Positions 1 through 64,000 of a DNA stretch of 64,000 bases are shown here, piece after piece. The notes under the pieces were generated by a model that was not told the origin of the DNA, ran no database searches, and was given only the letters and a program-made list of their open reading frames with translations. The stretch's first letter is position 1, and every line of letters starts with the position of its first letter. Source of the stretch: an uncultured Gammaproteobacteria bacterium (GTDB lineage: Bacteria; Pseudomonadota; Gammaproteobacteria; Pseudomonadales; Pseudohongiellaceae); NCBI GenBank assembly GCA_913060495.1, contig CAJXRP010000009.1:62001-126000 (forward strand), given 5' to 3'. A program made the translations under genes and the position numbers.

Positions 1-190
1 GCCGGGTAATATCACGACCTTCCTTTCTATCGACCTTGTGCAGATGGCGGTGGGTCAATTCGATCTGGGTCCCGCTGCGGCTATGTCGCTTATCTACTTC
101 CTTATCATCCTGTTGGTTTGTTGGGTGTTCTACACGGTGATGACGAGCTACGACAATGACGAGCAGTCCAACGGCGGAGGCGCGCAATAA
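1..190 (+). CDS. glpP: Sugar/glycerol ABC transporter permease, C-terminal fragment
   Basis: Only the last 62 codons are in the window, read in the frame that ends with TAA at 188-190. The peptide has a hydrophobic stretch (SLIYFLIILLVCWVFY) and then a short hydrophilic tail (SNGGGAQ), as expected for the last transmembrane helix and cytoplasmic end of a MalF-type permease. Its stop codon overlaps the ATG of the next permease (TAATG), which indicates translational coupling. The assignment to the glycerol (GlpSTPQV) class rests on the downstream GlpV-like binding protein and DUF2160 protein, not on this fragment. The rest of the gene, and presumably the two ATPase genes, lie left of the window. 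Confidence 0.75.
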   Translation, partial: PGNITTFLSIDLVQMAVGQFDLGPAAAMSLIYFLIILLVCWVFYTVMTSYDNDEQSNGGGAQ

Positions 191-1011
191 TGGCAATCTC
201 GGCGAACAGCATGCTTAAGGTTAAGCGCACCGGTCTTACTGCCTACATAGTCTTCTTGATGTTGCCTCTATATTGGTTGCTGAACATGAGCTTCAAGACC
301 AATCAAGAGATACTGTCCACGTTTACGTTGTGGCCCCAGGACTTCACTCTGGATAACTACATCACTATCTTTACGGATCCCTCCTGGTATAACGGCTACA
401 TCAATTCGTTAACCTATGTGGTGATGAACATGGTTATCGCCATTAGCGTCGCGCTGCCGGCGGCTTATGCCTTCTCGCGCTATAAATTCTTAGGGGACAA
501 GCACCTCTTCTTCTGGCTGTTGACCAATCGCATGGCACCTCCTGCGGTCTTCGTTCTGCCATTCTTTCAGTTGTACTCAGCCTTTGGCCTGATTGACACG
601 CATATAGCCGTGGCGCTCGCGCACTGCCTGTTCAATGTGCCGCTGGCGGTTTGGATTCTTGAGGGCTTCATGTCCGGTGTGCCTAAAGAGATAGACGAGA
701 CTGCGTATATCGATGGGTATTCGTTTCCGCGTTTCTTCGTGAAGATATTTACGCCACTGATCGGTTCGGGAATCGGCGTTGCTGCATTCTTCTGTTTCAT
801 GTTTTCTTGGGTCGAGCTTCTCATCGCTCGTACTTTGACGGTTACCGACGCGAAGCCTATTAGTGCTGTTATGACTCGCACTGTTTCTGCCTCTGGTTTG
901 GACTGGGGTGTTCTTGCTGCGGCGGGTATCTTGACTATTATTCCAGGTGCTTTGGTTATCTATTTTGTTAGGAACCATATTGCCAAGGGATTTGCGTTGG
1001 GGCGTGTGTAG
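190..1011 (+). CDS. glpQ: Carbohydrate/glycerol ABC transporter permease (MalG type)
   Basis: Inner-membrane permease of 273 residues, the normal length for the second permease of a CUT1-type importer. About six hydrophobic helices are visible, the first at residues 18-34. The cytoplasmic EAA loop that docks the ATPase lies at about 167-190, with the pattern E-x-x-E-T-A-x-x-D-G followed by F-x-x-I-x-x-P-L. The start overlaps the stop of the upstream permease. In rhizobial glycerol transporters the order is glpP, glpQ, a DUF2160 gene, then glpV. Here the last two lie 4.4 kb further on, so this operon is split. The symbol follows rhizobial usage and must not be confused with the phosphodiesterase glpQ. 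An alternative is a permease for another polyol. Confidence 0.82.
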   Translation: MAISANSMLKVKRTGLTAYIVFLMLPLYWLLNMSFKTNQEILSTFTLWPQDFTLDNYITIFTDPSWYNGYINSLTYVVMNMVIAISVALPAAYAFSRYKFLGDKHLFFWLLTNRMAPPAVFVLPFFQLYSAFGLIDTHIAVALAHCLFNVPLAVWILEGFMSGVPKEIDETAYIDGYSFPRFFVKIFTPLIGSGIGVAAFFCFMFSWVELLIARTLTVTDAKPISAVMTRTVSASGLDWGVLAAAGILTIIPGALVIYFVRNHIAKGFALGRV

Positions 1012-1044
1012 GTCTGGTTCGGTTGCACTTTTACGCACACAGCG

Positions 1045-1235
1045 GCGGCGTAATTCCTGCAGAACGAGCCTGCGGCTCTGACTGTTCTTCCGGAATCACC
1101 CCACCACTGCGCGCTCGCCTATTCAAAAATTCTACTTCTCCAAAAGCGCCCAACCCTTCAGGCAATTGAGTTGGGTTGTGGGGTGCTAACAGCAAACAGT
1201 CAGAGCCGTAGGCTCGTTTGCAGTTAGTACGCCGC
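1045..1235. repeat. Long imperfect inverted repeat in the 360-bp gap after the permease
   Basis: The left arm (1045-1103) and right arm (1179-1235) are imperfect reverse complements of about 57 bp. The best-matched core is gagcctgcggctctgactg on the left against its complement with one change on the right. The arms enclose about 75 bp containing no gene. The right arm carries a ctcgtttgcagttagta string resembling the dispersed repeats at 36.7, 37.3, 60.3 and 62.4 kb. The transcript could fold into one long hairpin that ends the permease transcript or protects its 3' end. It may also be a non-autonomous mobile element (MITE or paired REP). I see nothing else in 1012-1372 except the leader of the next gene. 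Confidence 0.6.
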
Positions 1236-1372
1236 AGGCCAACGGCCGCATCAAAAAGATGCCTATACTGGTGTTTGCCTATGGCTGATGCGATTCGATG
1301 AATATTGGTATAGTCTTAGTTATATCAGAAAAATAATAAGTCCAATGCAGTTATTCTGGAGCTCGATTTTCT

Positions 1373-3898
1373 ATGAAGCCAATTCGCCTATATTCCTTAG
1401 TCCTTTTTATCGCTGTGAGTTTCCTTAGTGTCGAGCTGACAGCTCAGGCGCGTTTCTATCCTGCCGCGCGTAGTGGTGGAAACTATATGCACAACTTCTA
1501 TTTCCCGCCTTCCCCCAGTGCGACACCTTGGGCGCCGGATTGGTCCCCTGATGGACAGTGGATAGCGGTGGCGATGCAGGGGAGTATTTGGAAAGTTGAC
1601 CCGGATACCGGTGGCGCCTATGAGCTGACCTATAACGATGCCTATCATTCTTCGCCGGATTGGTCGCCTGATGGGCAATGGATCATCTACACGGCTGATT
1701 ATGAGCATCAGCGCATACAACTTGAGATTCTAAATATTGAGACGGGTGAGTCTCATATGCTGACCGACGATCAGGCCGTGTATACAGACCCGGTGTTTTC
1801 CCCTGATGGCAGTAAGGTTGCGTATGTCTCTACCAATCCCAGTGGTTACTTCAACGTGTACGTTAGGGCTATATCGAACGGGCAGTGGGCAGGCGAGCCG
1901 ATAGCCGTTAGTCGCGACAATGAATACGGCAGCAATAGACTTTATTTCGGTAGCGGCGATATGCATATCACGCCGGCTTGGTTGCCAGGTGGCGATGAAT
2001 TGTTGATCGTGTCGAACAGAAATGTGCCATTAGGCTCGGGCAATGTGCTGCGTGTGCCAGCGGTGGAAGATGGCATCTTGCAGGCCACTACAGTTCTCGC
2101 TGAGCAGACTCTTTATCGCACCCGTCCGGATGTTTCGATCGATGGTCGTCGTTTTGTGTATACCTCTACCAGTGGCTCTGCCGATCAATTCAACAATCTC
2201 TACGTGCAGCCAACCCAGGGCGGCGAGCCCTACAAGATGACGTTCTTCGAACACGATGCATTTCATCCGCGCTGGTCGCCAGACGGAGAGTGGATCGCTT
2301 TCATTTCAAACGAGGGCGGATTGCCTCAGCTACAACTGCTGGAAACCTATGGCGGTAAACTAATTCGTGTTGCAATGAGTGAGTTGCATTTCAAACGTCC
2401 TATGGGTCATTTAAAAGTACGGGTTGTAGATAGTAGTGGGGACGCTACGCATAACCGCGTTCACCTGCAGGCATCCGATGATAAGTTCTATACTCCGAAC
2501 GATGCCTATGCTCGCGCTGGCACGCGTGGCGATCAGATATTCCACAATGCTGGCGAGTTTGAATTGACGCTTCCCGTCGGTGGGACTTCGCTAAATATAG
2601 TCAAAGGTTTTGAGTATCTTCCGCAGAGTGTTGAGGTGGAAGTAGAAGAGGGTGAGGTTGCGCAACTGACAATCGAATTAGAGCAGATGACCGACATGGG
2701 AGCGAAGGGTTGGTATAGCGCCTCTACTCACGTGCATGCGAATTACGGCGGCAATCTGCATAACACCTTAGAGAACTTAATGATGATGTCTCGTGCTGAG
2801 GATCAAGATTTGGTGCTCGAGCAGGTGGCAAACAAAGACAATCGCATCCTCGACTATCAGTTCTTTGTGCCCGGCGGTGGTCAGCACCCAATCTCGGAGA
2901 AAGATCAGATCGTGGTTGTCGGTCAAGAGTATAGGCCGCCATTCTACGGTCATGTGTTTATGTTCGGCATGCGCGAGCATCTGATTTCGCCGTTCGTGAC
3001 CGGTTATGAAGGTACTGCTGTTGAGAGTCTGTATCCGAGCAACACCGACATGTTCCTCAAGGCGAAGGCGCAGGGTGCGATCACCGGCTATGTGCACCCC
3101 TACTTGGGAGAGGAAGATCCACTGCAGAGCAATCTAGGCGGCGGCAAGGGGTTCATGGTGGATGCGGCCTTAGGCACTGCCGATGCATTGGAATGGTCTG
3201 ACTCTGCAACGTCGGGCTTCTATCCACTGTATGCGGTTTGGAATAACGGTCTGCGAGTAACGGCTACCGGTGGCGAAGACTCTATATCCAGTTTGCATCG
3301 TAGCAAGCTGCTTGGCTCTTATCGCACTTACGTCTATACCGGAAATCTCGGTCTGACTATGGATGCTTGGTTTGATGGCTTGAAGCGTGGCAGGGCATTC
3401 GTTAGTTCTGGTCCTCTGTTGGAGATGCAAGTTGGTACGGCACTGCCGGGCGATACAGTTCAGCTGCCTGCCAGTGGCGGTGAAGTGACAATTTCCGGGC
3501 GTCTGCGTTCTATCACTGAGTTGGAAGAAGTGGCGCTTGTTTGCAACGGCGAGACCGTCGAGATATTCCCATTACGCAGGGATAAAAATAGTTTGGATAT
3601 TTCCTTCGAACATTCAATCGAGCGCAGTGGCTGGTGTCACCTGCGTACGGAAGGCGAAAGAGATCAGCGTTTTCCATTGGACGTCGGTTATGCGCAGGCA
3701 TTCACTAATCCGATTTGGTTTCAGGTAGGCGATCAGCCGATTCGAAATCCACAATCGGTGGACTATGCGATTCGTTGGATCGATAAGTTGCAAGAGCTAG
3801 CTGATGCTTGGCCAGGTTGGCGTTCCGAGACTGAGAAGGCTCACGTCTTTGGGCAGTTCGAGGAGGCTCGTCAGGTCTATAGAAGTAAACTTAACTAG
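1373..3898 (+). CDS. Secreted TolB-like beta-propeller fused to a CehA/McbA-type metallohydrolase domain
   Basis: 841 residues with a Sec signal peptide ending near residue 25 (ELTAQA). Residues ~45-330 hold repeated W-S-P-D-G-x-W-I-A/Y blades, the PD40/WD40-like repeats of TolB-type propellers. Residues ~345-440 look like a carboxypeptidase-regulatory or Ig-like linker. From ~450 a PHP-like domain begins with S-T-H-V-H (His453, His455), with a later Y-V-H-P motif (His575) and a conserved T-G-G-E-D-S, as in CehA/McbA-type proteins. It is probably a periplasmic metal-dependent hydrolase on an unknown ester or phosphoester. It sits inside the split glycerol transporter, and its last four bases overlap the convergent antiporter gene. 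The substrate cannot be deduced. Confidence 0.72.
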   Translation: MKPIRLYSLVLFIAVSFLSVELTAQARFYPAARSGGNYMHNFYFPPSPSATPWAPDWSPDGQWIAVAMQGSIWKVDPDTGGAYELTYNDAYHSSPDWSPDGQWIIYTADYEHQRIQLEILNIETGESHMLTDDQAVYTDPVFSPDGSKVAYVSTNPSGYFNVYVRAISNGQWAGEPIAVSRDNEYGSNRLYFGSGDMHITPAWLPGGDELLIVSNRNVPLGSGNVLRVPAVEDGILQATTVLAEQTLYRTRPDVSIDGRRFVYTSTSGSADQFNNLYVQPTQGGEPYKMTFFEHDAFHPRWSPDGEWIAFISNEGGLPQLQLLETYGGKLIRVAMSELHFKRPMGHLKVRVVDSSGDATHNRVHLQASDDKFYTPNDAYARAGTRGDQIFHNAGEFELTLPVGGTSLNIVKGFEYLPQSVEVEVEEGEVAQLTIELEQMTDMGAKGWYSASTHVHANYGGNLHNTLENLMMMSRAEDQDLVLEQVANKDNRILDYQFFVPGGGQHPISEKDQIVVVGQEYRPPFYGHVFMFGMREHLISPFVTGYEGTAVESLYPSNTDMFLKAKAQGAITGYVHPYLGEEDPLQSNLGGGKGFMVDAALGTADALEWSDSATSGFYPLYAVWNNGLRVTATGGEDSISSLHRSKLLGSYRTYVYTGNLGLTMDAWFDGLKRGRAFVSSGPLLEMQVGTALPGDTVQLPASGGEVTISGRLRSITELEEVALVCNGETVEIFPLRRDKNSLDISFEHSIERSGWCHLRTEGERDQRFPLDVGYAQAFTNPIWFQVGDQPIRNPQSVDYAIRWIDKLQELADAWPGWRSETEKAHVFGQFEEARQVYRSKLN

Positions 3899-5325
3899 CG
3901 GCTAGTTACTGATTCTGCATCATCTACGGGTTCGGATTTTCTGAGTAGTCCGAACCCTAGGAATGCGAATCCTACAGAGACGAATGCGTTGATGTAATTA
4001 AAGAACGCATAGGGTAGGTAGTCGAGCACCGGCACGCCCAGTGTTGCCGTGTAGAATGCGCCGGCTGTGGTCCAGGGGATCAATCCCGTCGTCAGTGTCG
4101 AACCTTCTTCGACAGACCGTGAAAGAATCGACTTATCTAATCCCTGTTGTTCGTATTTTTCTTTGAATAACTGACAATTCAAGATAATGGATATGTAGGC
4201 TTCGCCCATCGCCATATTGCCGATCAGACCGGAACAGATTGTTGTCGCCACCAATGCTGCGGCATGCTGAATACGTTTGATAATGCCGGACAATAGTGTC
4301 GCTAAGAAGCCGGCTCCGTGAAGAATCCCTCCCAGTGCCAATGCCATCAGTGCAAGTATCAGTGTCCAGCTCATGCTCGCAATGCCGCCGCGGCCAAGTA
4401 GATCGTCTAAGTTGTCGATGCCGGTATTACCGCGAGTATTTTCCCACAGTGCATTAAGCACTGTTACGCTGCCTTGCTGCTGATAGACGATCGCAATGAC
4501 CACGGCAATCATGATGCTAACGGACATAGTTATCTCTGCCGGTACTTTGCGAATGCTAAGAATTGCTAGGGCTAACAACGGCACCAAGGTTATCAATGGC
4601 GATAAATTGTAATTCTGGGCAAGTGCGTTCTGAATGCTACTAATTTCAGTCGCGACAAATGCGTTGTCTCCGTAACTGCTGCCGAGAACAAGGAAAATTA
4701 CGAATGCGAATAGGAACGAAGGCAGGGTAGTGAACAGCATTGCGTAGATGTGTCGATACAGGTTAGTTCCGGCGCTCATCGCTGCCAAGTTAGTCGTGTC
4801 TGAAATCGGCGACATCTTGTCACCAAAGGTTGCGCCGCAAACTATCATGCCGGCAACTATTGGGAGAGGAATTCCCATGGCCCCACCGATGCCTATGAAG
4901 ACTACGCCTAAAGTGCCGACGGTTCCCCAAGAGGTGCCGGTGGCGAGGGACATAAGGGCGCACAGCAGCATGCCGCAGGCGAGGAATAAGGAGGGCGAGA
5001 GCCAGTCCAGGCCATAATACATCAGCGTCGCGATAGTCCCGCTCTGCATAAAGCTGGCGATTACCATGCCTATGAGTATAAAAATGTAGATGGCAGGGAG
5101 TGCCCGGGTGATGGCTTCACTCATAAGAGAGCGAATACCCAAATAGTTGTAGCCGAGATAGCGAGCATGCAGGCCAACCCAGAGTATGCAGAGGAACATC
5201 AGGCTATGCAGGCCTATCCCCATTACGAACAGGCCCATAGCAATAATCCCAATGACCCCGAAGAAGCATAGAATTGCTTGAATTAGGCTGCTTTGTCGAG
5301 GCTGGTCGGCAGGGTTAGAGGTCAT
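3895..5325 (-). CDS. nhaC: NhaC-family Na+/H+ antiporter
   Basis: Polytopic inner-membrane protein of about 476 residues with some twelve hydrophobic segments, the usual size for NhaC. Family-like stretches are the SLATGTSWGTVGTLG region, G-A-x-F-G-D-K-M-S-P-I-S-D-T-T, and the C-terminal P-W-T-T-A-G-A. It likely exchanges sodium for protons, or malate/lactate as in MleN-type relatives. I chose the internal ATG at 5325 (MTSNPADQP) because the 20 residues upstream in the longer frame look like untranslated leader. It overlaps the hydrolase gene by four bases tail to tail and is divergent from the DUF2160 gene. It has no obvious link to glycerol uptake and belongs to the segment that interrupts that operon. 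Confidence 0.85.
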   Translation of the reverse strand: MTSNPADQPRQSSLIQAILCFFGVIGIIAMGLFVMGIGLHSLMFLCILWVGLHARYLGYNYLGIRSLMSEAITRALPAIYIFILIGMVIASFMQSGTIATLMYYGLDWLSPSLFLACGMLLCALMSLATGTSWGTVGTLGVVFIGIGGAMGIPLPIVAGMIVCGATFGDKMSPISDTTNLAAMSAGTNLYRHIYAMLFTTLPSFLFAFVIFLVLGSSYGDNAFVATEISSIQNALAQNYNLSPLITLVPLLALAILSIRKVPAEITMSVSIMIAVVIAIVYQQQGSVTVLNALWENTRGNTGIDNLDDLLGRGGIASMSWTLILALMALALGGILHGAGFLATLLSGIIKRIQHAAALVATTICSGLIGNMAMGEAYISIILNCQLFKEKYEQQGLDKSILSRSVEEGSTLTTGLIPWTTAGAFYTATLGVPVLDYLPYAFFNYINAFVSVGFAFLGFGLLRKSEPVDDAESVTSR

Positions 5326-5418
5326 CGAGGCAGCATATAAACAATTGGGGTGAGAGTAAAATTTTGCTAAGCTCGAACCTCTCAAAATACCAACAGAATC
5401 ACAGATAAGCAGGTATCA

Positions 5419-5700
5419 ATGGATCTTACTTGGATGGCATGGACACAGCCCACGGCGATATTCTTCGCGGTGATCGCCTCGTTGCTCCTTACTATGTCGA
5501 TCTGGGAATATTTTAGCCCGGGCGGTGGTCCGCGCCTCGGTATCCTTCGCTTCGAAACCACCCGTGGAGACAGGTTATTCGTCTCCCTGCTTGGCAGTGC
5601 GTTTATTTGCATGGCTTGGTTGACCTTCGTGGGTTTGAACCTGTGGTGGGGCCTTGCAGCTTGTCTGGTTTATGCCTTGTTGGTGTTTTTGTTCGTCTAA
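5419..5700 (+). CDS. DUF2160 small membrane protein of the glycerol transporter
   Basis: 93 residues with three hydrophobic helices. It has the family pattern W-M-A-W-T-x-P-T-A near the start, Y-F-S-P-G-G-G-P-R-x-G in the loop and L-x-L-W-W-G near the end. From family knowledge, DUF2160 genes lie between the permease and binding-protein genes of GlpSTPQV-type glycerol importers. Here the gene is followed after 64 bp by such a binding protein, but it has lost contact with the permeases. It may be an accessory transporter subunit; its molecular role is not established. Transcription must now start in the short gap shared with the divergent antiporter gene. Confidence 0.8.
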   Translation: MDLTWMAWTQPTAIFFAVIASLLLTMSIWEYFSPGGGPRLGILRFETTRGDRLFVSLLGSAFICMAWLTFVGLNLWWGLAACLVYALLVFLFV

Positions 5701-5764
5701 CGAAGAAGATTTGTAGTGCACCGCGAAGTATTAAGCGGTTGAAATTAATTAGAAGGGGTTTTGC

Positions 5765-7495
5765 ATGATCGCTCGTAAACGAAGGCTTCCAAAAATAGGG
5801 TTTCCTAAAACACTGCTGAGCTGTGCGGTATTGCTATCAACGGTGGTTACAAGTTCGGCCGATGTTGAAGATGCCGAGAGATGGCTTCCTGAATTTCAGC
5901 CATCCACACTTAATCAAGAACAACAGCTTTCTGAGATGCAGTGGTTTATCGATGCGGCACGGCCTTTCGCTGGCATGGAAATCAAAGTGGTTTCAGAGAC
6001 CATTACTACCCATGAATACGAAGCACAGGTGTTGGCGCAAGCGTTCACTGAGATCACTGGCATTCAGGTAACTCACGATCTAATAGGCGAAGGCGACGTA
6101 GTTGAGAAGCTGCAGACGCAGATGCAATCGGGTGAAAATATTTATGATGCCTACGTGAATGACTCAGATTTGATAGGCACGCACTTTCGCTATCAGCAGG
6201 TTCGTAACCTCAGCGACTGGATGGCGAGTGAGGCAGCGGATGTCACGTCGCCCACATTAGACCTAGAAGATTTTATCGGTATCTCCTTTACCACCGGTCC
6301 AGATGGAAAGATCTATCAGTTGCCGGATCAGCAATTCGCGAATCTTTACTGGTTTAGGTATGACTGGTTCACTGATCCCGATCTGAAACAGCAGTTCAGC
6401 GATAAGTATGGTTATGAATTAGGTGTGCCGGTGAACTGGTCTGCCTATGAGGATATCGCTGAATTTTTTAGTAACGATGTCGGCGAGATCGATGGGCAGA
6501 CGGTCTACGGTCACATGGACTATGGCAAGAAGGATCCTTCTCTAGGCTGGCGTTTCACCGATGCTTGGTTGTCTATGGCCGGTGCCGGAGACAAAGGCAG
6601 CCCTAACGGTCTTCCTGTGGATGAGTGGGGTCTTAGAGTCGAAGGCTGTCGACCCGTAGGCTCGACTGTTGAGCGCGGCGGTGCAACCGATGGGCCAGCG
6701 GCGGTGTATTCGGTTACTAAATACGTAGATTGGCTGCAGCGCTATGCTCCACCGGAGGCTGCGGGCATGGTATTCAGCGAGGCGGGGCCAGTTCCTGCGC
6801 AGGGGAATATCGCACAGCAAATTTTTTGGTATACAACATTTACCGCAGACATGGTTCTGCCAGGCCTGCCGGTAATGAATGATGACGGCACGCCTAAATG
6901 GCGTATGGCGCCTTCGCCTCACGGAGCTTATTGGGAAGAAGGACAGAAGTTAGGTTATCAAGACACCGGTTCCTGGACGCTGATGAAGTCGACGCCGGTG
7001 GATAGAGCTAAGGCCGCTTGGCTGTATGCCCAATTCGTTACTTCGAAGACGGTTTCACTAAAGAAGAGTCATGTGGGGCTTACTATTATTCGTGATTCGG
7101 ATATCCGTCATGAAAGCTTTAGCGAGCGCTCGGTGGAGCTAGGTGGTTTGGTAGAATTTTATCGCTCACCTGCCCGTACGCAGTGGACGCCTACAGGCAC
7201 TAATGTGCCCGACTATCCGCGACTCGCGCAACTTTGGTGGCAGAACATTGGTGATGCTTCCTCTGGCGCCAAGACACCGCAAGAAGCGATGACGGCGTTA
7301 GCAGTAGCCCAAGAACGTTTAATGCAAAGATTAGAGAGAGCAGGTGTGTTGGGTGAGTGCGGACCGAAGCTTAATGAGCCGCAGAGCCGAGAGTATTGGC
7401 TAAGCCAGCCCGGTGCGCCGAAGCCGAAGTTAGCCAATGAGAAGCCGCAAGGCATCACCGTCGACTATGATGAGCTAGTTAGTTCTTGGCAATAA
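5765..7495 (+). CDS. glpV: Glycerol-type ABC transporter substrate-binding protein (GlpV-like)
   Basis: 576 residues, long for a CUT1 binding protein but normal for GlpV. A basic N-terminus and hydrophobic segment (about 18-32) form the signal peptide. Family-like stretches include FQPSTL near residue 38, YDAYVNDSDLIGTH, LPDQQFANLYWFR, GWRFTDAWLSMAG, RMAPSPHG and KLANEKPQG at the end. A strong ribosome site (agaagggg) precedes the ATG. It should capture glycerol or a related polyol in the periplasm and pass it to the permease pair. It is separated from those permeases by 4.4 kb holding two unrelated genes, so expression is probably independent. Substrate assignment is by family resemblance recalled from rhizobial GlpV. 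Confidence 0.83.
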   Translation: MIARKRRLPKIGFPKTLLSCAVLLSTVVTSSADVEDAERWLPEFQPSTLNQEQQLSEMQWFIDAARPFAGMEIKVVSETITTHEYEAQVLAQAFTEITGIQVTHDLIGEGDVVEKLQTQMQSGENIYDAYVNDSDLIGTHFRYQQVRNLSDWMASEAADVTSPTLDLEDFIGISFTTGPDGKIYQLPDQQFANLYWFRYDWFTDPDLKQQFSDKYGYELGVPVNWSAYEDIAEFFSNDVGEIDGQTVYGHMDYGKKDPSLGWRFTDAWLSMAGAGDKGSPNGLPVDEWGLRVEGCRPVGSTVERGGATDGPAAVYSVTKYVDWLQRYAPPEAAGMVFSEAGPVPAQGNIAQQIFWYTTFTADMVLPGLPVMNDDGTPKWRMAPSPHGAYWEEGQKLGYQDTGSWTLMKSTPVDRAKAAWLYAQFVTSKTVSLKKSHVGLTIIRDSDIRHESFSERSVELGGLVEFYRSPARTQWTPTGTNVPDYPRLAQLWWQNIGDASSGAKTPQEAMTALAVAQERLMQRLERAGVLGECGPKLNEPQSREYWLSQPGAPKPKLANEKPQGITVDYDELVSSWQ

Positions 7496-7544
7496 ACCTT
7501 AGTCGCCGCCTAACAGTCTTATTTTCTAAAAAGTGGAGCATGCT

Positions 7545-8945
7545 ATGAACCCTAACATCTCGAACCTAAGTCGATTCGCTGCGGCATTGCTTCTGTTAGC
7601 GGGGCAGGCAGTTGCGCAGGTGCCTGCGGCGACTATCACCGGTCCTGTTGCTGCGGATAGAGCAGGCAGTGGAACTCTCAATACCATCTACAGCGCGAGC
7701 GCGATTGATCTCGAGAGTGCTGGCTATGTAGAGGAAGAGTTCTTCATCGAGGGCAGGGCGAATCGATATAGCAATCCCGAGTTAGAGAATGCCTCAATTG
7801 TCGATAGCGATCACCGCTACAAGACGCGCCTCATTGTGCGACGGCCGGCTGGATCGGCATTTAATGGCATCGTCATCGTCGAGTGGATCAACGTAACCGG
7901 TGGGCCGGATAAGGATATCGACTGGTGGCAGTCGGGTAGCCATTTCATCCGTAATGGCTATGCCTACGTTGTGGTATCCGCACAGCAAATGGGTATCGAT
8001 ACAATGAAGGAGTGGAGCGCTGCACGCTACGGTTCACTCGATGTCACTCACGATGGTATGGCGTCTCGCGACGAGCTTTCATACGATATATTTTCCGCAG
8101 TAGGCAAGGCTATCAATAGAGTAGGCGAATCAACCGCCAACGGCGAAGTGGATATTCTAGGCGGCCTCAAAGCGCAGCAGATCATCGCTACCGGTCATTC
8201 GCAGTCGGCAAGTCGCCTCGCAACCTACCTCAACAACGTACATCCCTTAGAGCCAATCTATGACGGAGTGATGGTGCATGGCGGGGGTGGTCGTATTAGA
8301 GATGATCAGCCGGTAAAGATTTTTAAGATTATGGCGGAGACAGATATGCTGCGCCGTGCAGCCACACCTCAGCCAGATACCGATACGTTTCGTCAGTGGG
8401 AAGTGGCGGGAAGCTCTCACGTAGACATACCCTTTGAGATTGAATACGGCAAGGTTAGAAACCTGCGCGAAGGGCTGTCTCTGGAGAATGTGCAGCCAAG
8501 AGATCAGGGCTGCGAATTGCCAGCCTACAGTCACGTGCCTTTTCGTGACGTAATGAATGCTGCGTTCGAGCATTTAGTCGTATGGATCCGTGATGATATA
8601 GCGCCACCCTCAGCGGAGCCTTTGCAGCTTAGGCGTATGATGCCAGAGGTGGAATTCGCCCGGGATGAATTTGGTAATGTGCTGGGTGGAATTCGTCTAG
8701 CGGAACATGTTGTCGCAACAGCGAAGAATACCGGTATGAATAACGGCAGCAATCGCTTCTGTTTTCTCTATGGCTCGCATCAGCCTTTCGATCAAGCGAC
8801 GCTGAATGCACTCTATCCTAGTCATAGCGCCTATGTGGATGCGGTAAGAGAAGTGGCAGAAAAGAATGTGGCGGATGGATATATCTTGCCACTTGCAGCG
8901 CAGATGACGATACGCGAGGCGCAGCAATCAAGTATCGGTCGTTAG
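7545..8945 (+). CDS. Secreted alpha/beta-hydrolase-domain protein (Abhydrolase_10 type)
   Basis: 466 residues with a signal peptide ending near residue 25 (GQAVAQ). The nucleophile elbow is G-H-S-Q-S-A with Ser219, and a likely catalytic His lies in the S-S-H-V-D segment. The E-W-x-N-V-T-G-G-x-D motif near residue 115 is typical of this large secreted hydrolase family. I start at the ATG at 7545 rather than the GTG twelve bases earlier, because ggag at 7535-7538 is placed correctly for the ATG and would be coding if the GTG were used. It is probably a periplasmic esterase or lactonase with unknown substrate. It follows the GlpV-like gene on the same strand after about 50 bp and could be cotranscribed. 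Confidence 0.75.
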   Translation: MNPNISNLSRFAAALLLLAGQAVAQVPAATITGPVAADRAGSGTLNTIYSASAIDLESAGYVEEEFFIEGRANRYSNPELENASIVDSDHRYKTRLIVRRPAGSAFNGIVIVEWINVTGGPDKDIDWWQSGSHFIRNGYAYVVVSAQQMGIDTMKEWSAARYGSLDVTHDGMASRDELSYDIFSAVGKAINRVGESTANGEVDILGGLKAQQIIATGHSQSASRLATYLNNVHPLEPIYDGVMVHGGGGRIRDDQPVKIFKIMAETDMLRRAATPQPDTDTFRQWEVAGSSHVDIPFEIEYGKVRNLREGLSLENVQPRDQGCELPAYSHVPFRDVMNAAFEHLVVWIRDDIAPPSAEPLQLRRMMPEVEFARDEFGNVLGGIRLAEHVVATAKNTGMNNGSNRFCFLYGSHQPFDQATLNALYPSHSAYVDAVREVAEKNVADGYILPLAAQMTIREAQQSSIGR

Positions 8946-9085
8946 GTGCATAGAGAACATGGGACTATTTTAAAAGCTTTATGTGTTGAGCGATTAAGAA
9001 GCTGTCATTGCAGTCATTTGTGAAGAGCCGATTTACTTGCTGATGGTTGAATTTAAGTACGCTGAATAAACAGCGCGAATCAGCA

Positions 9086-10048
9086 TCAAGCGCTAACCTC
9101 CATGCGGTCGCGACCCTGTTCCTTTGCCATATACAATGCCTGGTCCGAACGATTCAACATATCATCAGCATTTTCACCTGCTCGCCGCTCGGCGAGTCCA
9201 GCCGATATGGTTATGCTTGGAATAGGCTTGCCGCTGCCATCGAATATCTCAGCCTTACGGATAGCTTTGCGTAAGCGCTCTCCAGCGCCTATGCCACTTT
9301 GCAAATCAGTTTCAGGCAAGAGTACACAGAATTCCTCACCGCCGTACCTGACTACCAGATCAATCGGCCGTACTTTTTTAACCAGAGTGTCGGCGACGGT
9401 ACGCAGTGCAATGTCGCCTACTATGTGGCCGTAACTATCATTGAAGTTTTTGAAGTGATCGACGTCGATCATCAGTACGCAGAAGGGCAGTTCGTCTTGC
9501 TCACTGCGTTGCAGGAGTCGCGGTAACATCTCGTCCAGCCAGCGGCGATTGTAGACGCCAGTTAGTCCGTCGGTCACGGCTTGCCGTTCAAACTTCCCCT
9601 GCAGATTCTCACTCTCCTCGAGAGATAGGTTGCTAGAGCGCATGCGCAAAGACAGCAACATTAATAAATTTGTACAGAAACCATGGGATGCGTGCGTCAC
9701 ACGCCAGAAAGTTTCTTCGTCTACACACAGCAGGAAGGTTTCACCACCGGACACGACATGGGCGGAAGCGGTACTGCCATCAATAACCGATAGTTCGCCT
9801 ACAGTTTGTCCCTGTCCGAATTCTGCCGCCTCCCGTTGATGTTCGTCGTCGAGATAGACCTTTAAGGAGCCGGCCAGAATGAAAAACATAGTGCGATTAG
9901 GCTGATCCTTCTTAAGCAATACGTCGCCTTCGCTTAAGCTGGATAATTCGCAATTCCTCACTAATTCCCAGATAGGGTCTATGGATACATCGCGAAAAAC
10001 CTGAAATTGATACAGGTGTTCGCGGGAGAATTGTAGTGGCGAAGTCAT
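9086..10048 (-). CDS. Diguanylate cyclase with N-terminal cyclic-nucleotide-binding-like domain
   Basis: 320 residues, cytosolic. Residues ~15-115 form a CRP-like cNMP domain with L-A-G-S-L-K-V and G-E-L-S-V-I-D-G. The position of the phosphate-binding Arg of the cAMP cassette appears to be Ala or Ser (STASAHV), so it may not bind cAMP. A short helix leads to a GGDEF domain (~155-318) with D-x-L-T-G-x-x-N-R-R, D-V-D-H-F-K and the active-site G-G-E-E-F at 236-240. An inhibitory I-site R-P-I-D (227-230) lies five residues upstream. It should make cyclic di-GMP under feedback inhibition. It is convergent with the upstream hydrolase and no obvious effector is nearby. Confidence 0.92.
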   Translation of the reverse strand: MTSPLQFSREHLYQFQVFRDVSIDPIWELVRNCELSSLSEGDVLLKKDQPNRTMFFILAGSLKVYLDDEHQREAAEFGQGQTVGELSVIDGSTASAHVVSGGETFLLCVDEETFWRVTHASHGFCTNLLMLLSLRMRSSNLSLEESENLQGKFERQAVTDGLTGVYNRRWLDEMLPRLLQRSEQDELPFCVLMIDVDHFKNFNDSYGHIVGDIALRTVADTLVKKVRPIDLVVRYGGEEFCVLLPETDLQSGIGAGERLRKAIRKAEIFDGSGKPIPSITISAGLAERRAGENADDMLNRSDQALYMAKEQGRDRMEVSA

Positions 10049-10157
10049 ATTAGTGTCACTTGTACGTTTCTTGTTTGTGCCAGTTCGACTACAAGTAGGA
10101 TAGAATTTATCTTAATTAATGTCCACGCCTCCCTTGTTACAGGGAGTTATTCAGCTC

Positions 10158-11222
10158 TTATCTCTGTCTGGTAGCGGTGGCGCAGGAAGAAAACAGTTCT
10201 GTACGGACTTCCACTCCTTTCTCGGCTAGTAGTGCCTGGTCTGCACAAGACACGTTGGTATGCCTTAGCTCGACAACATCGCCAGCTCCTATGCCGGGAT
10301 TTTCCATCAATGCCTGAATATTGCTTAAATCAGGGTTGAAGCGCAGATCAAGCTGCATCAGCTGTGTTAGTCCGCTAAGTGGCGTTATGTCTGCAATATC
10401 GTTGCCTGTAAGTTCGAGATACTGCAAAGTGTTGAGTCCGCGTAGTGGGCTGAGGTCGGTGAAAGAATTTGCGGCTAGTCGCAGTTCAATAAGAGATGTT
10501 AATCCGCTTAGTGGGGTCAGGTCGCTTATATCTTGCGTATGAATATTAAGATCCACTAGTTTGGTAAGTTTTGCCAGCGGGCTAATGTCGGTAACGGCAT
10601 TGGTAAATAGTAAGCCCGTAGCTCCCATATGCGTTCTCGGGTTTTGTCCTCCAATGAAGTCGCCGTGACGATGCATTCGAAGTACTCTCAATTCAGTAAG
10701 TGCGCTCAAGGCGCTAATATCAGTTAAGGGGTTTTCTGCGATACGTAATCTGACTAGCTTAGTTAAATTACGTAAAGGGCTGATGTCTGTAATCCAGTTG
10801 GTATGGAGATTGAGATTTATCAATCCGGTTAGTCCGGCCAAAGGGCTAATGTCAGAGAGTCCGCGGTTTCGTAGAGCGAGGTCGGTTAAACCGCTGAGGT
10901 TCTGTATTCCGGAAAGGTCATGAAATAGATGTTCAGGGTCTCTCCATTCAGGAGAGCCTGAAACCGATCGCCTCGCACCTACGCCAGAGGCGTCCAGATT
11001 TGTTAATTGCGCAGCTAGACCACAGCTAAGAGCATCTTGTGGTGTTAGTGACAAAGCCGCACGCACCTCACTTTCCAGCACGGCATCGGCGAAGGTCACT
11101 ATGTCAGAGGCGCCGTGATCTCGGCAGTTGTCAGTGGCTCGCAGAGTCTGTTGAGCCCAAGCGCCAGAGCAGACCACGAGCAATAGCGCGGTTGAAGACA
11201 AGTTTATAAAAAGGGTTTTCAT
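10158..11222 (-). CDS. Exported leucine-rich-repeat protein, twin of the protein at 19616
   Basis: 354 residues with a signal peptide (to about residue 23, CSGAWAQ). From ~100 to ~310 there are about ten internalin/SDS22-like repeats of the type L-T-x-L-x-x-L-x-L-x-x-N-x-I-x-D-I-S-P-L. The N-terminal cap has Cys33 and Cys62 (approximate), and the C-terminal cap ends in C-A-T-A-T-R-Q-R with two more Cys, so disulfides are likely. It is probably periplasmic or surface-exposed and binds protein or glycan; no catalytic motif is seen. It matches the 354-residue protein at 19616 at over 90% of residues in the repeat region, but the DNA differs at many third positions. A third LRR gene lies just upstream on the same strand. 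Confidence 0.85.
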   Translation of the reverse strand: MKTLFINLSSTALLLVVCSGAWAQQTLRATDNCRDHGASDIVTFADAVLESEVRAALSLTPQDALSCGLAAQLTNLDASGVGARRSVSGSPEWRDPEHLFHDLSGIQNLSGLTDLALRNRGLSDISPLAGLTGLINLNLHTNWITDISPLRNLTKLVRLRIAENPLTDISALSALTELRVLRMHRHGDFIGGQNPRTHMGATGLLFTNAVTDISPLAKLTKLVDLNIHTQDISDLTPLSGLTSLIELRLAANSFTDLSPLRGLNTLQYLELTGNDIADITPLSGLTQLMQLDLRFNPDLSNIQALMENPGIGAGDVVELRHTNVSCADQALLAEKGVEVRTELFSSCATATRQR

Positions 11223-11339
11223 CTCAATGTTCCTTGTTTAAATCCTATCGCTTTAGTTCAGCAAATCAAAATAAATGCTGAGCACTATTTGGTTGTTAGG
11301 ATTCTCGGGATACCTCAAACTCTGGCCAATTTGATAGGT

Positions 11340-12626
11340 TTAGAAGTTCTGATCGTCTTCTAGCCTTCGACCATCACAGGCTGAACCATTTATCGAAGTG
11401 ACTCTGAGCAAATTGATCCCCAAGTTGGCAAATGCGTCCATGTCGGAGCAGGGCACATAGGTGAAGCGCAGGTCGAGTTCGTCGCCCTCACCGATTCCCT
11501 CGTTCAGCAGCAGCGGTTTAATGTCATAGAGGGACCAGTTCTGGGCCAGGCTCAATTCTTCAAGCCGATTGAGTCCTGCTAGCGCACTCACATCGGTAAT
11601 GTCGTTATTTTCTAGACGCAGGACTTGCAGTGCGTGGAGTCTTCTCAGCGGCGCGATGTCTTCAATGTTGTTATTACTGAGAAACAGATACCGCAAGTTG
11701 ATCGAGTCTTGCAGGGCGCTAACGTCGGAGATGGCGTTGTCATTCAGGCTAAGTTGCACCAAGGCGGGCTTGCCACTTAGTGCACTTATGTCTTCTATCT
11801 GGTTGTTGTTGGCCCATAGCAAGGTAAGTTCATTCATGTTCGCTAGCGCACTGATGTCTTTAATTTCACTTTCGTAAATACGCAGATGAGTGAGTTTGGT
11901 GAGATTGGCAAGAGGGCCAATATCGGATATGGCGTTCAGGTGAATGCGCAACAGGCGCATTTCGGTCAGCCCTGCGAGCGCACTGATGTCAGTAATGCCA
12001 TTGAACACTACGTTGGGGTCGCGCCCATCATCCATGTCGAGATAATGCTGCAGTTGACGGGGATAAAGACCATGTACATGGAGTCTTCTCAGCTTGGTGA
12101 GCCCCGCTAGTGGGCTAATATCGGAGATTGGATTTTCACTGACCACAAGCTGTTCGAGATTGGTCAATCCACTCACGGGGCTAAGGTCGCTGAACCAATT
12201 GGTATGTAAGTTTAAATTAACGAGATTGGTCAAGCTGCGAATTGGGCTAATATCAGTAATGAGTCGATTGATTAGGTTGAGTCTGGTTAAGCCTGTAAGA
12301 TTTTGGATGCCATCTAGACTCTCGAAAGGTTTTTCTGGCGAGGGTCGCAGAGTACCGCCATAAACTACGCGCTCAATCGTAGTGCCCACAATCAGTTGTT
12401 CTAACTCGGCTGCTTGACCACAGCTCAGTGGCGCCCGTGAATCCAATCCCAACGCAGCATTCACGACTTCAGCTAGGTCGGAATCAGCAAAGGTGACTAT
12501 CGCATCCGCCGAAAAATCTCGACAATGATCCGTTGGCGATAGCGTGGTTTGTGCGTGAGTGTTTATGAGGGGAAAACACAGCAATATCAGCGTAAGCAGA
12601 GTCGAAAGGTAGTGGCGAGAGTTCAT
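11340..12626 (-). CDS. Exported leucine-rich-repeat protein, longer paralogue
   Basis: 428 residues with a signal peptide (INTHAQ near residue 26). It has the same architecture as its neighbour: a Cys-containing N-cap (D-H-C-R-D-F, S-C-G-Q-A-A-E-L), about twelve D-I-S/D-V-S-A-L repeats, and a C-cap with Y-V-P-C and S-A-C-D. It carries two or three more repeats than the 354-residue twins and its repeats are much more diverged from them, so the duplication is older. It lies 117 bp upstream of the 10158-11222 gene on the same strand and may be cotranscribed with it. Role is unknown; a surface-binding or adhesive function is the plain reading of exported LRRs. Confidence 0.83.
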   Translation of the reverse strand: MNSRHYLSTLLTLILLCFPLINTHAQTTLSPTDHCRDFSADAIVTFADSDLAEVVNAALGLDSRAPLSCGQAAELEQLIVGTTIERVVYGGTLRPSPEKPFESLDGIQNLTGLTRLNLINRLITDISPIRSLTNLVNLNLHTNWFSDLSPVSGLTNLEQLVVSENPISDISPLAGLTKLRRLHVHGLYPRQLQHYLDMDDGRDPNVVFNGITDISALAGLTEMRLLRIHLNAISDIGPLANLTKLTHLRIYESEIKDISALANMNELTLLWANNNQIEDISALSGKPALVQLSLNDNAISDVSALQDSINLRYLFLSNNNIEDIAPLRRLHALQVLRLENNDITDVSALAGLNRLEELSLAQNWSLYDIKPLLLNEGIGEGDELDLRFTYVPCSDMDAFANLGINLLRVTSINGSACDGRRLEDDQNF

Positions 12627-12710
12627 GGGGTTTCCATTTTTGTTGTTGAAATCTTACTGAGCGATGAGAAGAAAGCCTCGATTAAAAAATATTTCAGTTG
12701 GCATCAGTTG

Positions 12711-13706
12711 TTAATCAGTGAAACTAAGTTCACTGATGGCGATGCCGCTCTCACCCGCAATTGAATAAAGCAAATAGGTTTTATCATCTTCCTGATAGAT
12801 GGCCGGATCCCTGAGTTGGTGAACTCGCTCATCGATATAACCACCTCTAGAAACTTCCAAGGGTAAATCGGCTCCTTCGTAATCCAATTCAGGTCTCAAT
12901 ACTTCTATCGGCTCACTTGCAGTCCATTCATTCCAATCATCGGTTAACTCGATTGTAGAAAGCATGATTCGTTCCGGTTCGTCGCCCCGGTTGGTGAAGA
13001 ATACATAGAGGTGCTTATCTCGAATCAGTAGGGCCGAATGACGCATGTTAGAGGTGAAAAACTGAGGGCCCGCTTCGAAATTCGTCAAGCCGTCTCGAGA
13101 GCGAAAAAGATAGCCTGGCATGCTCATGGCATAATGGAAGCCCCCGTGCTCAATCACGCGAAAGTAGGCGCGACCTAAATCTTCTTCTCTGCCTTCAAAG
13201 TGAATGCCATCTTCGGACACAGCTGCACGCGTGAATTGTCTACCCTCACTTTGGCCATGGTAATACATCACTATTTGTTGAAGATCTTCGCGCACCTGTA
13301 CATCAGGTGACGCAATATGAGCATACAGTGCCCCAGTCCTCCCTGGCCTGTGTGAGCAGGGCGGGCAAGTAGTGGGAAAGTAGGAGTCTTCTAGTCTTAA
13401 GGAGCCTGGTGAATACACGGTCCACGGACCAGTAACTTCATCGGCATAGGCCGTGCGAATATAGGTGCCGCGGTGATCGGCAAAATACAGGTAGTAGTTG
13501 CCCAGCGGATTCTCTACCCATTCAGGCACCTTGATCAGCGAGGGCCCCTGGATATTGCCGCCCATTCGCGCATCCATCTCAGGCGTGATGATAGGGCCAT
13601 CGCCAAGACGGGTGGCAGTAACGTTGGCTGGCTCTGCTGCCTGCGCAGCTGAGAACAAGACAGACAATGAATACAGCAGTAGAGCTAGTGCTTTTTTTGT
13701 TTTCAT
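12711..13706 (-). CDS. Exported five-bladed-propeller-like protein (GH43/GH-J-like fold)
   Basis: 331 residues with a signal peptide (SVLFSAAQA, about residue 23). The pattern G-P-S-L-I-K-V-P, then G-N-Y-Y-L-Y-F-A-D-H-R-G, then G-P-W-T-V-Y, with later V-S-E-D-G-I-H-F and L-R-D-P-A-I-Y, is that of the furanosidase-type five-bladed propeller (GH43, GH117, GH32-like). A candidate base is in the Y-F-A-D-H segment and a candidate R-D-P-A near residue 300, but I cannot fix a full catalytic triad. It is probably a periplasmic glycoside hydrolase or a sugar-binding relative. It stands between the NHL gene and the LRR pair on the same strand. Confidence 0.55.
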   Translation of the reverse strand: MKTKKALALLLYSLSVLFSAAQAAEPANVTATRLGDGPIITPEMDARMGGNIQGPSLIKVPEWVENPLGNYYLYFADHRGTYIRTAYADEVTGPWTVYSPGSLRLEDSYFPTTCPPCSHRPGRTGALYAHIASPDVQVREDLQQIVMYYHGQSEGRQFTRAAVSEDGIHFEGREEDLGRAYFRVIEHGGFHYAMSMPGYLFRSRDGLTNFEAGPQFFTSNMRHSALLIRDKHLYVFFTNRGDEPERIMLSTIELTDDWNEWTASEPIEVLRPELDYEGADLPLEVSRGGYIDERVHQLRDPAIYQEDDKTYLLYSIAGESGIAISELSFTD

Positions 13707-13930
13707 GTAGAAATACCCTGGCGGTGGAATTTAAGAGGGACCGAATTGATGTGTGTTGCTGCTTGCAATGCCCTCTCGTAACGTCTTAATTTACCATTCA
13801 TTGGGGATAGAATAATCAGAGTAGTTCTATATTCTCTCGCATTCGGAATTCGAATGCCTTCTTCAAAATAAAAATAAAAGCTATATCGTGTCGTGCTTGA
13901 GCAATCGGTGTCAGAAACCAGGTCTGATTT

Positions 13931-14983
13931 TTATCGCAGCACATGTCGCTCTAACATCTGTCGTCTGACCACCGCACCGTAAACATTTCCATTGGCATCC
14001 ACGCCAACACCTTCGGCGCCTGAATGATCGTCTCGCAGGGGTTCCATGTCTTCGATGAATGCAGTCACTGTGCCGTCAATGGCTGAACCGATGCGAATAC
14101 CCTTTCTTATTCCCGTTAACTCACCCGCACCGGTGTCGGGTCCGGATTCCGAGTCGGCTACATAAATCGTGTCATCAGCAGTAATGAAGATACCGCTAGG
14201 GCGGCCGAACTGTCTCCATTCGTCGATAAAACCTCCATCCTGACGAAAAATTTGAATGCGATTGTTGTTTCTATCGCCAACAAACAAGCGTCCGCCGGAA
14301 TCCATCGCTATGGTATGCGGTTCGCTGAGTTCCCCTTGCCCTGAGCCTTCGCTTCCCCATTGTTTAATGAATCTTCCCTCAGACGAATAATGCACAATTC
14401 GATTATTTCTGCCGCCTCGATGGCTTTCTGCTATAAAGACGTCGCCGTTGTCAGGGTCAACAACAACGTCATTCGGATTGAAGAGTAGCCCCGGTGTTGA
14501 GCCGCCTTGCCCTCGTTGCCCGATTGTCATCAGAATCTCACCGTCGGAACTGAATTTGAAAACCTGATGGCCAATGCTACCGTTACTGCGAGCATCGGTG
14601 ACCCAAAGATTCCCTTGTGAGTCCACAGTGGCGCCATGGGGAAAAACAAACAGCCCTGCGCCAAAAGAATCCAGCAAATTGCCGTCATAGTCATATTTCA
14701 GAATTGGAGCTTCGCTGCGACCCTCACAAGAGTTATCAATGCAGCGATGGATGACATAGATGAATTGACCGTCCGGGGAAGGCTCCACGGCAGTCACTGC
14801 GGCCCATTCTGACCCTTCTGGTAGTTCGCCCCAATTCCGCCCTGTCTCATAGGGTTGCGGCAGATCATTGCGCACGCCGTGGGCTGTCTCGGGCGCCGAT
14901 GAGGTTTGGGCATGGACTTGTATCCCCCCAACTGCGATGAATAGCGATACCGAGAGTAGAGCGAGTATTTTTGTTGGTTGCAT
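13931..14983 (-). CDS. Exported NHL beta-propeller, peptidyl-alpha-hydroxyglycine alpha-amidating lyase (PAL)-like
   Basis: 350 residues with a signal peptide (to about 25, QVHAQ). The NHL repeats carry PAL-type signatures: F-P-H-G-A-T-V-D (His116), G-H-Q-V-F-K-F (His139), E-P-H-T-I-A-M-D (His223) and G-D-R-N-N-N-R-I-Q (Arg238). In animal PAL, His of PHG, PHS and a third PHD hold the zinc; the third position here reads G-A-E-G, so one ligand is missing. It is paralogous to the protein at 22236. It is divergent, 174 bp away, from a PHM-like copper monooxygenase, the enzyme PAL is fused to in animals. Whether it cleaves hydroxyglycine-like substrates is inference; many bacterial members are uncharacterised. 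Confidence 0.72.
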   Translation of the reverse strand: MQPTKILALLSVSLFIAVGGIQVHAQTSSAPETAHGVRNDLPQPYETGRNWGELPEGSEWAAVTAVEPSPDGQFIYVIHRCIDNSCEGRSEAPILKYDYDGNLLDSFGAGLFVFPHGATVDSQGNLWVTDARSNGSIGHQVFKFSSDGEILMTIGQRGQGGSTPGLLFNPNDVVVDPDNGDVFIAESHRGGRNNRIVHYSSEGRFIKQWGSEGSGQGELSEPHTIAMDSGGRLFVGDRNNNRIQIFRQDGGFIDEWRQFGRPSGIFITADDTIYVADSESGPDTGAGELTGIRKGIRIGSAIDGTVTAFIEDMEPLRDDHSGAEGVGVDANGNVYGAVVRRQMLERHVLR

Positions 14984-15157
14984 GAGTGAGCATCGTGGTA
15001 GTGGAATCGAAAAACTAGCTTAGAAGCCGTGAATTATCCAGTATTGTGATCAAAATAGTGCCGACATGTCCCGGACTTGTCTTGCCGATACCAGCTAAAA
15101 ATGGGTTATGCTAGGCAACTGGAACCTGAGCACAGCTACAAGCACATTGGAGAGGCA

Positions 15158-16501
15158 ATGAAGATGAAACTTAGCAAATTACTGGTCGCGGTTGCCGCAC
15201 TGTCTGGGCTTCAGGGCGTATTCGCCCAAGAGCCGTTCACTTACAACGAGCACGTGGCGCAAATCATCAATGACAATTGCGTGGTATGTCACCAAGAAGG
15301 CGGCATCGGCCCTATGCAGCTGACCAATTTCGAACAGGTACGCCCCTGGGCTCCGCTGATTCAGCTAAAGGTAGCCAATCGGGAAATGCCGCCCTATGCC
15401 TATGATCACGGCATCGGCATCCAGGACCTGGTTGGCGACTGGCGCATGCAGCAGGATGATATAGATACCATCGTGGCCTGGGTGAATGCGGGCTCCCCCC
15501 GAGGTGATATTGACATAACTGCACCTGTCGCTCAGGTGAAAACTCCAAGCCAATGGAACTTTGAAGCCGAACTGGGCGCGCCGGACCTGATCGTGCCTTC
15601 ATCTTCCTATGATGTCCCCGCCAATGGCAATGATCTGTGGGTAAGAGAGATTGTTGACCCCAGATTAACCGCGGCAGTTGCAGAGCGTTGCATTAAGGCA
15701 GTTCAGGTAAAGCCTCGCGGCGATTCAGCGGCGGTAGTCCATCACGCAAATTCAATCATCTTTGTGGAAGATGAATACGGTGAGCTTCGCCGTAATGGCA
15801 TGCTCACGGAATATGCCATGGGTAAATGGGGCGAGAAAGTGCCTGACGATGTCTGTAGGACCCTGCCTCCCGGCGCTCAGGTTCAATGGAATATTCATAA
15901 TTTCCCAGGTGGCGTTGGTGCGACAGCCCGGGGCGAAATGATTGAAGACATCGTGGTTGAAATCGGCCTGTGGTTCCACGACGAAGGTTTCGGTGAACAG
16001 GAAGGCGTCTACCGGCAGGACCTGACGAACTACCGGATCGAGCAACAGGGCGATCTTGTGATTCCACCCAACGGCTATCAAATGACTCAGGGCTTCCACA
16101 CCTTTGACCATCCGGTGCGTATCGATAGCTTCCAGCCCCACGGTCATCTGCGCATGAATGCCGCCTCGCTGGAGGTCTTCTATCCGGAAACCGGCCGCAC
16201 TGTGCCAGTCAGCCAAATCTCCAAGTGGAGTGCAACCTGGCATCACAATCATATCTACGAACCCGATGTGGCACCGCTGCTACCAGCAGGCGCAGTTCTG
16301 GTGCTGAAACAGTGGTATGACAACACAGCGAACAACCCCAACAACCCGGATCCTGATATGTGGGTTGTGGGTGGTAGCCGCACCGGCGATGAGATGACTC
16401 ACGCCTGGATCGCCGTTACGCATCTGGACGATGAAGGCTATGACAAACTGGTGGCCGAGAGAGAAGCCAAGCAGAAACGCTCTCTGGCAGGAAATGATTG
16501 A
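15158..16501 (+). CDS. Cytochrome c domain fused to PHM-like type II copper monooxygenase
   Basis: 447 residues, exported (signal peptide to about residue 24, GVFAQ). The N-terminal domain has one heme site, C-V-V-C-H at 41-45, followed by the usual G-G-I-G-P-M. The remainder matches the two-domain PHM fold. It has H-H at 195-196 and His247 (N-I-H-N-F) as the candidate first copper site, and H-G-H at 328/330 with Met413 (D-E-M) as the candidate second site. All six ligand positions of peptidylglycine monooxygenase therefore seem present. The upstream ggagagg at 15149 favours starts at 15158 or 15164 over the longer frame. The heme could replace ascorbate as electron donor. It is divergent from a PAL-like gene; the substrate is unknown. 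Confidence 0.75.
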   Translation: MKMKLSKLLVAVAALSGLQGVFAQEPFTYNEHVAQIINDNCVVCHQEGGIGPMQLTNFEQVRPWAPLIQLKVANREMPPYAYDHGIGIQDLVGDWRMQQDDIDTIVAWVNAGSPRGDIDITAPVAQVKTPSQWNFEAELGAPDLIVPSSSYDVPANGNDLWVREIVDPRLTAAVAERCIKAVQVKPRGDSAAVVHHANSIIFVEDEYGELRRNGMLTEYAMGKWGEKVPDDVCRTLPPGAQVQWNIHNFPGGVGATARGEMIEDIVVEIGLWFHDEGFGEQEGVYRQDLTNYRIEQQGDLVIPPNGYQMTQGFHTFDHPVRIDSFQPHGHLRMNAASLEVFYPETGRTVPVSQISKWSATWHHNHIYEPDVAPLLPAGAVLVLKQWYDNTANNPNNPDPDMWVVGGSRTGDEMTHAWIAVTHLDDEGYDKLVAEREAKQKRSLAGND

Positions 16502-16591
16502 ATTGCATGCAATCTTCCTTGTTCGTTAAAGTGGATTGATAGCGCCAATGCAGGGGCGCAAACACGCGATAAATTGTTGCGCTATCGCGTT

Positions 16592-16629
16592 AAGTTTCGA
16601 GCAGCTGCAAGCTGCTCGAAACTTTTGTT
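16592..16629 (+). terminator. Strong intrinsic terminator after the copper monooxygenase
   Basis: A perfect 14-bp stem (16592-16605 with 16611-16624) around a TGCAA loop, running into TTTTGTT. It lies 90 bp after the monooxygenase stop and 23 bp before the PQQ dehydrogenase start, so the two genes are probably separate transcription units or linked only by read-through. Confidence 0.85.
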
Positions 16630-16651
16630 AAGAATAGTGAGAGAATAATTC

Positions 16652-18622
16652 ATGCCAATCGCCCGCAGCACCTATCAAAAAATGCGCACGCAGCTAATAG
16701 CCTTCTCGTTCATCCTCTTATCGATAGCCACGCTTAATCAGTCTCAAGCCCAGGATCAGGAATGGCGTACTTATGGAGGCGACCTCGCCAGTACCCGTTA
16801 TTCCCCGCTGGAGGCGATTAGTGGTGAAAATTTCAGTGCGTTAGAAGTAGCTTGGGAATTTGATACAAGTAGCTTTGGCCCTGGCCCGGAGTTTAACTTT
16901 CAATCAACACCCTTGATGGTTAATCGAACTATCTATACAACGGCAGGAAGCAGGCGAGATATTGTTGCTCTGGATGCGCGCACTGGTGAAATTCTCTGGA
17001 TGTTCCGGCTTGATGAGGGTGAGCGTGCAGCGAACGCCCCCCGTCGATTTTCAGGAAGAGGGTTAACATGGTGGGATGATGGCAGCGACAAGGGACGAAT
17101 CATTTATGTGACACCTGGCTATCAAATGATTGCATTAGATGCGGCGAGTGGAGAGCGCATCGAGGATTTTGGGCTTAATGGCATTGTAGACCTGAAACAG
17201 GAGTTCGATCAGGATTTGGATCTCATAACAGGTGAAGTAGGGCTCCACGCCGCGCCTATTGTTGCCAATGGCGTTGTCGTTATAGGCTCGGCGTTTCGTG
17301 CCGGAAGAATGCCAACTAGCCGAGAGAAACCAAAAGGCCATGTTCGCGGCTACGATGCGCGAACCGGCAATCGGCTCTGGATTTTTCATGCTATTCCCCA
17401 GGCCGGTGAGTATGGCAATGACACCTGGCTGAATAACTCCTGGTCCTATACCGGCTATGGCGGTTCCTGGGCGCAGATGACAATCGATGCTGAGCTGAAT
17501 ACGGTTTATCTGCCTACCGAAACTGCTACCGGCGATTCCTATGGTGGCCATCGCCACGGAGACAATCTATTTACCAACAGTATAGTGGCACTCGATCTCA
17601 CAAGTGGTGAGAGGAAATGGCATTTTCAGACTACACATCATGATGTGTGGGATTGGGATATTCCCTCTGCGCCAATGCTTCTGGACCTGACTATCAATGG
17701 AAAAACCAGCGCCGCTGTGGTGCAAACGGTGAAACAGGGTTACACCTTTGTGTTCGACCGAGTCACCGGAGAGCCTCTGTTTGACATTGAGGAAGTGCCG
17801 GTGCCTGCATCTGATATTCCCGGTGAACGACTTTCCCCTACTCAGCCTATTCCTGTGAAACCTCCACCATTCGCCCGCCAGGGGCTTAGCGAAGATGAGT
17901 TAATCAATTTTACGCCGCAGCTGAAAGCCAAGGCACGAGAGATACTGTCTCAGTACCGCTATGGCGACATCTATATGCCACCGTCTCTGGCTGAGGCCGA
18001 CGACGGTACCTTCGGTACACTGTTCATGCCTTCACAAACCGGTGGGGCCAACTGGCCCGGAGGCGCAGTCGATCCTGAAACCGGCATCATGTATATTTTT
18101 AGCAAGTCTGATGTGGGCCGAATGTCTATGAGTAATCGTCCGGACCGTTCCGACATGGACTATATCAACCTGCAACTTAGAACGGCGCCGCGATTAACTG
18201 TGGACGGTTTGCCCCTGATCAAACCACCCTATGGGCAGGTGGTGGCATTGGACTTGAACGAGGGTGAGAAACTTTGGGATGCTGTGCATGGTGAGACGCC
18301 GGATTCTATTCGCAATCACCCCGCACTGGCAGGTCTGAATATTCCCCGTACCGGGCAAGCCGGGCGAGTAGGTGTTCTGGTTACTAAAACACTTGTTATA
18401 GCCGGTGACGGCGGCAGCTATACAAATGCAGATGGCGAGCAGGAAGCCTTGCTGCGAGCCTATGACAAACTTAGCGGCGAACAACTAGGTAGCCTGGCAA
18501 TGCCGGCGCAACAGACTGGCAGCCCAATGACTTATGCGATCGATGGAGTACAGTATCTTGCGGTGGCGATCGCAGGTTCAGATGTGCCGGGTCAGTTGAG
18601 GGTTTACAGTTACGAGCCCTGA
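16652..18622 (+). CDS. Periplasmic PQQ-dependent dehydrogenase
   Basis: 656 residues with a signal peptide (SQAQ near residue 33). It is an eight-bladed quinoprotein propeller. It opens with W-R-T-Y-G-G-D-L-A-S-T-R-Y-S-P-L, typical of membrane-type glucose dehydrogenase relatives. It has tryptophan-docking repeats such as G-x-R-K-W-H-F-Q and G-E-K-L-W-D, and H-H-D-V-W-D-W-D-I, seen in sugar/alcohol quinoproteins. There is no C-terminal cytochrome c domain and no N-terminal membrane anchor, so it must pass electrons to a separate carrier. It oxidises an alcohol or sugar in the periplasm; substrate not deducible. No pqq biosynthesis genes are in the window. A later start at 16682 is possible. 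Confidence 0.88.
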   Translation: MPIARSTYQKMRTQLIAFSFILLSIATLNQSQAQDQEWRTYGGDLASTRYSPLEAISGENFSALEVAWEFDTSSFGPGPEFNFQSTPLMVNRTIYTTAGSRRDIVALDARTGEILWMFRLDEGERAANAPRRFSGRGLTWWDDGSDKGRIIYVTPGYQMIALDAASGERIEDFGLNGIVDLKQEFDQDLDLITGEVGLHAAPIVANGVVVIGSAFRAGRMPTSREKPKGHVRGYDARTGNRLWIFHAIPQAGEYGNDTWLNNSWSYTGYGGSWAQMTIDAELNTVYLPTETATGDSYGGHRHGDNLFTNSIVALDLTSGERKWHFQTTHHDVWDWDIPSAPMLLDLTINGKTSAAVVQTVKQGYTFVFDRVTGEPLFDIEEVPVPASDIPGERLSPTQPIPVKPPPFARQGLSEDELINFTPQLKAKAREILSQYRYGDIYMPPSLAEADDGTFGTLFMPSQTGGANWPGGAVDPETGIMYIFSKSDVGRMSMSNRPDRSDMDYINLQLRTAPRLTVDGLPLIKPPYGQVVALDLNEGEKLWDAVHGETPDSIRNHPALAGLNIPRTGQAGRVGVLVTKTLVIAGDGGSYTNADGEQEALLRAYDKLSGEQLGSLAMPAQQTGSPMTYAIDGVQYLAVAIAGSDVPGQLRVYSYEP

Positions 18623-18708
18623 TTCACTGGTTCTTTGAGTGCCGGCACTGTTGCACAATTTGTTGATATAAAGAATGTGTTGAGATAAAGAATGCACCGA
18701 GATAAAGA

Positions 18709-19515
18709 ATGAAACTATTTACAGTAATACCCTTACTCTGTTTTTTCGTTGCGGCGAGTGCACAGGAGAATACAAGGGAAAGTGAGAAAGAGATTCGCAT
18801 TCTGTCTGCGTATCACGGGCTTGATCCCTTGCCACCGCTAGCAACTCGATTATGTGGGTTGCCTCCGGCTAGGGGGCAGGATGGAATGCCCGTTACCTTT
18901 TCTGTGCAGATAGATAGTGCATCAATTTCTGCGGCTGCCTTTGCAGTTGAAACCAGCTCTGGTGAAATTGTTACTCCACTATGTGCAACGTTGCGACCTG
19001 CGATAGAGACGCTCGAGAAGCGCACGGTGCTTCTTATCGGGCCTTTTAGTGTTGGCGACTCACTGCCGAATAGTGTTGAGATTGTGGAACAGCTCGAGGA
19101 TGTCGATGGGAATTCGCTGGTCGGCTTGAAAATTGAAAAGGTGACGCTCCTCGCAGCTGGGCCCAGCCTCGTATTTGCCGAGCGCTTCGCTCCCGATACT
19201 TCAGGGCTTGAAGGGGAATGCCCGGCCGAAACCGCACAAGCAGTCCAGCTAACCTGGGAAGGCGGGGTTACCGGGCCGGCGGGCGCTGATCTTGGCGAGG
19301 CCCAGCGAACAGCCATATCGGTACTTCTTGAGAATGGAGATGCTGTACACCCACTTTTTCTCGCCGATGATGATCCGGACAATCATGTCATTGCCTGTAT
19401 CACCGAGACCAGTCCAGCAGTTTCGGTTAGCGTAACGGCGGGCTTCTTTCATGATCCGGGTGATGATGCCAATCCCGAGACCAGGATAGATGTGATTTCA
19501 AGAATGAGTGAGTAA
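18709..19515 (+). CDS. Exported protein of unknown function
   Basis: 268 residues with a signal peptide (FFVAASAQ, about 19). The rest reads as all-beta secretory protein, with paired cysteines (R-L-C-G-L-P-P, P-L-C-A-T-L, E-G-E-C-P-A-E, A-C-I-T-E-T) that could form disulfides, and no hydrolase motif that I recognise. The start codon is 87 bp after the PQQ dehydrogenase stop on the same strand. Two imperfect direct copies of 'gataaagaatg' stand just upstream (about 18667-18709). Because of its position it may be an accessory or binding partner of the dehydrogenase, but nothing in the sequence proves that. Confidence 0.6.
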   Translation: MKLFTVIPLLCFFVAASAQENTRESEKEIRILSAYHGLDPLPPLATRLCGLPPARGQDGMPVTFSVQIDSASISAAAFAVETSSGEIVTPLCATLRPAIETLEKRTVLLIGPFSVGDSLPNSVEIVEQLEDVDGNSLVGLKIEKVTLLAAGPSLVFAERFAPDTSGLEGECPAETAQAVQLTWEGGVTGPAGADLGEAQRTAISVLLENGDAVHPLFLADDDPDNHVIACITETSPAVSVSVTAGFFHDPGDDANPETRIDVISRMSE

Positions 19516-19615
19516 CCTTTTTTGAGATTGGCACATTACCCTTGAATAGCCAGAAGATGAAATAGAGGCAGGAACTAGCTTTGACTATGTTTATGTCTAA
19601 AAAAGGAAGCTCGAT

Positions 19616-20680
19616 ATGAAACATTGTTTCAAACAAATGTCTTTAATTGCACTGTCGCTTGTTGTTTGCTCTGGGGCTTGGGCTCAGCGATTGCTGCAGC
19701 CTGCTGAAAGCTGTCGTGATCACTCTGCATCTAGCATAGTGAGTTTCGCTGATGCAGTGCTGGACAAGGAAGTGCGTGAGGCGTTGTCAATCGGGCCACA
19801 AGATGCCCTGACTTGTGAACTAGCAGCACAATTAACAACACTGGATGCCTCCGGTGTAGGAGCGAGAAGATCGGTCTCAGGCTCGCCTGAATGGAATGAC
19901 CCTGAACATCTGTTTCATGACCTCTCCGGTATACAGAATCTCACAGGCCTAACCGACCTTGCGCTCAGGAATCGCGGTCTGTCCGATATTCGTCCGCTAG
20001 CCGGGCTTACCGATTTGATAAACCTGAATCTACATACAAACTGGATCTCTGATATCAGCCCATTGCGGGACTTGACGAAACTAGTGAGGCTGCGAATCGC
20101 CGAAAATCCCCTGAGCGATATCAGTGCCCTGAGTGAGCTTACAGAATTGAGAGTACTTCGCATGCACCGCCATGGCGACTTTATAGGTGGGCAAAACCCC
20201 AGGACGCATATGGGGGCGACAGGATTGCTGTTTACAAATGCCGTTACCGATATTAGTCCTCTGGCGAAACTCACCAAGCTAGTGGATCTTAATATTCATA
20301 CGCAAGACATAAGCGACCTGACACCATTGAGTGGTTTGACATCACTGATTGAGCTGCGACTGGCGGCCAACTCGTTCACCGACCTTAGTCCATTGCGCGG
20401 GCTCAGCACTCTTGAGTATCTAGAACTTACTGGCAATGACATAACCGATATAACGCCACTGAGTGGTCTGACAAACCTGATGCAGCTCGATCTTCGCTTC
20501 AATCCTGATTTAACTACTATTCAGGCGCTGTTTGAAAACCCCGGCATTGGGGCTGGAGATATCGTCGAGCTGAGACATACCAATGTGTCATGTGCAGATC
20601 AGGCGCGGCTAGCAGAAAAAGGGGTGGAAGTTCGTACCGAATTATTCTCTTCTTGCGCTACGGCTACCAGACAGAGATGA
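19616..20680 (+). CDS. Exported leucine-rich-repeat protein, twin of the protein at 10158
   Basis: 354 residues, exactly the length of its twin, with the same signal-peptide pattern (V-V-C-S-G-A-W-A-Q), the same Cys-bearing N-cap, the same repeats and the same C-terminal C-A-T-A-T-R-Q-R. From residue ~85 to the end the two proteins differ at only about twenty positions, including one run of more than forty identical residues around F-I-G-G-Q-N-P-R-T-H-M. The DNA of the twins differs at numerous silent positions, so this is not a recent copy or gene conversion. It lies between the unknown exported protein and a CapA-like gene. Function unknown, probably binding at the cell surface. Confidence 0.85.
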   Translation: MKHCFKQMSLIALSLVVCSGAWAQRLLQPAESCRDHSASSIVSFADAVLDKEVREALSIGPQDALTCELAAQLTTLDASGVGARRSVSGSPEWNDPEHLFHDLSGIQNLTGLTDLALRNRGLSDIRPLAGLTDLINLNLHTNWISDISPLRDLTKLVRLRIAENPLSDISALSELTELRVLRMHRHGDFIGGQNPRTHMGATGLLFTNAVTDISPLAKLTKLVDLNIHTQDISDLTPLSGLTSLIELRLAANSFTDLSPLRGLSTLEYLELTGNDITDITPLSGLTNLMQLDLRFNPDLTTIQALFENPGIGAGDIVELRHTNVSCADQARLAEKGVEVRTELFSSCATATRQR

Positions 20681-20728
20681 CCAGACAAAGCTATTAACAG
20701 CTGCCTGAAATGGCAGCCTGGGAACTTT

Positions 20729-22198
20729 ATGAAGGCCAATCAATTACAGCGTCGGCCAGGCCGAGTCGCCTCACATCTAGTGACACTTGTTCTCGCAGTA
20801 TCGAGTGGCCTTGCAATCAATCTATCGGCTCAGACCGAGTTGCCACCGCTTGCCGATAGAGATCGGGCAATGACCATGCCGGGAGAATTCGTTCTCGCAA
20901 GTGTAGGTGACTTGATGATACGCCGCCCAGCATCCCAGCTCGCCGACCCCGAAGTGCAGGCAGTCTTTGACTTGATAAGAAATGCCGATCTTGCCGTGGC
21001 AAACATGGAGGGTGAGTTGGCGAATCTGCGAAAATTCAATGGCCCCCTCAATGGTTTTGTAGGCAGTCATGAGGTCGCAGCCGATCTCAAATTGATGGGA
21101 TTCGACATGGTCAATCGCGCCCAGAACCATCTCTTAGATAGTGAGTTCGAGGGCATGTTTTCGACGAACGCTTTGTTAGACGAAGCAGGCATTGTCCATG
21201 CTGGAAGTGGGAGAAACCTGCAAGAAGCGGCCGCACCGGCTTTTCTCGAATTGGCAAAGGGGCGCGCAGCCTTAGTGGGCGCGCATGCCCCCATCTTTCC
21301 AGAACACTATCGACTTGCGGCAACCGCTCGTAACGGGAACCTGGGGGGAAGACCCGGCCTCAACATGCTCAATTATTCAGAGACTATTTTGGTATCCCAG
21401 CAGCAGTACGATGCACTGCAGCAAGTTCGCCGGGGATTCCTGGAATACCGCGACAACTATGACAATCCGCGCCCCGTAGCCAGTGCTTCCCCCGATACGG
21501 GTATAAGCATTCCTGCCTCGAGTTCCGGACGCAATGACCCCAGGTATCGAGTAACTCGAGGCGATGAAACTCCAGGCACAGTTGCCTATACCTTAAATGG
21601 CAATGACGTGGATCGCATGCTCAGGAATATTCGCAATGCCCGCCAGCTAGGAGATTTCGTTACTGCCGCCGCTCACATCCATCAGAGTGAGTCGGTCGTT
21701 GAGTTTCAGCATTTGAGCACGCGCCCGCCGCAGTTCTATGTAGATCTGGCGCATCAGGCTATCGATGCAGGGGCCGATGCTTTTGTTGGCACGGGAGTGC
21801 AAACACTACGCGGCATTGAAATCTACGAAGGCAAACCGATTTTCTATGGTCTGGGTGAGTTTTTTCGGGAAGCACAGTGGGAATTGGAGCTGGTTTTCGG
21901 TGCTGTCGATGCAGACCCACAAAGAAGATTGCAGCAGTTCTCCCGAAATTTTGGCGGATCCACCCAGTCTTTGGAAAGCGTGGTTGCAGTCAGCCATTAT
22001 GAAGACGGTGCTCTACGAGAGGTGCGGCTTTACCCGATAGAGCTGGGGATAAACGGCCCTGACTCAAAGCTTGGTATTCCGCGGATGGCCAAAGAGAGTC
22101 ATGCCCAATTAATTCTGGAACGTGTTGCGCGCTTGTCGGATCAATGGGGAACTACCATCGAGGTCGAAGGGAGTGTAGGTGTAATCCGTGTCGAATAA
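20729..22198 (+). CDS. CapA/PgsA-family exported metallophosphatase-like protein
   Basis: 489 residues. A basic start and hydrophobic segment form a signal peptide or anchor (to ~33). The CapA fold is marked by S-V-G-D-L-M-I (metal Asp), A-N-M-E-G-E-L, N-R-A-Q-N-H-L-L-D, A-A-H-I-H-Q-S-E and G-T-G-V-Q-T-L-R-G-I-E-I-Y-x-G-K-P-I-F-Y-G-L-G. These are the usual calcineurin-like blocks, with H-I-H where the family often has H-W-G. Family members act in poly-gamma-glutamate capsule formation or as related phosphoesterases. No capB/capC partner is present here, so a capsule role is doubtful; a periplasmic phosphoesterase is equally possible. Confidence 0.78.
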   Translation: MKANQLQRRPGRVASHLVTLVLAVSSGLAINLSAQTELPPLADRDRAMTMPGEFVLASVGDLMIRRPASQLADPEVQAVFDLIRNADLAVANMEGELANLRKFNGPLNGFVGSHEVAADLKLMGFDMVNRAQNHLLDSEFEGMFSTNALLDEAGIVHAGSGRNLQEAAAPAFLELAKGRAALVGAHAPIFPEHYRLAATARNGNLGGRPGLNMLNYSETILVSQQQYDALQQVRRGFLEYRDNYDNPRPVASASPDTGISIPASSSGRNDPRYRVTRGDETPGTVAYTLNGNDVDRMLRNIRNARQLGDFVTAAAHIHQSESVVEFQHLSTRPPQFYVDLAHQAIDAGADAFVGTGVQTLRGIEIYEGKPIFYGLGEFFREAQWELELVFGAVDADPQRRLQQFSRNFGGSTQSLESVVAVSHYEDGALREVRLYPIELGINGPDSKLGIPRMAKESHAQLILERVARLSDQWGTTIEVEGSVGVIRVE

Positions 22199-22235
22199 TA
22201 CAGCCTCTTGTCAGCGTAAACCGAGCATTTCAATT

Positions 22236-23276
22236 ATGCCAAAACTGAACCCTATCCAACTCCATCAGCTAGTAGCGCTAATGTTCTCGCTGTTGTTTTC
22301 TGTTGCAGCATTCTCCCAGGTCACGGATGCCCGTTTCACCCCCAGCGATGAGTACGGCATCGACGAGGCTTTCTTCAAACTGCCGCCGGGTAGAACCATC
22401 GGTGCCACCTCAGGTCTGGGAATTCACCCGGATGGTTCGTCTTTCTGGGTCTTTGATCGCTGCAGCGGCGAAGATTGCCGAGGCTCAGATCTTGCCCCAA
22501 TTATGAAGTTCGACCGTGACGGCAATCATCTTCTCAGTTTCGGTGCAAACCTGTTTCAACGCCCCCATGGCTTGAGTGTAGACAGAGATGGCAATGTTTG
22601 GGTAACAGATGATGTTGGCTCACGTGACATCGATACCGAGAGCGAAGCCAAGGGGCATCAGGTCTTCAAGTTCAGCCCCGAAGGTGAACTGCTCATGACT
22701 CTGGGCAAACCCGGTATCCCAGGCGACGGCCCAGACACATTCAATATGCCATCGGCAGTAGTCGTTGCGCCTAATGGCGACATATTCGTTGGTGACGGGC
22801 ATGGCCCTCGATCCAACGCCAGGATCGTGAAGTTTACGTCTCGTGGTGACTATCTCATGACATGGGGGTCGTTCGGCGAAGGCCCGCATCAATTTCATAC
22901 GCCCCACGCACTGGCTATGGATTCCGCTGGCAGGTTATTTGTTGGCGATCGCGGTAACAAGCGAGTACTTATTTTCGATCAGTCCGGCAATTTTCTTGAC
23001 GAGTGGACGCAATTTGGTCGACCTAGCGGCATGTACATCGATGACAATGACCTGCTGTATGTCGCCGACTCCTCATCTTCAAACACAGCACAATCTAATC
23101 CCGGTTTTGAAGAAGGCATTCGCGTCGGGAATGTGACAGATGGCCGTGTGCTGTTTTTTATTCAGGACCCCGATGCAAGCGGGAGTCAGGAGGGTGTGGT
23201 TGCGGACAGTGATGGGAATATCTATGGCTCACTCACAGCAGGCATGGCTTTGCGAAAATATTCACTCTCAGAGTGA
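22236..23276 (+). CDS. Exported NHL beta-propeller, PAL-like, second copy
   Basis: About 346 residues from the ATG at 22236, which opens a good signal peptide ending at AAFSQ. The longer frame starting at 22188 overlaps the CapA stop and adds an implausible leader. It shares with the 13931 protein the segments R-P-H-G-L-S-V-D, G-H-Q-V-F-K-F, T-P-H-A-L-A-M-D and G-D-R-G-N-K-R-V. The third PAL zinc position is also lost (S-Q-E-G-V). The paralogues are clearly more diverged than the LRR twins. It may be translated together with the upstream CapA-like gene. Role unknown; PAL-type lyase or lactonase activity is possible by family. Confidence 0.7.
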   Translation: MPKLNPIQLHQLVALMFSLLFSVAAFSQVTDARFTPSDEYGIDEAFFKLPPGRTIGATSGLGIHPDGSSFWVFDRCSGEDCRGSDLAPIMKFDRDGNHLLSFGANLFQRPHGLSVDRDGNVWVTDDVGSRDIDTESEAKGHQVFKFSPEGELLMTLGKPGIPGDGPDTFNMPSAVVVAPNGDIFVGDGHGPRSNARIVKFTSRGDYLMTWGSFGEGPHQFHTPHALAMDSAGRLFVGDRGNKRVLIFDQSGNFLDEWTQFGRPSGMYIDDNDLLYVADSSSSNTAQSNPGFEEGIRVGNVTDGRVLFFIQDPDASGSQEGVVADSDGNIYGSLTAGMALRKYSLSE

Positions 23277-23399
23277 TCGAAAGTAGGGGGCACAGCTAGC
23301 TTAGCTAACCAAAGGAGACGGATTTGCCAACTTCGCTGGATAAACAAGCACCTCGAGGTGTAACCAACAAAATGAAAGGAAAAAAATGGAAGGACGAAA

Positions 23400-24368
23400 A
23401 TGAAAATGAAAATGAAAGTTAACAGGCTCCGTACAATTTTATCATTCGCTGCAACGGCACTCTCTTTATCCGTTGCTAGCAGCCTCGCTTATGGACAGGG
23501 CAATTTCGCCGGTGTGGAACTCTCCATTACTCCCGTCGCCGGCAACGTCTACATGGTGCAGCGCCCGGGTGGCGGTGGCAACATCGGTGTTCAGGTAGGT
23601 CCAGATGGCGTGCTTTTAGTGGATTCCTTGTTTGCTCCGCTTGCGGATAAGTTGGTTGCAGCGGTAAAGCAGGTAACCGATGAGGAAATTCGGTTTCTGG
23701 TGAACACCCATATTCATATAGATCATGTGGGAGGTAATGAAAATCTGGCCGAGATGGGTGTGCTGATCTTTGCTCATGACAATACGCGCCTGCGCTTCTT
23801 CGAACAGAGAAGTCGTTTCCCCAGAGCTGGGGGCAGTTTCGTTCCTCAACAGCCCGCTGCAGCAAGGCCTCTAATCACTTTCAACGACACTATGAGCTTC
23901 CATCTCAATGGCGAAGAGGTTCGTGCTTTTCTGGCCCCTCCGGCTCACACAGACGGAGATAGCTTCGTCTACTTTTCCGAATCTGACGTGCTTCACCTTG
24001 GTGATGTCTACCGCACCACCAGCTATCCTATTATCGATGTCTACAACGGGGGTAGCCTCAGAGGCACAATCGCGGCGATGGATAAGGCAATCGATCTAGC
24101 CGGCCCGAATACAAAAGTTATACCGGGTCATGGTCTTGAAGTGGTAGGTCGTGACGAAATGATAGAATTTCGCGACATGATTCTCGATATTCAAGGCCAA
24201 GTGCTCACCATGATACGCGAGGGTAAGAAACTGGACGAGGTGATGGCAGCACAGCCGACTGCTGCCTATGATGCCAAGTGGACCGATGACCCAGGTTGGG
24301 GCCCGCAAGATTTTGTGCCTGTCGTCTATTATGAGCTGGGTGGTTCCGGCCGCTTGGCCGACCGTTAA
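23400..24368 (+). CDS. Exported MBL-fold metallohydrolase
   Basis: 322 residues with a signal peptide (SSLAYGQ, about 33). The zinc motif is H-I-H-I-D-H (His104, His106, Asp108, His109). The third His is in P-P-A-H-T-D-G-D, the bridging Asp in L-H-L-G-D-V-Y and the last His in I-P-G-H-G. The layout resembles the MBL proteins that accompany quinoproteins and the B3-like lactamase relatives rather than glyoxalase II. It lies in the exported-protein island, 120 bp after the NHL gene, with an A/G-rich ribosome site ahead of a MKMKMK start. Substrate unknown: beta-lactam, lactone or other ester are all possible. Confidence 0.8.
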   Translation: MKMKMKVNRLRTILSFAATALSLSVASSLAYGQGNFAGVELSITPVAGNVYMVQRPGGGGNIGVQVGPDGVLLVDSLFAPLADKLVAAVKQVTDEEIRFLVNTHIHIDHVGGNENLAEMGVLIFAHDNTRLRFFEQRSRFPRAGGSFVPQQPAAARPLITFNDTMSFHLNGEEVRAFLAPPAHTDGDSFVYFSESDVLHLGDVYRTTSYPIIDVYNGGSLRGTIAAMDKAIDLAGPNTKVIPGHGLEVVGRDEMIEFRDMILDIQGQVLTMIREGKKLDEVMAAQPTAAYDAKWTDDPGWGPQDFVPVVYYELGGSGRLADR

Positions 24369-24412
24369 TACTCTTTGTCGAACGACTGCTAACAGAGCCT
24401 TTGGTAAAAATT

Positions 24413-26098
24413 ATGAGTGATAAGAAGCCTGAGAAGAAAACCAAGAACAAGTCGAACTGGTATTTGCCGCCTTTGAAACGCCGGGACTTTCTGCGCGGCA
24501 GCGCGGGGGGTATGGCAGGGGCATGGTTATCCGCCTGGCCCTGGCAACAACTCTCTGCACAGCAAGACCTGAATCCTGTAACCGACGATTGGGATGCGGG
24601 GATCGTACGGCATCTATTGCCTGCAGTGAACGAATCGCAGTTTCTGATAAAGACTTCATTCACCAGGGCCCTCAGGGAAACACCCCGGCTGCGGATCCAA
24701 AATGGCGGCAGCGGCAGATTTATCGAAGGTTATTTGAACGACACCAGCGGTGAGTTTTGGCAGTTCTATGCTACCGAGCTAGAAGCCGATACCGAGTATC
24801 AATTGTCTCTACAAGACAGTACCGGCAACGCCTTGTGCGAGCCGTGGCCCTTATCAACTTTCCCGTCGCCGCAGCAGAACCCTGAACGGGTTCGAGTGCT
24901 ATTTTATACCTGTGCCGGGGGTCCCGAAGGGGAGTATTTTGGTATTAATGACAGGCGCGGGAATCTGCCGATCGCTATACGCCAAAGACTGTTGAGAAGA
25001 GGGCTGTCATTTTCACCCCAGGCGGCGGTAGCCAATGGCGATCATATCTATTGGGATCTTCATACCTGGCAGGGCGATCAAGCCGGAGAATTGAGTCCAG
25101 CCGGACAACAATCAAACTTCGATTTTGCAGCCAGGGTAATGGGTGGCAGCAATGAGGAGGCCATGAAGCTCGCCGCGGGCCCTCAGATAGCGCCGCTGTA
25201 TGGCACAGCCTTTAGATCAACGCCTGTGTACTTTCTGCAGGATGATCATGATCACTGGGAGAATGATTCGCCGCTTACCTATCCAGTTCCCTGGTTTCAA
25301 TTGCAGCTTGCGCGGACTACTCAGCAGCTGTACTACCCCGAGTTTCTTCCCGATGCCACACGCTCACCAGGGCTGCCTTATTCCACCAGCTCAGCGCGTG
25401 GCGAGCTTTCCGAGAGTTTCGGCACAATGCGTTATGGTCAGTTGCTAGAAGTGTTGCTCTATGATGTGCGTCGCACAATGAGTGTTGGCGAACTCAATGG
25501 AGTTTTCCTCGACAGCAATGTTGAGAACTGGCTAGTTCAGCGTACAGAATCAAAAGACACTCGTCATCTGGTCCATGTGCCGTCCAATCCGCCGGGGTGG
25601 ACAGCCGGCAAGTGGGGCGAGTGGTATCCCGATATGTTGCATCCGGAGACAGGTCAATTTACTACCCAGATTCCCAAGCCTCATTGGCAACAAGGTTGGC
25701 TGAATCAGCATGACCGCATCATGCAGTCATTGGCAGATATGAAGCACCGAAACCCACTAGTCATCGCCGGAGATCTTCATGCCACCGGTGTTGGCACGAT
25801 GTATGGCGCTGGCAATCTGGATTTCAGTGACAACCCCATTACCAATATTCTCTGTGGGCCTGTTGGCACATCGATTCGCGGGTTTCCCTCGGTGGTGCGC
25901 GGTGTGTCCGCAGCGCCGTCGCAATATTTGGATTTTCAGGAGCAAGTACCGCCTATCGAAGAACATGGCTTTACCATTGTAGATTTCGAACAAGACCGAA
26001 TCGTAGCGAAGCTATTTAAATGGGATGTAAAGAGTCAGCCGGTGGATGCTATTGATACACTAGAGCCTTATCACACAGTTGAGTTAGATCGACCTTGA
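24413..26098 (+). CDS. Tat-exported PhoD-like alkaline phosphatase family protein
   Basis: About 561 residues from the ATG at 24413; a TTG twelve bases earlier is less likely. A twin-arginine signal K-R-R-D-F-L-R-G at about 25-32 is followed by a short hydrophobic region, so it should be exported folded with metals. The body has N-G-D-H-I-Y-W-D, L-Q-D-D-H-D-H-W-E-N-D and I-A-G-D-L-H-A-T-G, which match metal-binding blocks of PhoD-type metallophosphatases. PhoD itself is a phosphodiesterase or alkaline phosphatase. Whether this divergent member hydrolyses phosphate esters is inference. It closes the island of exported enzymes. Confidence 0.78.
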   Translation: MSDKKPEKKTKNKSNWYLPPLKRRDFLRGSAGGMAGAWLSAWPWQQLSAQQDLNPVTDDWDAGIVRHLLPAVNESQFLIKTSFTRALRETPRLRIQNGGSGRFIEGYLNDTSGEFWQFYATELEADTEYQLSLQDSTGNALCEPWPLSTFPSPQQNPERVRVLFYTCAGGPEGEYFGINDRRGNLPIAIRQRLLRRGLSFSPQAAVANGDHIYWDLHTWQGDQAGELSPAGQQSNFDFAARVMGGSNEEAMKLAAGPQIAPLYGTAFRSTPVYFLQDDHDHWENDSPLTYPVPWFQLQLARTTQQLYYPEFLPDATRSPGLPYSTSSARGELSESFGTMRYGQLLEVLLYDVRRTMSVGELNGVFLDSNVENWLVQRTESKDTRHLVHVPSNPPGWTAGKWGEWYPDMLHPETGQFTTQIPKPHWQQGWLNQHDRIMQSLADMKHRNPLVIAGDLHATGVGTMYGAGNLDFSDNPITNILCGPVGTSIRGFPSVVRGVSAAPSQYLDFQEQVPPIEEHGFTIVDFEQDRIVAKLFKWDVKSQPVDAIDTLEPYHTVELDRP

Positions 26099-26100
26099 TG

Positions 26101-26155
26101 CATAGTTAGATCATAGTTAGGTATTAGTTAGGTATTGGTTAGATATTAGTTAGAT
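26101..26155. repeat. Five tandem copies of an 11-bp unit
   Basis: Five consecutive 11-mers of the form (C/A)(A/T)T(A/G)GTTAG(A/G)T: CATAGTTAGAT, CATAGTTAGGT, ATTAGTTAGGT, ATTGGTTAGAT, ATTAGTTAGAT. They begin three bases after the PhoD-like stop and end about 57 bp before the nitronate monooxygenase start. The 11-bp period is close to one helical turn, so the copies face the same side of the DNA. A binding array or slippage-prone spacer are both possible. Confidence 0.85.
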
Positions 26156-26211
26156 AATAGACAGACCATAGGAATTCATCAGTAGAAAAAAGTTAGTTAA
26201 CAGAGGAAAAC

Positions 26212-27186
26212 ATGCAAACAAAAATTACCAGAATGCTAAACATAGAGCATCCAATCATTCAGGGCGGAATGCACTATGTAGGCTTCGCCGAGTTGGCAGC
26301 AGCGGTATCCAATGCGGGTGGGCTTGGTATTATTACGGCGTTAACTCAAGGTACTCCCGAAAAACTTGGCAACGAAATTGATAAATGCAGGGCGCTTACT
26401 GATAAGCCTTTTGGCGTGAACCTGACTTTCCTTCCATCGCTTACCCCGCCTGATTATCCCGGGCTTGTAGAGACACTTATCAACAAAGGGGTCACCGTTG
26501 TCGAGACGGCGGGTAATAACCCGAAAGCGTGGTTGCCTATATTAAAAGAAAACAATATTAAGGTTATTCATAAATGCACCTCCGTTCGGCACGCACTCAA
26601 AGCGCAAGATATTGGCTGTGATGCGGTTTCCGTTGATGGCTTTGAATGTGGTGGGCACCCTGGTGAGGACGATATCCCTAATTTTATATTGTTGCCCCGA
26701 GCAGCGGATGAGTTGGAGATACCTTTCGTTTCATCAGGCGGCATGGCCGATGGTCGCTCCCTGGTGGCGTCTCTGGCAATGGGTGCGGAGGGTATGAATA
26801 TGGGGACGCGATTCATCGCTACTAAGGAAGCGCCGGTTCACGAGAACGTGAAGCAGGCTTTGCTTGCGGCAACAGAGTTAGACACGCGATTAGTTATGCG
26901 ACCACTGCGCAATACTGAGCGCGTGCTAAACAACACTGCAGTAGAACGCTTGCTGGAAAAAGAAGCATCGCTAGGGAAAGACATTAAGTTTGAAGATATT
27001 GCGGCTGAGGTTGCCGGCGTGTATCCAAAAGTGATGATGGACGGAGAGGTTGATCGCGGAGCTTGGTCTTGTGGAATGGTGGCAGGATTGATCAATGATA
27101 TCCCTTCGGTTCAAGAACTTATGGACAGAATCATGAATGAAGCCGATTCGATAATTGTTGATCGTTTGGCCGGGTTGCAGAAGTAA
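26212..27186 (+). CDS. Nitronate monooxygenase / NAD(P)H-dependent flavin oxidoreductase
   Basis: 324 residues, a cytosolic TIM barrel of the 2-nitropropane dioxygenase family. Evidence: I-I-Q-G-G-M at residues 16-21, S-N-A-G-G-L-G-I-I, the catalytic-His region F-E-C-G-G-H-P-G, and the FMN-phosphate segments F-V-S-S-G-G-M-A-D-G and M-G-T-R-F. It should use FMN to oxidise alkyl nitronates, or act as a quinone reductase or enoyl reductase-like enzyme. It has a good ribosome site (agaggaaa) and appears monocistronic between the 11-bp repeats and a convergent SOUL gene. Confidence 0.88.
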   Translation: MQTKITRMLNIEHPIIQGGMHYVGFAELAAAVSNAGGLGIITALTQGTPEKLGNEIDKCRALTDKPFGVNLTFLPSLTPPDYPGLVETLINKGVTVVETAGNNPKAWLPILKENNIKVIHKCTSVRHALKAQDIGCDAVSVDGFECGGHPGEDDIPNFILLPRAADELEIPFVSSGGMADGRSLVASLAMGAEGMNMGTRFIATKEAPVHENVKQALLAATELDTRLVMRPLRNTERVLNNTAVERLLEKEASLGKDIKFEDIAAEVAGVYPKVMMDGEVDRGAWSCGMVAGLINDIPSVQELMDRIMNEADSIIVDRLAGLQK

Positions 27187-27279
27187 ATTTGAAGGCTCTA
27201 TAGATTTATCGAGTTTAGATTGCAGTGATGAGATCTATGGAGCCGACATTGATTCGGCCGAATGGCGAGGATAACGGCG

Positions 27280-27297
27280 CTGCCCATAGATGGGCAG
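27280..27297. other. Intergenic hairpin between convergent genes
   Basis: Perfect 7-bp stem CTGCCCA/TGGGCAG around TAGA, between the convergent flavin oxidoreductase and SOUL genes. There is no T tract on either side, so it is a weak candidate for an intrinsic terminator. Confidence 0.4.
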
Positions 27298-27403
27298 GTC
27301 GCTAACTCAAATAATGATTTGTCAGTTTTCCCCTGTGGGCTTTCCGGGCAGAGGGTGGTGATTTTGGTCTTTAGTCTGGCCTGGCAATAGCCTTGGTTTC
27401 TGC

Positions 27404-28075
27404 TTAAGAACCCGCTGCTACAGATAGCTGGAGCTCGGGAGCTGAATCCACAGGTATCATCACTTCGTTTCGACGTAGAAACGGCAAGACATAGGGCGCA
27501 TCGTAGGCGGCAGACTCAATCACTCCAGTTGCCTCAATAGCATGTGCTTCAATACCCGTAAGTAGTTTTTCTTTGTGCTTTTCAAAATTCCTTTCTGTCC
27601 ATCGTCCTGAGTAGCGTACAACCGCCATCAGTTGTCCTGCCACGGGTCTCAGGTTTATGCGTTCATCAGTTGGCAAGGGCGCTGTTTCCATGGAGAACTT
27701 TTCAGGAAGCATAAAGGCTATGCGCCACCCCTGTTCTGTCTCAACGCGTTGTACCGGGGCTGTCATGGCAATGTCCTCGCTAACAGCATTGCGCTGCACG
27801 GGAGCAGTCATTTCAATATCCATCTGAATATTGTTATCCCCCGTGATATACCGGAAGAGCCTCATGAACCCTTCGTTGGATGCACGCTTATAGCTGGAGG
27901 AGTTTTGCACTACGGTTTCCGCCACAATATAGGGCTCATATTGTCTATATTCCAAAGACGCATCTTTGTAGACGACAGTATATTTGGGGCTTTCAATAGC
28001 CAGGGCTGAACTCGACATTAGAATTATTAGCGCAAATAGGGATAAATTACGTTTCATATTACTAGTGGTATTCAC
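27404..28075 (-). CDS. Exported SOUL heme-binding-like protein
   Basis: About 223 residues if started at the GTG at 28075, which has ggag eight bases upstream. An ATG at 28057 is the alternative, and the TTG at 28093 is unlikely. The signal peptide ends at S-S-A-L-A. The SOUL/HBP pattern is clear: Y-T-V-V-Y-K-D-A-S-L-E-Y-R-Q-Y-E-P-Y-I-V-A, F-M-R-L-F-R-Y-I-T-G-D-N, two M-T-A-P-V-Q-R motifs, and R-Y-S-G-R-W. Family proteins bind heme or tetrapyrroles, but many bacterial members are uncharacterised. It is the last of the minus-strand genes that begin near 33.1 kb, 114 bp after the preceding membrane protein, and convergent with the flavin oxidoreductase. Confidence 0.82.
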   Translation of the reverse strand: MNTTSNMKRNLSLFALIILMSSSALAIESPKYTVVYKDASLEYRQYEPYIVAETVVQNSSSYKRASNEGFMRLFRYITGDNNIQMDIEMTAPVQRNAVSEDIAMTAPVQRVETEQGWRIAFMLPEKFSMETAPLPTDERINLRPVAGQLMAVVRYSGRWTERNFEKHKEKLLTGIEAHAIEATGVIESAAYDAPYVLPFLRRNEVMIPVDSAPELQLSVAAGS

Positions 28076-28206
28076 TATGTTTCTCCAGTTCAATTTTGTG
28101 CATATATTGCTAACTACGCGAAAAAATCAGAGCTGGTTCAAAATGGTGGGAGAATTCATTTTAAGGTGAGGTTGTTTTTGTGTAGCTAACGCACCAACAC
28201 TCGAGA

Positions 28207-28746
28207 TCACACTGTGAGAACGAGAACAGTAAGAGAGTACAGCGAAAATAGGACTGACCACAGCTTAAAGCGTGCGGGTATTGTAATCACCAGCACCATT
28301 AATAGAATTCCTATAGAGGGCACGGCGATCGACGGTAAGATTGGATTGTTGTACATGGCTATGTTGACGTAGGGCCCTACTAAGTAATACAACAACATAG
28401 ATAGGGCGGAAAGACGACCAAGTTGTTGGCTTTCCTTCAGCATATCGATGGGGCCTTTTTCAGGCGCAGAAAGCGCCATCTCGGCAGCGCCGTAGATGCA
28501 GGAAGAGCCAAACACCAGCACAATAAAGTCGAGGAATGTCCACTGCTCGATTGCGCGCAGTCCCCATCCCACCCACCAAAGCTGCAATATGTAGAGCATG
28601 ACGCTGAACGCCCAAATTGTCGAAGACCAGTGAAAAATGACGCGGCTATATGCGCGCGTGATCATTGCCATGGTGTGCAGCAGTCGTGTAATCGCTAGGC
28701 CTAGAATGATGGAGACAGCGATAAAGATGTATTCGTGTTGCGTCAT
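28207..28746 (-). CDS. Four- to five-helix membrane protein of unknown function
   Basis: 179 residues, mostly hydrophobic. Helices are near residues 5-25, 40-60, 70-90, 115-133, 140-155 and 160-178. A short start (MTQHEYIFIAVSIILGLAITRLL) is followed by a W-x-W-W-V-G-W loop. No catalytic or transport motif is recognised. Its ATG comes two bases after the stop of the DUF4345-like gene, so the two are almost certainly cotranscribed and may work together in the inner membrane. Confidence 0.65.
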   Translation of the reverse strand: MTQHEYIFIAVSIILGLAITRLLHTMAMITRAYSRVIFHWSSTIWAFSVMLYILQLWWVGWGLRAIEQWTFLDFIVLVFGSSCIYGAAEMALSAPEKGPIDMLKESQQLGRLSALSMLLYYLVGPYVNIAMYNNPILPSIAVPSIGILLMVLVITIPARFKLWSVLFSLYSLTVLVLTV

Positions 28747-28747
28747 A

Positions 28748-29125
28748 TTATTTCTTTATCAAGGCTACTAAAGCCACGATAGTTGTGGTGAATTCATATC
28801 CTAGTGCCCCATAGGTGTATGCGGTGAGAGGCTCCGGCGTAATAAATAAGGAGGTCAGGCGAGCCAATACTAACGACCCTATTGCGACAACGAGAAGAGT
28901 TAGACCGGCACGGTAGAGTTCGGGTTTGAATAAAGCCATTGCACAGAATAGCCCCAACCCTGTTTGTAGTCCGCCATACATCGCGCCGATCTCTGCGAAA
29001 GCGTCACCGTTGGTCATGGTTAGGCCTGCAAACCCGGCGGGTATTGCTGGAGATACAAGACTGACAAGGCCATAGCCAATAAGGACTAGCGCTGAAACTC
29101 CCAGAACTACTTTACCCAACAGCAT
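28748..29125 (-). CDS. DUF4345-like small membrane protein
   Basis: 125 residues with four helices and the DUF4345 layout: a first helix ending in G-L-V-S-L-V-S-P, then N-G-D-A-F-A-E-I-G-A-M-Y-G-G-L-Q-T-G-L-G, then R-A-G-L, and a terminal helix with E-F-T-T-T-I. Function is not known for the family. It is directly followed by the gene ending at 28207. The gap upstream to the Rieske oxygenase stop is 198 bp, so it may have its own promoter. Confidence 0.72.
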   Translation of the reverse strand: MLLGKVVLGVSALVLIGYGLVSLVSPAIPAGFAGLTMTNGDAFAEIGAMYGGLQTGLGLFCAMALFKPELYRAGLTLLVVAIGSLVLARLTSLFITPEPLTAYTYGALGYEFTTTIVALVALIKK

Positions 29126-29323
29126 GATTTTATCCTTCTCAAATTAACTCAGTCATAATCAAAATACAGTAGTTTTATGTGAAGAGAAAGACGTGGAAGA
29201 GAGTAACCAGCTTTTGGGTTGCACACTGATAGCGCAATTTTTCGAATCACTTCGATGCTTTCTATTCAGGTGCTAAATCTCATGCCCAAAAAACTGCCTG
29301 CTTAGGTGAGGCTGCTGAGTGAG

Positions 29324-30505
29324 CTAAAGGGTTGGGGCCGAGCTATCGACTTTTTCATTGGCGTCGTGTTCGGAATTTTCCAATAACTCAAGATACCTGG
29401 CTAAATTACTATGCAGGTGACCAATCGCGGACTCAAATCGACCGAACCTATAGTGTGAGTTAGCACCAGAGCCAATGGCAGCCTGAATTTTACTTACTAC
29501 TTCTGCATCTTCCTTGTTGCCGGTATCTGAAAGAAAGGCTACGTCTTTCTTGGCGCGAGCCAGGTCTTCTGCAGCAGGAGCTGCCCCGTTCGGTATTGGC
29601 ATGGTAAGTTTATAACTGAAGTATCGTGTGCGTGTTGGTGATTCGGGCTCGGCGAAGGTTACATCGTAGTGCTGGGATAGTCGGGTAATAGAGGCAAAAG
29701 GGAAAATTCGGTTAACCAGTGTCACCATCCTGTTTAATGACAGGTTCTCTCGGGGTGCTTCGCGTAATTTTTCAATGCGCCTAAAAGGAAAGCAAACGCG
29801 AGAATTCGGTCCCTGCATTTCAACGACATTTAGGTTGTCATAACCATAAGGATAGAAGGACTCAGGGTGTGTAGGTTTGATGTGGTAGCCTTCTAATGTG
29901 CCCTCGGCTGTCAGTTTCCAATTAATGTCGTCCACCGATTCATTTGAGTCAAACAGTATCTGTTCATCGGTCAGCAGTTCCGGTAGTGATTCTAGTGCGC
30001 CCAATCCAATCGGCTCGTCTTGCGTAATAAACACCAAACCATTTTGAATATTGACGCTATGAACTGGTACCAAGCCACTGCTGTCTTTGTCTAGGTCAGG
30101 AAAACCATTTTCGTGTGGTACGTATTCAAGCCGACCATCTAAACGGTATGCCCAACCATGGTAAGTGCAGCGAAATATTTTTGTACAACCGGAGCCCTCA
30201 GCTAATTGCATACCACGATGCCGGCAGGCATTGCGAAATGCTCTAATAGTTCCTTCAAGATCTCGGACTACGACGATCGGGACACCGGCGGAAGCACGCG
30301 CCACATAGGAACCAAGTTCGGGCAAAGCGGCGACTGGGCAGAAAGGAATTGGTAAGCGCCGCATGAGCCGCCTTTCTGCATCAAAGCGCGATTGTGAGCT
30401 GTAGTTTTGAACCGGCTCATACCAGTCTTCTTCACCGAGATCAGTTGTGCCCTGGTCAATATGGTTGAGAATATGGTCAAGAAGTTCTGCGTCATTTCGC
30501 ATCAA
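29324..30505 (-). CDS. Rieske aromatic-ring-hydroxylating oxygenase, alpha subunit
   Basis: 393 residues. The Rieske 2Fe-2S site is C-R-H at 94-96 and C-T-Y-H at 113-116 (spacing C-x-H-x16-C-x2-H). The mononuclear iron site includes E-G-Y-H-I-K-P-T-H with His208 and His213. The third ligand (Asp) is not certain from reading. The enzyme needs an external ferredoxin/reductase pair, which is not encoded nearby. It lies 102 bp downstream of a crotonase and belongs to the cluster that includes the UGSC selenoprotein. It probably hydroxylates or demethylates an aromatic or quaternary-amine-like substrate; I cannot choose. Confidence 0.87.
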   Translation of the reverse strand: MMRNDAELLDHILNHIDQGTTDLGEEDWYEPVQNYSSQSRFDAERRLMRRLPIPFCPVAALPELGSYVARASAGVPIVVVRDLEGTIRAFRNACRHRGMQLAEGSGCTKIFRCTYHGWAYRLDGRLEYVPHENGFPDLDKDSSGLVPVHSVNIQNGLVFITQDEPIGLGALESLPELLTDEQILFDSNESVDDINWKLTAEGTLEGYHIKPTHPESFYPYGYDNLNVVEMQGPNSRVCFPFRRIEKLREAPRENLSLNRMVTLVNRIFPFASITRLSQHYDVTFAEPESPTRTRYFSYKLTMPIPNGAAPAAEDLARAKKDVAFLSDTGNKEDAEVVSKIQAAIGSGANSHYRFGRFESAIGHLHSNLARYLELLENSEHDANEKVDSSAPTL

Positions 30506-30607
30506 GCGTGCTCCGAATTTTTCAGTAGGCTACTAAATTACAATCAATCTCAAAAGTAGCAAGACGGCCAAGTATTATTCTGGTTATTTTGCTGCTGTGG
30601 GGCGCAT

Positions 30608-31402
30608 CTAGCGACCTGTCCATTTCGGCTTGCGCTTCTCGATAAACGCAGCTCTTGCCTCTTTGCCGTCCTCGCTGTCGAAGGCAGCGGAAAGCGCTTG
30701 TAGTGCGGCTTCCGGAACGTCTTTGAAGGGCATATCTTCCATCTCGTACATCAAATCTCGTGTGCGTTTTAGTGCTAGAGGCGACATCTGGCAGAGTTTC
30801 AGCGCTAATTCTTCCGTAGCTCTGGCGAGTTCTTTAGCCGGTACAACACGAGTAATCAATCCTAGCTGATAGGCTTCCTGCGCGCTGATCGGTTCCCCAG
30901 TGAAGATCAGTTCTGCAGCGCGCATTCTCCCTATCAATCGCTGTAAGAACCAGACATGCATGCCGGGAGGACCGGCAAGATTCGGCACGCCCGGGTATCC
31001 AAAGTCGGCATCGTCGGCGGCGATAACCATGTCACAGGCGAAGGCCAGCGTGCAGGCGCCTTCTCTAACGTAACCATGCACAGCCGCAATAACTGGCATG
31101 GATAGTCCGCGAACTATCTTCAGTGTCTCTATGTAAAACAGCCGCAGAAACTGCTCCATGTCGGCGCTTTTGAATTGCATTAGATATTTCAGGTCGACGC
31201 CGGCAGAAAGCCCTTTCCCGGCTCCGCTTAAAATAAGCACCTTCGCGTTCTCATCGGCATCTGCAGTTCGCAGCGCGTGGTGATACTCCAGAGCAGACTC
31301 TTCATCAATTAGATTGAGTGGCGGCTTATCGAGTTCTATTCGCGCTATGCCTGACACGACTGAGTAGTTCAGAGTTTTGTAGCTGGTTTCAGTCACTGGC
31401 AC
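30608..31402 (-). CDS. Enoyl-CoA hydratase/isomerase superfamily protein lacking both hydratase glutamates
   Basis: 264 residues, a normal crotonase length. The oxyanion-hole segment G-L-S-A-G-V-D-L-K (64-72) and the G-Y-V-R-E-G-A-C-T-L-A-F-A-C-D helix are present. The residues corresponding to the two catalytic glutamates of rat enoyl-CoA hydratase (CELA and QPE motifs) are Thr118 (C-T-L-A) and Gly138 (Y-P-G). It should still bind an acyl-CoA, but ordinary hydration is unlikely. A decarboxylase, hydrolase, lyase or isomerase activity is possible, perhaps using Glu114. It sits between the selenoprotein gene (58 bp upstream) and the Rieske oxygenase, and may share their transcript. Confidence 0.83.
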   Translation of the reverse strand: MPVTETSYKTLNYSVVSGIARIELDKPPLNLIDEESALEYHHALRTADADENAKVLILSGAGKGLSAGVDLKYLMQFKSADMEQFLRLFYIETLKIVRGLSMPVIAAVHGYVREGACTLAFACDMVIAADDADFGYPGVPNLAGPPGMHVWFLQRLIGRMRAAELIFTGEPISAQEAYQLGLITRVVPAKELARATEELALKLCQMSPLALKRTRDLMYEMEDMPFKDVPEAALQALSAAFDSEDGKEARAAFIEKRKPKWTGR

Positions 31403-31459
31403 TTTCCTGTCAGGTGATCATCATTGATTAGCAGTTAATTGGTCTGCCTTGATGGCTAG

Positions 31460-31981
31460 TTAAAGTAAAATTTGTGCATCGATAGCGGCCATGGTTTGCA
31501 ATGCTCGGGCCTCCAATTCTTTATCGGTAGCGCTGCTAACCGGATGGTCGATTATTGCGTAGTCGTAGTCCGGCATGCCCAATACCTTCGCCATGAGGTC
31601 GGCGGCGCTAACGAAGTTGCTGGTCATTACGCCAACGGCAGGTGTACCTAATCTCTCGCTGCTAATTGCGTCATGCAAACTGCACGACGAGCAGCTGCCT
31701 CAGTCGCCCAAGCCGGTGATAGCGAGATCCCAATTCTTTGCGTCGTCGATGATCTCATCTTCCGCCGGAGCACTGTAATTAGACTTTGTTCTTAAAATCA
31801 CCTCGGCCACTTGATAGCGCTCTCGAAGCAGTCTGTCCACATGGGCAAAGAATCCTGCTGTTCCTTCTTTACCGTTGGATATAAGCCCGACGGTCTTGCC
31901 TCTAAGGCTTTGTAATCGAGGCGCTGGCTCCAAGGTAACTACCAATGACTCATTGGTAGGATTGAGTACACGTATCGTCAT
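31460..31981 (-). CDS. UGSC-family selenoprotein, with in-frame TGA read as selenocysteine
   Basis: One frame runs from ATG 31981 to the stop at 31460-31462 if the TGA at 31702-31700 is read as Sec, giving 173 residues with Sec94. The residues around it are L-G-D-Sec-G-S-C-S-S-C, the U-G-S-C motif for which this family is named; homologues with Cys in place of Sec are known. Upstream, L-R-G-K-T-V-G-L-I-S-N-G-K is family-like. Downstream, the frame stays protein-like (H-D-A-I-S-S-E, G-V-M-T-S-N-F, I-D-H-P-V). A hairpin starting five bases after TGA fits a bacterial SECIS. An aggaaac site supports the start. A redox role is likely; the reaction is unknown. Its partner gene lies 49 bp upstream. 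Gene finders would split this gene. Confidence 0.85.
31658..31702 (-). promoter_or_regulatory. Bacterial SECIS-like hairpin just after the UGA codon
   Basis: Counting the U of UGA as 1, bases 14-21 pair with 27-34 as an uninterrupted 8-bp stem (one G-U pair) around the loop AGUUU. Bases 8-13 pair with 40-45 below, with a 5-nt bulge at 35-39. The loop has G23 and U24, the same positions as the SelB-contacting G and U in E. coli fdhF, whose apical stem-loop (UUGC-AGGUCU-GCAC) looks alike. The hairpin is inside the coding sequence, as in bacteria generally. Confidence 0.75.
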
Positions 31982-32030
31982 AGCATCGTTTCCTTTTGTT
32001 TCTAATTTCAACCAGCTGATCAAGGCGCGC

Positions 32031-33104
32031 TTATTTCTTTTGGCTTGCCGCTGCCGGTTCGCAATCCACGCAGGCACCGATAGCCACTGTAACCGCTTGG
32101 CTCTTCGTTCCCAGCCAAGGTGGAATTATCGCCCCGAAACCGCCCGCCGGACCGCCTGCGGCAACCAGAAGAAGGTGATCCGGGCTGGGTAATGCGCAAT
32201 ATTCGGTATCGCCTTTATCACGAATTACCGAACCCTTGCCTACGGTTGACCATTCTGAGCGCTTAACGCGGGCTTTTTCGAATAGGTAGTTCGCAATCTC
32301 GTTTCTTCCCCAGCCGGCAGCGCGCATGTGCTCCCGATGTTGGGCGGGCATAACCACTGCGTAGTTTCCTGCCCATATGGAGTAGTTGCGCATATTGGCG
32401 CGCATCTCGGCTGCATAGGTGTCTAATATTTCTTCTGGCTTAGTGGTCCACTCATTCATGATTTGTCTAGGGGCGCAGGCCGCAAGTACTGTTACCGCCG
32501 ATGCTTCCTTGGGTATGTCCCGAGACTCTGCCAAGGATGGCCAGTTACTGTTCTCTTCGTCCTCCGCTATGCAGTAGCTGATCTTGCCAGGGTGGCCAAG
32601 CGTAGACCGATCAATGGCGCCAGGGCTAACTTGTAATATATTGATGAGAGCGAGCCGAATGGCTCTGCCTATAACAGAAGTAGCACGGTCCGAGCTTCCC
32701 AGTACATTGAAGTCACTGCGCGCACCAATCTCTTGTCTTATAGGCCCGTTCAAAATTACCAAGATCGCACAGCCGCCAGTGCTTGCCGTTGTTCCGTGTA
32801 ATAGGAATTCATCTTTAAGCATGGCCATCATCGCTGAGACCACGGCTGGGAAGTGCATCGGAAGACAGCCTGCCATAACAGCATTGATCGCTAATTTCTC
32901 GGCATCGATGGCCCGTTCGCGCACCGGCTCGATACCAATGATCTCATTAGCTGGCATGAGCACCCAGTCTAGACAGGCTTGCACCGCTTCGGGAGTGGGT
33001 GGGACGATAGGGAATCCATCTGTCCAGCCTCTGCTGTGATAAAACTCCTGCACATCGCCAGAGTCATCTATATCGAAATATTGAGAATTTAATGCACTAG
33101 TCAT
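32031..33104 (-). CDS. UGSC-associated protein with WTDG-P-x-V-P-P-T motif
   Basis: 357 residues, no signal peptide. The N-terminus has G-W-T-D-G-F-P-I-V-P-P-T (about 26-37), a signature of proteins encoded next to UGSC-family genes. The body has A-V-M-A-G-C-L-P-M-H-F-P, H-G-T-T-A-S-T-G-G-C-A, N-V-L-G-S-S-D-R-A, G-H-P-G-K-I-S-Y-C-I-A-E-D-E-E and A-A-G-G-P-A-G-G-F-G-A, then a C-terminal C-V-D-C pair (345/348). The several conserved Cys and the CxxC suggest redox chemistry or metal binding with the selenoprotein, but the reaction is not established. It is the first gene of the minus-strand run, and its 231-bp upstream gap is shared with a divergent gene. Confidence 0.72.
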   Translation of the reverse strand: MTSALNSQYFDIDDSGDVQEFYHSRGWTDGFPIVPPTPEAVQACLDWVLMPANEIIGIEPVRERAIDAEKLAINAVMAGCLPMHFPAVVSAMMAMLKDEFLLHGTTASTGGCAILVILNGPIRQEIGARSDFNVLGSSDRATSVIGRAIRLALINILQVSPGAIDRSTLGHPGKISYCIAEDEENSNWPSLAESRDIPKEASAVTVLAACAPRQIMNEWTTKPEEILDTYAAEMRANMRNYSIWAGNYAVVMPAQHREHMRAAGWGRNEIANYLFEKARVKRSEWSTVGKGSVIRDKGDTEYCALPSPDHLLLVAAGGPAGGFGAIIPPWLGTKSQAVTVAIGACVDCEPAAASQKK

Positions 33105-33335
33105 GACGCGGCTATCCGACTCAGAAATTATTTACCGATCTTATCAAAACAAAAGACAAATTTCCTTTCGAATGAAGATAGGGCCAATCTGCAACTGAAG
33201 GTCAGTGGCAATTAAGCTCAAATTCGACTGTACTAGGAAGTATGCTATTGTTTTTGAATGCAAGTAGCCGAAAGCTGCTGTATTTTAATCAGACTCCATT
33301 TACTAATTCTTACACAGCAGGGGAGGCAAGAAGTT

Positions 33336-33923
33336 ATGGGTAAATTAGGGAAAGGTCTGCTGGGCCTCGGACTCCTTCTGTGTGGCGCTCTGCTCATTCT
33401 ACGTGTAACCGGACTCGACCCTGAGTACATGGATTACACCACTGAGGAATACAATCAACGAGGTCGAATGACCTTGCCTGGATTGTGGCTATCGGGAGAA
33501 GTTGTTCGGGAACCGGTGAGCGACTGGAATTGGGTCTCTGACGTCAGTCACCCGCAGCGGGGCAACACCATCATGCTCGAGACTCGCACCTGGTACGGCA
33601 TACCCTATTCGGTCACGATCCTGCCGACTCCCCGTGGCGATAAACTCTACATAGGAGGAAGTGCGAGAGAGTCCAGGCTGGAAAGAGAATTCCCCAATTA
33701 CAAACAGTGGTGGGCAAACGTCGAGCGTGATCCACGTGTGCGGTTAAAGATTGACGGCAAGATTTATGAAATGACAGCCGTGCTGGTCCACGATCCTGTC
33801 GAGCTTGCTGAGATTCTCGGTAGAGACCCAATAACGACAAGCATAGCTGAAGATGGGACTGAGCAGATCGTTGCGAAATGGTATTACTGGCGTGTTTCCC
33901 AGCGGAATATCGTCCAATACTAG
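33336..33923 (+). CDS. Membrane-anchored split-barrel (nitroreductase/F420-flavin type) protein
   Basis: About 195 residues from the ATG at 33336, which has an excellent ggggagg site; the longer frame from 33258 has none. One N-terminal helix (L-L-G-L-G-L-L-L-C-G-A-L-L-I-L) serves as anchor or uncleaved signal. The soluble part has W-W-A-N-V-E-R-D-P-R-V-R-L-K-I-D-G-K-I-Y-E-M-T-A, which resembles the deazaflavin/FMN split-barrel nitroreductases. Flavin or F420 binding is inferred only from that stretch. It is divergent from the UGSC-associated gene and convergent with the thioesterase gene. Confidence 0.5.
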   Translation: MGKLGKGLLGLGLLLCGALLILRVTGLDPEYMDYTTEEYNQRGRMTLPGLWLSGEVVREPVSDWNWVSDVSHPQRGNTIMLETRTWYGIPYSVTILPTPRGDKLYIGGSARESRLEREFPNYKQWWANVERDPRVRLKIDGKIYEMTAVLVHDPVELAEILGRDPITTSIAEDGTEQIVAKWYYWRVSQRNIVQY

Positions 33924-33929
33924 GTCGCG

Positions 33930-34400
33930 TTAAGACAATTCACTACGCGCACGAATAGCCTTAGCTGCGCTTGCTCGGGCGGCCAGTTTGCCGTTCTCTT
34001 GGAAAAAGTCTGCTTCGACAAAGCCGGTGGTACGACCACGATTAACAAGACGTCCCTCTATGCGAATAATACCGCTCTGCATGGGGCGGAACATACGTGT
34101 CGTCAGTTCTGTGGTGGTGAACCATTCGCCATCTTCCAGCGCGCTGGCCATTGTCATAGACACTATATGATCAGCTAGCGCGGCTATCCAGCCACCGAAA
34201 ACACGATCTTCCTGAATATCTCGGCTACCGTCATTAGGCCATTCATAGATAACACGCCCGTAAGATACCTCCTTCAGCCAAAGGTGGGGCTTTATTCCTA
34301 GATTGCGAATTCCCGGAGGAAGCTTGCCGTCTTCTGACCTTAAGACTTTAAAGAATTTCTCTTGTTGTTGGGATAATTCTGTACGCTGTGTTTTGTTCAT
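33930..34400 (-). CDS. PaaI-family hotdog-fold thioesterase
   Basis: 156 residues. The hotdog helix is F-G-G-W-I-A-A-L-A-D-H-I-V-S-M-T-M-A-S, with an Asp in the position used as the catalytic acid in PaaI-type enzymes. The following strand T-T-E-L-T-T-R-M-F-R-P and the terminal G-K-L-A-A-R-A-S-A-A-K-A fit the family. It should hydrolyse an acyl-CoA thioester in the cytosol; chain type unknown. It may be linked to the acyl-CoA chemistry of the nearby crotonase. Confidence 0.82.
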   Translation of the reverse strand: MNKTQRTELSQQQEKFFKVLRSEDGKLPPGIRNLGIKPHLWLKEVSYGRVIYEWPNDGSRDIQEDRVFGGWIAALADHIVSMTMASALEDGEWFTTTELTTRMFRPMQSGIIRIEGRLVNRGRTTGFVEADFFQENGKLAARASAAKAIRARSELS

Positions 34401-34432
34401 TGTTTTCCAGTCTGTTTTGGCTTTACTTCAAT

Positions 34433-34660
34433 TTAGTTCAAAGTGGTAAGGCTAGGAGAGTTTTTGTATTGCTTATTCAGATCCCTGGTTGCAGAGAACC
34501 TATAGAAAGACCGAGATACGACGGATAGGATGCCCCAGCCAATAATGCCGAAGCCAAATAGCAGGGTAATAACGGATGCAAACCTAAACGTGAGAAACTC
34601 TCCATTAGAAACACAGTTGTCTGTATAGCGCTCCGGTCGTGCTTTTGTGCTATTCACCAA
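34433..34660 (-). CDS. Possible small single-helix membrane protein
   Basis: A 75-codon frame with one clear hydrophobic segment (F-A-S-V-I-T-L-L-F-G-F-G-I-I-G-W-G-I-L), a basic loop and a hydrophilic C-terminus. It lies upstream of the thioesterase gene on the same strand, with a 32-bp gap. There is no family recognition and no convincing ribosome site, so it could be a chance frame; the segment pattern and spacing favour a real gene only slightly. Confidence 0.35.
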   Translation of the reverse strand: MVNSTKARPERYTDNCVSNGEFLTFRFASVITLLFGFGIIGWGILSVVSRSFYRFSATRDLNKQYKNSPSLTTLN

Positions 34661-34866
34661 TAATCCTGCCTAGCCGCGCATTGATACGATATAGTATCAA
34701 ATTATGGGCGCTCATTGCTGGTGCTGGCGTACTGGTGCCCAGTCGAACCACCGAGATGGGGGCCGCAGGCCTTGTGAGCGATTCCTGTTTAGAGTCCACC
34801 AGTTAAAATTGCTAGATCAGAGTGTTTATTCAATTTGTCACAAGAGATAGAACAGAGGATGCCATT

Positions 34867-35817
34867 ATGAAAATCAGCTTCATTACACTAGTACTCTGCA
34901 CGTGTTTTGTCGGCAGCGGGGGCTTCGCCCAGTCAGGTGACACCTACGAAATGCCAAGAACTGAGCACGGCCAACCTGATCTGCAGGGGGTCTGGGGTAC
35001 GCGATTCAGTACCATGTTGGAGCGCCCCGAAGGAATGCCTGCGGTGTTACCGCCGCAGCAGGCTGCAGGATTTGCCCAGGCAATTGCTCAGGTGGGCGAG
35101 GGAACGAATACGGATCCAGATATAGAGAGATTTGGAGCTCCGGTTCTAGCTGTCGTGAACGGAGAGCATCGAACCTCCGTTGTCGTTTATCCAGAAAATG
35201 GCCAGTTGCCCTACAATGAGCTGGGCGTTCAACGGTCTTCTCACGGTTACTTTGAAGGTATTGGCTATGATGGCCCTGAACAGCGACCCGGAACAGAGCG
35301 CTGTATAGAGGCGTGGGGTTCTCCGCCAATGCGTGCTTTTATGTATCAGCTGTATCACGGTATTGTTCAAACCCCTGACATGATCGCGATCGTCAGCGAA
35401 GAAGTCTCTGCTCTAAGGGTTATCTATATGAATGGAGAAAGTCGCCCTGATGCGCTTAGAAGTATGGAAGGGCATTCCATCGGCCACTGGGAAGGTGACA
35501 CGCTGGTGGTGGAAACTACTCACTACAGCGATGTGAATCCTGAGCGGGCTACAATTGGCCGCCCAATGTTAATAAGCAGTGCAGCGCGCGTGACTGAACG
35601 CTTTACTCGCTTATCCGACACTGAGTTAAATTATCAGTTCCGAGTGGATGACCCCACATATTATACGGAGCCTTGGGAAGGTGAGTTTTCATTCACCCGC
35701 GATGATTCTGGCCACATCTATGAGTATGCCTGCCATGAAGGCAATTACAGCATGACTGGCGCGCTCAGAGGCGCTCGCTATCAAGAGGCGCAAGCGAATC
35801 AGGAGGTAGATGACTGA
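34867..35817 (+). CDS. Exported protein of the 'P-D-L-Q-G-V-W' type
   Basis: About 316 residues from the ATG at 34867, which opens a signal peptide ending at G-G-F-A-Q; the longer frame from 34822 adds an unlikely leader. After the cleavage site comes T-E-H-G-Q-P-D-L-Q-G-V-W-G, a hallmark of a family of secreted proteins common in proteobacteria and acidobacteria. Then come R-C-I-E-A-W-G-S-P-P, H-S-I-G-H-W-E-G-D-T-L-V-V-E-T, E-R-F-T-R-L-S-D-T-E-L-N-Y and Y-A-C-H-E-G-N-Y-S-M. Function of the family is unknown to me. It is probably periplasmic, beta-rich and monocistronic. Confidence 0.72.
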   Translation: MKISFITLVLCTCFVGSGGFAQSGDTYEMPRTEHGQPDLQGVWGTRFSTMLERPEGMPAVLPPQQAAGFAQAIAQVGEGTNTDPDIERFGAPVLAVVNGEHRTSVVVYPENGQLPYNELGVQRSSHGYFEGIGYDGPEQRPGTERCIEAWGSPPMRAFMYQLYHGIVQTPDMIAIVSEEVSALRVIYMNGESRPDALRSMEGHSIGHWEGDTLVVETTHYSDVNPERATIGRPMLISSAARVTERFTRLSDTELNYQFRVDDPTYYTEPWEGEFSFTRDDSGHIYEYACHEGNYSMTGALRGARYQEAQANQEVDD

Positions 35818-35849
35818 TTCGAAAATACAGCTAGTAGAAAGTAATCCAC

Positions 35850-35881
35850 TTGCAAAGTCTGTCTTTGGGCAGACTTTGCAA
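35850..35881. other. Perfect 12-bp hairpin between two exported-protein genes
   Basis: TTGCAAAGTCTG and its exact complement flank an 8-nt loop (TCTTTGGG). It sits 32 bp after one stop and 20 bp before the next ATG, and no T run follows. It may stop or slow the first transcript or occlude the ribosome site of the next gene. Confidence 0.7.
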
Positions 35882-35901
35882 TACATAGTTAAGAAATCGC
35901 A

Positions 35902-36714
35902 ATGAGTAAATCTCCAAGACTGTTTTTTTTGCTTCCCTTCATCGCGCTGATTGCCAGCAGTGCGCACGTTCAAACTCTCCCAGAAAACCAGTACTTCGAT
36001 TCCGATGGAGTGAGAATTAGATTTATTGAATTGGGCTCTGGTGAGCCTGTTATTGCTATACATGGCTATACGCGAAACAGTGATACCTGGTTGGAGACAA
36101 TTGCCGATTTAGCCGAAAGTCATCGTCTTATACTCTTTGATCAAAGAGGGCATGGGCTTAGCGATAAACCGCATTCGGTGTCAGAATATGGTCGAGAAAT
36201 GGGGCATGATGTAATACGTCTTATGGATCATCTCGATATTCCCAAGGCTCATATCCTCGGCTACTCACTTGGAGTAGCACCAATAGGAATGGTTATAACT
36301 GAGAACGAAACAAGGTTTATTTCTGCCGTATTTGGCGGGGGAGCAGCCAGGTGGGAATGGGGAAGCCCTGTGGATCTATCAAATCAACATGGGTATGAGA
36401 GAATGCTGAGCTCTCCCCGGCAATTACGGTCGCGACCTGCTTTGGATGGCCAAGATCAAATAGCACTTGCCAATCTGCGATTGGCAGAAAAAGAATTAGT
36501 TGTAGCTAAAGAGAGTCTGTCAAACACTAGCATACCTATCCTGTCTATTGTGGGTAGTGAAGATCCTGCAATAGAAGCTGTGCTGGAATTTAGGAATGTG
36601 GTGCCGACTATGGAGTTAGTTGTGATTGAAGGCGCATCCCATCTATCGACACCGGAGCACCCCGAATTTGTTCGCAGCATCCGGAATTTTTTGGGCAGAA
36701 ACAGGCTGAAATAA
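35902..36714 (+). CDS. Exported alpha/beta-fold hydrolase
   Basis: 270 residues with a signal-peptide-like start (F-F-L-L-P-F-I-A-L-I-A-S-S-A-H). Oxyanion segment I-H-G-Y-T-R-N-S, then D-Q-R-G-H-G-L-S, the nucleophile elbow L-G-Y-S-L-G, an acid in V-G-S-E-D-P and catalytic His in E-G-A-S-H-L, all in the order of epoxide-hydrolase/haloperoxidase-like esterases. The lid region is short. Substrate unknown. The ATG follows a strong hairpin by 20 bp with a poor ribosome site, so its translation may be regulated. Confidence 0.85.
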   Translation: MSKSPRLFFLLPFIALIASSAHVQTLPENQYFDSDGVRIRFIELGSGEPVIAIHGYTRNSDTWLETIADLAESHRLILFDQRGHGLSDKPHSVSEYGREMGHDVIRLMDHLDIPKAHILGYSLGVAPIGMVITENETRFISAVFGGGAARWEWGSPVDLSNQHGYERMLSSPRQLRSRPALDGQDQIALANLRLAEKELVVAKESLSNTSIPILSIVGSEDPAIEAVLEFRNVVPTMELVVIEGASHLSTPEHPEFVRSIRNFLGRNRLK

Positions 36715-36720
36715 CACTGG

Positions 36721-36756
36721 CGAGCTCGTTGCAAACTGCAGTTACAATTAGTCGAA
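36721..36756. repeat. Short copy of the dispersed 'ctcgttgcaaactgc' repeat
   Basis: The string gagctcgttgcaaactgcag, then ttacaattagtcgaac, just after the hydrolase stop, matches the right half of the longer repeats at 37.27 and 60.34 kb (ctcgttgcaaattgctggt, then attagtcgaac). It is the shortest of the copies. Confidence 0.6.
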
Positions 36757-36793
36757 CTCTGCACTAAAATTAGTAGTCTCCCTGAATTTTTTA

Positions 36794-37009
36794 CTATTTC
36801 TCCTGCAATGGATAGATCAAATTTTCTAATCCATTCACTTTAATTTCATAGGTTAGTTGAAGCAGTTCGCCGAGTTGGCCTTGTGGAAATCCCTGCCTGG
36901 CAAACCAGACCAAGTAGGGTTCTGGTAATTCAATCAGCGTTCTGCCCGTGTACTTGCCGAAGGGCATTTTCATATTGGCGATCTTTTTTAGGTTCTCTGG
37001 ATCAAACAT
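36794..37009 (-). CDS. DUF3820 family small protein
   Basis: 71 residues with the DUF3820 core: M-P-F-G-K-Y-T-G-R-T-L-I-E-L-P-E-P-Y-L-V-W-F, then the hydrophobic E-L-L-Q-L-T-Y-E-I-K-x-N-G-L-E tail. Related proteins have been called quorum-sensing-regulated virulence factors, but the biochemical role is unknown. The fold resembles part of an exonuclease-associated domain. Monocistronic, convergent with the alpha/beta hydrolase; upstream lies a long repeat-rich gap. Confidence 0.8.
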   Translation of the reverse strand: MFDPENLKKIANMKMPFGKYTGRTLIELPEPYLVWFARQGFPQGQLGELLQLTYEIKVNGLENLIYPLQEK

Positions 37010-37234
37010 TTTCTATAGCCATTCCCGAAGGATAAGTGCCGTGGATAATAGGAATAAACGGGGCCAGAGTAAATATACAGTAATCTTTTGGGAGTGAGTT
37101 GATTGTTCACAGGGCTGTACTTAGCTTGAGCCCATAATGGACGAGTCACCAAATCTCTGAAGCAAATTAGCACAGCCGCAGGCTGGCTAAAGGCTGAGCG
37201 CATGGATGCACATGTGACTAATTCAAGCAGTCTC

Positions 37235-37303
37235 AGGGCTGTTTGTCCTCTGCGGGCCTTGCGTTTGCGCGCTCGTTGCAAATTGCTGGTGCTATTAGTT
37301 GGG
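37235..37303 (+). repeat. Dispersed intergenic repeat, copy 1
   Basis: The block starts agggctgtttgtcctctgcg, continues gggccttgcg and ends gctcgttgcaaattgctggt, then gctattagtt. It closely matches 60303-60370 and 62392-62450, all in the same orientation. It has no coding content and no transposase nearby. Confidence 0.8.
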
Positions 37304-37372
37304 CCACAGATACAAGAAATATCTATAGAGCGCGGAACTGATTTATCTGTGGATGGAAGTTCACACACACAT

Positions 37373-37409
<37 letters not shown>

Positions 37410-37855
37410 CGCATGATTTCTGCAGTGTAGCTATCACTCCCGGACAGGTATTTCTGGGAGTCATGGCACTAAATGAGTTCACGGTTTTGGTGCGTCAATC
37501 AGGGGAACGGTACTTTTTAGTGCCCCATGGACGAACAAATGCTGCTCCGAAATTGCCAAAGCTATGATTTTACTGGCCTAAGGATTGATGGCACATCTCT
37601 TGCTATGTCTTAGATAACTTAATGGACTAAGTGTTTAGCAAGCGAGAAATTCAAGCTCATTGTTAAAATGGTGCACAAGGCACTTACTAAGGTGGCGTGG
37701 ATGGTCACTTGAAACTATTTGTTCCGATGCTGATTGGGGCAGATCTAATGACGTACACAGAGCTGGCAGTAAGCACTTGGTTCCTAAGAGGAAATAAGAG
37801 TTTATGCGCAATATTGCATGTGAACGTTTCAGCTATCTTATCTAGGAGCGCGTTA

Positions 37856-40800
37856 ATGAAGACCCACATTCCCAACTTTGTCCTCAACAGAAAAGGGCTT
37901 AGATTCTGTATTGCTCTGGTCGCGGGTACAGCGAGCATGTCAACATTTTCCCCAGCGGCCTTTGCACAGGGTGAACAGATAGAGGAAGTTATTGTCACTG
38001 GTAGTCGACTTCGACAAAACAGCAATGCGACTTCATCTCAACCTATCTCAACTATTAGTTCCGTGGATCTTACTCAAACCAGTACCACCGATATTGCTGA
38101 AATTCTGAATGACAACCCTGCGTTGCTATCTTCTGTTTCTGGCTCGAACTCTATCGATAACGGTGCTAGTAATAACACTAATGCTGACAATGTGGGTGGT
38201 TCCAGCCTTGACCTTCGCGGGCTAGGCTTCGAGAGAACACTAACCCTAGTTAATGGTCGCCGACACGTAGCCGGGATTGAAGGCACCAGTGCGGTTGATG
38301 TTTCAACCATTCCAGCGTCCTTAATTGACCGTGTGGAAGTGCTGACAGGTGGTGCATCCGCTGTTTATGGTGCAGATGCTGTGACTGGCGTAGTTAACTT
38401 CGTACTCAAAGACGACTACGAAGGTTTTGAAATCGATGCGCGAACTGCTATGTCTGAGGAAAGAGATGGCGAAACATCCAACATCGACGTATTGTTCGGT
38501 CGAAACTTCAATGAGAATCGTGGAAATATCACGGTTGCCCTGCAATACAATCAAAGTGAGGGTGTGCGAGCCGGCGATCGTTTCCACACCGCGAATGATC
38601 GCTTGTACAACGATGATGTGAATCCAGCGCTACGGTTCCAGTCGGGGAATATCTCCGGTTCTGCAACACCAAATTTCGAGCAGTACTACAACTTTAATAA
38701 CACGGGTCGCTTTCCGGTAGGTTCTCGAATACCTAGTGCGGAAAACTTCATCGCCGATTACACGGCTGAATTTGGTACAGCACCGACCCTCACCGCCGGT
38801 GAGATGGCGTTGATCAATCAGGCTTCGGGTGCCTTCCCTCGAGCCATGTTGCCGGGCCGAACTTTTAACATCACTTCGCCCTACGGTGTTGTAGCCGCCG
38901 GTGACTTTGGTTTGGAGACCGCACTCGGTTCCGAGCCAGATCTGGACGGGAATGGCACACCTGATTGCCTCGATAGTTTTACGGGATACAATTCCAGCCT
39001 GGGTGGCGCTTCCTCATTCGGTGCTGCCGGCGGTTGTTGGGTAATCGACCAGAATGGAGGTGTTGGGCCCTATCAAGATGGTCTGGTGACAGGAAATTTC
39101 AATCAGTTTGGCGCAGCACAGAGTTTTGTCGCTCCGAATAGACCGTATACGATTCCAGGGGATGAGAAATACGCTATCAACCTCAATGGTAACTACGACC
39201 TGACCGATGGCGTTCAGGCGTTCTTTGAAACGAAGTATGTCTACCAGGAAGTTGAGTTTGGCGGCGGTGGTCACAACTTCACCGATCTATTACTTGGCGC
39301 ACCTGACAATCCTTACTTACCTGCTGCGCTCCAACCTCTGGCGAATAATAACGGTGTAGGGTTCGTTGGCGCAGGCGGCCTGCGAATTTCTCGTGACTCA
39401 GACGATTGGGGCAGCAATATCTCTACCAACGAGAGGACTACTACGCGTTTCGTCGCGGGGTTAAGAGGTACCATTGAGGACCTAGGTCTTGATTACGAAT
39501 TTTCTGCCAACTACGGTAAGTTTGAGCGCAAGCTTATTGATAGGGAAGAAATGATAGCGGACCGATTCTTCGCCTCTATCGACGCAGTTACAGACCCAGC
39601 AACAGGTCAGCCCGTGTGTCGTTCGGATCTGAACGCAACCGCTTATCCTCCCACTACACCATTTGATATTTTCTCCTTTGTCGGGGGCGGTGTTGATTCT
39701 TCCTTCTTCACTTTCACACCAGGCGATGGTCAGTGTAAGCCTATGAATATCTGGGGTGGCCAAGGGGCCATGTCTCAGGAATCGATCGATTTCGTGACCT
39801 ATACTCGAACGATTGAGGAAGAAATCGAGCAGACAGTCTTTAGTGGATTTGTTAGCGGAGACTCCAGTAACTGGTTTGAGCTCCCAGCAGGACCTATAGG
39901 TTTTGTTGTCGGTGGCGAGTGGCGCGAAGAAGCCACTTCTCAGCAATTTGATTCCTTCGATCAGGGAATTCTGCCGGTGAGCGGAGTTACTTCTCAAGGT
40001 GTGGCTTTCTCTGCAGGCGACTACATAGGTGATGTGAGTAATGCTGCGAGTACAGGTAGTACGCCATCACAGCGACTGCTGAGCGGCTCTTCAGATTATG
40101 ACGTATGGGATGTCTTTGCTGAAGTCGAAGTGCCGTTAGTTTCCGGTGTAGGGCTCATGGAAGAACTAACAGTAAGCGCTGCAGTTCGGCGCGCCGACTA
40201 TTCCACATTTGGTGAGAACACCACCTACAAGGTCGGTGGTGTTTGGGCGCCAATCGAGGAGTTACGTTTCCGAGTCAACTACAGCGAAGCGGTGCGTGTG
40301 CCCAACTTGTTCGAATTATTCTCTCCTGAGCAGGGTCAGTCATTTCGACCTGCGGACCCTTGTGATGTTTCTCAGATCGCCAGTGCTGGTGACCCGGCAC
40401 AGCGACAGTCTAACTGCGTAGCTTCGCTTCAGGCCTACAACGTGCCAGCGGAAAACATCTTAGACGCCAACGGCAACTACATTTTCGTAGACCCGCTGTC
40501 GGCTGGTTTTCCCGGTGTGATAGGTGGTAATTCTAATCTGCAGCCGGAAGAAGCGGCAACCGAGACTTACGGTTTCGTTTGGCAGCCTGCCTACATAGAT
40601 GGTCTAACAGTGAGCATGGACTACTGGGATATCACCATCGATGGTGCTATTTCAGAAATCTCAGATCAGAATATTGTGAACAGCTGTTATGACGCCGCCT
40701 CTATAAACAACCCATTCTGTGACCTGTTATCTCGCAACCCTGAGTCAACCTCAGCGCAGTCCGGCGGTTTTACTTTCCTTCGTCAGACGCTGCTCAACTT

Positions 40801-41299
40801 CGGTGCAGCGCAAGCTACCGGCGTTGATTACTCGGTTGGCTATGTGTTCGATCTTGCTGGCATGCAGTTCAACCTTGGTGCCGCTGCAACTAGACAGCGT
40901 CGACTCGAATTCATTCAGCCAGCCGCTCCAGGCGAAGATGCGATCATCGATAATGAGCTTGGCGAGATGCGTCGTCCTGAATGGGCGGGACAGTTGAATG
41001 CTTCAGTATCTACTGGTGATCTCACTATTGCTCTGAACACTTCATATTTAAGTGAACAGACTCTTAACTATGAAGGCGGTGTAGAGATAGAAACAGTTGA
41101 TAAGAACTACGGACCTTCCGCATACACTGATGAATTTTTCACTCACAATGTTACTGGTCGTTATACCTTCAATGACAATTTCCTCTTGTATGGCGGTATT
41201 ACTAATCTGACCGACGAGGACCCGTACCTTACTGAACGAGGCTACCCTGTCAGTGTAATTGGACGTTCTTACTTTCTAGGTGTGAACTACCGCTTCTAG
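37856..41299 (+). CDS. TonB-dependent outer-membrane receptor
   Basis: 1147 residues from the ATG at 37856, which has taggag seven bases upstream and opens a signal peptide ending A-A-F-A-Q; the 53 extra codons in the longer frame are not needed. After the signal comes a TonB-box-like I-E-E-V-I-V-T-G-S-R. The plug domain has D-L-R-G-L-G, L-V-N-G-R-R, and V-E-V-L-T-G-G-A-S-A-V-Y-G-A-D-A-V-T-G-V-V-N. The barrel ends in the aromatic F-L-G-V-N-Y-R-F expected for BamA recognition. It is a long receptor of the type that imports large organic substrates in marine gammaproteobacteria. No partner hydrolase or regulator is adjacent, so substrate is open. Confidence 0.93.
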   Translation: MKTHIPNFVLNRKGLRFCIALVAGTASMSTFSPAAFAQGEQIEEVIVTGSRLRQNSNATSSQPISTISSVDLTQTSTTDIAEILNDNPALLSSVSGSNSIDNGASNNTNADNVGGSSLDLRGLGFERTLTLVNGRRHVAGIEGTSAVDVSTIPASLIDRVEVLTGGASAVYGADAVTGVVNFVLKDDYEGFEIDARTAMSEERDGETSNIDVLFGRNFNENRGNITVALQYNQSEGVRAGDRFHTANDRLYNDDVNPALRFQSGNISGSATPNFEQYYNFNNTGRFPVGSRIPSAENFIADYTAEFGTAPTLTAGEMALINQASGAFPRAMLPGRTFNITSPYGVVAAGDFGLETALGSEPDLDGNGTPDCLDSFTGYNSSLGGASSFGAAGGCWVIDQNGGVGPYQDGLVTGNFNQFGAAQSFVAPNRPYTIPGDEKYAINLNGNYDLTDGVQAFFETKYVYQEVEFGGGGHNFTDLLLGAPDNPYLPAALQPLANNNGVGFVGAGGLRISRDSDDWGSNISTNERTTTRFVAGLRGTIEDLGLDYEFSANYGKFERKLIDREEMIADRFFASIDAVTDPATGQPVCRSDLNATAYPPTTPFDIFSFVGGGVDSSFFTFTPGDGQCKPMNIWGGQGAMSQESIDFVTYTRTIEEEIEQTVFSGFVSGDSSNWFELPAGPIGFVVGGEWREEATSQQFDSFDQGILPVSGVTSQGVAFSAGDYIGDVSNAASTGSTPSQRLLSGSSDYDVWDVFAEVEVPLVSGVGLMEELTVSAAVRRADYSTFGENTTYKVGGVWAPIEELRFRVNYSEAVRVPNLFELFSPEQGQSFRPADPCDVSQIASAGDPAQRQSNCVASLQAYNVPAENILDANGNYIFVDPLSAGFPGVIGGNSNLQPEEAATETYGFVWQPAYIDGLTVSMDYWDITIDGAISEISDQNIVNSCYDAASINNPFCDLLSRNPESTSAQSGGFTFLRQTLLNFGAAQATGVDYSVGYVFDLAGMQFNLGAAATRQRRLEFIQPAAPGEDAIIDNELGEMRRPEWAGQLNASVSTGDLTIALNTSYLSEQTLNYEGGVEIETVDKNYGPSAYTDEFFTHNVTGRYTFNDNFLLYGGITNLTDEDPYLTERGYPVSVIGRSYFLGVNYRF

Positions 41300-41312
41300 G
41301 GCTCAATATCTG

Positions 41313-41355
41313 GTTCTGCTCAATTCGGTGGAGTTGCATCGGATTGAGCAAGAAC
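41313..41355 (+). terminator. Terminator-like hairpin after the TonB receptor
   Basis: GTTCTGCTCAAT pairs with ATTGAGC-A-AGAAC (one bulged A) around an 18-nt loop, 14 bp after the receptor stop. No T tract follows, so it may act as a 3'-end stabiliser or Rho-dependent stop instead of a classical terminator. Confidence 0.5.
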
Positions 41356-41516
41356 AGAGTTCGGTATCAAGCCTTTGTGTCCGAATAATGCGCTATCTAA
41401 ACATTCTTATCTTACGACACTACTCTAAGCCCTTTTATTATTTTACTCTGACCGTGACTATTTATGGAGCCAAGATGGCGCCGCAATCGGTCTACTAGAA
41501 ACTCGGAGAATTTTCT

Positions 41517-42578
41517 ATGTACAAATCCCCCAAAAACCGAACAGCAAGCCTTGTGTTTTGCCTTGTTGGCTTATCAGCGTGTTCTGGAGAGTCGGATACT
41601 GTCGCAGAGCTCACATCCAATCTAGCAACGGCTGAAGGAATGATCGATGCATTCTATTCGTTCGACTCGAGTGGCTTACGGCCTTTTCTCAGCGAGACTG
41701 AAGACAAGGGGGCGGGAATACTTTCCTACCAGGCATGGGCCGAAGGGGGTAACTACATAGTCATGGCACGTGCGCCCTGTATCAGCGAGTCTGAGACTGC
41801 GATCAGCTGCTCCATTACCGTGCAGGATGATCCTGTTGTAGCACTGGAGACCGGCTTCAATGTCACAGACACTTTCCACCTGACGTTCACAGATGCTGTC
41901 ATCTCAGGAGTTGAAACCAGCTCAAATGATCAGCCCATCTACTATGAGGCAAGAGAATGGGTCGGGGCTAACCTGCCCGAAGTTATTGAAGGTCCTTGCA
42001 AGCGTACAGACGGCGTTCGTGACACCCCCGGAGACTGCGCTCGAGCAATGACAGAGGGCTACAGACAATTTATGGTAGCTAAGAAAGCTGAAGCGGATTC
42101 GGCGTTCATACCGATAGATTTCGAGCCGCCAGTCCTAGTGGAAACTGAAAATTTTAAGTTGGTGCCACTTGGTCCAGATTTAGTGGATCTAGACTATGCG
42201 GCCTATATGTCATCTATTGAACATTTGCAGGAGACTTTTACTCGCAGCGTAAATTGGCCCCACGATAAAATCACCGACGAAGAGGCGATGCAGGATATGT
42301 TGAATGAGCAAGGTCGGTTCGAGAGACGTGAATCATTTGCGTATGCTGTGCTTAGTATAGATGGCGAGCGTGAAATGGGCTGTGTTTACGTCAGGCCTAG
42401 TAGCAAACCTGGCTTCGATGCCGAGGTTTCACTTTGGGTCACTCAGGCAGATTTCGATGAGGGCTTTGATGCATCGCTTTATGAGTGGACCTTACAGTGG
42501 GTAGAACAGAGCTGGCCACTTAAGCAGGTAGCCTACCCAGGACGAGCCATCGAATGGGCCGCCTGGGATGAGCTATAA
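41517..42578 (+). CDS. Lipoprotein domain fused to a C-terminal GNAT-like domain
   Basis: 353 residues. The N-terminus has a lipobox-like G-L-S-A-C (Cys22). Residues ~35-190 match the lipoprotein at 56457: F-Y-S-F, G-G-N-Y, G-F-x-V-T-D-T-F-H-L-T-F, T-S-S-N-D-Q, P-E-V-x-E-G-P-C-K and A-M-T-x-G-Y. Residues ~205-350 look like a GNAT acyltransferase core (F-K-L-V-P-L, then F-A-Y-A-V-L-S-I-D-G-E-R-E-M-G-C-V-Y-V, then E-V-S-L-W-V). The acetyl-CoA pyrophosphate loop Q/R-x-x-G-x-G/A is not visible. If exported, the domain would have no acetyl-CoA, so it may be a structural remnant. It is convergent with a sterol-desaturase-type gene. Confidence 0.62.
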   Translation: MYKSPKNRTASLVFCLVGLSACSGESDTVAELTSNLATAEGMIDAFYSFDSSGLRPFLSETEDKGAGILSYQAWAEGGNYIVMARAPCISESETAISCSITVQDDPVVALETGFNVTDTFHLTFTDAVISGVETSSNDQPIYYEAREWVGANLPEVIEGPCKRTDGVRDTPGDCARAMTEGYRQFMVAKKAEADSAFIPIDFEPPVLVETENFKLVPLGPDLVDLDYAAYMSSIEHLQETFTRSVNWPHDKITDEEAMQDMLNEQGRFERRESFAYAVLSIDGEREMGCVYVRPSSKPGFDAEVSLWVTQADFDEGFDASLYEWTLQWVEQSWPLKQVAYPGRAIEWAAWDEL

Positions 42579-42586
42579 ACATTAGA

Positions 42587-43543
42587 TTACAAGTCTTTCA
42601 GTTTCTTGTTTGAGTAAAATGCCAAGGCAAGTTGCTCTTTTATTGAGAGGGGCACGGCTTTACCGGCGCCAATCTGCCCCACCTCTGCGTCACCACAGTA
42701 GGTGCCGAACAGACGATCCCACAGAATAATCATGCAGCCGTAGTTTGAATCCGCTTGCTTGCGGTCCAAGGCATGATGGGCATGGTGTTGTGGTGCTGTA
42801 GCAAACACCCAGTCGTATACCGGCATAGTCTTAATGGGCAGATTGGAATGATTGAGTGTTCCGTTCCATATGCCAAACGCACCTGCTACGGCCATAACAC
42901 CATCGCTGGCGCCTAGTAATGCTAATGCTACTGGTGTGCCTAGCATTAGTGTTAGCCATTCTAATGGATGCGTGCGATCACCACGCATACAACCCATCTT
43001 GGTGATGTGATGGTGAGTGGCATGCATGCGCCACCAAAAAAGTGACTCGTGCTGAACGCGATGTAGCCAATAGTAAACAAAACTGGAAGTCAGCAGGATC
43101 GCAAGTGCGCTGCTTATGATTCCTGCTGTGGAAGAGGGGTCAAGTGAAATTTGTAATGGTGCTAAATCGCGTACCGCTTTAAATCCATTCGAGAGAGGCG
43201 TTTCATACAAGTCGCTGTATAGTGGGACCCAAAGAAAGCCCGCGAATGCCAGCCAAAATGCATCCTCAGCCATCTCCTTCGGTTCCAACAACCAGTCTTT
43301 GCGCTTAGTCCATATACGCTCTGCAAATATGCACAAGGGAATTGGAAGCACAATCATGATCGCGGCAAACAGCTCTCGATAAGCCCAGTCACTGGCGACC
43401 ATGCTCGCAACGAGAATCATAGACCCAATAACGAGAAAGGGCTGCACACAAATCCATACGATATCACTAAGGCTTCGCTGCTGGTCAGTGATGCTAGCCT
43501 CGTCATTCAGGTCTTCATTTGTTCCGTGTACGAGTTCGTTCAT
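42587..43543 (-). CDS. Fatty-acid hydroxylase / sterol desaturase family membrane protein, copy 1
   Basis: 318 residues with about five helices. The di-iron histidine clusters are H-R-V-Q-H (near 165), H-A-T-H-H-H, N-H-S-N and H-H-A-H-H-A, as in the hydroxylase/desaturase superfamily. The C-terminal W-D-R-L-F-G-T-Y-C-G-D-A-E is well conserved with its paralogue at 58908. It should be an oxygen-dependent di-iron enzyme in the inner membrane acting on a lipid or carotenoid-like substrate. It ends nine bases from the end of the lipoprotein-GNAT gene, convergently. The same two families are neighbours again near 57-59 kb. Confidence 0.88.
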   Translation of the reverse strand: MNELVHGTNEDLNDEASITDQQRSLSDIVWICVQPFLVIGSMILVASMVASDWAYRELFAAIMIVLPIPLCIFAERIWTKRKDWLLEPKEMAEDAFWLAFAGFLWVPLYSDLYETPLSNGFKAVRDLAPLQISLDPSSTAGIISSALAILLTSSFVYYWLHRVQHESLFWWRMHATHHHITKMGCMRGDRTHPLEWLTLMLGTPVALALLGASDGVMAVAGAFGIWNGTLNHSNLPIKTMPVYDWVFATAPQHHAHHALDRKQADSNYGCMIILWDRLFGTYCGDAEVGQIGAGKAVPLSIKEQLALAFYSNKKLKDL

Positions 43544-43908
43544 TCAAGCTGCTCCAATACTTTGTAATTGCTAAAGTGCTAAGCAGATATACTTGCAAAA
43601 TTCTCGCCACATTTTTTTGAAATGAATTTGAAGCATAGAATATATATGCATCCATGTTAGTCAAATCGAAGTCAAATATTTAGCTTAAATTTCAATAAGT
43701 TAAAAGTTGCATTCGATTGTTTAAACATTGTTATTGTTAGGTAGAATTGGAGCGACCCAAAATAGGTCGGCGTGGGCTAGTTGAAAAAGCCCCTTAATGT
43801 ATCACCGTGGGCTCTAAAAATGTGCATAGGGGGAACTAGATTGCCTAGTTTAGAGTAGGCAATTCAAGCGGTCCGAATCAAATTTTCAGATTGATCAAGT
43901 AACTAGTG
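43544..43908. other. AT-rich gap after the guanidine operon
   Basis: 365 bp without a credible gene. The part near 43600-43740 is very A/T-rich and is the likely promoter region for the minus-strand desaturase. At 43840-43863 a perfect 8-bp hairpin (ATTGCCTA, loop gtttagag, TAGGCAAT) lies 45 bp past the allophanate hydrolase stop and may end the operon, though no T run follows. Confidence 0.5.
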
Positions 43909-45708
43909 TTAGCTTTTTTGATTCGCTAGATAAGCTCGCCATCCACCAAAAGTCGATACGTCTTGTGCATCGGCAACGCCGCCTTCTTCACAGATAAACC
44001 CTGGGAGGCTTTCACCAGATTCGATGGTTACCTTACCTATGCCAAGCGGGGAGGGTATGCCAGTTACAAAACTGCCAAACTCTGCCATAGGCATTTTCCA
44101 GATTTCTACTTCAATTGCAGAGCCACCATTTTTCTGAATGAGCGCGGGGCGTTTTCCATCTGGAAGAGCATACAAGGCATAGGCGGGTTTCGTATGGGTC
44201 TTGGCTTTGAGAGTGGCGCCTCGATCTTGTAGCTGCCAATTCAATGGTTGACCTGACAGATGAGCGCCGCACACAAGCACATCGACTGTCAGTTCAGGCG
44301 CAATTCGGCCAGGTGTTACTAGCGGTGAAAGCGAATAGGGTGTTGCACCCAATGGGAGATTGAGTTTCCGCTGCAGTGAGCCTGCGAAACTCAGCAGCTG
44401 CATATCAGTAAAGGCATGACTAAAAAGGGATACTCCCCAACTAACTTTCGAACTCAATCTTCCGACAGGAATGGCTGTCGCCGTGTAGTCGAGAAGGTTC
44501 ATAAAATTTGTGTAGGTGCCGAGCTTTGAATTCAATGCAATGGGTTCTTCCTCTAGTTCGCTACGCAAGTAACAAGAGGGAGTTGTAGGTGTAACCACAA
44601 AGTCCACTGTCCCCAATGCTCGGTCACAGATTCGCTTTAGTGCTTGTAGTTTATATAGGGCATCGAAGGTGTCTGTTACATCAAAATTCTGCGTTGTAGC
44701 TAGAATTTCTTGAATGACCGGCAGCATGTCACTACGGTTTACATCCCTTGTTGCCCAGGCACGTTCTGCTATCCAGGGTCCTTCATAGAGTAGCCTTGCA
44801 GTCTGTAGGAAAGGTTCAAAATCAACTGAAATAGACTGACCACCTAGTTCTCTGAGTTGCTCGCAGGCTGAATGAAACAAGGCTTCTGTCTCTGTATTGC
44901 CGTCGAAATCAAGTTGCTCGGGGATGCCGAAACTAAAGGGAGTCGGTCTTTCATCTCGCCAATAGGGTAGTGTGTTAAATGCAGTATTTCCCCGCGCATA
45001 GGGATCAGCATCATCATCCTGCGCAGCAATATCCAAAACTCGGGCTACGTCTTCACTGTTTAGTGCAAAAATTGATACACAGTCTAGAGACTTGCAGGCT
45101 GGCACTACACCGACTGTGCTTAGTAATCCCTTGGTTGGTTTGTGTCCTATCAGATTGTTAAATGCAGCGGGTACTCGGCCTGAGCCTGCCGTGTCTGTAC
45201 CCAGAGCGAATGAAACCTGTCCCAAGGCCGTTGCAATAGCGGAGCCTGCGCTACTGCCGCCACTAATATAGTCAGTATTGAATACGTTTTTGCCTTCACC
45301 AAAAGGTGAGCGCGTTCCAACTAGGCCTGTAGCGAATTGATCGAGGTTTGTTTTGCCCAATGGTATCGCGCCGGCTTTGATCAAGAGTGTAATAACTGTT
45401 GCCGATTTTTCTGGCAAATAAGTAAAAGCTTCGCATCCCGCGCTGGTAGGAATATTTTTTAGATCGATATTGTCTTTAATCGCAAACGGAATTCCCCAAA
45501 GCGGTGTCGAGCTAATGGGCTTTAGTTTTAGGGCATCCAAATAAACTTGCAGTTCTTCTTCGCTGAGTAAGTAGATCCAGGCGTTAAACTCTTTTTGTTC
45601 TAACGCCTGAATTCGCAGTTTGGCGAACAAGGACTCTGGTGTTTCGATACCGTTTGCATAGGATTCATGCACGGCAGTGATGGTTAGGTTATTTATGTCA
45701 GTCATCAT
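43909..45708 (-). CDS. atzF: Allophanate hydrolase
   Basis: 599 residues, the full two-domain form. The amidase-signature domain (to ~430) has K78 (F-A-I-K-D-N), the G-G-S-S-A-G-S segment with Ser152/153, and Ser176 in D-T-A-G-S-G-R, the expected Lys-Ser-Ser triad. The C-terminal domain (~450-599) is the AtzF-type domain ending in F-G-G-W-R-A-Y-L. It converts allophanate to ammonia and CO2. It overlaps the carboxylase gene by 11 bp, so the two are translationally coupled. It is the last gene of the riboswitch-controlled operon and completes guanidine breakdown. Confidence 0.92.
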   Translation of the reverse strand: MMTDINNLTITAVHESYANGIETPESLFAKLRIQALEQKEFNAWIYLLSEEELQVYLDALKLKPISSTPLWGIPFAIKDNIDLKNIPTSAGCEAFTYLPEKSATVITLLIKAGAIPLGKTNLDQFATGLVGTRSPFGEGKNVFNTDYISGGSSAGSAIATALGQVSFALGTDTAGSGRVPAAFNNLIGHKPTKGLLSTVGVVPACKSLDCVSIFALNSEDVARVLDIAAQDDDADPYARGNTAFNTLPYWRDERPTPFSFGIPEQLDFDGNTETEALFHSACEQLRELGGQSISVDFEPFLQTARLLYEGPWIAERAWATRDVNRSDMLPVIQEILATTQNFDVTDTFDALYKLQALKRICDRALGTVDFVVTPTTPSCYLRSELEEEPIALNSKLGTYTNFMNLLDYTATAIPVGRLSSKVSWGVSLFSHAFTDMQLLSFAGSLQRKLNLPLGATPYSLSPLVTPGRIAPELTVDVLVCGAHLSGQPLNWQLQDRGATLKAKTHTKPAYALYALPDGKRPALIQKNGGSAIEVEIWKMPMAEFGSFVTGIPSPLGIGKVTIESGESLPGFICEEGGVADAQDVSTFGGWRAYLANQKS

Positions 45709-48700
45709 TACTCCTAGTGTCTTGCTCTAGCCAGATCAAGCATTGCCCAGCCTGAACTTCCTGGCCGGCGCTGACCCATACCTTATTAATCTTGCCGGCC
45801 TCTTGTGCCTGAATGGATATTTCCATCTTCATGGATTCCAAGATCAGTAAGGTCTGACCTTCGCTAATAGTGTCGCCCTCTTTAACTTCGACCTTCCAAA
45901 CATTGCCAGATATGGAGCTGTCTAATGGCACAGCTCCCTGGGGGATTTCATTCATCAGCGCTGTATTTTCATTAGCTTCAGGCGCATCGAAAGTAAATTG
46001 GCCGTCATCGCGCCAGCGCTGTAATTCCTCATCGAAGGCTTGTTCTCGAACGGCTTTGAATTCGCCTATGCTTTCATCAATTTCGCTTAGCCAGCCCTGA
46101 TAGTTAGATAAAGAGAATTCGGTTTCTTCAATACGAAGAGAGGCCTGACCCTTTGGAAAATCACGTCTAAACTCTGCTAGTTCACAAGCGCTTACTTCAT
46201 AAAAACGGATCTGATCGAAAAAGCGGAGTAACCAGGGCTTAGAAAACTCCGGAGTTTTCTTGTATCGATTCCACATTTGCGAAGTGCGTCCGACAAATTG
46301 GTAGCCTCCCGGTCCTTCCATGCCATAAACACACATATAGGCTCCGCCAATACCCACCGAATTCTCAGCGGTCCACGTTCTGGCGGGGTTGTATTTGGTT
46401 GTTATCAGTCTATGTCTCGGATCTATCGGTGTTGCTACGGGTGCTCCAAGATAGACATCACCTAAACCCATGACTAAGTAGGAAGCATCAAAAACAATTT
46501 TCTTAACGTCATCGATTGAGTCGAGTCCGTTCATACGCCGAATAAATTCCAAATTGCTTGGACACCAGGGGGCGTCGGGGCGCACAGATTGCATGTATTT
46601 TTTGATCGCTAACTTACAGGCTTCGTCATCCCAGCTTAGGGGTAGATAGACTACGCGGCCAGGTACGGCCAGGCTGTTAGTAGTTAACGATGCTACCGTT
46701 GTCTCGATAAGCTCGAGTAAATCGGTCAATTCAATTGCTTGGCTGTCGTAGTGAATTTGGAGCGAACGTATCCCAGGAGTAAGCTCTCTCACGCCTTTTA
46801 TGCCTAGACGCTCAAGCTCAAGCATCAGGGCATGCACTTTGAAACGACGGGGGATATCGAGCACTAACGGCCCGACTTCTATTAGCAGAAAATGATCTCC
46901 AGCGAGCCGGCAAACAAGATCATCGCCTTCCCATTGCATGCGTTTAACAATAGGCTGTATTAGCTCAGTGAGGTTTGTAGTATGGCTGGGTTCCGGCAGT
47001 TCTAGTTTGCTGATAGATGTAACTTGATTTGCTTCTGCATGTACTGCAGCCTCATAGCTAACAGGAACAAAGCGCACAGATTGGCCGGCTGATAACTGGC
47101 CAAGCTTCCATAGATCTGCGGTGATGACCGTGGCGGGACACACGAAGCCGCCTAAGGAAGGCCCGTCTGGACCAAGTATCACAGGCATATCGCCAGTAAA
47201 ATCAACTGTGCCGAAGGCGTAGGCGTTGTCGTGAATGTTTGACGGATGCATGCCCGCTTCGCCACCAGAAGGTCTCGCCCAGCTTGGTTTTGGTCCAATG
47301 AGTCGCACACCTGTGCGGCTTGAGTTGTAGTGCACTTGCCATTGACTGGAGAAAAATTCGGCAATATCGTCATCAGTAAAGAAGTCCGGTGCGCCGTGAG
47401 GACCATATAGCACTCGTAACTCCATAAGCTCTGGAATTTCTGGGATGGTCATCGCCCTAGATTCAGTGCTGGAGGTCTGGACTAAATGCAACACGTCGCC
47501 GGTTCTTAGTGCGCGCCCTACATGACCACCAAATTGGCCAAGAGTGAAGGTTGATTTCGACCCTAAGTAAGTTGGGCATTGGATTCCGCCCGAAATCGCT
47601 AAATATGCACGAGCACCGGCACCCTCGACTTTGCCAACAGTCAGAGTTTGGCCAGCAGACACCGCTATAGCTCGATAGCGAGAGACTAGATGGCCATCAA
47701 TTTCCGCTTGCATGTCAGCCCCGGTTAAAGCAATCACAGTATCGGATTCAAATAGCACCGTAGGACCGCTCAATGTCATCTCAATAGCAGCCGCATCGGC
47801 TGCATTGTTTAATAACTGATTGGCGAAGCGAAATGATTGCGAGTCCATAGGCCCAGAGGGAGGCACACCTATGTGCCAATAGCCTTGTCGTCCGGGGTAG
47901 TCTTGTACTGTGGTTTGGGTGCCTGCGTTTAGAATTCTCAGCGATGGACATTTGTTCGTATGGGACGCAAGAGTCTTGGTTAATAACTGACCCGATCTGG
48001 CGCGGTCGGTTATCAATACTGAGGCAACGTAGCTTAGATTGGTTTCAATTCCATAGATTCGAGTCTGTTCCAGAACCTGGGACATTGCAGCCAAGGCTTC
48101 CTCGCGAGAGTTTTTTGAAACAATTAACTTTGCAAGCATTGGATCGAATAAGGCAGGCACATCTACGCCAGCTTCCACCCATGTATCAACTCGCAAACCT
48201 TCAATTTCTGGAAAAAAGACTTCGGACAAAAGACCCGCGCTTGGCTGAAAATCTTGCTGAGTGTCTTCAGCGTATAAACGCATCTGTATTGAATGGCCTG
48301 AGGGCTTCAGACTTGAACGAATTAGTTCCAGACTCTGTAATTCCTCAGCAGCTAGCTTGAGCATCCACTCTACAAGGTCAACATCGAACACTTCTTCAGT
48401 GACACCATGCTCCACTTGTAGTCGAGTATTTACTTCCAAAAAATAGAACGATTGCTGATCAACATCGAAGATGAATTCAACAGTACCGGCGTTGCGATAG
48501 TGTACTGACGCCATTAATTTTTCTGCGGTACGGTGCATGTCTTCACGCACGGATTGATTCAAATTGGGCGCAGGGCATTCTTCAATAACTTTCTGATTCC
48601 TGCGCTGGGCTGAACAATCGCGTTCACCTAGAGCGATAGCATTACCCTTGCCATCAGCAAATATTTGCACTTCGATATGTCGGGCATTGTCGATGAATTT

Positions 48701-49297
48701 TTCGAGGAAAACACGATCATCGGAAAAGTAGTTAGCGCTGAGGCGCTTTACGCTATCCCAAGCTTCTATTAAGGAATCGATTTCCCAACACACCTGCATG
48801 CCAATGCCGCCGCCACCGGCGCTACTTTTGAGCATGACGGGGAACCCTATTTTTTCTGCCCAGCCTATAGCGGCTTCAACGTCTTCTAAAACCCCAGAGC
48901 CGGGTAACAGGGGCACCTTAGCCTGTTCGGCTGCCTCTCTGGCTAGATGCTTTAAGGCGAACACGTTCATTTGCTTGGGTGTGGGGCCAATGAATTTCAA
49001 TCCATGTGATTCGCATTTGTCTACAAAGGTAGGATTTTCGCTTAGAAAGCCATAGCCGGGGTGAATGGCATCTGCATTCGTCTGTGTCGCAATCTGCAGG
49101 AGCTTTTCTTGGTTCAGATAAGTTTCTGCGACGGTTCCAGCCCCTAGACTTACGGCGATATCAGCACGCTGCACATGCAAGCTGTCTTGGTCTTTCTCGT
49201 GGTATACAACGACAGATTCGATGTCTAGTTTTTTGAGAGTTCGAATAATACGAGTGGCAATGGCGCCACGGTTTGCAATGAGTACTCGTTTGAACAT
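45698..49297 (-). CDS. uca: Biotin-dependent urea/guanidine carboxylase
   Basis: 1199 residues from the ATG at 49297 (M-F-K-R-V-L-I-A-N-R-G); the longer frame adds 15 unlikely residues. Order: biotin carboxylase (~1-450, with S-S-A-G-G-G-G-I-G-M and E-V-N-T-R-L-Q-V-E-H), KipA/AHS2-like (~470-780, N-A-G-T-Q-T-T-V-Q-D-Y-P-G-R), KipI/AHS1-like (~830-1040), and a biotinyl domain with E-S-M-K-M near 1160. Families with this architecture are annotated urea carboxylase. With a guanidine-I riboswitch and two DUF1989 proteins in the operon, the physiological substrate is most likely guanidine, giving carboxyguanidine. It overlaps atzF and follows the deiminase genes. Confidence 0.92.
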   Translation of the reverse strand: MFKRVLIANRGAIATRIIRTLKKLDIESVVVYHEKDQDSLHVQRADIAVSLGAGTVAETYLNQEKLLQIATQTNADAIHPGYGFLSENPTFVDKCESHGLKFIGPTPKQMNVFALKHLAREAAEQAKVPLLPGSGVLEDVEAAIGWAEKIGFPVMLKSSAGGGGIGMQVCWEIDSLIEAWDSVKRLSANYFSDDRVFLEKFIDNARHIEVQIFADGKGNAIALGERDCSAQRRNQKVIEECPAPNLNQSVREDMHRTAEKLMASVHYRNAGTVEFIFDVDQQSFYFLEVNTRLQVEHGVTEEVFDVDLVEWMLKLAAEELQSLELIRSSLKPSGHSIQMRLYAEDTQQDFQPSAGLLSEVFFPEIEGLRVDTWVEAGVDVPALFDPMLAKLIVSKNSREEALAAMSQVLEQTRIYGIETNLSYVASVLITDRARSGQLLTKTLASHTNKCPSLRILNAGTQTTVQDYPGRQGYWHIGVPPSGPMDSQSFRFANQLLNNAADAAAIEMTLSGPTVLFESDTVIALTGADMQAEIDGHLVSRYRAIAVSAGQTLTVGKVEGAGARAYLAISGGIQCPTYLGSKSTFTLGQFGGHVGRALRTGDVLHLVQTSSTESRAMTIPEIPELMELRVLYGPHGAPDFFTDDDIAEFFSSQWQVHYNSSRTGVRLIGPKPSWARPSGGEAGMHPSNIHDNAYAFGTVDFTGDMPVILGPDGPSLGGFVCPATVITADLWKLGQLSAGQSVRFVPVSYEAAVHAEANQVTSISKLELPEPSHTTNLTELIQPIVKRMQWEGDDLVCRLAGDHFLLIEVGPLVLDIPRRFKVHALMLELERLGIKGVRELTPGIRSLQIHYDSQAIELTDLLELIETTVASLTTNSLAVPGRVVYLPLSWDDEACKLAIKKYMQSVRPDAPWCPSNLEFIRRMNGLDSIDDVKKIVFDASYLVMGLGDVYLGAPVATPIDPRHRLITTKYNPARTWTAENSVGIGGAYMCVYGMEGPGGYQFVGRTSQMWNRYKKTPEFSKPWLLRFFDQIRFYEVSACELAEFRRDFPKGQASLRIEETEFSLSNYQGWLSEIDESIGEFKAVREQAFDEELQRWRDDGQFTFDAPEANENTALMNEIPQGAVPLDSSISGNVWKVEVKEGDTISEGQTLLILESMKMEISIQAQEAGKINKVWVSAGQEVQAGQCLIWLEQDTRSNDD

Positions 49298-49393
49298 GGT
49301 GCTTCTCTGTCTGGCATGGGTCGTCCCAGGGTTACTAAACACACCGGCAGGTCGTCCTGCGGTGTATTACCTTATTGGCTCATCCTTATATTT

Positions 49394-50038
49394 TTAAGCT
49401 GCAGCCCATATGGCTACCTCTATTGGAGTAGGGTTGTAAGCGTTACAAGGGTTGTTTAACTGAGGGCAGTTGGAAATCAATACGATGGTATCCATTTTCG
49501 CGGTTAGTTCGACGTATTTTCCGGGCGCCGATACGCCATCGGCAAACTTCAGTTGACCATCGGGTGTGACTGGAACATTCATAAAAAAATTAATGTTGTG
49601 GCCAATGTCTTCTTTTTCCAAGCCATATTCGTCATGTTCTGCAATGGCCAGCATCCAGCTGTCTCGGCATGCGTGCATGCAACGTTTTTCCAGGTCGTAA
49701 CGCACTGTATTCGATTCAGTAGAGCAGGCGCCACCGACTGTATCGTGCCTTCCACAGGTGTCGGCAGTTATCTCAAGTAGATCTCGATTCAGATTCGTTT
49801 TTAACTTTGACCCTGTCGTGAGATACAGCGCAGCTTGTTCGCGAATAGTATCGGTGGCGCTGTAGCGCTCGCTTGGGTCTTGCGCATTGTAGAACAGGGT
49901 GTCCGCCGCTTGGTTACCTTCCAGATCGATAATGCGAATAGTCTCACCAGCTTCAATAATCTGGATGAAATAATCGCCGGCACTCACATTGTTGCGGGCT
50001 CTAGCGTCGCTTAGAGCTAGGGAACTTTCTTTAATCAT
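49394..50038 (-). CDS. Urea-amidolyase-associated protein 2 / carboxyguanidine deiminase subunit (DUF1989)
   Basis: 214 residues. DUF1989 features include [48 protein letters not shown] and the C-terminal [10 protein letters not shown]. Conserved Cys and His suggest a metal site. From established work, the pair of such proteins beside guanidine carboxylase forms a heterodimeric carboxyguanidine deiminase (CgdAB). Which subunit is A or B I leave open. It lies 9 bp after its partner and about 96 bp before the carboxylase start. Confidence 0.87.
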
Positions 50039-50047
50039 AATTAAGTC

Positions 50048-50776
50048 TCATATTCCCAAGTGATACAAAGTATTGTTTTGAAAGCCGCGGCGATTTTCGT
50101 CGCAAAGATTCAAACAATAGTCATCTGATAAAACCGGTTGCGCTTTTTCCAAATGAACTTGAATGGGTTTGCGTGGGTAGTCTTGAGCCGTATTCAATGG
50201 ATGAGGGCAGGTATGCATGACAACCAAGGTATCCATTTCAAACCGAAGTGTAATACTGTCTTGTGCCTGGCTTTGCCTGCTTAATTGCAATTCGCCTTCT
50301 TCATTCGTAGATACTTCTGAGAACAGATTCAGATTCGCCGCCAAGTCTTGTTTCTTCAGGCGATATTTTGTGAGCTCGACCAAGAAAGCATCGAAGCCGT
50401 TCTGTTGCCAGTCGTTACGCTGTGTTTGATAGTCTCGCTTGCCCCAGCGATTATCTATGTGCTCTGAATGAGACGTGCCGCACACGGTATCGTGCCATCC
50501 GAATGAGTCATCAATGATTGATGCAAACACACGGCCCATGTCTGAATACAGACAATGTCCGCGCGTAAGTTTGAATGTGTGTTGGCATTTCAACGAGTCA
50601 GGGGCATTGTACTTCTCGCTTAACAGTGTCGGATTATAGAAAAGCATGCCAACGTTTGCACCGCCTTCGAGGTCGGTGAGTTTCATCTGCATCCCTTTGC
50701 GCACGGTTAGCGACCAATGCGCGCCGGGTGCTAGGATGGTTGCGTAGTCTTGGGGAAATAGTTGCTGAGTACTCAT
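50048..50776 (-). CDS. Urea-amidolyase-associated protein 1 / carboxyguanidine deiminase subunit (DUF1989)
   Basis: 242 residues, paralogous to the next gene: V-R-K-G-M-Q-M-K-L-T-D-L-E-G-G-A-N-V-G-M-L-F-Y-N, S-F-G-W-H-D-T-V-C-G-T-S-H, A-A-N-L-N-L-F-S-E-V, T-C-P-H-P-L and a final stretch with C-L-N-L-C-D-E-N. It forms with UAAP2 the deiminase that turns carboxyguanidine into allophanate and ammonia, feeding AtzF. Position directly after the transporter genes (24 bp) is the standard order for these operons. Confidence 0.87.
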   Translation of the reverse strand: MSTQQLFPQDYATILAPGAHWSLTVRKGMQMKLTDLEGGANVGMLFYNPTLLSEKYNAPDSLKCQHTFKLTRGHCLYSDMGRVFASIIDDSFGWHDTVCGTSHSEHIDNRWGKRDYQTQRNDWQQNGFDAFLVELTKYRLKKQDLAANLNLFSEVSTNEEGELQLSRQSQAQDSITLRFEMDTLVVMHTCPHPLNTAQDYPRKPIQVHLEKAQPVLSDDYCLNLCDENRRGFQNNTLYHLGI

Positions 50777-50800
50777 TTTTGATGTAATTCCAAAGTAGAT

Positions 50801-51592
50801 CTACATTGCCGCAGTAGCGGAAATTTGATTGTTTATGGCGGCCAAATCTTCGCTATCTAACGATCCATCTTGCGAGCGAAGTGGCAAATCGAAAGTAATA
50901 GTGCTTCCATAGCGATTTGCGGCATGGGGATCATGACGTACTTTGTCGAAAACCCAGAGTCGGCTGCCTAGATGAAAACCTTCGTGTAGATCATGGGTTA
51001 CCATGAAAACGGTAAGTTGGTATTTTTTCCAAAGTCCTAGAACAAGCTCATGCATGTCTTTACGTATGCCTGGATCCAACGCGCCAAAGGGTTCATCAAG
51101 CAACAGTACTTTAGGTTTCTTAATCAATGCCTGGGCCAATGCTAACCTTTGCTGCATTCCCCCGGAAAGCTCATGTGGATATTGATTGAGGGACTGATCC
51201 AGTCCAACTGCTTCGAGCCATTCTTCAGCCTGTTCCAGCGCCTGTTTTCGTGCTGACCCGAATAGGCGTCCTAATCGAGGGCTACGCTCGAATTCCAGTC
51301 CTAGGGCGACGTTTTCGCGAACATTTAGATGAGGGAAAACGGAGTACTTCTGAAATACGATGCCGCGCTCGGGGCTGGGTTCTTGAGCTATCGGGCAGCC
51401 CGCCATAAGAAGCTCACCTGATGATGCGCGTTCTGTGCCTAGTAGTAACTTGAGGAAGGTGCTCTTTCCGCATCCGGAAGCACCAACAAGTGTAACAAAC
51501 TCGCCTTCCATCACTTTCGTTGAAAGGTTCTCCAGCACGACGTTATCATCGTAGTGTTTCGAGATTTTGTTCAATTCAATAAATGCGCTCAC
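50801..51592 (-). CDS. Guanidine ABC transporter, ATP-binding protein
   Basis: 263 residues of the nitrate/taurine (SsuB/TauB) ATPase type. Walker A G-A-S-G-C-G-K-S-T at 37-45, Q-loop in V-F-Q-K-Y-S-V-F-P, signature L-S-G-G-M-Q at 142-147, Walker B L-L-L-D-E-P at 163-168, D-loop G-A-L-D-P, and H-loop in V-T-H-D-L-H-E. It powers the permease encoded immediately upstream (9 bp). In this operon family it has been called urea-carboxylase-linked; guanidine is the likelier cargo here. Confidence 0.93.
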   Translation of the reverse strand: MSAFIELNKISKHYDDNVVLENLSTKVMEGEFVTLVGASGCGKSTFLKLLLGTERASSGELLMAGCPIAQEPSPERGIVFQKYSVFPHLNVRENVALGLEFERSPRLGRLFGSARKQALEQAEEWLEAVGLDQSLNQYPHELSGGMQQRLALAQALIKKPKVLLLDEPFGALDPGIRKDMHELVLGLWKKYQLTVFMVTHDLHEGFHLGSRLWVFDKVRHDPHAANRYGSTITFDLPLRSQDGSLDSEDLAAINNQISATAAM

Positions 51593-51601
51593 GTTACTTC
51601 C

Positions 51602-52417
51602 TTATCTATCTGCGTGGTACCAGGGAAACACAATTCGACTGAGTTTCAGTAGGCACCAATCTGTGGTGAACGCTAGAAATGTAATCCACGCAACATAAGG
51701 CAAGATAATGTCCATCGACATATAACGTCGAACTAGGAATATGCGATACCCGAGACCATCGGTTGAGGCAATGGCTTCGGCAGCGATCAAAAACAACCAC
51801 GCCGCTCCGAGGCTAAGGCGAACGGCATCGATTAGACGCGGGAGTATTTGTGGAAGAATCACTCTAAGAATTATTTGCCAGCTGTTGCCACCTAGGGTCT
51901 GCGCTTTTACAAGCTGCTCGCGGGGCAATTCTTGCGTGCGCTGCAAAATGTCCCTAATTAAGAATGGGCTCACGCCAATAACGATCAGCATCACTTTAGA
52001 CAGTTCGCCCAGTCCGAACACGATGAATAGAACCGGCAATATTGCTAGTGGGGGGATCAGAGAAATGGCAGTAATCAGTGGTTTTAATGGCGCGGCGACG
52101 ATGGGGATAGAGCCCGCAGCGATTCCAAATAGCAAGCCGATAAACGCAGCAATCGAAATGCCTTTCGCCAAGCGCATGACGCTGCTTTGGGTGTCCCGCC
52201 AAAATAGATATTCGCCAGTACGCCTGCTGGGCTGGAACGCCATCCTATCGATGCCATCGGCAATTTCGGCAAAGCTTGGAAGTAATTTGTCTTGTTCGTT
52301 TTCAGCTTTGCGCAGATCAGATCCTATCTGATACACGAGCAGAATTAGCAGGAAAGGAATAAGGCCTAGCGCGGTCTTTAAGACACGACTTGGCTTATGA
52401 TTGATGAGCCTTTGCAT
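51602..52417 (-). CDS. Guanidine ABC transporter, permease
   Basis: 271 residues with about six helices, of the SsuC/TauC/NrtB type. The EAA-like loop is in V-K-A-Q-T-L-G-G-N-S-W-Q-I-I-L-R-V-I-L-P-Q-I-L-P. A basic N-terminus (H-K-P-S-R-V-L-K) precedes the first helix. It forms the transmembrane dimer with the ATPase downstream and takes substrate from the binding protein encoded 53 bp upstream. Confidence 0.9.
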   Translation of the reverse strand: MQRLINHKPSRVLKTALGLIPFLLILLVYQIGSDLRKAENEQDKLLPSFAEIADGIDRMAFQPSRRTGEYLFWRDTQSSVMRLAKGISIAAFIGLLFGIAAGSIPIVAAPLKPLITAISLIPPLAILPVLFIVFGLGELSKVMLIVIGVSPFLIRDILQRTQELPREQLVKAQTLGGNSWQIILRVILPQILPRLIDAVRLSLGAAWLFLIAAEAIASTDGLGYRIFLVRRYMSMDIILPYVAWITFLAFTTDWCLLKLSRIVFPWYHADR

Positions 52418-52470
52418 GGAATTATTCTCTCAAGCGATAAGTCACGAGGTCGGAACTAGAGCTCGGTATT

Positions 52471-53529
52471 TTATAGATTGCCTTCTGCGGCCATTTCCAT
52501 ATACGAAGGATCAAAGCGCAATTGAATATTTCCACTGTTACCGAATACGCCAGCAGGGGTTTCGATACCAATGAAGCTGGCGTCATCAGCACCTTCGCCT
52601 AACAAGCCGTGATCAAACGAAAAGTTGGCAACGTATTCCATTGTCGTTTTTAATTTAGGGCTATTTACAAAGGTAACGGCATCGACTGGCGAGTAAAACA
52701 TCTGGGTTGAGGCCAATTGGGCTTCGTATCCAGCTTGATCTGTTCCCGAGGCTTCGCCCATGTGCGCACGAACATCAGCACTACTCTCCATGGCGGCCAT
52801 GATTTCATACCACGCGCCGGTTAAGGCTTTGCCGAAATCAGGATTCTCTTCGAGAACTTCGGTCTTGACCATTAACGTATCAATAATTTCACCTGGGATT
52901 TGCGAGCTATCGAATACCTTTGTAGCACTCGGCATCTTTAATATTTCATTAACTAGCGGATTCCATGTCGTTACGGCAGTAACGCCACTCGTTGTATAGG
53001 CTGCAACCATATCGGCATCTGAGGTATTCACCACTGCCACATCGCGTTCGCTTAAACCTACGGACTCCAAGCCACGCGCCAAAAGATAATGGGAGACACT
53101 CAACTCAACTAGGTTCACTTGCTGGCCTTCTATATCTTTTAGAACTGACCCTTCTTTCAGGACAATTGCATCATTGCCGTTCGAGAAGTCGCCAACAATA
53201 ACGGCTGTCGAATCGACCCCGCCTGCGGCAGGAATGGTTAACGCATCCATGTTAGTCATAGAGCAAGCATCAAACTGGCCTGCTGAATACTGGTTTATTG
53301 ATTCAATGTAGTCGTTGATCTGCACAACATCGATTTCTATGCCGTATTTGTCAGCCCATTTTTTTATGATTCCGGAACTATCTCCGTACTCCCAGGGCAT
53401 CCAACCAACGTAAATAGACCAGCATAAGCTGAAACTTTCTTGTGCTTGTGCTCGGTTACCCAGCGAGGTGATCGTCATAGCAGTCGCAAGAACTAGGGTG
53501 ATAAAGCTTTTTGCTAGGGTAGGTCTCAT
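52471..53529 (-). CDS. Guanidine ABC transporter, periplasmic binding protein (urea-carboxylase-region type)
   Basis: 352 residues with a signal peptide (A-M-T-I-T-S-L-G-N-R-A-Q-A). The mature start F-S-L-C-W-S-I-Y-V-G-W-M-P-W-E-Y, then D-A-C-S-M-T-N-M-D-A-L and V-G-D-F-S-N-G-N-D-A, is characteristic of the NMT1/SsuA-like binding protein family found only beside urea carboxylase. Aromatic residues at the mature N-terminus suit a planar cation such as guanidinium. It is the first gene of the operon, 54 bp after the riboswitch. Confidence 0.9.
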   Translation of the reverse strand: MRPTLAKSFITLVLATAMTITSLGNRAQAQESFSLCWSIYVGWMPWEYGDSSGIIKKWADKYGIEIDVVQINDYIESINQYSAGQFDACSMTNMDALTIPAAGGVDSTAVIVGDFSNGNDAIVLKEGSVLKDIEGQQVNLVELSVSHYLLARGLESVGLSERDVAVVNTSDADMVAAYTTSGVTAVTTWNPLVNEILKMPSATKVFDSSQIPGEIIDTLMVKTEVLEENPDFGKALTGAWYEIMAAMESSADVRAHMGEASGTDQAGYEAQLASTQMFYSPVDAVTFVNSPKLKTTMEYVANFSFDHGLLGEGADDASFIGIETPAGVFGNSGNIQLRFDPSYMEMAAEGNL

Positions 53530-53582
53530 TTCACGTCTCCAATTATTTTCGTTACGCAGAGAAAATTCTGACTATCGCCAGA

Positions 53583-53725
53583 TTGTCCTCCCGGGCTTTT
53601 ATCCCGCCGTGTAACCTTGCAATAGTCTGAGACTGCAGTGCTTAGTATCTGATAAAGCACAGTTTGAAAGGTCGAGTGCTCTCGGACCAGTCGCATCCTT
53701 ACGATGCCGGAACCCTAGCACTCCA
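53583..53725 (-). promoter_or_regulatory. Guanidine-I (ykkC-class) riboswitch
   Basis: The minus strand carries all conserved blocks of the class in order: ctagggttccgg, then actggtccgagag after a short hairpin, a variable arm (about 53620-53680), and acacggcgggataaaagcccgggagg. Free guanidine binding switches expression on in this class. It lies directly in front of the transporter-carboxylase operon, which identifies guanidine as inducer and likely substrate. A clear terminator-antiterminator pair is not obvious, so transcriptional or translational control is undecided. Confidence 0.95.
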
Positions 53726-54272
53726 TTGTTTGATCTTTGCAGCCAGCGTTTTGAATCCGTCTGTCAGTAGACGTTAAGCAAAAGCCAGAATCACTCTACA
53801 CATTTGGAGTTGCACACGCCGTGCCAATTCCTGAATATCCTCATAAAGGGGCTTCGCAGGGTAAATGGCTCTGATAGATGCCTCATAACTCATCCTGCTT
53901 CGCGCCACTTTAGTGCATGCGCACCGAATATGGGCGTCAACGTCGGGTGGGCTGATTAATAGTGCTGCGCTAGAAATAATTTCAATCCCCAATATTCATT
54001 TTCATCATGCTATTTTGTAGTTAATGGGTGAGACCTGACTCTTAATTAATATTTTGGGGAAAAAAGAGAAGGCGAGTAAATTGAATATTTCTTCGTATTA
54101 GAGTATTTTGGATTGTACGATTGGGTTCGTCTTCATTCTCTTTGAAATCCCAAAAATTTCATTCGGTAGCTACGAGATTCCAGGACTTAACAAAAATTCG
54201 AGGTAAGGAGCAGCTAAGAATATCCTCTATCAAGAGTTTTATATTTACTATATTCAAAAAAGGAAAGTAACA
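53726..54272. other. Promoter-side gap upstream of the riboswitch
   Basis: About 550 bp containing the guanidine operon promoter on the minus strand and, further right, an A/T-rich leader for the CDGSH gene. The minus-strand frame at 53774-53992 (72 codons) is open but resembles no family, lacks a convincing ribosome site and sits where the operon promoter should be, so I do not call it a gene. Confidence 0.5.
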
Positions 54273-54506
54273 ATGAGTGATCCCACAAGAGCGTCAGATA
54301 CACCTATGCCAGTTGAAGTTGAGTCTGGAAAATCCTATTTTTGGTGTGCCTGCGGTCTCAGTCAAAGTCAGCCCTTCTGTGATGGTTCTCATAAGGGTAC
54401 TGATTTTACGCCAGTAAAATATGAGGCAACGGAATCAAAGAGAGTTTTCTTCTGTGGCTGTAAAAGCACGGCATCACAACCGCTATGTGATGGCAGTCAT
54501 AATTAG
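54273..54506 (+). CDS. Twin-CDGSH iron-sulfur protein
   Basis: 77 residues with two CDGSH sites: C-A-C-G-L-S-Q-S-Q-P-F-C-D-G-S-H (about 27-42) and C-G-C-K-S-T-A-S-Q-P-L-C-D-G-S-H (about 61-76). Each should hold a 2Fe-2S cluster with three Cys and one His. Small tandem-CDGSH proteins of this length transfer electrons or clusters in the cytosol. It has a good aaaggaaag ribosome site. The HAD-type hydrolase starts 38 bp downstream and could be cotranscribed. Confidence 0.93.
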   Translation: MSDPTRASDTPMPVEVESGKSYFWCACGLSQSQPFCDGSHKGTDFTPVKYEATESKRVFFCGCKSTASQPLCDGSHN

Positions 54507-54544
54507 ATAGTGCAAGTATCGAGATGCGATGAGGTCAGTGCCAC

Positions 54545-55255
54545 ATGCCAGTAGGCTTGCAGCTCTCAGCGTTCGATGCTGTGACATTCGACTTCTACGG
54601 TACTATTGTCGATTGGGAGCCAGAGATACTAAGTTTTCTCCGGGAGTGGACTCACGGTCAAGTGTGCTCCATACCGGATAGCATCTTGCTTGAGACCTAT
54701 GACCGTCTGCGCCAACCGATTCAGGCAGAACGGCCAGCATGGAGGTATCCAGAAGTGCTGAGCCGCACGCTGGATGCAATGGCATTGGAGTTTGATTGTG
54801 CGCTGCCTGCTGCGTTGCGGCTTGAGTTTGGAGGCATCGCAGCAACACATCGAGCGTTTCCGGATAGTCTAGAGGCGCTCAATAAGCTCAGGCAGGGTGG
54901 ACTAATATTAGGAGTGCTTAGTAATGTCGACGAAGCGTCTTTCGAGAGTATTCTTAGCAGTCTCGATTTCACTTTCGACATTAAGGTGACTGCGCAGAGA
55001 GTAGGAGCCTACAAACCTGATAAGGCTCATTTCATGACGGCATTGGCGGATCTTCGCGCCCAAGGAATCGAAAAGGATCGCATACTTCATGTGGCGCAAA
55101 GTAAGCGAGCTGATATCGTACCTGCCACTGAGCTTGGACTCAGCTGTGTTTGGGTAGAGCGACCGGATCACGTATTTGGTAGACGAGGGGGTGGGGCGGA
55201 AAGCGCACAGGCCACATACACTGTGTCCAGCCTCGCTCAGTTGCTGGATCTCTAA
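54545..55255 (+). CDS. HAD-superfamily hydrolase, haloacid-dehalogenase type II-like
   Basis: 236 residues. Motif I F-D-F-Y-G-T-I-V-D (nucleophile Asp at 16), motif II L-S-N-V-D, motif III K in G-A-Y-K-P-D-K, motif IV near H-V-A-Q-S. The start L-S-A-F-D-A-V-T-F-D-F-Y-G-T and the W-V-E-R near the end match the L-2-haloacid dehalogenase class, although the second acidic residue of motif I is not Asp-x-Asp (D-F-Y-G-T is normal for that class). It could be a dehalogenase or a sugar/nucleotide phosphatase. Confidence 0.85.
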   Translation: MPVGLQLSAFDAVTFDFYGTIVDWEPEILSFLREWTHGQVCSIPDSILLETYDRLRQPIQAERPAWRYPEVLSRTLDAMALEFDCALPAALRLEFGGIAATHRAFPDSLEALNKLRQGGLILGVLSNVDEASFESILSSLDFTFDIKVTAQRVGAYKPDKAHFMTALADLRAQGIEKDRILHVAQSKRADIVPATELGLSCVWVERPDHVFGRRGGGAESAQATYTVSSLAQLLDL

Positions 55256-55332
55256 GTGCTCACTAAAGGCCCTTTCAAGCAGTGCTTTATACTTTTCCAG
55301 ATGCTAGTTAGAAAACCCGAACAGAGTTAAAT

Positions 55333-56247
55333 ATGTGGAATCAACAGAGAAAATCTAGACTCCTGCATTTCGCTATAGGGGTCTTCTCCTTGTCCCTAAG
55401 CTATTGTGCAACACAATCTCAACCTTTCGCCTCTGCTATTCAAGTCGACTTAGCCTCAGTTAACTGGATACACGGGGCAGAAAGTTGTGAAAGTTTGGTT
55501 GATGATTCTGATTATCAGGAATGGCAGAAAATTCAGTATCTGCCCCAGTCATTTATCTTCCGCCAAAATAAGTGCTCTCACTACGAAGGTCCATTCGTCT
55601 ATCTATTTCTTGGGAAGGAAAAGGGATTGCTAGTTGATTCCGGCGCCACAATTAGTGGAGGGCTTAAGTTAGTAGAACTGATACGAGACATCACCGATCT
55701 ACCCATTTTGCTTGCTCATACTCACGGCCATAGCGATCACCGCCTCGGAGACGATGCATTTAGAAATCAACAAGGCATGTCAGTTATTGGGGTGGGCTCG
55801 AGTGCGGTGCAGAACTACTTTGGTTTCTCGAACTGGCCTCATGAGCCTACAGCCATCGATCTTGGCGGTAGAGAAATAGAGATGTTACCCATCCCTGGAC
55901 ATAGTGATGATGATCTCGCGTTCTATGATGCGCAATCGAGGATGGTGGTCACAGGTGACACTCTATATCCTGGTCGACTTTATGTAAGTGATTGGCTCGA
56001 ATATCGGAAAAGTATAATCAGATTGGCCGACTGGTTAAGTCAGAAATCAGTTTTATTTTTAATGGGAACTCATATTGAAATGAGTGCCACTCCGAATTTG
56101 GACTACCCGATAGGAACAACATATCAGCCGAATGAGCATCGATTACCGCTCAGCTTGGCTGATGTTTATATCCTTCGAGAGAAAATGGAAGCGCTAGAAT
56201 CACCCGAAAGAGTGCCATTAGGTAGCTTTATAGTTTGGCCAAATTAG
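55333..56247 (+). CDS. Exported MBL-fold hydrolase
   Basis: 304 residues. The N-terminal hydrophobic segment (G-V-F-S-L-S-L-S-Y-C-A) is either a cleaved signal or a weak lipobox. The zinc motif is H-T-H-G-H-S-D-H, followed by I-P-G-H-S-D-D-D and V-T-G-D-T-L-Y-P-G and the terminal G-T-H-I-E-M-S-A-T. The P-G-H-S-D-D motif places it with glyoxalase-like or lactonase MBL proteins. Not closely similar to the island MBL protein at 23400. Substrate unknown. Confidence 0.82.
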   Translation: MWNQQRKSRLLHFAIGVFSLSLSYCATQSQPFASAIQVDLASVNWIHGAESCESLVDDSDYQEWQKIQYLPQSFIFRQNKCSHYEGPFVYLFLGKEKGLLVDSGATISGGLKLVELIRDITDLPILLAHTHGHSDHRLGDDAFRNQQGMSVIGVGSSAVQNYFGFSNWPHEPTAIDLGGREIEMLPIPGHSDDDLAFYDAQSRMVVTGDTLYPGRLYVSDWLEYRKSIIRLADWLSQKSVLFLMGTHIEMSATPNLDYPIGTTYQPNEHRLPLSLADVYILREKMEALESPERVPLGSFIVWPN

Positions 56248-56456
56248 AGCCGGATGGTTGGCAATTCTCTTCAGCTTACTAAATCGCAATTAGAGAGATG
56301 CTGTTACAGAACAAACTGTGCCGATCAATCCCCAGCACGTCCTCACGGTTTTAGTGCGCGGCAGCTTTCTAATGATTAACTCATCCAGCCTGTGGACTTT
56401 ATATACTGAAAGCCCCGCTTTTTTCATAAGAGGATCAGGGTGTCCCTGAGTTGTGA

Positions 56457-57080
56457 TCACAGAGCTCCCTCGGGAAGCGGTGGCACGCCGGGGAAGTCGG
56501 GGCTCGCGACGAAGGCCTTGTAACCGGCGGTCATGGCGCGCGAGCACTCCACGGGAGTGCCCTCCATCGTCCCCCGGTTCTTGCAGGGGCCTTCCATCAC
56601 CTCAGGCATGTTCTCGCGCACCCACACCGCGGCCTCGCGATAGATGTCCTGATCGTTCGAACTGGTCGTGACCTTGACGAGCACACCGTCATCGAAGGTG
56701 AGGTGGAAGGTGTCGGTGACGTCGAAGCCCGTGCCGAGCGCCTGCACGCGATCGTCCTTGACCTTCACGGGGCAGTTCACGATCCCCTCTTCGTCCCGGG
56801 CGCAGTGCGTGCGCAGCAGCACCTCGTAGTTCCCGCCCTTCGCCGAGCCCTGGTAGTAGAGCAGACGCGGAGCGGTCTCCGGCGCCGCCGCCATAATCGG
56901 CGCCAGACGGTCGGATTCGAAGGAGTAGAAGGCGTCGATGAAGGACTCGGCGATCACCAGATCCGGATCGGCGGCGGCCTCGCCAGCGACTTCGGGTGGT
57001 GGGCTCTCCGAGCAGGCGCCCAGCAAGACGGCGAGGCAGGCGACCGAGGTGGTCGTGATCGAGCGGCGAATGATTTTCAT
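56457..57080 (-). CDS. GC-rich lipoprotein, paralogue of the N-terminal domain at 41517
   Basis: 207 residues with a clear lipobox L-L-G-A-C (Cys23). Shared with the 41517 protein: F-I-D-A-F-Y-S-F-E-S, G-G-N-Y-E, G-F-D-V-T-D-T-F-H-L-T-F, T-S-S-N-D-Q, P-E-V-M-E-G-P-C-K, R-A-M-T-A-G-Y. It lacks the GNAT-like C-terminus. Two sampled 60-base lines (56701, 56881) have 67% and 65% G+C, against 50% and 47% in lines of the genes on either side, so it looks recently acquired from a GC-rich relative. Probably outer-membrane-anchored in the periplasm; the role is unknown. A sterol-desaturase paralogue lies 1.8 kb away. Confidence 0.75.
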   Translation of the reverse strand: MKIIRRSITTTSVACLAVLLGACSESPPPEVAGEAAADPDLVIAESFIDAFYSFESDRLAPIMAAAPETAPRLLYYQGSAKGGNYEVLLRTHCARDEEGIVNCPVKVKDDRVQALGTGFDVTDTFHLTFDDGVLVKVTTSSNDQDIYREAAVWVRENMPEVMEGPCKNRGTMEGTPVECSRAMTAGYKAFVASPDFPGVPPLPEGAL

Positions 57081-57193
57081 GGCATCTCCGAGTATAGGAA
57101 GAACATAAACTATTAATTGAGCGTGTTCCTGATTGGCGTGCTGCTAGGGTGGCTGGGTAAATCCCTGAGATGATTGTAAGGTGTCCATCACCT

Positions 57194-57742
57194 TTACTCT
57201 TCTTCCACTTCTTCGCCATCCTCATCTTCGTCGTCTTTCGCGCTGCTACAAGTCTCTGGCAAGTAGCGCTTGCCTAAGGCGTCTACAGTGACCACGTCCG
57301 CCACGCATTCCCATTTGATGGTGTCGTCGTCCTGGGCTCGCGCAATGAGCAGGAAGCCAGATTCAATGTCTTCAAATCGTGCACCAAATTCTGTCATATC
57401 TACCAGGGCCCTGAGCGTCCCGGTACGTAATTTGTCGGCAGCAGGCATTCCCAACTCGCCTGCCCGGTAGTCCATACTGGTGAGAATGCCTTCCGGAATG
57501 AAAGAGCTCAGGTTGATGTCCGCTTCTGATTGCGGCATCTCGCCGGAGGTATCGAAGTACTCTTCAATAATTGCCTGCTGCTCCAGCCCCAGATTAACGG
57601 CAGCGGACACTGCGTCGTCGATTCTGGAGTTGTGGTAAAAACCAAAGGCAACTCCTATAAGTCCTACTACTATCATGGGATAGACAACCATCTCGGAGGT
57701 CATGAGCCCATTCTGCCGGTTCCCTATTTGGGGTTTTTTCAT
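57194..57742 (-). CDS. Pilin-like protein with atypical prepilin site and acidic tail
   Basis: 182 residues. Gly12 followed by L-M-T-S-E, so Glu falls at +5 of a possible mature end, as in type IV pilins, but Phe+1 is replaced by Leu and the helix begins M-V-V-Y-P. The hydrophobic segment (18-36) leads to an amphipathic helix and a globular head. The head has W-E-C near residue 150 and P-E-T-C about 20 residues on, the same Cys arrangement as the pilin at 61654. The last dozen residues are almost all Asp/Glu. It may be a minor pilin or pseudopilin, or a membrane protein derived from one. No assembly genes are in the window. Confidence 0.6.
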   Translation of the reverse strand: MKKPQIGNRQNGLMTSEMVVYPMIVVGLIGVAFGFYHNSRIDDAVSAAVNLGLEQQAIIEEYFDTSGEMPQSEADINLSSFIPEGILTSMDYRAGELGMPAADKLRTGTLRALVDMTEFGARFEDIESGFLLIARAQDDDTIKWECVADVVTVDALGKRYLPETCSSAKDDEDEDGEEVEEE

Positions 57743-58055
57743 CGAGATGAATTCCTATTTTGCAGATAGTGATGTCCTGCACCATGGCAGGCGCACATTA
57801 CCATGCAATTTTCGCACCCGAGCGCGTTGCCTTTCTTCGAAATGACTTCAGGCCTCATTACTGCCTATTGAACAGTTCCTGCAGGAACACTGTCGGGGCT
57901 GGCACCAAGCGCCACTAGCTAAACTAGGCACAGTAATTGCTCTATAAATCTATATCTGACTGTTTCTAGATGCTTTTGGTGGCATATCGCGCCAAAGCGC
58001 ACAGACTCAGTGCGTTCTACTGTTTTTTTTGTCTCAAAAAGAGGCGGGGACTTGT
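57743..58055. other. Divergent intergenic region with a 14-bp palindrome
   Basis: 313 bp between divergently transcribed pilin-like genes. A perfect 14-bp palindrome GTTCCTGCAGGAAC lies at 57875-57888 and may be an operator for a dimeric regulator or a small hairpin. The rest is low in features. Both genes' promoters must be here. Confidence 0.45.
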
Positions 58056-58835
58056 ATGGAGACTTGGAACAATCTGGTCGACAAGTTTGATCTCCTGTTA
58101 AAGAAGATCAAGCTGGAAAGTACTGTGAAAATCGCCGGGAGAGAAATTCCTCCGGTGGTTATGGGCTTTGCATTGATCGTTATCTGCATTCCCATCTGGG
58201 GCTACCTGGAAATCGAAGGCGACAACAAGCTCATCGGTGCGCTGGTCGTTATCCTGATGGCTTGGGGCGTTGTCCAGTTGGGCGCTCTGGGTCTGGGTGA
58301 CGGTGTCGGCGAGAAACCGGGCAGTTCCTCAGCCGATAAATCCTTTGCATCTGGCACTGTGTCCGAATCTACCGAAAACTCCAACTCAATCGAGCATCCA
58401 GTGGACGCAAGTGAAACTCAGCCCGATCAGCAGCAGCGACTGGTCCTATTCGCATTCGCGGGTGTTTTGCTTGCATTGGCTGTCATCTATCTGCTGAGAA
58501 ATGTTGATGATTACGAAGATCTGAACATTGAGTCTCGCTATAGCGAACTAGTCGATATGGTGGAGCCTATCCAAGACACGATAGAGGCTGCTCTGCTATC
58601 CGGGAGCTCCTTCGAAATGGATTTTCTCGATAGCTCAGAGGCAGGGTTGCCCGATGAGGTGCTTGTGTCCAAAGAGGCCCACGGCATTTCCGTCATCGAC
58701 GGCCAGATCATTGCAACATGGATGAAGGATGAGTCCGACCTGGATGGGGTGACCTATATTCTTACCCCAAAGATCGAGGACGGAGAAGTTGAGTGGGCAA
58801 CCACTGGGACTTGTGGCGGTAAAAACGCCTGTTAG
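58056..58835 (+). CDS. Three-helix membrane protein with C-terminal pilin-like head
   Basis: 259 residues from the ATG at 58056 (aggcgggg site 10-15 bases upstream); a TTG start at 58029 is unlikely. Helices near 33-50, 58-78 and 127-147, with a Ser/Glu/Gln-rich linker between the second and third. The rest (~155-259) resembles the globular part of type IV pilins: Y-S-E-L-V-D-M-V-E-P-I-Q-D-T-I-E-A-A-L, then V-E-W-A-T-T-G-T-C and a terminal Cys (Cys253/Cys259, likely a disulfide). There is no prepilin site. A pilin head carried by a polytopic anchor is unusual; function unknown. Divergent from the atypical pilin gene. Confidence 0.6.
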   Translation: METWNNLVDKFDLLLKKIKLESTVKIAGREIPPVVMGFALIVICIPIWGYLEIEGDNKLIGALVVILMAWGVVQLGALGLGDGVGEKPGSSSADKSFASGTVSESTENSNSIEHPVDASETQPDQQQRLVLFAFAGVLLALAVIYLLRNVDDYEDLNIESRYSELVDMVEPIQDTIEAALLSGSSFEMDFLDSSEAGLPDEVLVSKEAHGISVIDGQIIATWMKDESDLDGVTYILTPKIEDGEVEWATTGTCGGKNAC

Positions 58836-58907
58836 ATAAGCAGCAATGCAATTTACGACTAATCAATTCACCCTAACTATCAGCCAAAAAGCTTAGGAGT
58901 AGAAGTA

Positions 58908-59945
58908 ATGACTGATCATTCCATAAATCCTCTCGATATGGTTAATCCGCTTGACTCGGTGGACCGCTCATTTCCCGAGACGGGCCCCTCCGGCAAGCCA
59001 ATAGTGCGCACAGAAGAAGGGATCATCACCGAAGGCAGTAAAGTGACATGGGACAAAAAGGCAATTCTTTGGGCGCTGCCCCAGCCGCTTCTGGTTGCCG
59101 GCTCCGTGTTACTCGTCGCCGCCATGCTGGTCAATGAGTGGGGAGGAGAGTACTACCGAGTATGGACACTGCTCGTTGCGGTCTCTGCCACGCCTTTTCT
59201 GCTGATCGCCGAACGTTTTTGGGCCAAGAAAAAGTCCTGGTTGCTCAAGCCCGACGAATTGGCAGAAGACGTGTTCTGGATGGCTTCGGGGGGGCTGCTT
59301 TGGGGGCCTATCATTTCCGACCTGTATCGCACGCCAGTTTCTGAGGGCTTCCGCGCCCTGCGTGATATGTCTCCACTGCAGATCGAATTCGAACCAACCA
59401 CGGTACTCGGGCTCATAGGGGCCATGCTGGTTATCCGATTCACTTCCAGCTTACCCTACTACTGGCTGCATCGGATTCAGCACGAGTCACTGTTCTGGTG
59501 GCGCATGCACGCGACGCATCATCACCTGACCAAGATGAGCGCCATGCGCGGCAACCGTACCCATCCGTTCGAATATCTGGCGCTTGGCATCGGCACTCCA
59601 ATGGCTCTGGCCCTGATGGGTGCCAGCGATGAAGTTTTCATTGTTTCAGCAGCCTTCGGCATGTGGAACGGCAAATTTAACCATGCCAACCTGCCCATGG
59701 TTTCAATGCCTGTGTGGGACTGGTTCTTCGCTACCGCACAGCAGCATCATTGCCACCATGCGATAGAGCGCCGTCAGGCAGATTCCAACTACGGTTGTGA
59801 CATCATTGTCTGGGACCGCGTCTTCGGCACTTACTGCGGCGACGCTGAATCGGGGCCCGCTGGCGCAGGCAAGGGCGTTCGCCTTTCCATCAAAGACCAG
59901 CTCATGCTGGCCTTCTATTCCGACAAACGCCTCAAGAGTTTGTAG
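58908..59945 (+). CDS. Fatty-acid hydroxylase / sterol desaturase family membrane protein, copy 2
   Basis: 345 residues, a longer N-terminus than the 42587 paralogue but strongly alike over the catalytic region: H-R-I-Q-H, H-A-T-H-H-H, N-H-A-N, Q-H-H-C-H-H and W-D-R-V-F-G-T-Y-C-G-D-A-E. It has the same C-terminal L-S-I-K-D-Q-L-x-L-A-F-Y-S. It should be a di-iron enzyme of the inner membrane. It follows the pilin-head membrane protein by 72 bp, with a good ggag site, and may be cotranscribed with it. Confidence 0.88.
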   Translation: MTDHSINPLDMVNPLDSVDRSFPETGPSGKPIVRTEEGIITEGSKVTWDKKAILWALPQPLLVAGSVLLVAAMLVNEWGGEYYRVWTLLVAVSATPFLLIAERFWAKKKSWLLKPDELAEDVFWMASGGLLWGPIISDLYRTPVSEGFRALRDMSPLQIEFEPTTVLGLIGAMLVIRFTSSLPYYWLHRIQHESLFWWRMHATHHHLTKMSAMRGNRTHPFEYLALGIGTPMALALMGASDEVFIVSAAFGMWNGKFNHANLPMVSMPVWDWFFATAQQHHCHHAIERRQADSNYGCDIIVWDRVFGTYCGDAESGPAGAGKGVRLSIKDQLMLAFYSDKRLKSL

Positions 59946-60302
59946 CTAATCGACTAGAGCTGATCCCAGGCTGTCCATTCAATGGATCGACCTGGGTAGG
60001 CTGCCTCTGCAAACGGCCAGTTTTCTTCCAACCACTGCGTCGTCTACTCATAAAGCTCCGCATCAAATCTCGCATCGAACTCAACTTTAGCTCCCCCGAG
60101 GTTCCCCACAGGGAAACCTGGGGGGAACCTCGGGATCACTCACAACTTAACAACTTAAGATTGTGAAAAGTGCAGTCGTGAGTTAGATAAATTGGAGTCG
60201 GCGGCTCGGGGCGGACAAAATTGTCGGGAACAATTTTGGACAGCCGAAGGCTGGGCGCAGCCGGAGCCCGTGGATGGGCGAGTCTATAATCCAAATAGCC
60301 TT

Positions 60303-60370
60303 AGGGCTATTTGTCCCCTTCGGGCTTCGCGCTTTGTGCTCGTTGCAAATTGCTGGTGGTATTAGTCGAA
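60303..60370 (+). repeat. Dispersed intergenic repeat, copy 2
   Basis: Starts agggctatttgtccccttcg, then ggcttcgcgc, and ends cgttgcaaattgctggtggt, then attagtcgaa. It has the same orientation as the copies at 37235 and 62392 and runs straight into the 178-bp repeat that starts at 60366. Confidence 0.8.
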
Positions 60371-60543
60371 CCATCGACACGAGGATTAATCTGACCGAAT
60401 CAGATTAACACAGCTTTAGCTGGCCTTTAGGCTGAGCCCAGGATGGGTGAATGATTTTCAGTAGACCGTGTGACTGATTCGTTAATTGAATCAATGAGTT
60501 AAAACTGGAAAATCAGAGTGTGCTAAGAAGTGTGCTAAAAATT
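60366..60543 (+). repeat. 178-bp direct repeat, left copy, upstream of HigBA
   Basis: Aligns without gaps to 61339-61516; my hand count gives about 156 of 178 identical bases (~88%). It begins tcgaaccatcgacacgagga and ends in gtgctaagaagtgtgct plus a few bases. It has no open frame. The pair brackets the toxin-antitoxin genes. Confidence 0.85.
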
Positions 60544-60661
60544 GAGTCAAATTACGCAAGTTCTGCATATTGGGGAGCTCTAATCCTTGTTGCGCACCAC
60601 GGAATATTGCACTATCCTTAATTTAAGTGAGTAACTAATAGTTCTGGCAGGGATGTTGTTG

Positions 60662-60940
60662 ATGATCAAGACTTTTAAGCACAAAGGCTTAGAGAGATTC
60701 TTCACCAAAGGCACTACCTCTGGCATTCAAGTGAAACATGCGCGCAAAATAGCTGATCAACTTGCTTTTTTACACGCTGCACAAACAATCGACGATATTG
60801 ATAAGCCTGGCTACAAATTGCACGGGCTTAAAGGAAAGTTAAAAGATCGTTGGGTGATTAGTGTTTCTGGCAATTGGCGAATAGTTTTTATATTCAAAGA
60901 CGGCGATGCGTACATTGTTAATTACGAGGATTATCACTAA
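60662..60940 (+). CDS. higB: HigB-type toxin (RelE superfamily mRNA interferase)
   Basis: 92 residues from the ATG at 60662, which gives the usual M-I-K-T-F-K-H-K-G-L-E-R-F start and has caggga nine bases upstream; an ATG at 60653 is possible. The family core is visible: G-I-Q-V-K-H-A-R-K-I, then K-P-G-Y-K-L-H-G-L-K-G, R-W-V-I-S-V-S-G-N-W-R-I-V-F and a C-terminal N-Y-E-D-Y-H. It should cleave mRNA at the ribosome. The stop overlaps the antitoxin ATG (TAATG), and toxin-first order is typical of higBA. Confidence 0.92.
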   Translation: MIKTFKHKGLERFFTKGTTSGIQVKHARKIADQLAFLHAAQTIDDIDKPGYKLHGLKGKLKDRWVISVSGNWRIVFIFKDGDAYIVNYEDYH

Positions 60941-61245
60941 TGACTTTACAGCAACATAATCCACCGCATCCAGGTGCTTTGATTCATAGGACATATATTG
61001 AGCCATTTAATGAGGTCACGGGTAATAAAGTTGCTGATCGCCTCGGTGTTGCGCGTAGCACTTTCAATCGGTTGCTAAACGGCGTTTCTGATGTGTCGCC
61101 TGAAATGGCAGTTAGGCTGTCAGGAGTGCTAGGTGGATCAGCTGAAAGCTGGTTAATGCTTCAAGATAGCTATGATTTATGGAAAGCTCGCCAATCTATT
61201 GACGTTAAAAAACTTGAGCTTATAGACTTTAACAAAGTGGCCTGA
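60940..61245 (+). CDS. higA: HigA-type antitoxin (HTH XRE family)
   Basis: 101 residues. An H-P-G-A-L-I-H-R-T-Y near the start is typical of HigA. The helix-turn-helix is V-A-D-R-L-G-V-A-R-S-T-F-N-R-L-L-N-G, followed by P-E-M-A-V-R-L-S and S-A-E-S-W-L-M-L-Q-D-S-Y-D-L. It neutralises HigB and should repress the operon by binding upstream of higB. Translation is coupled to the toxin. The module is complete and appears intact. Confidence 0.93.
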   Translation: MTLQQHNPPHPGALIHRTYIEPFNEVTGNKVADRLGVARSTFNRLLNGVSDVSPEMAVRLSGVLGGSAESWLMLQDSYDLWKARQSIDVKKLELIDFNKVA

Positions 61246-61653
61246 ACGAAACCTTGAAAAGATGGTGCCTAGGGGGACGATTTCTAAAAGAACTCTGACG
61301 ATATCGGTTATCTATTCTTTTTATAGAAACTCTGGTTTTCGAACCACCGACACGAGGATTAATCTGACTGGATCAGATGAACACAGCTTTAGCTGGCCTT
61401 TAGGCTGAGTCCAGGATGGGCGAATGATTTTCAGCAGACAGCGTGACCGACTCTTTATTTAAATCAATGAGTCAAAATCGAGAAATCAGAGCGTGCTAAG
61501 AAGTGTGCTATGAATTTGTCTCTATTTCGTGCCTAAAATTATTGTTTTCTTACTCTAAGCCTTAATCTTAGAATCCGAGACGACTCTCCCCACCCTTTAC
61601 AACTATCCACACTATGTTAGTTTAGCGCCACTACGAATCTGTCGGAACATACA
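61246..61653. other. Spacer holding the right direct repeat, before the pilin gene
   Basis: 408 bp with no gene apart from the 178-bp repeat at 61339-61516. The remaining 137 bp ahead of the pilin ATG is A/T-rich and should contain its promoter. The ribosome site is weak. Confidence 0.6.
61339..61516 (+). repeat. 178-bp direct repeat, right copy, downstream of HigBA
   Basis: Same length and orientation as 60366-60543, start to start 973 bp. The left ends (accaccgacacgagg) and right ends (gtgctaagaagtgtgcta) are both conserved; differences are concentrated in the middle-right part. The string accgacacgagga recurs at 62607-62620. Confidence 0.85.
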
Positions 61654-62154
61654 ATGCAAACAATGCAAACAAAGAATAGAGGTTTTTCCTTAGTAGAAAT
61701 TTTGGTGACTATCGCAATTGTCGGCGTACTAGCAATGATTGCGATTCCTTCTTATAGAAATTACACACTAACAGCATCACTATCCCAAGCGTTCAGTCTT
61801 CTCGACGAGGAACGCATTAGGATAGAAATATACTACGAAACTCATGGGGTCATGCCAGCCTCTGGCAGCGAAGTGGGAATCGTCGAATTTCCTAACTTCG
61901 ACTTGGTCACGCAGCTAAGATGGGGCGTAGGCATCCCAGGGCAAAGAGGTATTGATATTCGGCATGTCGGTTATTTCAAGCCAATAATGGATTTAACGTC
62001 ATTTGGAGACAAATACAGTTCTTACAACTCTACATTCTTTTTTGTTGGCAGAGGCGATCAATCAGGACGCATCACTTGGGAATGTTTGGTCGACGAAAGG
62101 GATACACAAGGGTTGGATCTAGAATTGTTGCCAGCAAGTTGCCATACAATCTAG
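61654..62154 (+). CDS. Type IV pilin-like protein
   Basis: 166 residues (a start at 61663 would give 163). The prepilin motif is R-G-F-S-L-V-E, with cleavage after Gly10 and Glu at +5, followed by the classic hydrophobic helix I-L-V-T-I-A-I-V-G-V-L-A-M-I-A-I-P-S-Y. The head has W-E-C near residue 145 and A-S-C-H close to the end, a likely disulfide loop shared with the 57194 protein. It would be processed by PilD and join a pilus or pseudopilus. It is isolated between repeat copies, away from any assembly genes. Confidence 0.88.
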   Translation: MQTMQTKNRGFSLVEILVTIAIVGVLAMIAIPSYRNYTLTASLSQAFSLLDEERIRIEIYYETHGVMPASGSEVGIVEFPNFDLVTQLRWGVGIPGQRGIDIRHVGYFKPIMDLTSFGDKYSSYNSTFFFVGRGDQSGRITWECLVDERDTQGLDLELLPASCHTI

Positions 62155-62391
62155 TGGTCGATGTCATAGAGACTGCCAGGTACTTGTACTCCATTAACAT
62201 TACGCTCATCGATTCCCCATTCGCTTAGCTCTTGTGAGCCCACTTTTATGTTGGCCGTATCAAGTTCTTACTCCTTAGAAAAACTCTTTCGGTTGTATCG
62301 GGAGCGCTTCGACAAAGAGGGCCGACTGAGTGCGCTTGCTCCGGAGACTACTGCAGATGGCTGGTCGGGGCGGAAGAATCCAAACAGGCTT

Positions 62392-62452
62392 AGGGCTGTT
62401 TGTCCCCTGCGGGCTTCGCGCTCTTTGCAAACTGCTGTCGCAGTTAGTGATT
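62392..62452 (+). repeat. Dispersed intergenic repeat, copy 3
   Basis: Starts agggctgtttgtcccctgcg, then ggcttcgcgc, and ends tctttgcaaactgctgtcgc, then agttagtga. It has the same orientation as copies 1 and 2. It is followed directly by the hairpin array. Confidence 0.8.
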
Positions 62453-62453
62453 C

Positions 62454-62598
62454 GAATTTTGATTAAATCAAAATTCTCACCCTACGGGCGGCGTTCCGCC
62501 GTCTGCGCTGCTGCCGCAGCTTTGACTCTAAATTCGGCTAAGCCGAATTCCTCGGTCCTTCGGACTCGCGCTTCGCGCGCTCTGCGGAGCTTCGCTCC
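62454..62598. repeat. Array of seven short perfect hairpins in 145 bp
   Basis: In order: GAATTTTGATT/AATCAAAATTC (11-bp arms, 62454-62476); GGCGG/CCGCC (62487-62500); GCTGC/GCAGC (62507-62520); AATTCGGCT/AGCCGAATT (62531-62549); GTCC/GGAC (62555-62565); CGCG/CGCG (62567-62577); GGAGC/GCTCC (62586-62598). Arms and loops are unrelated to one another except for recurring 3-nt TTC or CTT loops. Confidence 0.85.
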
Positions 62599-62728
62599 TT
62601 TCGGACTACCGACACGAGGATTTTCAGTCCTCTGCTCCACCGCTATTAGGATAACTCTCTCGGTCGAAAACGGAATCCGGCACTCGTTCTATGTTCATTC
62701 AAGGATAAGGCTACACAATTTAGGAAAG

Positions 62729-63235
62729 TCACTTGCTGACTTGAGCGGCTAGCACCTTGAGCCGTTCCGACCACTGCTTCTTTATCTCGTCGGCGTAGAG
62801 TTCTAGGGTTTGGTCAATCTGCATTGATAGTCTGAGTTTTGTCTTACCATCTTGGGTATCGAGGCTTAAACTGATTCTGCTTTTGTGAGCATTCTGCTTC
62901 GCAGCCTCGCGCCAGGTAAAGCTCAAACGTTTCGGCCTATCTATTTTTAAGTATTCGCCATCTTGCAAGAATTCCTTCCCATTGCGCGTGATGTGATAGC
63001 TATAGGACCCGCCAGGGCGAACTTCGTTCTGCAGGTCGATTACTTTCTCGTTACCAATATGACTGCCAAACATCCAGTTACCTACGAAGGTAGGTATCAG
63101 CCAGCGATCGAAAATTTTCTCTGCAGGTGCAGCTACGGTTCTGCTTAGCGAAATGCTAAACGTTTTGAATTTCGCCGCAGGCAATTCAGCTGCGTCATTA
63201 TCGTCTTCAAACATGGATATTTGTTCGGTGCTCAT
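62729..63235 (-). CDS. SRPBCC/AHSA1-like domain protein
   Basis: 168 residues, cytosolic. A ligand-binding START-like fold is indicated by V-A-A-P-A-E-K-I-F-D-R-W-L, then G-G-S-Y-S-Y-H-I-T-R-N-G-K, I-D-R-P-K-R-L-S-F-T-W, and a long final helix with W-S-E-R-L-K-V-L. The ATG overlaps the stop of the cytochrome gene (TAATG), so the two are coupled. Ligand unknown; in this coupling it may be a small-molecule sensor or stress protein. Confidence 0.8.
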   Translation of the reverse strand: MSTEQISMFEDDNDAAELPAAKFKTFSISLSRTVAAPAEKIFDRWLIPTFVGNWMFGSHIGNEKVIDLQNEVRPGGSYSYHITRNGKEFLQDGEYLKIDRPKRLSFTWREAAKQNAHKSRISLSLDTQDGKTKLRLSMQIDQTLELYADEIKKQWSERLKVLAAQVSK

Positions 63236-63615
63236 TAGTTCGCTTGTAAGTTAGGGTTGGACGGCATGAGATGGACGGGCAGTGCTTGACGGCGAGACGC
63301 AGTCTTCTGCCCATAGTTTGATGTTAAATAATCGAGGATAGATCCTTCCAGTTCAGGGCCAAGTTCGCCTAGCCCCTGTGAGCTCTGCATCCACTCGATG
63401 CGACTCCTCCAGACCTCTCTATTGCCCGAGTTTTGTACGATGATCTGGCTAGAGTGGCATTCCGTGCAATTGTCGCGCACCAATTGCCAGCCCTCAGCTT
63501 GAATCAATTCGCCTGCAGCAGCGCTGTCCTGCGCAGCTGAGCCTGCAGTCGTAAACAGCATTGGTAATGCCAGGGTGATCAAGGTCAGCCAGATTAACTT
63601 CATTCTATTCGTCAT
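63235..63615 (-). CDS. Exported mono-heme cytochrome c-like protein, partner of the molybdoenzyme
   Basis: About 126 residues from the ATG at 63615, which has ggaaac upstream and opens a signal peptide ending in T-A-G-S-A-A. One heme site C-T-E-C-H lies in V-R-D-N-C-T-E-C-H-S-S, followed by W-R-S-R-I-E-W-M and P-x-L-E-G-S-I-L-D-Y-L. It starts 38 bp after the sulfite-oxidase-like gene and probably accepts its electrons, as SorB does for SorA. The SRPBCC gene follows with a stop-start overlap. Confidence 0.82.
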   Translation of the reverse strand: MTNRMKLIWLTLITLALPMLFTTAGSAAQDSAAAGELIQAEGWQLVRDNCTECHSSQIIVQNSGNREVWRSRIEWMQSSQGLGELGPELEGSILDYLTSNYGQKTASRRQALPVHLMPSNPNLQAN

Positions 63616-63652
63616 GGTTTCTGTTTCCAATATAGCAGTCGAAGCGTTCAAA

Positions 63653-64000
63653 TTAAACGACTTGCACCGCCACCCTATGACAGGCGTTATTCAAGTAACC
63701 GCGTGGGTTCCAACCAGGTACAACCATAGGTTGTGAGCGGCCTTGAACATCCATAGCCCTAGCCCACACTTCGTAGTAGCCGGGCTCAGGAAATTGTGCC
63801 CAAGTCTCCCAGTTCTGCCACGCTAATCTATTTGCGGCTCCTGCTAATGCCGATGGCAGCCAGGTGGCGCCGAAGTCGATAGATATGTAGACACCGACTA
63901 CCTGATCGTCGCCTGCCCAGGCGTGACCGCGAACAGTCATTCGATCTCTTATATCGTGCGTGATGCCAGATTGCGGGAAAGTAATCAGTGATTTGACCGG
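63653..64000 (-). CDS. Sulfite oxidase-like molybdopterin enzyme, C-terminal part
   Basis: Open to the window edge, so the N-terminal catalytic domain is missing. The frame continues upstream of the internal ATG at 63940, reading S-L-I-T-F-P-Q-S-G, then R-G-H-A-W-A-G-D-D-Q-V, V-Y-I-S-I-D-F-G-A-T-W, Y-Y-E-V-W-A-R-A-M-D and a final G-W-N-P-R-G-Y-L-N-N-A-C-H. This is the Mo-co dimerisation domain of sulfite oxidase/SorA/SoxC-type proteins. It should oxidise sulfite or a related oxo-substrate in the periplasm and deliver electrons to the adjacent cytochrome. Confidence 0.82.
   Translation of the reverse strand, partial: PVKSLITFPQSGITHDIRDRMTVRGHAWAGDDQVVGVYISIDFGATWLPSALAGAANRLAWQNWETWAQFPEPGYYEVWARAMDVQGRSQPMVVPGWNPRGYLNNACHRVAVQVV

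Follow-up and report, generated by a model that had tools for sequence, protein, structure and literature searches.

UGSC selenoproteins are an established family, with 255 Sec and 21 Cys sequences given in the accessible text of one study (PMC2398784), and the family also appears in the accessible portions of several others (PMC5029168; PMC9402790; PMC9312934; PMC7435645; PMC7539508). In a marine survey, UGSC-containing proteins account for 8.2% of selenoprotein genes according to its available sections (PMC9402790), and proteins with the UGSC motif are among the selenoproteins that available excerpts report for some actinobacteria with a CUA tRNA-Sec (PMC5330540). NCBIfam now contains a model of the UGSC family (NF041046), and reviews, as far as their accessible sections go, list UGSC proteins without a function (PMC13188914). 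Glycine and proline reductase, with which we compare the family below, cleave C-N bonds, with Se-C cleavage coupled to a selenenylsulfide (PMC10298544, available text), and a relative of the glycine reductase protein GrdB has been proposed to cleave C-F bonds (PMC10838667, available text).

Here we examine a UGSC gene in a 64,000-nucleotide stretch of bacterial DNA (the window), part of a 45-contig assembly totalling 3.6 Mb. On the minus strand, a single frame of 173 codons runs from 31981 to 31460; it ends with a stop at 31460-31462 and is interrupted only by a TGA at 31702-31700 (codon 94), a layout that agrees with the original prediction of two in-phase minus-strand frames parted only by this triplet. 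Read through, the 173-aa product carries U94 in U-G-S-C-S-S-C, the Sec-G-S-C-x-x-C motif that had been claimed, and both the Pfam UGSC family (PF24696; 174.5 bits, cut-off 25) and the NCBIfam model "UGSC family (seleno)protein" (NF041046; 129.7 bits, cut-off 125) recognize it, confirming the proposed assignment of the split frame to a UGSC-family selenoprotein gene. Scored separately against PF24696, the segment before the TGA reaches 64.2 bits and the segment after it 71.2 bits, the latter upholding the claim that the downstream part has family-like content. Place 94 is Sec or Cys throughout 101 aligned members, which were picked as holding GSC. Since both halves match the Pfam family, homologues carry TGA at the same column and the stem that follows covaries, the pairing of the two frames goes beyond chance.

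To follow the Sec column across relatives, we surveyed genomes of the same order, of the same phylum and of a collection of named organisms. An HMM scan found UGSC proteins over cut-off in 21 of 244 genomes of the order, with 28 copies, 27 of them reported with one TGA and one without; in the 27 copies whose loci were read (the third copy of G076 was left out), the column holds TGA in 26, the window gene included, and TGT in one (L039). In the named collection there were at least 594 matching stretches, 581 of those listed encoding relatives, and TGA stands at the Sec column in each of the best 80 of these at least 581. The pattern used for this collection, GSC[TS][ST]CSLH, leaves the Sec codon out yet favours members with a conserved post-Sec segment and under-samples Cys members with another one (L039, L134), a bias from which the HMM scans are free. 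Five of 398 genomes of the phylum, our own included, encode UGSC; copies outside our genome have TGA in three cases (L131, L132, L135) and TGC at two places (L134, and L133, which is the same place as L136). The Cys copies that were read (L039, L133, L134) have TGT or TGC exactly where the others have TGA, and the TGA of the window aligns with the Sec/Cys column of its homologues, a result on which the original prediction had staked itself.

Matches below the cut-off in G092, G159, G222, G069 and G115 were excluded from the order count, and the frames at two of these five weak matches (L044, L045) look like FAD oxidoreductases. One Cys-type member with TGC (L133, genome G497) has a further in-frame TGA where its relatives have Trp in F-W-P, which may be due to decay, error or recoding. 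A subgroup of four (L031, L047, L048, L049) has the sequence G-H-U-G-S-C-T-T-G and carries the partner gene, described below, downstream rather than upstream.

The genome that holds the window encodes tRNA-Sec (66.9 bits; called 'SeC' by ARAGORN), selB (387 bits), selA (571.8 bits) and selD (286.1 bits), the last in a frame where a pyridine-nucleotide oxidoreductase domain precedes it and no inner stop occurs; a search for these four genes had been proposed beforehand, with the lack of selB or tRNA-Sec named as a refutation, and all were found. Across the order, selA is over its cut-off in 20 of 20 genomes with TGA-containing UGSC copies, compared with 13 of the 224 others, and the only UGSC genome without a selA match is the one with the TGT copy (G052; 75% complete). 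In addition to the window gene, the same genome has a second UGSC gene with TGA (L019 7918-9957, equal to contig C2:201917-203956) and a PrdB/GrdB-like gene on the minus strand (L137 1090-1983; contig C1 near 13848-14258) with TGA in U-P-V-C-H, whose PF07355 match ends directly before the TGA, the post-Sec part seemingly lying outside the Pfam model. Because these three genes each contain a TGA, the machinery appears to serve at least three Sec genes. A PrdB-like gene with TGA preceding P-N-C also accompanies UGSC in a SAR116 relative, close to the end of its locus (L103 1-600, minus strand).

A SECIS-type hairpin follows the TGA at 31658-31695 on the minus strand. The minimum-energy fold of the 50 bases from the UGA pairs bases 8-45 (-21.5 kcal/mol, z -2.53), with 4 of 200 shuffles as good, and the predicted hairpin from base 8 to 45 after UGA is recovered if the UGA itself is counted as bases 1-3. 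The expected AGUUU apical loop (31677-31681) is also formed, with G23 at 31680 and U24 at 31679, and the folding program additionally pairs A22 with U26 to give a GUU loop. Conservation and covariation delimit an upper stem at bases 16-32 (31687-31671). In 93 distinct 46-base sequences, pairs 17-31, 20-28 and 21-27 are formed without exception, pairs 18-30 and 19-29 in 89 and pair 16-32 in 82. G23 and U24 are present in 98 of 102 distinct sequences, and the remaining four make up the G-H-U-G-S-C-T-T-G subgroup, which breaks pairs 18-30 and 19-29 and whose sole folded member (L048) forms the hairpin in a shifted register; the single folds of L041 and L048 are no better than shuffles. In a covariation set of 25 sequences, hand-picked for variety from 108 Sec sequences with the pair-breaking subgroup left out, the six-pair upper stem is formed in 98% of cells and two stem pairs are changed on both sides, none of 500 shuffles reaches any of five pairing or covariation measures, and slid versions of the stem fare far worse. 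By these comparisons the upper stem is kept through compensatory changes.

The codons beyond the Sec show a constraint on their choice as well: all 94 Cys codons at position 100 are TGC, against 54 TGC and 48 TGT at Cys97 (third base, p 3e-17 if the sequences are treated as independent), and AGT encodes Ser101 in 94 of the 102 distinct sequences, all of these counts, like those for the hairpin, being made without correction for relatedness. The likeness claimed to the E. coli fdhF SECIS held for the loop and the spacing, the G23/U24 apical loop lying at the same distance from the UGA in both, but it failed for the bulged U17, which is part of the E. coli element and is absent from the window, where base 17 is a paired C; nor is the lower stem of the window hairpin kept in the UGSC family.

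A standard reading of the window gives two short frames, as would a decayed pseudogene in which a nonsense mutation or sequencing error had left the TGA and the gene had been lost. The chance of this is very small, given that the same codon is TGA in all of the best 80 named relatives and in the second copy of the same genome, that the downstream half scores in the family on its own, that the hairpin covaries and that the Sec machinery is complete; on these grounds the earlier view that decay was unlikely has been vindicated. Because of the family match, the Sec machinery, the TGA column and the compensatory changes in the hairpin, 31981-31460 is almost certainly a genuine selenocysteine gene, a new member of a family already known. 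Codon 94 is, as far as sequence comparison can tell, a UGA decoded by SelB-delivered tRNA-Sec guided by the downstream hairpin.

Upstream of the UGSC gene by 49 bp lies a partner gene (32031-33104, minus strand) encoding an orphan protein of 357 aa, which had no match in Pfam, NCBIfam and PADLOC searches and no credible relative in a PDB sequence search. The partner profile found 28 copies in 21 of the 244 order genomes, exactly the 21 that bear UGSC. Each of the 27 loci examined in the order has a partner copy: 20 have it upstream in the same orientation as UGSC, six have it downstream, and in one (L023) it lies on the opposite strand. Among the best 80 of at least 581 named-genome relatives, 69 carry the partner upstream and in the same orientation, at a distance of 1.1 and 2.6 kb in two of them (L081, L084); the other 11 comprise five loci with UGSC less than 1 kb from a contig end and six from Acidobacteriota (phylum checked for three names), in which the partner was not found beside the UGSC gene. 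The partner of the second UGSC copy (L019) has a thioredoxin-like N-terminal part with CPTC, and 15 of the 27 partner copies of the order have a similar extra part, in 11 of which C-x-x-C is visible (CPTC in ten, CATC in one), the other four being cut or unaligned there. Pfam and NCBIfam return only weak thioredoxin-like matches for this part (best E 0.002), and the extension is likely thioredoxin-like. Positions that the partner proteins conserve include D29, G30, K70, C80, T109, R147, K174, C178 and E181. UGSC and partner form one frame in L046; this single frame and the partner gene are consistent with the UGSC/Unknown_1 fusion reported in the accessible text of a previous survey (PMC2398784), and we infer that Unknown_1 is the partner gene. 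From their co-occurrence, the UGSC protein and the partner most likely act as one two-subunit enzyme.

Downstream of the UGSC gene are a crotonase-fold (enoyl-CoA hydratase/isomerase) gene (30608-31402, minus strand; PF00378, 162.2 bits) and, further on, the alpha subunit of a Rieske-type ring-hydroxylating oxygenase (29324-30505, minus strand; PF00848, PF00355). The crotonase has a strong match at the corresponding place in four of the best 80 of at least 581 relatives and is a weak functional clue because only the nearest relatives keep it, and for the Rieske oxygenase the frames of the 80 loci gave no match at E 1e-20. A reading of function from these two genes was dropped because the crotonase is kept in those four loci only. 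The presence of a Rieske oxygenase two genes off suggests an aerobic setting. Two of the UGSC loci bear strain names, Rhodopila globiformis DSM 161 (L081) and Enhydrobacter aerosaccus ATCC 27094 (L099), and therefore carriers of the family are in culture. Elsewhere in the window, a (CT)16 microsatellite occupies 37374-37405 of the plus strand.

To place the UGSC protein among known Sec enzymes, we aligned its profile with the Sec domain of GrdB/PrdB, represented by the 8 of 13 loci in which the Sec motif was found by pattern, with PF07355 and TIGR04483 as the families for testing membership. The hhalign score is 49.6 (P 6.5e-7) over 93 columns with the Sec columns matched, and Sec, an E-x-x-G-x-P element and an H-P element fall in register; 60 shuffles reach at most 22.1 and 60 shuffles that keep the motif at most 28.7. 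With the motif masked, the pooled GrdB/PrdB set still scores 34.0 with the register unchanged, and none of 120 shuffles exceeds 19.9; the masked comparison with GrdB alone, or with PrdB-like proteins alone, is at noise level. An HMM of two GrdB sequences ranked 48 UGSC proteins consecutively before the first decoy, a ranking that we did not take to prove homology, since it is lost once the motif is masked. These profile comparisons, which stand above shuffled and decoy controls, point to a link of the UGSC Sec domain with that of GrdB/PrdB, much of the signal being the UGxCxxC motif. We found no such link in the accessible text on UGSC of the selenium papers cited above, and both it and the rule that UGSC and partner co-occur are new to us.

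The UGSC protein may also be viewed as a thioredoxin-fold protein, as a paper has suggested, given its U-x-x-C motif, the thioredoxin-like part on many partner proteins and the statement, in the accessible text of another marine survey, that most of its Sec families are thiol oxidoreductase homologues or thioredoxin-like (PMC2398784). The AlphaFold2 model (pLDDT 87.4, pTM 0.83), however, has five successive strand-helix units, which is not the thioredoxin order, and places the Sec in the poorly modelled loop (mean pLDDT 62, residues 91-100) that joins strand 3 to the next helix, and the 50 structural matches listed are receiver, TIR, PurE, lumazine-synthase and other alpha/beta proteins, absence from this list excluding nothing. 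A Rossmann-like alpha/beta fold is thus predicted by the model, and a thioredoxin fold seems unlikely to us. Another role, in which the protein handles selenium or metal, its Sec serving to bind a soft metal or to supply the Sec machinery with selenium, would fit the four relatives in which the gene adjoins selA (L034, L035, L037 and L038, in G224, G204, G044 and G183; 84-108 bases between matches), but 13 of the 33 selA-bearing genomes of the order lack UGSC, and the genome with the Cys copy, in which selA was not found (G052), keeps both UGSC and partner. We consider this role improbable.

The reading we prefer, held with somewhat less than even confidence, is that the UGSC protein is a GrdB/PrdB-like half-enzyme that would cut C-N, C-S or C-halogen bonds of an organic compound. 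The two proteins would form one enzyme in which the partner holds a small substrate, the Sec selenolate would attack a polarised carbon-heteroatom bond of that substrate, as in GrdB/PrdB, and the resulting Se-C or Se-S intermediate would be resolved by the motif Cys and a thioredoxin-like donor, probably the part fused to the N-terminus of many partner proteins. In favour of such a selenolate mechanism are the profile link and the register of the three elements, the thioredoxin-like part of the partner, and the C-N cleavage known for glycine and proline reductase together with the C-F cleavage proposed for a GrdB relative (PMC10298544; PMC10838667; accessible text of both). UGSC members also have Sec over Cys nearly always, as the available text of one paper notes for GrdA (PMC1088965). 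Against it, the partner resembles neither GrdE nor the GrdB N-terminal domain, the profile signal is partly motif and the masked two-sequence GrdB profile no longer puts UGSC on top, conserved substrate-specific neighbours were not found among the loci examined, six Acidobacteriota loci have no partner found beside the gene, and the Sec loop of the model is of low confidence. A constant orphan companion within one order and a tie to GrdB/PrdB, not to thioredoxin, would recast a family listed without a function as a two-protein enzyme that is open to testing.

Compared with the described UGSC family (PF24696, NF041046), the window gene shows no essential difference, passing both curated cut-offs with its Sec in U-G-S-C. 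The differences from GrdB, selenoprotein B of glycine reductase (PF07355), and from PrdB of D-proline reductase are larger: the UGSC protein is a single domain of 173 aa without the GrdB N-terminal domain, which neither the UGSC profile nor the partner profile matched, and the partner is not GrdE-like, scoring 14.5, below shuffles, against two GrdE proteins (PF09338). Both groups nevertheless have the Sec in UGxCxxC, followed by an E-x-x-G/M-P element and, about 50 residues on, an H-P motif. Taken together, we suggest, as a tentative and rather doubtful possibility, that UGSC and its orphan partner constitute a novel Sec enzyme of two subunits, driven by thioredoxin, that would reductively cleave a carbon-heteroatom bond. 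Such an enzyme would have the Sec domain in common with GrdB/PrdB, let the partner stand in for both the pyruvoyl subunit and the N-terminal domain of GrdB, and work outside the strict anaerobes from which glycine and proline reductase are known.
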